From positions 1 through 22,052 of the IMG/VR virus record IMGVR_UViG_3300042989_000008: DNA of 22,052 nucleotides. One strand, written 5' to 3'. The notes under the pieces were generated by a model. The model ran no database searches. It was given only the letters and a program-made list of their open reading frames with translations, and was not told where the DNA came from. Below are positions 1-22,052 of the stretch, in pieces. How positions within the stretch are numbered: position 1 is the first letter of the stretch; every line of letters begins with the position of its first letter. The translations under genes and the position numbers were made by a program. This stretch comes from a virus.

Positions 1-1816
1 CACCGCGACCGATGTCGGCGCTGCCCCTGCCGCGCACACGCACACCGCGACCGATGTCGGCGCTGCCCCTGCCGCGCACACGCACACCGCGACCGATGTC
101 GGCGCTGCCCCTGCCGCGCACACGCACGCAATCAGCACAGTTGTGGGGCTGCAAACTGCGCTTGACGGCAAAGTCGATGCAAGCAAGCTCGGGGCCGCGT
201 TGGGGGTGGCTGAACTGGACTCGACTGGCAGGCTGAAAGCGTCGCAGATCCCAGCCATCGCGCTTGTGGATGTGAGCGCCACCGGCATGACGTTGACGGC
301 GGGCGTGCTCAAGTTGACGCAGGATGATGGTGGACCGGATGCCACCGTCGATCTGAATTCCTTCGCAACGGACATAGAACTGACCGCGGGACTGGCCGGA
401 CGGGCGCCATCGACTCACCAGCACACCGTTGCGCAGATCAGCGACGCAGGCGCGGCCGGGCGGACGCTGCTGCAGATGGCGACGATGCCGGAAATTCAAT
501 CCGCGGTGTCAGGGGCATCAGTCCGGCCGCAACTGGAAAAAGAATCCGCTGGCGACTATGACCAGTGTTTTGTCGTACTCGGAGACTCCACGGGCGATGC
601 GATCGATGAATTTCCAAGGGTATGTGCGGGCCTCATTGCCATAATTGCATCCGCCGCATATTGTACATACCGGCTGTACGATAATACGGCCGGTAAATAC
701 GGGGCTAAATCTGTGCTGGCAATAGGAGCAGGAGAGCCGTACATCACTGTAGGGGCAGATGGTCGCGGATGGTGTAGCCGAATAGAGCACGTAGGTCAGT
801 TGTCTGATATGGATCTGCGCTGTGACGTTGCGCTGACGGACTGGCAGACTGCCGCGCAGCAAAGTCTCGTCGCGCAATACGGCAGTGTTGGCTATCGCAA
901 TGCTTTCCGCTTCATGGTGTCAAACAGATATCTTGGGCTTGAGTGGGTCGAATCGGACGGCACTACATATCGTGTCGCGTGGAGTTCTGTTCAGCTCACA
1001 GTAAGCAATCTTGAGCGCAAACACGTCCGTGTCACGTTTGACCCCGACAATGGAGCAGGCGGCCGGGAAGTTAAGTTTTACACATCATCGGATGCGGGTC
1101 AAACATGGGTGCAGCTTGGCACTACGCTGACGGGTGCAGTGTCAAACCTGTACGTGGTACCCACAGTTCAAAATTACGAGCTTGGATCGACGGGCGGCCC
1201 AGTTGATGGCATGGCTGGGACCAATACCCCTGCACGCGGGACTTTTTACGGAGCGCACATTAGCCCCATCATTGACGGCGCGAACAAAGCGCCCGAGTTT
1301 GTACGGGGGTGGCTGGCGTATACAGGCATGACTGGGTTGGCATCCACTGGCGGCCATGTTGCGTTTTATAACGGATCAATCCCTGGCGCCAACATGGCGT
1401 ATATTACGGCCGGCGATCGACTGAGCCGGATGTGCCCGCGTGTTGGATCAGCGGTTGTAATAGTCAACACGTCACATAACGAGGGCCCCGTTTATATGCC
1501 TTCAAACTTTATGGCGAATTACATATCATTCCTTTCTGCAGTTGATACACGGGTCGATGTGCGGACGCTGTATTTAGTGACGCAGAACCCCCAGATAGCT
1601 CCATTGTCTGTAACACAGCAGCGTTCCCAGAGGCAGCGGGCAAATCTGATTCCAAAAATCGCGGCAGACCGCCGTGTGAACGCCTTTGTTTGTGATACGT
1701 ACCCACTGTTCGCGGGGCGTGAAGTTGAGCTGCTGGAGGTTGATGGCGTACACCCCAACGCAGCAGGTAAGGCCGTTGTGGCCGCAAAAGTCGCAAGCGT
1801 TTTGGGTATTGCATAA
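1..1816 (+). CDS. Phage fibre protein with C-terminal SGNH-hydrolase-like domain (5' end outside window)
   Basis: The reading frame is open from the first bases and ends at TAA 1814-1816, so the N-terminus lies upstream. It begins with three exact copies of TATDVGAAPAAHTH and then a GLQTALDGK segment, both typical of phage fibre shafts. The C-terminal part carries SGNH/GDSL esterase landmarks: block I reads VVLGDST (GDS at 581-589) and the last block reads DGVHPN (Asp at 1742, His at 1751). About 385 residues separate the blocks; the middle looks beta-rich and may be an inserted lectin-like sandwich. VNTSHNEG (about 1460-1483) could supply the Asn block. Such domains deacetylate surface polysaccharides, so the inferred role is binding and trimming host glycans. 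Codon use and GC are lower from about 540 to 1800 than in neighbours (661-720 is 30/60 G+C), suggesting a swapped-in domain. Whether it is a tail or head fibre is not settled. Confidence 0.8.
   Translation, partial: TATDVGAAPAAHTHTATDVGAAPAAHTHTATDVGAAPAAHTHAISTVVGLQTALDGKVDASKLGAALGVAELDSTGRLKASQIPAIALVDVSATGMTLTAGVLKLTQDDGGPDATVDLNSFATDIELTAGLAGRAPSTHQHTVAQISDAGAAGRTLLQMATMPEIQSAVSGASVRPQLEKESAGDYDQCFVVLGDSTGDAIDEFPRVCAGLIAIIASAAYCTYRLYDNTAGKYGAKSVLAIGAGEPYITVGADGRGWCSRIEHVGQLSDMDLRCDVALTDWQTAAQQSLVAQYGSVGYRNAFRFMVSNRYLGLEWVESDGTTYRVAWSSVQLTVSNLERKHVRVTFDPDNGAGGREVKFYTSSDAGQTWVQLGTTLTGAVSNLYVVPTVQNYELGSTGGPVDGMAGTNTPARGTFYGAHISPIIDGANKAPEFVRGWLAYTGMTGLASTGGHVAFYNGSIPGANMAYITAGDRLSRMCPRVGSAVVIVNTSHNEGPVYMPSNFMANYISFLSAVDTRVDVRTLYLVTQNPQIAPLSVTQQRSQRQRANLIPKIAADRRVNAFVCDTYPLFAGREVELLEVDGVHPNAAGKAVVAAKVASVLGIA
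2..127 (+). repeat. Three exact 42-bp tandem repeats in the fibre gene
   Basis: Units at 2-43, 44-85 and 86-127 are identical. Each encodes the 14 residues TATDVGAAPAAHTH in the frame of the downstream fibre. The array probably continues upstream of the window. His-Thr-His motifs of this kind occur in fibre shafts, where they can help trimer packing or bind metal. Because the unit is a multiple of three, gain or loss of copies would change fibre length without breaking the frame. Confidence 0.95.
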
Positions 1817-1847
1817 CCCCTGCCGGTGAGTATTGACCTCACCCCCT

Positions 1848-1875
1848 GACAAGGCCCGCCTCGGCGGGCTTTGTC
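1848..1875 (+). terminator. Hairpin terminator after the fibre gene
   Basis: A nearly perfect 28-base inverted repeat: GACAAGGCCCGCC faces GGCGGGCTTTGTC across a TC centre, with one G.T pair. It lies 31 bases after the fibre stop codon and before the protease/capsid gene. The TTT is part of the stem and no long T-tract follows, so termination may be partial. It separates the fibre from the head operon. Confidence 0.65.
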
Positions 1876-1949
1876 ACGCCATCAGATCCCCTCCAACCTG
1901 CACACTCCGCCCCGTGATCTGTGCAGCCCCCCCCGGCACGATCCGGCGC

Positions 1950-3938
1950 ATGCCTACCCCCAGCGCCTCCGCCACGCCCCCTCAGTCCCTGCCGATGCAG
2001 ACCCGTGAGGCGTCGATCGTCCCGTCGTCATACGACGAGGCCGAAGGGACGATCGAACTGGTGTGGACCACTGGCGCCCGCGGCATCCGCTACGACTGGT
2101 GGAAAGAGGAGCAGTACGAAGAGGAGCTGCAGGTCACCCCCGAATCCGTGGACATGACCCGGTTCGAGGCTGGCACTGTCCAGGCACTCGACAGCCACTC
2201 CACGTACAGCCTGAGCACCGTCCTCGGCCGTGCGGTCCAGGGCTGGATCACCGACGGTCAGGGCCACGCCCGCGTCAAGCTGTCCGTTGACCCCGAAAAA
2301 GCCGGTCGCATCGCTGACATCAAAGCGGGTGTGATCCGCTCCGTGAGCGTCGGCTACACGGTGCAGCGCTACGAAGTGATCGAGGCTGCTGACCGTACCG
2401 ATGGCCGCCCCATGAAGCTGGTCCGCGCCACCCGCTGGACGCCGCACGAAATCAGCTTCGTGAACGTCCCGTTCGACACAGGCAGCACCACCCGCAGCGC
2501 CGACCCGCGCACCGAATACCCCGTCCAGATCATCACCCGCTCGGCCACCGCTGGCCGCAACCTCTCGGAGCAACCCATGCCCCAATCCAACGCCGGCGGC
2601 ACCACCACCGCCACCCAGACCCAAGACGAGCTGCTCGCAGCCGAGCGCACCCGTGCGTCCGAAATCATCACCCTGTGCCGTGACGCTGGCGTGCCCGAGC
2701 AAGCTGCCGACATGATCGGCCAGGGCCTGACCGTCGAGGCGTCCGGCCTCAAGCTGCTGCGCGCGATGGCGAACAAGGACGCCGCTGCAGGTGGTCACAT
2801 CAACGTCACGACCACCCGAGACGAAGGCGCCACCCGACAGCTTGGCCTGGAAGAAGCCCTGGTCCACCGTCTCGACCCACGCGCCAAGCTCACCGACAAC
2901 GGCCGCCAGCACCGCGGCCTGTCGCTCATGGACATGGGCCGCGAGCTGCTCGATGCTGGCGGCGTCAAGACCCGCGGCATGGACCGCATGACGGTGGCAG
3001 GCTATGCGCTCCAGACCCGCAGCGCCCCCGGCTACATGGGCAGCACCGACTTCGGCGCGGTCCTGGCCAACGTCGCCAACAAGCGCATGCGCGAGGCGTA
3101 TGAGCGCATCGGCGCCACCTACAAGCTCTGGGCACGCCAGGCCGCGGCCGCTCCGGACCTGAAGGACATCAACATCGTCCAGATCAGCGATGCCCCCGGC
3201 CTGCGCAAGATCGGCGAGTCCGGCGAGTACACCTACGGTGCCTTTTCGGACGCTGGCAACAGCTACCGCATGGGCAAGGCCGGCCGCATCATCGCCTTCA
3301 CGGACGAGATGCTGATCAACGACGATCTGCGCTCCTATGACCGCATGGTCACCGCCTTCGGTGCCGCCGCTGGCGATTATGAAAACGAGCTGGTCTATGC
3401 CCTGCTGACCGGAAATGTCCCGGTGCAAGGCGCCCCGATGTTCGACGCGGCCCATGCCAACGTCGGCACCGCTGCCGCGCTCGATGTGGATTCGCTGCGC
3501 GCTGCCCGCATGTTGATGCGCAAGCAGATCGGCATGAAGAACAAGGGCGAAGGCGAAGACAAGACCCGCCCGCTCAACATCTCGCCGAAGTACCTCCTGG
3601 TCCCGAGCGACCTGGAAACCGCCGCGAACATGCTGACCAGCAGCAACTACATGCCCACCACCCAAGGCGACATCAACGAGTTCGCCGCCGGTGGCCGCAA
3701 CGCACTGGATCCGATCGTCGAGCCGCTGCTCGATGGTGCCCCGAACCGCTGGTTCCTGGCCGCCGACTCGTGGTCGCGCGTTGACACCGTCGAGTACTGC
3801 TACCTCGAAGGCCAGAACGGTCCGGTCATCACCCAAAAGCAGGGCTGGGAAGTCGATGGCGTCGAACTGAAGTGCAAGTTGTACTTCGCCGCCGCCGCAG
3901 TTGACTGGCGCGGCATGGCCCGCATGCAGCCGGCCTGA
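1950..3938 (+). CDS. Prohead protease / major capsid protein fusion
   Basis: One 662-residue frame joins an S78-type (HK97 gp4-like) maturation protease to a major capsid protein. In the protease part I place the catalytic residues at His83 (LDSHSTYS), Ser133 (RSVSVGY) and Glu167 (HEISFVNVP). Their spacing of 50 and 34 residues matches the HK97 triad. Residues about 210-290 are polar, scaffold- or delta-domain-like. The remainder, with PMFDAAHANVG and SPKYLLVPSDLE, reads as an HK97-fold or Mu-like head subunit. The protease would trim the scaffold part inside the prohead. A TTG at 1833 is in frame but lies upstream of the terminator, so I prefer ATG 1950; its ribosome-binding site is weak and ATG 1995 is an alternative. 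An internal ATG at 2577 has a better site (see separate entry). Confidence 0.9.
   Translation: MPTPSASATPPQSLPMQTREASIVPSSYDEAEGTIELVWTTGARGIRYDWWKEEQYEEELQVTPESVDMTRFEAGTVQALDSHSTYSLSTVLGRAVQGWITDGQGHARVKLSVDPEKAGRIADIKAGVIRSVSVGYTVQRYEVIEAADRTDGRPMKLVRATRWTPHEISFVNVPFDTGSTTRSADPRTEYPVQIITRSATAGRNLSEQPMPQSNAGGTTTATQTQDELLAAERTRASEIITLCRDAGVPEQAADMIGQGLTVEASGLKLLRAMANKDAAAGGHINVTTTRDEGATRQLGLEEALVHRLDPRAKLTDNGRQHRGLSLMDMGRELLDAGGVKTRGMDRMTVAGYALQTRSAPGYMGSTDFGAVLANVANKRMREAYERIGATYKLWARQAAAAPDLKDINIVQISDAPGLRKIGESGEYTYGAFSDAGNSYRMGKAGRIIAFTDEMLINDDLRSYDRMVTAFGAAAGDYENELVYALLTGNVPVQGAPMFDAAHANVGTAAALDVDSLRAARMLMRKQIGMKNKGEGEDKTRPLNISPKYLLVPSDLETAANMLTSSNYMPTTQGDINEFAAGGRNALDPIVEPLLDGAPNRWFLAADSWSRVDTVEYCYLEGQNGPVITQKQGWEVDGVELKCKLYFAAAAVDWRGMARMQPA
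2567..2579 (+). promoter_or_regulatory. Internal ribosome-binding site and start inside the protease/capsid fusion
   Basis: GGAG at 2567-2570 sits six bases before an in-frame ATG at 2577 (residue 210 of the fusion). Initiation here would make a 453-residue scaffold-plus-capsid protein without the protease. This is sequence-based inference. It would resemble lambda C/Nu3, where an internal start supplies extra structural product from a protease gene. Confidence 0.45.
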
Positions 3939-3974
3939 TCCCCCCAGACCACACAGCCTACCGGAGCCATCCCC

Positions 3975-4307
3975 ATGATCAACTACCTCCAGCCCGGCGA
4001 CACCCTGTCGCTCCTCGCTCCCTACGCCGTCGCCTCGGGCGCGGGCGTCCGCGTCGGCGGCATCTTCGGCGTCGCCGCGAATGCGGCCTTGGCCGGCTCC
4101 TCGGTCGAGGTCAAGCGCAGCGGCGTTTTCCTGCTGCCCTGCGTCCCCGCCGATGTCGTGGCCTCGGGCGGAAAAGTCTACTGGGACGACGCCGCCAAGA
4201 CCACGACCGCCACCGCAACGGGCAACGTCCTCATCGGTGCCGCCCTCATCCCGAAGACTGCAGGCCAGATCGGCATCAGCGTCTGCCTGGACGGCGTCAT
4301 CCGCTGA
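3975..4307 (+). CDS. DUF2190-family capsid decoration protein
   Basis: A 110-residue protein beginning MINYLQPGDTLSLLAPYAV. It has the small beta-rich layout of DUF2190 proteins, including a VASGGKVYWDD segment, an alternating Thr/Ala stretch and a closing GVIR. Family members sit directly after the capsid gene and are thought to decorate or stabilise the shell, by analogy with lambda gpD. GGAG at 3963-3966 is well spaced for ATG 3975. It follows the capsid stop by 36 bases and is probably cotranscribed with it. The family assignment is from the sequence pattern and gene position; structural binding is inferred. Confidence 0.8.
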   Translation: MINYLQPGDTLSLLAPYAVASGAGVRVGGIFGVAANAALAGSSVEVKRSGVFLLPCVPADVVASGGKVYWDDAAKTTTATATGNVLIGAALIPKTAGQIGISVCLDGVIR

Positions 4308-4332
4308 TTCCCAGCCAACCGCCGCCGCGTCA

Positions 4333-4920
4333 ATGGCCTCTGCCACCAACACCGCTGCAGCTCTTCCGCTGGCGCGATTCCGCCAGCGGATCAGCGCCGC
4401 CATCGATCGCCACACCGCCAACGCGGCGGGCACGGTCGCTGGTGCCCCGGTGCGTGGCTGCTGGCGGCGCGAGTCGAACATGGTGGGCACAGAGTGGGGC
4501 GGTCACATCGGTGGCACGCTGATCACTCTATCGGTGGACGCGGGTGTGCTGCCCTCTGCATTCGGCGGTCACCCGCTCGTGCAGTCGCCAGCGCATGCGT
4601 GGCACACCGGCCCCTCCCAGCCGCTCGCCTACACCGACGCGGCTGGCAAGATCATCACAGTCCCCGGCCCCGAGTACATCGCCTCCACTGGCCCGCTGAC
4701 CGATTCCACTGGCGAGCCCCTGCTCAACATGGACGGGGAAGTCCTTGAAGGCATGGAAGTCTGCCAGGGTGACCCCCTGCCGCTGCTCTCCCGCGATACC
4801 CGCGCCATGGGCGCCCAGGTCATCATCACCGAAGGCGATGGCATCGGCGCATACAGCATCGTCGAGGTGCGCCCCGCCGACGGTGGCCGGATCACCCTGG
4901 TGCTGGAGGTCGCAGCGTGA
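4333..4920 (+). CDS. Putative head-tail connector / head completion protein
   Basis: A 195-residue protein that I do not recognise by motif. The N-terminus (about residues 1-45) is helical and basic. The rest is beta-rich with many Gly, Pro and Thr, including a HIGGTLITLSVDAG segment and a C-terminal ADGGRITLVLEVAA that looks like a barrel strand. Its place between the decoration protein and the tail-terminator candidate is where connector or joining proteins lie in lambda-like genomes. ATG 4333 is the first start after the upstream stop but has no clear Shine-Dalgarno sequence, so translation may be coupled to the upstream gene or the start may be wrong. The 3' end overlaps the next gene by four bases (GTGA). 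Confidence 0.55.
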   Translation: MASATNTAAALPLARFRQRISAAIDRHTANAAGTVAGAPVRGCWRRESNMVGTEWGGHIGGTLITLSVDAGVLPSAFGGHPLVQSPAHAWHTGPSQPLAYTDAAGKIITVPGPEYIASTGPLTDSTGEPLLNMDGEVLEGMEVCQGDPLPLLSRDTRAMGAQVIITEGDGIGAYSIVEVRPADGGRITLVLEVAA

Positions 4921-5426
4921 GCACGTTCACCCACCTCGCCGACCACCTCGCCGACCACCTGATCAGCGCCGCGATCGCCGACCTGGTCGGCTATGGCCGC
5001 GCCTCCGCTGCCCCGGAGCTGACAGCCCGGTACATCGACGTACAGCTCGGCCCGTCCCGCCAGCCCGAGCGCGAAATCCTGTTCGGCGTCACCACCTGGA
5101 TCACTGAAATCCGCCTGTCGCTGCACGCCCGCCCCGTCGCTGGCGTCCATCGCACAGCGATGCACGCCGCTGACGAACTGATGACCGACGTGCTCCGCGT
5201 GCTGCGCTGGGGTGCTGCGGGTGACGCCTACACCGACGGTCTGCGCGCCATCGGTGCGCAGGGCTACACCAGCCCCGACGGTGACCCAGGCATGGACCAG
5301 GTCGCGCCGCTGCTGATCGACCGAGATACCCATGTCGCATCTGTCCCGGTCGGCGTCATCTCCATGTCGCTCTGGATCAAGCACATGACCGAGCCCGGCA
5401 CCCTGAATCCGATTCAACTTCGCTGA
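4917..5426 (+). CDS. Putative tail terminator / tail completion protein
   Basis: A 169-residue protein starting at GTG 4917 inside a GTGA overlap, with GGAGGT at 4905-4910 as a strong ribosome-binding site. It begins with a short duplicated LADHLADHL segment. A beta-alpha pattern follows (TARYIDVQLGPS, ITEIRLSLHAR, HAADELMTDVLRVL, VGVISMSLWIKH). The size, fold rhythm and position just before the tail tube suit a minor-tail-U or DUF3168-like terminator, which caps the tube and joins it to the head. I see no diagnostic motif, so the role rests mainly on context. Confidence 0.55.
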   Translation: MSTFTHLADHLADHLISAAIADLVGYGRASAAPELTARYIDVQLGPSRQPEREILFGVTTWITEIRLSLHARPVAGVHRTAMHAADELMTDVLRVLRWGAAGDAYTDGLRAIGAQGYTSPDGDPGMDQVAPLLIDRDTHVASVPVGVISMSLWIKHMTEPGTLNPIQLR

Positions 5427-5434
5427 AAGCCCAC

Positions 5435-5650
5435 ATGCCCCGCCCGCACTGCATCCAGATCCCCGAAGGTCAATCCGCCACGCCGCCCTGTGCTGGCGAG
5501 TGGATCGAGCGCGGCAATGCCCTCTACCCCGCTGACGCCGCCACAGCCAGCGCAGCCGGCCTCCACTTCCCGCCGCCGCCGCCGCCGTCGCCAGCGCAGG
5601 CGTCTGCGCCCGCTCCATCCACCGCGCAAGCGACCCCACCGAAAAAGTAA
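5435..5650 (+). CDS. Small proline-rich protein, unknown function
   Basis: A 71-residue protein between the terminator candidate and the tail tube. The first 45 residues (MPRPHCIQIPEGQSATPPCAG onward) may form a small folded part with two Cys at positions 6 and 19. The rest is a tail of Pro, Ala and Ser with six consecutive Pro encoded by a CCG-like repeat near 5570-5587, ending in two Lys. GAAAG ten bases upstream could serve as a weak ribosome-binding site, and the gene fits the operon spacing without overlap. I do not recognise a family. It may be a minor virion or assembly protein, or a poorly conserved insertion. Confidence 0.5.
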   Translation: MPRPHCIQIPEGQSATPPCAGEWIERGNALYPADAATASAAGLHFPPPPPPSPAQASAPAPSTAQATPPKK

Positions 5651-5659
5651 GGGACCGAC

Positions 5660-6661
5660 ATGGCCTCCGCAGAACAAGTCCTGGTCCGTGCCGTCGTCGA
5701 GACGACCTCCGGCACCTTCGTCACCCCATCAGCCACGAACGCGATGCTGCTGATCAATGACGGATTCGACAGCTACAACGAACAAGAGCAGCAGAAAATC
5801 GGCTTTCTCGACGGCAAGCTGTCCCCCGAAGTCGTCATCGCTGGTGCAAGCTTCCTGAAACACAGCGTCGTTTTCGGCGCGATCGGAGGCGGCATTGCGG
5901 GCGGTGCGCCGCAGACTGACGCCTACCTCCTGGCGGCTGGCCTCGCCAAAACCATTGCAGCGGGCCGCGTCGAGTACACCATCGCCCCGTCGCCCGGTGC
6001 GAACAAGTCGCTGTCCTTTGAAAGCTACCTCGCGGGCCTGAAGTACTCGGGCAAGGGCTGCATGGGCACGCTCGATCTGTCGGTGCAAGTCAACCAGGTC
6101 GGCAAGTGCAGCTTCGGCGGGCTCGCGATCGAGCAGACTGCGCCGGTCGCTGCGGTGATCCCTGCTGACTCGTTCGTGGGCTGGCGCACACCCGTTCCCG
6201 GCTCGCCGACGCGCAGCTCGCGCATCAGTCTGGCCGCGTCCGGTGGTGTCACCTACAGCGCCGGTACGCTGTCCGGCGGCGCCACCTTCCTCTGGTCGTC
6301 CTACCAGCTCACCGGTGGCCAGTCCGTGGACAAGTCGCCCTGGTGCGGCGGTTTTGGTCTGGACATCAACAAGGCCAATCCGACCGTCAAGATCACCGTG
6401 CTGCTGACGCCTGCCGAGGCGGTGGCGATGGAGGCCCGCTACAAGGCCGGCACCGGTATCAGCATCGGTTTCAGCCACAACCTTTCGGCCACTGGCGCAG
6501 TGGTCCCGGGCGAAACGATCGTCGTTCATCACCCGAACGCGGTCATCACCAGCCTGAAAAACACCGGCAAGTTCAACGGGCAGTTCGTCGCCGAGATCGA
6601 CGCTGTCCCGAACCCGTCCTCCCCCGGACTGACCGACGGCACGCGCCTCGTCTACCTGTAA
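5660..6661 (+). CDS. Major tail tube protein
   Basis: A 333-residue protein preceded by GGGA at a good distance from ATG 5660. The sequence is rich in beta strands, Gly, Ser and Thr. It starts with a helix (AEQVLVRAVVETT) and ends with a strand pair (KFNGQFVAEIDAV), as in siphoviral tube subunits. It lies upstream of the tail chaperones and tape measure, exactly where the tube gene is expected. Subunits would stack as rings around the tape measure to form the DNA channel. It is longer than lambda gpV (246 aa), so an extra outward domain is possible; residues about 170-220 are candidates. The call rests on composition, length and position. Confidence 0.75.
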   Translation: MASAEQVLVRAVVETTSGTFVTPSATNAMLLINDGFDSYNEQEQQKIGFLDGKLSPEVVIAGASFLKHSVVFGAIGGGIAGGAPQTDAYLLAAGLAKTIAAGRVEYTIAPSPGANKSLSFESYLAGLKYSGKGCMGTLDLSVQVNQVGKCSFGGLAIEQTAPVAAVIPADSFVGWRTPVPGSPTRSSRISLAASGGVTYSAGTLSGGATFLWSSYQLTGGQSVDKSPWCGGFGLDINKANPTVKITVLLTPAEAVAMEARYKAGTGISIGFSHNLSATGAVVPGETIVVHHPNAVITSLKNTGKFNGQFVAEIDAVPNPSSPGLTDGTRLVYL

Positions 6662-6730
6662 TACCGGCGAAATCCGGCCCACTGACGGGCCGGTCCTGCC
6701 CGTCGCTCACTCCTCTGAAAGCCACCACCC

Positions 6731-8074
6731 ATGTCCTCGAACGTCACGTCCTACGAAGTCAACCTGCCCGATCTGACCACCGCCGAGCTGCTGATCGATC
6801 TGATCGGCCAGATCGACAACAAGCTGGCCAACAGCATCGGCGCCGAATCCGTCGCCCGCAACAATGGCGACGTTGCGCTGAACAACCTGATCACGGTGCT
6901 GGCCGGCCGGGTCACCGTCCTCGAAGAAACGCCGGACGTGCTGACCGAAGGCGAGCGCCGCGTGATCGAGGAAGCCCTCGACCGCCTGGTCAAGCAGGAA
7001 GGCTTCAGCTCGCTGATCGACGGTCTGAACGTCACCATCGGCGGCGTCAGCTTCAAGGCTGGCTCCGTCATCATGGCGATGCTGGCGGCCCGCAAGATCG
7101 CCCGCCACGACTACAGCAACCGCGTCGGCTACCTGCACCGCACCTACTCGGTGACCTTCACCGATGGCAGCATCTCGCAGCTCACCGCCCTGGCCACCGC
7201 GCTGACTGCGGCCGAGCTGACCACCCTGCTGGGCCGCACCGTCGCCAACGATGGCGCGCAATACGTGTTCAGCACGGAGGACTTCGGCGGCGTCCCCGCC
7301 CAGTTCGACCTGGTCTACGAGCACGAATCCGTGTCCGTCGGCGGCGTCACCAGCCTGCGCCCGATCCTCGTCCGCAAGAGCAACATCGTTGCCCTGCTGC
7401 CCGGCTTCACCACCGCGGCCCCGGTGATCCTCGGCGGCGTGGACATGACTGGCGATGGCGTGATCGGCAATCCGGTTGTCACCCCGCCGGCTGACCCGGT
7501 CGCCGCTGCGCTGGTGATCCTGACCGCTGCGCTCGCTGCGCAGGTCCAGGCTGACGCCGCTGTCGTGACCGCGCAAGACAGCGTCAACGCCGCCACCGTC
7601 GCCAACACCGACGCCCAGGCCGCCGCCACTGCAGCGCGCCCGGACGCTGAAGCAACGGTCGCCACGACCACGAACGCCTACACCAACGCACAGCTCGCCA
7701 CCTCGGCCGCTGCTGCTGCTGACGCCGATGCAGTCTCGGACGTTGCCGCCGCTGACCAGATCCTGATCGATGCCCAGGCCACGGGTGATCAGGCGCAGAT
7801 CGATGCCGCCCAGGACTCGCTGACGCAGTACCAAGCCGCCCGCGCCATCACCTCCCAGGCGCTGAGCACCGCGCAGGCGGATGAGACGCAGGCCGCGTTT
7901 GACTACACGATCGCCATCCAGTCCCTGAATGCGATCAACGCTGCCGCCGCTGCCACGTCGCAGACGCTGGCCGACTTGCTGATCGGGCTGGCTGCTGCGC
8001 AGCAGGTGGCTGGTGCGGCTGCTACCGCCGTCACGGACGCACAAGCCGTCTACGACGCCGTCCTGGCTGGCTGA
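6731..8074 (+). CDS. Tail-module protein with long Ala-rich C-terminal region, unknown
   Basis: A 447-residue protein in two parts. Residues 1-250 are mixed, with helices (TTAELLIDLIGQIDNKLAN, GERRVIEEALDRLVKQ) and strands (YSVTFTDGSISQL, FDLVYEHESVSVGG). Residues about 251-447 are low complexity, roughly one third Ala, with Asp, Gln and Thr spaced as in long helices or a coiled coil. It contains no Cys. It sits between the tail tube and the chaperones, where most siphoviruses have no gene of this size. It may decorate the tube, act in assembly, or form a fibrous appendage; none is shown. A GAAAG at 6715-6719 is a possible weak ribosome-binding site. Confidence 0.75.
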   Translation: MSSNVTSYEVNLPDLTTAELLIDLIGQIDNKLANSIGAESVARNNGDVALNNLITVLAGRVTVLEETPDVLTEGERRVIEEALDRLVKQEGFSSLIDGLNVTIGGVSFKAGSVIMAMLAARKIARHDYSNRVGYLHRTYSVTFTDGSISQLTALATALTAAELTTLLGRTVANDGAQYVFSTEDFGGVPAQFDLVYEHESVSVGGVTSLRPILVRKSNIVALLPGFTTAAPVILGGVDMTGDGVIGNPVVTPPADPVAAALVILTAALAAQVQADAAVVTAQDSVNAATVANTDAQAAATAARPDAEATVATTTNAYTNAQLATSAAAAADADAVSDVAAADQILIDAQATGDQAQIDAAQDSLTQYQAARAITSQALSTAQADETQAAFDYTIAIQSLNAINAAAAATSQTLADLLIGLAAAQQVAGAAATAVTDAQAVYDAVLAG

Positions 8075-8090
8075 CCCCCTGACGGGTCAC

Positions 8091-8114
8091 GCGGGCCGGC
8101 TTCGGCTGGCCCGC
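8091..8114 (+). other. GC-rich hairpin with UUCG tetraloop between tail genes
   Basis: GCGGGCC at 8091-8097 pairs with GGCCCGC at 8108-8114. The inner G.T, G-C and C-G pairs close a TTCG loop at 8101-8104, giving the very stable C(UUCG)G fold. No T-tract follows, so it is not a standard terminator. It lies in the 80-base gap between the Ala-rich protein and the tail chaperone. It could attenuate transcription or block 3' decay of upstream mRNA. Confidence 0.6.
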
Positions 8115-8154
8115 CCTCACAACAACAGCACAACAACACAGGCACGAGGTGAGC

Positions 8155-8505
8155 ATGGCATTCAAGTTCCTCCGCGATTCCGAGATCGGCCCCTTCGCCG
8201 GATCCATCGTCTTCCATGTCGGCGGGAGCACCGCCACGATCAAGACCCGGTTCAACCACTACAACCAGACCGCGTTTGCCGAATGGGCAAACCGCGAGTG
8301 CGCGTCTGTCGCCTCCGCTGCCCAGATGGCCGCCCACGCGCTCGAAGTGCTGGCCGACTGGAGCGACATCACCGACGAATCCGACAACCCGCTGCCGCTC
8401 AACCTCGCCAGCCTGACGGACCTCATCGAGCGCCACCCGGCCGCGTATGTGAGCTGCGTCACCGGGTACGTGCGCGCCCGACAGACTGCCCTCGAAAAAA
8501 ACTGA
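8155..8505 (+). CDS. Tail assembly chaperone, short form (lambda gpG-like)
   Basis: A 116-residue protein read in frame to TGA 8503-8505. It begins MAFKFLRDSEIGPFAG and has helical segments (AAQMAAHALEVLADW, NLASLTDLIERHP). The position before a frameshift site and the tape measure is that of gpG-type chaperones, which coat and solubilise the tape measure while the tube assembles. GAGG at 8146-8149 favours ATG 8155 over the in-frame GTG at 8149, which would itself lie in that site. Its last codons (GAA AAA AAC) form the slippery site that produces the longer GT form. Confidence 0.85.
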   Translation: MAFKFLRDSEIGPFAGSIVFHVGGSTATIKTRFNHYNQTAFAEWANRECASVASAAQMAAHALEVLADWSDITDESDNPLPLNLASLTDLIERHPAAYVSCVTGYVRARQTALEKN

Positions 8506-8855
8506 TCGAGGTCACGCGGGCGCTGATGAAGCCGCGTGACACCAGACAAGCCGCAGCCGATCTGCTGGCAATGGGGTTCGACGAATCCGACATCCAGACC
8601 GCGCAGGACGAAGACTCCGTGCCGGTCTACCCCGAGGCGGCTGATCCCCTGCGGCTCTTCAGCGAGTTGATCACGCAGTGGCGCATGGGCCCATCTGGCC
8701 CGACCGGGCTGGACCATGCGCGCCGAGACACAGAAGCCCGCCGACTGGGGCTTCGAACGCGGCGCAAGCGCAGGGCATTCGACGGGCTCGCTGTGATGGA
8801 GTCCGAGGCGCTTGCATACATGTGCGAGCAGGCAAAAAAGGCGATGACGCAGTGA
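8155..8855 (+). CDS. Tail assembly chaperone, -1 frameshift product (lambda gpGT-like, DUF1799 T-domain)
   Basis: Ribosomes slipping back one base on A AAA AAC (8496-8502) continue at CTG 8502 and read to TGA 8853-8855. They add 117 residues to the 116 of the short form, for about 233 in total. The added part contains LRLFSELITQWRMGPSGP and TGLDHA, which resemble DUF1799, a family found at this position in many siphoviruses. The T extension would recruit tube subunits to the chaperone-tape measure complex. An independent ATG at 8526 exists in this frame but lies in the frameshift hairpin and has no good ribosome-binding site. The gene overlaps the tape measure start by four bases. Confidence 0.88.
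8496..8540 (+). promoter_or_regulatory. Programmed -1 ribosomal frameshift signal
   Basis: The signal has three parts. The slippery heptamer A AAA AAC is at 8496-8502, phased correctly to the short frame. An 8-base spacer starts with the short-form stop codon TGA. A hairpin then pairs GTCACGCGG (8511-8519) perfectly with CCGCGTGAC (8532-8540) around a 12-base loop. The downstream frame opened by a -1 shift is the T domain, with no other convincing start. Confidence 0.92.
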
Positions 8856-11800
8856 CCAAAGAAATCAAGCTCAAGCTCACGCTCGACAATGGCCAGTTCG
8901 TCGCCACGGTCAGCAGCTCCGAGTCCGCCCTGCGTGGCATGCAGCGCACCGCGTCGTCCATCACGTTCGGCGAGATGGCCCGCGGCGCAGTGGTGCTCAC
9001 GGGCATTGCCACTGCTGCCCGCGCTGCCGCGTCGGCGATCCAGGCCATCCCCGCCAAGGGCATCAGCTTCATTGCCGACACCGAAGTCGCGCAGCTCGGC
9101 ATGGCCGGCATCCTGCAGTCCATGATCGAGATCGAGGGCAAGGCGCCCAGCTTCGCCCAGGCGCAAGACATCGCCGCCGGTGCCGTCACCCGGCTGCAGA
9201 AAGCTGCCGCCGAGACTGCCGCATCATCCAACGACCTGATCGCCACCTACCGCGCACTGCTCGGCCCTGCGCTCGCCGCTGGCATGTCGATGCAGCAGGT
9301 CGAGAAATTCACCGTTGTCGGCGCCAATGCGATCAAGAGCATGGGCATGAGCACGGGTCAGATGGTGCAAGAGCTGCGCGACCTTGCGCAAGGTGGCATC
9401 ACTGCGGCCGGATCGACCCTTGCCACCGCGCTCGGGCTCAAGGACGCCGACATCAACAAGGCCAAAGCCTCCAGCGAGGGGCTGTTCACGTTCCTGATGG
9501 GCCGCATGCAGGGCTTTGCGAGCACCTCGGGCGCCTACACCCAGACCCTGCAAGGCGGCTGGGAGGCCCTCGGCGAGCAGATGACGCAAGCCAGCGCCGC
9601 CGCCATGGCTCCGGCTGCCGAGGCTGCCAAGGGTGCGATTGCGGAAATCAGCGAGGCTCTGAAGGGCGACCAGATCAAGGAGTCCCTGAACGGGATGGGC
9701 CAGGGCGTCGCCACGCTCATCACCAGCCTGTCGGCTGGCGTCGGCATCGTGCAGCAGTACGGGGGCGCCATCGGCGCGATGGCCGCCGCCGTTGCGCTGG
9801 CGAAGTTCAGCTCACTCGCGGGCGAGATCGCCACCGCGACCAATGCCAAGATGCTGGCCGCGTCGGCGTCACGGCTGGCGGCTGCGCAGGCGATCGTCGA
9901 GGCTGGTGCCAACGACACGGTCACCCTGTCTTCGCGTGCCCAGCTCGCTGCACTGCTGGCCGAGCAGCGCGCCAAGGTGCAGGCGCTGTTCCAGGAACAA
10001 GCCCTCACCGCCGCGAAGCTCCGCAGCGCCGAAGCCACCGCCGCCCAGCTCGTCGGGCAGGCCCGCCTGAACGCACTGGAGCAGCAGGTGCTGCCGCTCC
10101 GCCAGCAACACGCACAGCAGACCACCGCGCTCGAACAAGGGCAGCAGCGACTCGCCGGGGCGACAAACGCCGCCAGCGCCGCCACCCGCGCAATGGGCCT
10201 GGTTGTCGGTGCCCTTGGTGGCCCGATTGGCATCGCCATCACTGCCGCCGCGCTGCTTGCTGGCGCGTTCATGTCGGCCCGATCTGAGGCTGAGAAGCTG
10301 GGCAAGACCAAGCTCTCTGTCGAGCGCGTGGAATCCGCGCTGTCCAGCGGTGGCAAGGTGGATCAGACCGATGCAAGCCGGTTGCAGTCGGAGCTGTCGG
10401 AGGCAAAAGAAAAGCGCGATGGCCTGCTGGCCGAATCACGCAAGCGGTCGAGCATGTACGACCGGTCCAAGGGACTTTTCGGCGGTGACTCGAATGTCGA
10501 GAAACGAGCGGCTGAGCTGGCGCAGGCGGAAGCCGAGGTCAAGAAGTTCGAGGCGCTGACTGGTCGCGTTGAAGCAGCACAGCAGCGCGGCAGTGCATCG
10601 GCCTCGGGCATCGGCTTGCGCGGGGGCGTCTCTTCGACCGCACTGGATGAGATGCTGTCGCACGTCAAGACTGCCGAGGGCGTCAAGAAGGAAGGCGCCG
10701 AGCGGATCCAGGCGCTGGAGACCATGGCGAACGCCGAGCGGGCGCTGATGCTGAAGCGCAGCGCCACAGCGGCCGAGCTTGCCCAGTTCGATGCCAAGGT
10801 GTCAGGAGCCAAGACAGGCATGCAGCGCGACCTGACGCTTGAGCTGCAGGGCATCGCCAGCAAGACCGCCAAGGCCGCCAAGGGACTGGGCGCCACCGAA
10901 ACCGACACCCATGCCAGCCAGATCGAGCGCGCAGGCGCCGGGCTGCGCACTGCGCAACTAAAGGCAGCCGCGCAAGAGCGGGTGCAGGTGCTTGAGACTG
11001 AGCAGCGCACCGCCGACCACCTCCACCAGATGGGCCTCACCGGGGTCACGGAGTACGAAACCGAGCGCGTGCGCATCCAGCGCGCCAAGCTCGCCGAGCG
11101 CATGACGCTGATCGACGCCGAGATCGCAGCCGAGGAATCCCGCAAACCGAAAAGCGCGGCGGACAAGATCCAGGTGCAGCGCCGAATCGTCGATCTCAAG
11201 GCCGATCGCAGCGCCATCACTGCCGAAATGGCTGGCGCAGCGTCCGGCGGGGCTGCTGCTGCCGAGGCCCGCAAGCTGGACGATCAGCGGGCTATCGCCA
11301 CCGAGACCGCCCAGATCTGGCAAGCCGCCAACGCCCAGATCACCCAGCTCCGCAACCAGAACAGCCAGGCCGCCATCGGTGCGATCACCGACCCCGTGGC
11401 AAAGCTGCGCGCCGAGAGTGCCGCACGGGTCGCCGAGCTGTACAGCTCGGCGGACGAGTTGACGAAGGGCCTGGAGCTGAAAATCTCCCTCACGGCCGAT
11501 CCGGGCCAGCGCGAGATGCTGCGCACGCAGGTGTCCAGCATCGCCGAGGAAACAGGCCGTGCCATCGCGCTGGAGAACACCGGGTTGACCGAGCGCCTGA
11601 AGCCGGGCTGGCAGACCATGGTCGAGGGCTGGGCCGATGCGAACAAGCTGATGCGCGAATCCAGCGACCGCACCATGGACATGCTGGTCAAGGGCGGTGA
11701 AGACGCCTTCGCCGAGTTCGTCACCACCGGGAAGATCAGCGTCAAGAGCTTGGCCAACTCGATGATTTCCGAGATGGCCCGCACCGAATACCGCAAGTTT

Positions 11801-12376
11801 CTGGGCGGTGGCCCGGCTGGTGGTGCTGGTGGCGGTGGTGGTCTGGGTAGCCTCGTGAAAATGGTCACGGGTCTGTTCGCTGCCGATGGTGCAGCATTCG
11901 AGGCCGGCGGCACCCGCCGCTTTGCTGGTGGCGGCTCATTCACGAACCGGGTCATCGATCGCGACACCCATTTCCGATATGCGGAAGGTGGCCGCGAAAA
12001 ACTTGGCCTGATGGGCGAAGCAGGCCCCGAGGCGATCATGCCGCTGTCCGGCGGTGGTGCGCAAGCCATCGGCGCCGATGGCCGCAAGCTCGGTCACCTG
12101 CCGGTCATCCGTGGCCCTGGCGGTCGGCTGTCGGTCGTGCTGGATGAGCAGAGGCAAGCCACCCGCCGATTCGCCGATGGCGGCGCGTTCGGCAACCTCG
12201 GCGGCTCGGCGACGGTGGCGCAGGCGTCTGCACGGATGACCGCCCAGGTCTCCGCACCGCTCACCGTGCAGATCATGGACCTGGGGCAGGTCGCTCAGAT
12301 GATCCAGGCCGCCCAGGCGCAGCAGTACCGCGCACTGCAGCAGCGCCTCAAGACCGCAGCAGGGATCAGCATCTGA
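8852..12376 (+). CDS. Tail tape measure protein
   Basis: A 1174-residue protein starting at GTG 8852 (VTKEIKLKLTLDNGQF) within a GTGA overlap; the open frame extends further upstream but would intrude into the chaperone gene. It has an N-terminal region typical of tape measures, long Ala/Gln/Glu-rich helices, and a hydrophobic Gly/Ala segment near residues 448-465 (GLVVGALGGPIGIAITAAALL). The C-terminus is Gly-rich with EKLGLMGEAGPEAIMPLSGG near residue 1054, a common tape-measure ending. It fixes tail length and is ejected into the host envelope during infection. At the usual rise of a helix (about 0.15 nm per residue) it would specify a tail on the order of 175 nm, which indicates a siphovirus. 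I see no clear muralytic domain. Confidence 0.92.
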   Translation: MTKEIKLKLTLDNGQFVATVSSSESALRGMQRTASSITFGEMARGAVVLTGIATAARAAASAIQAIPAKGISFIADTEVAQLGMAGILQSMIEIEGKAPSFAQAQDIAAGAVTRLQKAAAETAASSNDLIATYRALLGPALAAGMSMQQVEKFTVVGANAIKSMGMSTGQMVQELRDLAQGGITAAGSTLATALGLKDADINKAKASSEGLFTFLMGRMQGFASTSGAYTQTLQGGWEALGEQMTQASAAAMAPAAEAAKGAIAEISEALKGDQIKESLNGMGQGVATLITSLSAGVGIVQQYGGAIGAMAAAVALAKFSSLAGEIATATNAKMLAASASRLAAAQAIVEAGANDTVTLSSRAQLAALLAEQRAKVQALFQEQALTAAKLRSAEATAAQLVGQARLNALEQQVLPLRQQHAQQTTALEQGQQRLAGATNAASAATRAMGLVVGALGGPIGIAITAAALLAGAFMSARSEAEKLGKTKLSVERVESALSSGGKVDQTDASRLQSELSEAKEKRDGLLAESRKRSSMYDRSKGLFGGDSNVEKRAAELAQAEAEVKKFEALTGRVEAAQQRGSASASGIGLRGGVSSTALDEMLSHVKTAEGVKKEGAERIQALETMANAERALMLKRSATAAELAQFDAKVSGAKTGMQRDLTLELQGIASKTAKAAKGLGATETDTHASQIERAGAGLRTAQLKAAAQERVQVLETEQRTADHLHQMGLTGVTEYETERVRIQRAKLAERMTLIDAEIAAEESRKPKSAADKIQVQRRIVDLKADRSAITAEMAGAASGGAAAAEARKLDDQRAIATETAQIWQAANAQITQLRNQNSQAAIGAITDPVAKLRAESAARVAELYSSADELTKGLELKISLTADPGQREMLRTQVSSIAEETGRAIALENTGLTERLKPGWQTMVEGWADANKLMRESSDRTMDMLVKGGEDAFAEFVTTGKISVKSLANSMISEMARTEYRKFLGGGPAGGAGGGGGLGSLVKMVTGLFAADGAAFEAGGTRRFAGGGSFTNRVIDRDTHFRYAEGGREKLGLMGEAGPEAIMPLSGGGAQAIGADGRKLGHLPVIRGPGGRLSVVLDEQRQATRRFADGGAFGNLGGSATVAQASARMTAQVSAPLTVQIMDLGQVAQMIQAAQAQQYRALQQRLKTAAGISI

Positions 12377-12377
12377 T

Positions 12378-12998
12378 ATGGCCGTCATCTCATTTCGCGA
12401 TGCAACGTACAACCTCGGACTGCTGGCCGGGGATGGCTCTGGTTTCGGGCTGCGCAACCACGAAATCGTGAGCACATCCACCGTTGCGGGCACCGCCCAG
12501 GTCCGGGCCGTCGGCCTGCCGCTCTACACGTTCAAGCTCGACTTGCCACGGCAAATGGACCAGTTCCGGGCCGGGCAGTGGCGCGGCATCCTCATGAGCC
12601 TGCGGGGCGGCGTCAACCGCCTCGAAGCCTATGACCCAGCACACCAGTTCCCCGCCGGGACTGCCCGTGGTGACCGCACGCTCGGCGCCTCTGCTGCCAA
12701 GGGCGCCCCGTCCGTGAGCGTCACCGGGTCCGGCACGGTGCTTCCGGGCGACTGGCTCCAGATCGGCACGACCCTCGGCGCCTCGCAGCTCGTGATGGTC
12801 ACCGCCGCCGCCACGCTGCCCGCTACCGTCCAGATCACGCCCCCCGTGTTCTTCGCGTTCGGTGCTGGTGCGCGTGTCCGCGTGGACCGCCCCTGCACCT
12901 TCTTCCGGATGGCCGGAAAGATGCCCGAGTTCGGCGGCGTCGGCGGCACCACCAACCTCTACGGGGCCTCGGTCGAGTTCGTGGAGTCGTTCACATGA
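12378..12998 (+). CDS. Minor tail protein (distal-tail position)
   Basis: A 206-residue beta-rich protein starting one base after the tape measure stop. Segments such as LPLYTFKLDLPRQMDQF, AGQWRGILMSLRGGVNRL and a closing GASVEFVESFT suggest a distal-tail or DUF2460-like adaptor that links the tube to the tip. This is the slot occupied by such adaptors directly after the tape measure in other siphoviruses and in the Rhodobacter gene transfer agent. It has no strong ribosome-binding site, so translation is probably coupled to the tape measure. It overlaps the next gene by four bases (ATGA). The family name is not certain. Confidence 0.65.
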   Translation: MAVISFRDATYNLGLLAGDGSGFGLRNHEIVSTSTVAGTAQVRAVGLPLYTFKLDLPRQMDQFRAGQWRGILMSLRGGVNRLEAYDPAHQFPAGTARGDRTLGASAAKGAPSVSVTGSGTVLPGDWLQIGTTLGASQLVMVTAAATLPATVQITPPVFFAFGAGARVRVDRPCTFFRMAGKMPEFGGVGGTTNLYGASVEFVESFT

Positions 12999-13594
12999 TC
13001 AGCATGACCGCTGCCGAGACTGCCCTCCTGGCCTCCGGGGCCATGGCCGAGGCGGGCCTGGTCGAGATTCAGTTTTCGACCGGGGTGCAGCGCCTCGCCA
13101 TGTGGCCGATCAACATCGACTCCGGTGGCTTAACCTGGCGCGGCATCGGCGACGTGGTGCGCATCCCCGCGACCAAGCACGCCGCCGACTCCGCCGGCGA
13201 CTCGGTCACCCTCGAAGTCACTGCCGCCAGTGCTGCGCTCGTCGCGCTGTGCTCCGGGCCGTCCTACACCTGGCGCGGCAAGCGCGTGCAGTTCCTCACG
13301 CAATTCATGACCGCGAACTTTGAGCAAGTCGGCGTGCCGCGCCCCTTCTGGACTGGCGTGATGGTCGGCATCGGCGGGCGTGCCGAACCAGGGCAGGACG
13401 GGGCCGTGAACGCCGTCCTGTCGATCGACCTCGCCCCGCTCGGCATGTCGCGTGCGCGCACTGCCGAGGGCATCCGCTGGACTGCCGCGCAGCACCGATC
13501 GCGCTACCCGGCCGACGCGGGCCTTGATGGGCTGGCAGCGATGCTGGAACAGACCTCCTGGCTGTCCCGCGAGTACCAGCAGTCCCAGGCATGA
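12995..13594 (+). CDS. Minor tail protein, DUF2163-like hub component
   Basis: A 199-residue protein starting in the ATGA overlap. It has paired strands (LVEIQFSTGVQRLAMWPINI, SVTLEVTAASAALVAL). Near the C-terminus, HRSRYPADAGLDGLAAMLEQ resembles the RYPGDxGLxYV-like motif seen in DUF2163-type and related minor tail proteins. In gene transfer agents and related phages the order is tape measure, adaptor, DUF2163 hub, NlpC/P60 protein, J-like protein, which matches the order here. It probably forms part of the baseplate hub. It overlaps the following gene by four bases. Confidence 0.65.
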   Translation: MISMTAAETALLASGAMAEAGLVEIQFSTGVQRLAMWPINIDSGGLTWRGIGDVVRIPATKHAADSAGDSVTLEVTAASAALVALCSGPSYTWRGKRVQFLTQFMTANFEQVGVPRPFWTGVMVGIGGRAEPGQDGAVNAVLSIDLAPLGMSRARTAEGIRWTAAQHRSRYPADAGLDGLAAMLEQTSWLSREYQQSQA

Positions 13595-14022
13595 ACACGA
13601 TGATCACCCACACCGCCCACACCACCCGCAACGCCGCACTGGCCGACTTCCTGACCAGGTGGAGCAAGGACGGGCGCTTTTCCTGGACCGAGCGCCACTG
13701 CTGTCACATGCCCGCTGCGTGGGTCCGCGAAGCCGAGGTCGGCATGGTCGATATGCCGCGCACCGACTCGGCGCGCGCCGCAGTGCGCACCGTGGCCGCG
13801 CATGGGGATCTGGTCGGCGCGGTGTCGCATGTCATCGGCCGCCCGGCGCTCGCTGCTGCCGAAGCCCAGCCCGGTGACGTGGTGGCGTTCGACGCTGGCC
13901 CGCTCGGGCTTGTCGGCACAGTGGGCATCGCCATCGGCTCCGGCTTCGTGGCGGTCTGTGGTGGAGAGACGATCACGCTGCACCTGCTCGCCGATGCGCG
14001 GGCGTGCTGGAGGATCGCATGA
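13591..14022 (+). CDS. NlpC/P60-like (DUF6950-type) tail tip protein
   Basis: A 143-residue protein with a FSWTERHCCHMPAAWV segment near residues 30-45. It matches the Trp-x(n)-Cys-helix start of NlpC/P60-like folds, with Cys37 or Cys38 as the nucleophile candidate. QPGDVVAFDAGPLGLVGTVGIAIG follows, equivalent to the GD(V/L)V strand before the usual His; the clear Gly-His-Val motif of active enzymes is not present. Such proteins lie between the hub and the J-like protein, and may locally cut peptidoglycan during genome entry or have become structural. Both ends overlap neighbours by four bases, so it is translated in a tight chain. Confidence 0.65.
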   Translation: MNTMITHTAHTTRNAALADFLTRWSKDGRFSWTERHCCHMPAAWVREAEVGMVDMPRTDSARAAVRTVAAHGDLVGAVSHVIGRPALAAAEAQPGDVVAFDAGPLGLVGTVGIAIGSGFVAVCGGETITLHLLADARACWRIA

Positions 14023-17000
14023 TCCGCCGCATCCTCCCCTCGGCGCTGCTGGCCGCCGGGCTGCTGTTGCACGCGACCCCTGCTGCCGCTGATCCCATCA
14101 CCGCCATTGTCGCGATCGCCCAGGTGGTCGCCGTGTCCGGCACCACCGCCATGATTGCCGGTGTGGCCCTGACGACCATCGCCACCTATGCCGCGCTCGG
14201 CGCTGCGCTGGTCGGTGGTGTGCTCGCTCGCAAGAAAGCCAAGGAGGCCGCCCGCGCTGCCCGCAACGCCACCCGCGAAGCGATGCAAGAGCGCACGATC
14301 GTGATGCAGTCGTCCGAGCCTGTGCCCCGGGTGATCTACGGACGCTGTGCCGTCGGCGGGGATGTGATCGATCGGTTCTCATCCCCGAAAACCTACCTCG
14401 CCGATGGCGGCGTGATGAAGACCCGGCCGGACGCGCTGCAGCATATCGTCATCGCTGTGGCGCACCACCAGTGCCAGGCGCTCTACCGCATCCACCTCGG
14501 TGGCCAGTGGTACACCGTGCCGGTCGGTGGAGGCTGGCTCGGTGATCCGTCGCTCGAACAAAAGCGCGCCGCGACCGTCACCCGCTCCACCGTCTTCCCA
14601 GTTTCCGGCTCGGCCATCATCGCGCTGCCGGACCCTGCTGCCACGCTGTCCGTGGTGTCGATCACGCGGGACTCCGGGGGCAGTCTCGGCACCGAGACCG
14701 CGCCGACCGGGTGGACCGTCTCCGGTGCCACCATCTCCGGCGTGCCCGCCGGAACGTGGGATGTCACCTGCCAGATCACCGCCAACCGCTCGACCGTGCG
14801 CGTCGAGTTCATGACCGGGGCCGTTACCCAGACCGTCAATCCCTACCTGACCGGGATCAACGCCGCCCGCTGGCCCGCATCGAAGCGCCTGCAGGGCATC
14901 GCCTACGTCGTGCTCACGCTCGACCTCGACGACGCACAATTCCAAGGCGGTCTTCCCTCTGACTTGTCCTTCGACATCTCGGGGCGCATGGTGCTTGACC
15001 CCCAGACCAACGTGACCGCCTGGAGCGACAACACCGCCCTGTGCGTGTACGACTGGCTGCGCTCCGAGTGGGGCTACAGCCTCGCCGTGGCCGACATCGA
15101 CACCGCCTCCGTGATCGCTGCCGCGAATTCCTGCGACGCCATCGTCGGGCGTCCGATGAGCACCGATTCCGTGGCGACAGGCCGATTTTCGGTGTGCAAC
15201 GGCTCTTTCCGCGTGTCCGATGACCGAGCTTCGATCCTGTCCGAGCTGACCGAAAACATGGGCGGCTTCGCTTCGCCGGGCGCGGTCTGGACGGTCAGCG
15301 CGGGCGCGTGGACATCCTCGGTCATGTCGCTGTCCGACGCTGACGCGATGGCGCCCATCCAGATCGTGCGCCAGTCCGCGCCCCATGATGAGGCGTTCAA
15401 CAGCGCGCGCGCCTCGATCGTCCGCGCTGGCAAGCGCGAGCCCAGCGACGTGGACCCCTACCAAGCCATGTCCTACGTCACCGCCGACGGTGGCGCCGAG
15501 TGGCAGACCTTCAGCTTCCCGTTCTGCTCAGACCCAGGCCAGGCGCGCCACCTGATGCGCGTGTTCGTCGAGCAGGCCCGCGCCGGGATGATCATCCAGT
15601 ACACCGGTGGCATGCGCCTGTGGCCGCTGCAGCCCGGTGACCGGGTGACGATCACCGCCGACGATTACATCGCGGTCTGGGGCGCCCCAGGCAAGACCTT
15701 CCGCGTCCTCGATCGCCAGTGGGCACCCGGTCAGCCGGTGTCGCTGACGCTGCAGGAGGATGTCGCCAGCACCTACGACAGCGCCGATGCAACGGACCCG
15801 GACCCTGCGCCGAACACCTCACTGCCGTCGCCCCGCCTTGTCGATGTCCCTTCCGGGCTGGTCGCGTCGAGCGGCACCGCCACGCTGCTGCAGATGCAGG
15901 ATGGCACCATCGTCCCACGGGTGCGCATGACCTGGAACGCGCCTGTCACGCTCTACATGCAGTCGGCGGGAGCCTCCACCGAACTCCGCTGGCGCAGCGT
16001 CACCGACACCGCATGGCAGACCGAGCGCCTGCCCCGCGATGCCGCCTCGGCCATGATTGGCGGCGTGCAGGATCTGGACATGCTCGTGATCGAGCTGCGC
16101 CACATCAACACCGTCGGCGTCGAATCCCAGTGGGTCACGATCGCCCACCGCGTCATCGGCAAGAGCGCTCCGCCGTCGGCGGTGGTCGGGCTGGCTGCGT
16201 CGGCAGTCGGCGGTGATGTGCTGGTGACCTGGACCGCCTGCCCGGATCTCGACTATGCATCGACCGAGCTGCGAGTCGGCCCCACCTTCGCGACTGCCGG
16301 GCGCATCGGGCAAGCTGGCGGATCTGGGGCGGACCGGTTCACATGGATCAACCCACCCGTCGGCACGCACACGATCTGGGCGCAGCACCAGGACGAGTCC
16401 GGCAACGACGGGCCGGTTTCCAGCACCACGGTCGTGGCCACCGCTGCCGCTGGATCGGCGACTGGCGGCAACCAGCTCTTCAACTCGGACTTCTCGCTCG
16501 GGCGGCGCGGCTGGACACTGATCAACGGGGGCGTGGTCGGTGCTCGTGGCACAAACTTGGCCGGATGGACCATCGCAACCCTAACCCCGATTTCTGGCAG
16601 CACCATTTTCTTTTCCCAGGGCGGGCCCATTGGCAACGCAAATGCGTACTGCGAAGAGTGGAGCGACCCCATCCCAGTCACTCCGCTCGCCTGGTATTGC
16701 GCCAGCGCTTACACCGGAGCGCACCGCTGTCGAGTCGCTGTTTTCGCCTACTATTTTGACGCGGCGGGTGCTGTTGTCGGGCATAGCTACGGGTCGCCAG
16801 CGACAGGAGAAAACACCGAGAGCGTCGATGCGATGAGCGGGGGCACAACGCTGTCCGGCTACAAGCGGATTTACGGGACCGGGCAAGCACCAGCGACCGC
16901 ACGCACTGCGCGGCTTGTCATGCGCAAGTACGACACCGCGGCGGGACAGGCGACTAGTTACATGTTCATCTGCCGGGCGATGTTCGAGCCCGCGGCGTCC

Positions 17001-17975
17001 GCTGCCTCGACGCCGGGCGCGTGGTCACCCGGGCCGATCGGCTACACCGGTGATCTTGACGCCACCAATGGCGCCCCGATCGGCACGCTGGTGGGTAGCA
17101 CGCTCGCGCAGACCGTCGAGAGCAACGCCGCCGGGGCGCTGCAAGGCGTCAACGACATCAACGCCGATGGCAAATGGTCGCCGATCGAAAAGGCCGCGCT
17201 GGTCGTGGACTGGAACAGGTTGAACGGATCGGTCACGCCGCTGGTGGCGCAAGCCAATGTGTACGGCATCGTGACCGAGCGCAACACCTTCACAAGCGCA
17301 GTCAACGCGCTGTCCGTGTACCTGACCGGGCTGGCCCCACCATGGAACGACACGACCACCACCACCACCATCTTGCGCGCCACTGCGGACCAGCTCTGGG
17401 GCAATGCCTACAACGCGCTGACCGCGCTGCAGACGCGCATCGACGATGAGGCAGGCAAGCGGGCGACATGGACGACCGTCACTGGCGTCGGCAAGCCGCA
17501 GGACAACGCGACAGTCGGTGCCACCTTCGGCACCAACATCGCCGGGCAGATCACCCCGGCGAACGTCACGACATTTCTGGCCAGCAACACGATTTCCGAA
17601 AGCGCGGCTGTCACGATATCGGGGACGCTCGGTACCGGGTCCAACTCCCCGATTGCATCGTGTAACGGTGGTGGGCTAGTGCTTGTCCTGGTGGTCGGTG
17701 CAGTCACTGTCGCAGGTGAGCCCAGCTCGTCCAACTCTCCGACCATCGGCAAGATTGCGCTGGTCATCAACGGGGCCGAGGTCGGCTACTCGACCGCAGT
17801 GAGCGGGGTCGCCGGGGCGGCCAACCAGACCATCATGGGCTCGGCTGTCGTGGCGTGGCAGGGCGCGCTGGGGGTGCCCCTGTCTGCCTACATCAAAGCC
17901 ATACGGACGTATGGCAACCAGGCGGTCGAAATCACCAACGGGACCACGCTCTCGATCATCAGCCTCAAGCGGTAG
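14019..17975 (+). CDS. J-like tail tip / host specificity protein
   Basis: A 1318-residue protein; ATG 14019 is chosen because GGAGG at 14009-14013 is ideally spaced and the start overlaps the upstream stop (ATGA). The N-terminus is signal-peptide-like (MIRRILPSALLAAGLLL, Ala-rich to Ala24) followed by a second hydrophobic stretch to about residue 70. The centre has a phage-tail_3-like region at about residues 405-580 (RASILSELTENMGGF, GDRVTITADDY). A fibronectin-III-like domain lies at about 716-809, then a module at about 815-1000 (NQLFNSDFSLGRRGW) that looks like a carbohydrate-binding sandwich. Next is DINADGKWSPIEK at about residue 1046, a Ca-loop-like motif seen in fibres, and a beta C-terminus. 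It would form the central tip and contact the receptor. The module near 16480-17000 has lower GC. Confidence 0.85.
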   Translation: MIRRILPSALLAAGLLLHATPAAADPITAIVAIAQVVAVSGTTAMIAGVALTTIATYAALGAALVGGVLARKKAKEAARAARNATREAMQERTIVMQSSEPVPRVIYGRCAVGGDVIDRFSSPKTYLADGGVMKTRPDALQHIVIAVAHHQCQALYRIHLGGQWYTVPVGGGWLGDPSLEQKRAATVTRSTVFPVSGSAIIALPDPAATLSVVSITRDSGGSLGTETAPTGWTVSGATISGVPAGTWDVTCQITANRSTVRVEFMTGAVTQTVNPYLTGINAARWPASKRLQGIAYVVLTLDLDDAQFQGGLPSDLSFDISGRMVLDPQTNVTAWSDNTALCVYDWLRSEWGYSLAVADIDTASVIAAANSCDAIVGRPMSTDSVATGRFSVCNGSFRVSDDRASILSELTENMGGFASPGAVWTVSAGAWTSSVMSLSDADAMAPIQIVRQSAPHDEAFNSARASIVRAGKREPSDVDPYQAMSYVTADGGAEWQTFSFPFCSDPGQARHLMRVFVEQARAGMIIQYTGGMRLWPLQPGDRVTITADDYIAVWGAPGKTFRVLDRQWAPGQPVSLTLQEDVASTYDSADATDPDPAPNTSLPSPRLVDVPSGLVASSGTATLLQMQDGTIVPRVRMTWNAPVTLYMQSAGASTELRWRSVTDTAWQTERLPRDAASAMIGGVQDLDMLVIELRHINTVGVESQWVTIAHRVIGKSAPPSAVVGLAASAVGGDVLVTWTACPDLDYASTELRVGPTFATAGRIGQAGGSGADRFTWINPPVGTHTIWAQHQDESGNDGPVSSTTVVATAAAGSATGGNQLFNSDFSLGRRGWTLINGGVVGARGTNLAGWTIATLTPISGSTIFFSQGGPIGNANAYCEEWSDPIPVTPLAWYCASAYTGAHRCRVAVFAYYFDAAGAVVGHSYGSPATGENTESVDAMSGGTTLSGYKRIYGTGQAPATARTARLVMRKYDTAAGQATSYMFICRAMFEPAASAASTPGAWSPGPIGYTGDLDATNGAPIGTLVGSTLAQTVESNAAGALQGVNDINADGKWSPIEKAALVVDWNRLNGSVTPLVAQANVYGIVTERNTFTSAVNALSVYLTGLAPPWNDTTTTTTILRATADQLWGNAYNALTALQTRIDDEAGKRATWTTVTGVGKPQDNATVGATFGTNIAGQITPANVTTFLASNTISESAAVTISGTLGTGSNSPIASCNGGGLVLVLVVGAVTVAGEPSSSNSPTIGKIALVINGAEVGYSTAVSGVAGAANQTIMGSAVVAWQGALGVPLSAYIKAIRTYGNQAVEITNGTTLSIISLKR

Positions 17976-17993
17976 CCGATAGCCGATATCCAA

Positions 17994-18569
17994 ATGCAGC
18001 AATACCCCGAAATCAACGCCCTCGGCGAGCTGGTCTGCCTGCGCAGCGACAGCAACTACAGCCGGATGCTTGCCAGCATCGCGCCGGGCAATTCCCTGCT
18101 GATCGACCTGCCTCCTGCCGTCCCGAGCTACTGGGATGAGTCGATCCAGGCGTGGGTCAAGAAGCCCGAGCAGCCATCACCCCGTCACACGTGGCGTGCC
18201 CAGACACGGGCATGGACGGATGACAGGTCACTCGACGAGGCCAAGGCCGACAAAATCGCCGAGATGCGGATCGAGCGTGACCGCGCGGACGCGGCGCAGA
18301 TCAACATCGGCGGCTACAGCTACGACGCACACCCTGCAGCGATGGCTGCCATTTGCCAGGAGCTGCAGCTCGCTGCGCTGACGCCGACGGCTGTCATCCA
18401 GTGGACCCTGGCCAGCAACCTTGTCCGGTCGCACACGCTGCTGCAACTCCGGGCCGTGGCTGTCGCCATCCGTGCGCGCAACACCGCCAGCCGGGCGCGA
18501 TACGAAGCCCGCCGCGCAAGCATCAGCACTGCAACGACCGCCGATGCGGTCTCGCTGGTTGTCTGGTGA
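17994..18569 (+). CDS. DUF4376-like tail fibre assembly-type protein
   Basis: A 191-residue protein right after the tip protein. The N-terminal half (MQQYPEINALGELVCL, LPPAVPSYWDESIQAWVKKP) resembles the domain that fibre-assembly proteins use to hold a fibre tip. The C-terminal half has the DUF4376 pattern: a helix rich in Lys, Glu and Arg (EAKADKIAEMRIERDRADAA), then INIGGYSYDAHPAAMAAI and a final helical part. Such proteins accompany fibres as chaperones or small tip components. It lacks a clear Shine-Dalgarno sequence. Its place after the J-like gene, rather than after the fibre at the window start, suggests it serves the tip protein or a minor fibre. Confidence 0.7.
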   Translation: MQQYPEINALGELVCLRSDSNYSRMLASIAPGNSLLIDLPPAVPSYWDESIQAWVKKPEQPSPRHTWRAQTRAWTDDRSLDEAKADKIAEMRIERDRADAAQINIGGYSYDAHPAAMAAICQELQLAALTPTAVIQWTLASNLVRSHTLLQLRAVAVAIRARNTASRARYEARRASISTATTADAVSLVVW

Positions 18570-18629
18570 TGAGACGCCACCAGTCGCCCAAAGCCACCGA
18601 AAACCACAAACGAACCGCGAGCCCTGACC

Positions 18630-19037
18630 ATGAGCCCTGATCCCATCACCACCGCTGCCAGTGCTGCAGCCATCGGCGCAGTGGCTGCGGCGGTAGGCGG
18701 ATCCCCACCAGATCCTGTCGTGATCGCCAGCTTGGCGGGCTCGCTGTGCAGTGCCTGGGCGCGGCCGTCGTCCGGGCCTGAATGGACGTGGCGCTACATC
18801 GGTGGCTCGCTGGTCCACACGATCCTGAGCTTCGGCGCAGGGCTGTCCAGTTCTGTGCTTGCTCCTGTCTTTGCGGTCGAGCTGGTGTCTGTCGCGGGCT
18901 GGGCAATCGCTTTCCCGGTGGCGGCGTTCGCGCACCAGATCATCCCCAGCGTCGGCGAAGTCAAGACCGCGCTGCTGGAACGCATCCGTGGCCGGGCCTC
19001 TACCCCGCCAGGGTCTGATACTGGGGGCCAGCCGTGA
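18630..19037 (+). CDS. Putative holin
   Basis: A 135-residue membrane protein at the head of the lysis block. Hydrophobic segments are ITTAASAAAIGAVAAAVGG, VIASLAGSLCSAW, and a long run from YIGGSLVHTILSFGAG through VAGWAIAFPVAAFAHQ, giving about three to four membrane spans. The C-terminus is hydrophilic and charged (VKTALLERIRGRAS), as expected for a cytoplasmic holin tail. It would form inner membrane lesions that release the endolysin encoded 800 bases downstream, which has no signal peptide. No specific holin family is assigned; position and topology are the evidence. Its stop overlaps the next start (GTGA). Confidence 0.65.
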   Translation: MSPDPITTAASAAAIGAVAAAVGGSPPDPVVIASLAGSLCSAWARPSSGPEWTWRYIGGSLVHTILSFGAGLSSSVLAPVFAVELVSVAGWAIAFPVAAFAHQIIPSVGEVKTALLERIRGRASTPPGSDTGGQP

Positions 19038-19372
19038 ACACCGATCTGCTCTTCAAAATCGTGTTGTTGCTCTCTGGGATTGCGCTGATCTTGTGCGCCA
19101 GCTACCTGTTCGACCGCGCGCATCGGTGCGAAATCTCCACCCGTGCCGGTGTCGCGCTGATGTTGTCGGCCGAAGGCGTGATCAGTGTGGCCGTGGCGCT
19201 GTCGCAGTGGCCGGTGTGGTGGCCGGCTGTTGCGCTGTCGGCGCTGACGGCTGTGATGGCCTGGCTGGTCATCGGGACGCGGTACGGGCGGCGCTGTGCG
19301 CACATCGACGGGTGGGGCATCACCAGGACGACGGACACGCTGCCGATTGAGCGGGGGCAGGCCCATGACTGA
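19034..19372 (+). CDS. Small membrane protein, possible second holin or antiholin
   Basis: A 112-residue protein starting at GTG 19034 in a GTGA overlap with the preceding membrane protein. It has three predicted spans: LLFKIVLLLSGIALILCASYLF, GVALMLSAEGVISVAVAL, and WWPAVALSALTAVMAWLVIG. A short polar tail (RYGRRCAHIDGW onward) follows. Paired membrane proteins before an endolysin commonly act as holin and antiholin, and I infer that here. The layout also resembles small phage membrane proteins of unknown role. It overlaps the next gene by eight bases. Confidence 0.6.
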   Translation: MNTDLLFKIVLLLSGIALILCASYLFDRAHRCEISTRAGVALMLSAEGVISVAVALSQWPVWWPAVALSALTAVMAWLVIGTRYGRRCAHIDGWGITRTTDTLPIERGQAHD

Positions 19373-19631
19373 GCTGTCCACTGCCGATCCATCGCCATCG
19401 CCATCTCCACCGATGACCGAACTGCAGCGCATCGCGTGCGACACGCTGGCCGCGGCTGTCCGGCTGTGCGATGCCGCGGGGCTTGCGCTTGTGCCCGGTC
19501 CGACGCATGTGACGGTCTACGTGCCCCAGCGGTATCGCCCGAGCTGCTACAGCTCCGCCAAGGTACTCGATCTGCCGCAGATCGCGCCGAAGCTGCTGGG
19601 GCGATCTGCGCCGCGCAGGAGGGCCGCGTGA
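19365..19631 (+). CDS. Unknown 88-residue lysis-block protein
   Basis: ATG 19365 overlaps the previous gene by eight bases and follows a GGGGGCAGG run suited to ribosome binding. The protein opens MTELSTADPSPSPSPP and then repeats the start-like MTEL at residue 17 (second ATG 19413). The linker is encoded by CCATCG-like hexamers. The core has a helix (QRIACDTLAAAVRLCDAAG) and a beta segment (THVTVYVPQRY) and ends in basic residues (RSAPRRRAA). There is no signal peptide or membrane span, so it is probably cytoplasmic. I do not recognise a family. Its stop overlaps the lipoprotein start by one base. Confidence 0.55.
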   Translation: MTELSTADPSPSPSPPMTELQRIACDTLAAAVRLCDAAGLALVPGPTHVTVYVPQRYRPSCYSSAKVLDLPQIAPKLLGRSAPRRRAA

Positions 19632-19849
19632 TGCCGCGCTTTGTGGCTGTGTTGACTGTCTGCACCCTGTTGTGGGTGGGCCTGCCTGGCTGCGCCTCGA
19701 TGTACGCGGGCGAGCTGGCCCGGGATGCCCTCGGCAAGTGCCGGGATGTCGCGTCGATCGACTACCGAGGCGGGCGTCTGCACGAGTCCGCATCTACCTT
19801 CATCAACTGCCGGATCGCCCCGGCTCAGGAGCGCCCATGGTCACCCTGA
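19631..19849 (+). CDS. Small lipoprotein (possible outer spanin or exclusion lipoprotein)
   Basis: A 72-residue protein with a signal sequence (MPRFVAVLTVCTLLWVGLPGC) ending in a lipobox LPGC, with Cys21 as the lipidated residue. Ala at the next position predicts outer membrane sorting. The mature part is only about 52 residues, with Cys37 and Cys60 that could form a disulfide. It lies between the holin candidates and the endolysin, a usual site for the outer spanin (Rz1), but it is not Pro-rich and no inner spanin is visible. It could instead be an exclusion lipoprotein like phage T5 Llp or phi80 Cor. ATG 19631 or GTG 19628 could be the start. The gene overlaps the endolysin by 13 bases. Confidence 0.6.
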   Translation: MPRFVAVLTVCTLLWVGLPGCASMYAGELARDALGKCRDVASIDYRGGRLHESASTFINCRIAPAQERPWSP

Positions 19850-20484
19850 CCGCCGAATCCCTGCGAGACGCTGCTGCGTGCTCGCTCGCCACCGCCCGCC
19901 ACTGGGTGCCGCACATCAACCAGGCGCTGTACCTTTTCGGCCTCGACGCGCCGAACCGCGCCGCCGCGTTCCTGGCGCAGATTAGCCACGAGTCGGCGCA
20001 GTTGTCCCGCGTGGTCGAGTCGCTGCACTACTCGACGCCGCAGCGGCTCTGTGCAGTCTGGCCCGAGAGGTTCCCGTCGTTCGACTCGGCTGCGCCCTAC
20101 GTCGGCCGTCCTGAGCGGCTGGGGGACAAGGTCTACGGGGGCCGCATGGGCAACATCGGTCCGGGCGATGGCATGCGCTACCGCGGTCGCGGGCTGATCC
20201 AGGTCACGGGGCGCGCTGGCTACTGCGCGGCGCGGGAGGGGCTGCGCGATCCTGGGCTCGGGCTGGTCGATGTCCCGGACTTCGAGGCGCGGCCCGATGA
20301 CCTGGCGCTGCCGCACTGGGCGGCGCTGTCGGCGGGGCTGTACTGGCGGACGCACAAACTCAACGCGCTGGCGGACCGTGGCGACACTGCCGGTATCACC
20401 CGCATCATCAACGGTGGCACGCACGGGCTGGCTGAGCGGATCGCGCTGTACAAGATTGCGCGCAGATCGTTGGGGGTGGCGTGA
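19837..20484 (+). CDS. Endolysin, glycoside hydrolase family 19
   Basis: A 215-residue GH19 (chitinase-like) lysozyme. The catalytic acid is Glu52 in AAFLAQISHES, with a second Glu at 61 as general base candidate. YRGRGLIQVTGRAGY is the strongly conserved GH19 substrate-site motif, and TRIINGGTHG is typical of the C-terminal part. It cuts the glycan strands of peptidoglycan during lysis. No signal peptide or SAR segment is present, so export depends on the holin. AGGAG about eight bases before ATG 19837 supports this start, although the open frame extends upstream through the lipoprotein gene. Length is normal for a single-domain phage GH19 enzyme. Confidence 0.9.
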   Translation: MVTLTAESLRDAAACSLATARHWVPHINQALYLFGLDAPNRAAAFLAQISHESAQLSRVVESLHYSTPQRLCAVWPERFPSFDSAAPYVGRPERLGDKVYGGRMGNIGPGDGMRYRGRGLIQVTGRAGYCAAREGLRDPGLGLVDVPDFEARPDDLALPHWAALSAGLYWRTHKLNALADRGDTAGITRIINGGTHGLAERIALYKIARRSLGVA

Positions 20485-20717
20485 TGATGGACTACCTGAC
20501 CCCGTGGCGCCGTCGTCGTGCAGCGCAGCCCGAGCGGATCGACGTGGGCATCCTGGCCGCGTCCGGTGACGTGGTGGTGATGTACCCAGGCGAGGGCATC
20601 CCGAGGCGCTACCCTGCCGCACTGGCCCGCGCCATCGCCGAACAGGTCAACGCGCATGGGCATGTCTACGCGGTGCTCGATGAGCAGCAAAAAGCCCCGG
20701 ACGGTGCCGGGGCTTGA
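20481..20717 (+). CDS. Unknown 78-residue protein
   Basis: The start lies in GTGATGATG directly at the endolysin stop. GTG 20481, ATG 20484 and ATG 20487 are all possible, with a GGGGGTGG run upstream. The protein is basic at the N-terminus (WRRRRAAQPER), then mixed strands and a helix (IDVGILAASGDVVVMYPGEG, ALARAIAEQVNAHG). There is no membrane span or known motif. It is the last gene of the rightward late operon; its final codons are inside the stem of the terminator at 20692-20715. The tight coupling to the endolysin supports expression, but its function is unknown. Confidence 0.55.
   Translation: MMMDYLTPWRRRRAAQPERIDVGILAASGDVVVMYPGEGIPRRYPAALARAIAEQVNAHGHVYAVLDEQQKAPDGAGA
20692..20715. 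terminator. Bidirectional terminator between converging operons
   Basis: AAGCCCCGG (20692-20700) pairs with CCGGGGCTT (20707-20715) around a six-base loop. Read on the minus strand the stem is followed by a run of T (the plus strand has five A at 20689-20693), a proper intrinsic terminator for the two leftward small genes. On the plus strand it closes the lysis operon, with fewer T residues. Confidence 0.8.
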
Positions 20718-20734
20718 GGTCTGGCGCGGTCAGG

Positions 20735-20947
20735 TCAGACTGCCGACCAGGCAGTGCGCCCGTTGACGTCATCCCACAGCGTGGCGCCCTTGGCGACTGG
20801 TGCGGCCGTCTTGACAACGCACAGGCTCGCGTCCTTGCTCGCAGCCTTGCTTGCTGCCGATTGGGTGGCGTGGGCGCTGATGACGCGCATTTCGTGGTCA
20901 CGATGGCCAGGGCGCTTGACAGTTGCGTAGTGGGTGCTGGTGGTCAT
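20735..20947 (-). CDS. Unknown 70-residue basic protein (minus strand)
   Basis: Start codon complement at 20945-20947, preceded on its strand by AAGGAGATCGAC, a strong ribosome-binding site five bases from ATG. The protein (MTTSTHYATVKRPGHRDHEM onward) is basic early, has a helical middle rich in Ala, Ser and Lys, and ends LWDDVNGRTAWSAV. No membrane span or known domain is recognised. It is the second gene of a leftward pair, 42 bases after the first, and is followed by the terminator at 20692-20715. The strong translation signal argues it is real. An accessory or anti-defence role is possible but only a guess. Confidence 0.6.
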   Translation of the reverse strand: MTTSTHYATVKRPGHRDHEMRVISAHATQSAASKAASKDASLCVVKTAAPVAKGATLWDDVNGRTAWSAV

Positions 20948-20962
20948 GTCGATCTCCTTGGG
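20942..20962 (-). repeat. Duplicated translation-start leader, copy 1
   Basis: These 21 bases are identical to 21197-21217. On the minus strand they read CCCAAGGAGATCGACATGAC plus a C, covering the ribosome-binding site, spacer and first codons. The two genes therefore share an exact initiation cassette although their coding parts differ. Confidence 0.9.
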
Positions 20963-20989
20963 GCGGGTGGCTTGCGGGGCTGGATCAGT

Positions 20990-21202
20990 TCAGGATCCGA
21001 GGATGACGCGGCCAGCCTCTTCGGCTCCGACGTACTCGACGTAGGAGACCAGCCACTCGGCATCGGTGTCTGCGCCTTCCAGGGCCGCCAGCGTGGCGTC
21101 GTCCAGCAGGGCCGCAACAGCTTGTGCGTCGATGTCGGCAGTGTTGCGCTCGACGGTCGCGCTGCTGAACGGGTTGATTAGGGTGATGGTGGATGCGGTC
21201 AT
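20990..21202 (-). CDS. Unknown 70-residue acidic protein (minus strand)
   Basis: Start complement at 21200-21202, with the same leader (AAGGAGATCGACATGAC) as the downstream minus-strand gene. The protein starts MTASTITLINPFSSATVERN, then forms probable helices (DAQAVAALLDDATLAALEG, WLVSYVEYVGAEEAG) and ends RVILGS. It is strongly acidic overall, with no Cys, no membrane span and no recognised family. It is the first gene of the leftward pair and is driven from the control region at about 21240-21320. Small, acidic, single-domain proteins at phage accessory loci are often host-takeover or anti-defence proteins. Here that is inference from size, charge and place only. Confidence 0.6.
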   Translation of the reverse strand: MTASTITLINPFSSATVERNTADIDAQAVAALLDDATLAALEGADTDAEWLVSYVEYVGAEEAGRVILGS

Positions 21203-21217
21203 GTCGATCTCCTTGGG
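21197..21217 (-). repeat. Duplicated translation-start leader, copy 2
   Basis: Identical over 21 bases to 20942-20962, at the start of the upstream minus-strand gene. The match covers the Shine-Dalgarno sequence AAGGAG, the spacer ATCGAC and the start codon, and stops directly outside the leader on both sides. Confidence 0.9.
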
Positions 21218-21252
21218 TTTCCGGACCTGCCGTTTGCTGATCCGATAACTGT

Positions 21253-21281
21253 ATTGTCTGACAAAACATCGGATTGCGCAA
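21253..21281 (-). promoter_or_regulatory. Candidate leftward promoter for the two small genes
   Basis: On the minus strand TTGCGC (21276-21281) and GACAAT (21253-21258) are separated by 17 bases, a weak but well spaced sigma-70-like pair. The -10 overlaps the left operator half TGTCTGACA, so binding there would block it. The first codon is about 50 bases downstream. Confidence 0.4.
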
Positions 21282-21317
21282 GCCCCCTCAAGCCCCCTTG
21301 TGTAGTTTTGTCAGACA
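21255..21317. promoter_or_regulatory. Divergent operator: perfect 13-bp inverted repeat
   Basis: TGTCTGACAAAAC at 21255-21267 is the exact reverse complement of GTTTTGTCAGACA at 21305-21317, with 37 bases between. Each half also contains a nine-base near-palindrome TGTC-N-GACA, so there may be two dimer sites. They lie on the two divergent promoter candidates. The likely ligand is the ribbon-helix-helix protein encoded at 21332. Confidence 0.7.
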
Positions 21318-21325
21318 TTTACAAT
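21298..21325 (+). promoter_or_regulatory. Candidate rightward promoter, probably leaderless
   Basis: TTGTGT (21298-21303) and TACAAT (21320-21325) are separated by 16 bases. Transcription would start around 21331-21333, at the ATG (21332) of the regulator. No Shine-Dalgarno sequence precedes that ATG. The right operator half lies between the two promoter hexamers. Confidence 0.5.
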
Positions 21326-21331
21326 CGGCGC

Positions 21332-21565
21332 ATGAACACACAACAGACACCAGCGCCCGAGCGGCGCAACCTTGGCGGGCGCCCAGCCCTGGCGGAAGGG
21401 CAGACCAGCGAGCGCATCAACGTGCGGTTGACGCTTGTGCAGCGGCTGGCATTCGAGGAGGCTGGGGGTGCGCAGTGGCTGCGCCGACAGCTCGACGTGC
21501 TTGCATCACGCGCCCCTGCTGGATCTGTTGCAGAGGCGCCTGATACGCCAGTGATACGAGTGTGA
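21332..21565 (+). CDS. Ribbon-helix-helix-like DNA-binding regulator
   Basis: A 77-residue protein starting at ATG 21332; the frame extends upstream to 21254 but only through the operator. After a basic tail (APERRNLGGRPALAEGQ) comes a strand SERINVRLT (about residues 26-34). Two helices follow, LVQRLAFEE and GAQWLRRQLDVLA, the compact layout of ribbon-helix-helix proteins such as Arc, MetJ and CopG. The last 15 residues are disordered. It is divergent from the two small minus-strand genes and lies beside a palindromic control region, so it probably represses itself and them. I rank it as a regulator by fold pattern and context; a toxin-antitoxin antitoxin is less likely because no partner toxin adjoins it. 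Confidence 0.65.
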   Translation: MNTQQTPAPERRNLGGRPALAEGQTSERINVRLTLVQRLAFEEAGGAQWLRRQLDVLASRAPAGSVAEAPDTPVIRV

Positions 21566-21706
21566 ATTCCCCCTCTGCATCCTCCCCGTGAACTACGGAG
21601 GGAGGGGTGTCTAGCCCGTGCTGCTGCAGAGTGTAGACCATCACGCCGTTATCATCTCGTGACACGCTGGCTCACTGGCCGGGTGATACGCACGGGATAC
21701 GGTATC
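21542..21706. repeat. GATACG repeat cluster and palindrome before the integrase gene
   Basis: GATACG occurs at 21542-21547, 21553-21558, 21685-21690 and 21696-21701. The last is part of the palindrome GATACGGTATC (21696-21706), which ends one base before the integrase ATG and occupies its ribosome-binding position. GTGACACGC at 21659-21667 is a close variant. These could be integrase or excisionase arm sites or an operator. The gap also holds an imperfect C/G-rich hairpin around 21575-21607. No attachment core can be named from this window alone. Confidence 0.45.
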
Positions 21707-21707
21707 A

Positions 21708-22052
21708 ATGGCCTCAATTCTCAACGTGGGCGGCAAGTGGCGGGCGCTGATCAGGCGCAAGGGCCACAAGCCGATCTGCAAGACGCATCCTACCAAAGCG
21801 GCCGCGCTGGCCTGGGCGCGCAAGATCGAGGCGCAGCTCGACGCGGGGGGTGAGGTCGAGTCCGACCGCGTCACCGTCGGGGAGCTGATCGACGCCTACC
21901 GCAAGCTGCGGGCGGGGTCTCGGCCGATCCTGGACGACAGCAACGAGCACTACATGCTCAAGGTGCTGCAGCGGCTGCTGGGGGCCACGGATGCAAGGCG
22001 GCTGACGACCGAGGATCTTGTCGCCTTCTGCGCCCAGCGGCGCGACGAGGGC
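21708..22052 (+). CDS. int: Integrase, tyrosine recombinase-type N-terminal part (3' end outside window)
   Basis: An open frame of 115 codons runs from ATG 21708 to the window edge. MASILNVGGKWRALIRRKGH is a typical integrase arm-binding start with a basic strand pair. THPTKAAALAWARKIEAQLD and VTVGELIDAYRKLR follow and match the linker and the start of the core-binding (SAM-like) domain. LTTEDLVAFCAQRRDEG continues it. The catalytic Arg-His-Arg-Tyr part is beyond the window, so the tyrosine assignment relies on the N-terminal pattern. An in-frame TGA at 21684-21686 limits the start. No Shine-Dalgarno sequence is visible; a palindrome takes its place. Confidence 0.8.
   Translation, partial: MASILNVGGKWRALIRRKGHKPICKTHPTKAAALAWARKIEAQLDAGGEVESDRVTVGELIDAYRKLRAGSRPILDDSNEHYMLKVLQRLLGATDARRLTTEDLVAFCAQRRDEG

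Follow-up and report, generated by a model that had tools for sequence, protein, structure and literature searches.

The DNA analysed here (the window) comprises the 22,052 bases of the IMG/VR record IMGVR_UViG_3300042989_000008 and opens inside a gene that probably encodes a long, likely trimeric virion fibre. This fibre is plausibly borne on the head or neck, and its C-terminal tip, a replaceable cassette, would be an SGNH (GDSL-type) carbohydrate O-acetylesterase with a lectin nested within it. The record is a fragment, and the 5′ end of the fibre gene is missing at the contig start. The frame (2..1816, on the plus strand like all features given below; TAA stop at 1814-1816) is open from base 2, so the start of the gene lies off the contig, within a series of 42-bp tandem repeats of which three exact copies, encoding HTHTATDVGAAPAA (HxH shaft repeats), occupy positions 1..127. 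A preliminary description had placed the start at an ATG at position 143, where the codon is in fact GTG and internal to this frame; its numbering of Ser149, Asp534 and His537, counted from that position, is nevertheless correct. The rest of the shaft spans 128..529, and fibre residues 113-152 match a PHROG tail protein. The missing 5′ part of the gene is available from a relative, G001 (IMGVR_UViG_3300043406_000058, 44,342 bases), which is approximately 94% identical to the source record from position 1777 on. The contig break falls in the 42-bp repeat region in both records; G001 in fact both begins and ends within this 42-bp repeat of its fibre gene.

The C-terminal end of the fibre ORF forms an SGNH-hydrolase domain recognizable by four blocks, beginning with GDST at 581, NGSIPG at 1370, SHN at 1472 and DGVHPN at 1742; the first and last of these had been located at the same positions (581-592 and 1742-1759) in the preliminary description. 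The domain is divided into a first part (557..724), which contains β1 with block I (nucleophile Ser at 587-589), a helix and β2, and a second part (1346..1813), which contains NGSIPG (1370-1387), SHN (1472-1480), TQNP (1580-1591) and DGVHPN (1742-1759). A tblastn search of phage records with the tip as query revealed full-length relatives in Arthrobacter phage Shoya (32% identity over 94% of the tip), Cellulophaga phage phi17:2 (22% over 89%), Arthrobacter phage Casserole and Curtobacterium phage Teagster. When the tip was aligned with five phage homologues of 20-30% identity, 16 columns were invariant among the six sequences, including G18, D19, S20, T21, G286, H316, N317, D405 and H408 (numbering of the tip, 530-1813). 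Thus, these sequences share the complete GDST nucleophile motif of block I, the second Gly of block II (oxyanion hole), the His-Asn of block III, in which the usual G-x-N-D is not kept, and the Asp, the His and the following Pro of block V.

Two profile searches bear on this assignment. The Pfam family Lipase_GDSL_2 (PF13472) matches the tip with an E-value of 2.6e-6 and a score of 28.5 bits, which is below the curated cut-off of 32.9. This match begins at profile position 25 and covers block II onwards, and the lack of a match to positions 1-24 is expected if an insert separates them from the rest. A family profile built from the six sequences matches solved SGNH lipases from block II to block V (1yzf, E 6e-7). 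In a structure model predicted from 47 aligned window and locus sequences (mean pLDDT 66.8, pTM 0.65), the SGNH half has pLDDT values of approximately 35-67, and its predicted order of strands and helices fits an α/β/α fold. An earlier five-sequence model was poor (pLDDT 41.7), and no claims on the fold are based on it. The homologues give no sign of another fold: they bear SGNH signatures, and Foldseek aligns the whole model with the Shoya 'hydrolase' prediction at TMq 0.68 and with the protein of phi17:2 at TMq 0.63. The original assignment of the fibre tip as a split SGNH hydrolase domain is largely right by motifs and conservation, although the Pfam score below its cut-off, the low-confidence modelling of the SGNH half and the unusual block III weigh against it.

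The initial proposal that the SGNH fold is interrupted by a large, β-rich, lectin-like insert is borne out by the alignment, the model and Foldseek. Of the 385 residues counted at first between the first and last blocks, approximately 205 belong to an insert located between blocks I and II, and the remainder is normal core. The extent of the insert follows from a comparison of the spacing between these two blocks, which is 227-277 residues in split relatives and 263 here, with that in gp24 of Arthrobacter phage RootBeer, where the blocks are some 60 residues apart instead of about 257 and no insert is present. RootBeer gp24 shares its fibre N-terminus with Shoya (44% identity as far as the point of insertion), and block II then follows directly. 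By this comparison the insert occupies roughly 725..1345, with a confidently predicted core at about 797-1279. A profile scan of IMG/VR yielded 51 loci, most of which match the insert alone, and the module occurs, either once or as a tandem array of up to four, in long phage proteins that carry no SGNH motifs; the insert is thus an independent module.

The insert is modelled mostly at pLDDT 80-97, and its Foldseek matches are sialidase CBM40 (E 2.8e-7), neurexin, agrin and laminin LG domains (E 1e-7 to 1e-5). On the model, then, its predicted fold is that of a concanavalin-A/laminin-G-like lectin, with sugar binding as the predicted function. By sequence, Laminin_G_3 (PF13385) matches 2 of 47 insert members, with a best E-value of 0.0043, and the member from this fibre is unmatched. 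At the same insertion point of the SGNH domain, Gordonia phages Matteo, DirtyBoi and MagicMan carry a different sequence, by which this point apparently takes inserts repeatedly. A scan of the genome_contigs collection for further relatives with a three-sequence profile found no true relative, and a single-protein scan of viral_contigs with the tip as query gave no match.

Comparison with G001 reveals that the tip is a cassette, swapped at a constant position behind the shaft. The end of the G001 shaft is 83% identical to positions 428-516, and beyond the junction, near 516-521, the two tips have no detectable similarity. The G001 tip contains a different SGNH domain, with motifs GSSN, NRSVGGS, FNEP and DGAH, and after it a C-terminal domain of roughly 200 residues, LamG-like by eye. 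Identity between the two fibre loci returns at the stop codon, directly after which 27 bases (1817..1843), the 3′ flank of the cassette, are identical and hold the inverted repeat GGTGAG-N7-CTCACC (1825-1843); a small stem-loop after the fibre stop is conserved in both records. With unrelated tips lying between a shared shaft end and a shared flank at the stop, the tip has evidently been swapped as a whole. The 27-bp element was considered as a target of site-specific recombination, and this was rejected: the source record holds no second copy, and the only copy in viral_contigs is in G001, so that homologous exchange through short shared flanks is preferred. No silent alternative tips were found elsewhere in either record, apart from one weak match (E 0.07). 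Between the fibre and capsid genes lies a GC-rich, terminator-like hairpin of 13 pairs (1847..1876), which is absent from the consensus scan list; the hairpin at the corresponding position in G001 is a different one, and both folds have z = -5.3.

Three further features concern G001. Positions 16501-17000, within the large tail-tip gene, are 69% identical to G001 as against 89-99% in the surrounding sequence, a second tip-like divergence. Positions 20720-21180, slightly upstream of a possible integrase ORF at the record end, do not align to G001 at all. Upstream of the fibre gene of G001 (L020:9530-10000), a 75-aa ORF resembles the N-terminus of L112, the protein at the corresponding site in Sphaerotilus natans. 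Immediately beyond its TGA stop, the fibre ORF begins in the same frame (TTG 9758, ATG 9774), and the 75-aa ORF could represent a separate small protein, part of a split gene or the product of stop read-through.

The tip had also been described as foreign in composition, and the measurements agree: its GC content is 0.541 as compared with 0.65-0.70 for the genes, its GC3 is 0.535 against a minimum of 0.78 among 224 equal-length windows from other genes, and its codons are rarer (mean log codon adaptiveness -1.14, the lowest value among those windows being -0.59). As had been noted, the shaft (GC 0.667) is phage-like. From this contrast the tip was initially taken to be recently acquired. Acquisition stands in the sense of an exchanged cassette, given the unrelated tip in a close relative, whereas the low GC does not date the event. 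As proof of recent acquisition it can be discarded, since the unrelated G001 tip is equally GC-poor (0.558, with a shaft at 0.708), and a shared GC-poor source or selection acting on tips explains the composition as well as recent arrival does. Other proteins encoded at the same genomic site lie on average only 2.6 GC points below their capsid gene.

That site is within the head module. In G001 the gene order is terminase, portal, 75-aa ORF, fibre, protease-capsid fusion and decoration, and the fibre gene thus lies between the portal gene and the gene for the protease-major capsid fusion (1833..3938 in the window, with the true start probably at 1950-1995; phrog_4523, E 3e-189; PF25209). Nothing separates the portal gene from the capsid gene in RcKemmy, S1 and LPPA33, three cultured relatives in which the two abut or overlap. 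We surveyed 160 relatives selected by capsid similarity as the best 80 loci from each of two collections, which is not an unbiased sample. The portal-to-capsid distance was measurable in 141 of these and was at most 171 bp in 104, 0.4-1 kb in 7 and 1.9-4.6 kb in 29; one negative value was excluded as artefactual. When mapped on a capsid tree (FastTree, with long-branch warnings), the occupied state requires at least about 11 changes and is more clustered than in shuffles. In the cultured Shewanella sp. phage 1/44 (L276), the interval contains small ORFs, of which three are encoded on the opposite strand; variability of the site thus extends to cultured phages. Judged by its capsid protein, a Sphaerotilus natans prophage is the closest cultured relative, which makes a burkholderial host likely for the phage studied here; the L112 locus of S. 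natans ATCC 13338 is also the nearest cultured case of an occupied site.

The proteins encoded at this site are diverse. SGNH domains were identified by Pfam at L207, L189, L212 (weak), L247 and L255 and by motif at L223, LamG domains at L247, L194, L108 and L229, and Kelch, BNR and fn3 domains at L259, L200 and L204, respectively. The L255 protein (4218-5528) has a T4 gp9/10-like baseplate N-terminus and an apparently split GDSL domain, in which residues 110-187 match PF13472 profile positions 1-80 and residues 363-423 match PF00657 profile positions 138-206; these matches suggest that its fold is interrupted by an insert at another position. At L203, a head-decoration domain (PF09956, E 5e-16; phrog_122) is fused to a weakly matched β-helix. 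The gene for this fusion (4675-6756) sits between the portal and capsid genes, and a normal decoration gene is present separately at 9094-9426. The duplicated decoration domain may serve as an anchor, and by analogy this protein provides the best hint that the site serves the capsid surface. We tentatively propose, at a little under an even chance, that the portal/protease-capsid interval in this broad group of lambda-type head modules is a dedicated slot, repeatedly gained and lost, for glycan-binding or glycan-modifying proteins (SGNH esterases, LamG lectins, and Kelch, BNR and β-helix proteins) that are displayed on the capsid or neck and whose tips are swapped.

Because its gene occupies this variable site, the fibre is plausibly borne on the head or neck and not on the tail. 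The strongest competing explanation, to which we assign a chance somewhat below even, is that the enzyme belongs to an ordinary tail fibre or side fibre, the gene of which is merely located in the head module. The HxH shaft repeats and the PHROG 'tail protein' matches would suit such a fibre, as would the baseplate-like N-terminus at L255 and the annotation of related SGNH modules as minor tail proteins or tail fibers in Gordonia and Arthrobacter phages. Since such modules occur in tail proteins elsewhere (minor tail proteins in Gordonia phages, a tail fiber protein in Shoya), the module by itself does not fix the choice between head and tail. A tail location is countered by the position of the gene between portal and capsid, away from the tail module, which has its own fibre-like genes at 14004-18569, and by the occurrence of a capsid-decoration N-terminus in one occupant of the site. 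In this fibre, no recognizable decoration domain that could act as a capsid-binding anchor was found; L203 is the occupant in which such a domain is present. Overall, the gene neighbourhood leans toward head or neck over tail.

Trimerization, esterase activity, substrate and virion position are inferred here, and the fibre would most likely act as follows. The fibre would present the tip to the cell, and the nested lectin would hold an O-acetylated surface polysaccharide beside the SGNH active site. There, the Ser would attack the acetyl ester, assisted by the His/Asp pair and by the Gly/Asn oxyanion hole. Deacetylation could then result in a reversible first attachment, exposure of a receptor or a cleared way. 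The chemistry proposed is drawn from established SGNH knowledge and from published phage enzymes, G7C gp63.1 and Klebsiella prophage fibres (PMC13123978); for this fibre, deacetylase activity and receptor modification are predicted.

It is unlikely that the SGNH core is instead a catalytically dead scaffold and the protein purely a lectin-type adhesin. Loss of activity is known among carbohydrate-binding relatives of esterases, and this general precedent, the departure of block III from G-x-N-D and the more confident modelling of the insert than of the core would all accommodate such a protein. However, six divergent phages, one of them infecting Cellulophaga, all retain the Ser, Gly, Asn, Asp and His without change, and such invariance would not be expected had catalysis been lost. 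Slightly less likely again is a moron-like or prophage-expressed secreted esterase that is not a virion protein, for which the optional site, the adjacent terminator-like hairpin and the putative integrase-like ORF at the record end (suggestive of a temperate phage) might speak, and against which stand the repetitive fibre shaft, the annotation of homologues as structural or tail proteins and the G001 fibre N-terminus, in which nothing suggests a secretion signal.

SGNH deacetylase fibres are increasingly regarded as determinants of which capsules a temperate phage can pass. To this picture, a virion fibre of the kind favoured here adds a lectin nested within the catalytic fold of a deacetylase-type fibre, and with natural relatives that lack the insert or have swapped tips, the contribution of the lectin can be tested cleanly. 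Greater interest than in the split enzyme alone lies in the tip exchange and in the variability of the portal-capsid site. The site would offer a simple route to surface-recognition proteins that annotation has missed, and it raises the testable question of whether ordinary siphophage heads take part in host recognition; if the slot reading is true, these phages would possess, in addition to the tail, a second system of host recognition on the head.

Several known systems share parts of this arrangement. The head fibres, or spikes, of RcGTA bind the host capsule (PMC7296036) and, by description, are a precedent for polysaccharide recognition from the head; in that account they are not enzymes, unlike the putative esterase tip described here. 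The Neisseria peptidoglycan O-acetylesterase Ape is an SGNH esterase with an additional CBM35-like carbohydrate-binding domain (PMC6174289). Its likeness to the tip is one of domain content, and it differs in being a periplasmic cell-wall enzyme and in having a CBM35-like rather than a ConA-like partner. In the CE20 enzymes XacXaeA and Fl8CE20_II, a β-sandwich is inserted in the SGNH domain and joins in substrate recognition and the active site (PMC12313940). An SGNH domain split by a β-sandwich ancillary domain represents the same principle as this tip, but CE20 enzymes have extra N- and C-terminal β-sandwich domains and a GH2-like ancillary domain, whereas here a ConA/LamG-like insert is found on a phage fibre. 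Assignment to CE20 was ruled out, as the flanking β-sandwich domains are absent: the shaft lies directly before the tip, and nothing follows the block V helix. Among phages, Shoya gp25 (tail fiber protein/hydrolase, YP_010649645.1) has a tip that is homologous over the extent given above and carries its insert at the same point, yet it has a different N-terminus, and its gene follows the lysis genes instead of lying between portal and capsid. Esterase activity has been demonstrated for the SGNH receptor-binding proteins gp63.1 of E. coli phage G7C and those of Klebsiella prophages 164_08 and 174_38 (PMC13123978). In the portion of their account available, a nested lectin is not mentioned, in contrast to this tip; by description, they resemble it in bearing a C-terminal SGNH domain on a phage fibre. 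In placing an SGNH enzyme at the C-terminal end of a repetitive fibre, the protein described here is like the phage SGNH deacetylase receptor-binding proteins.
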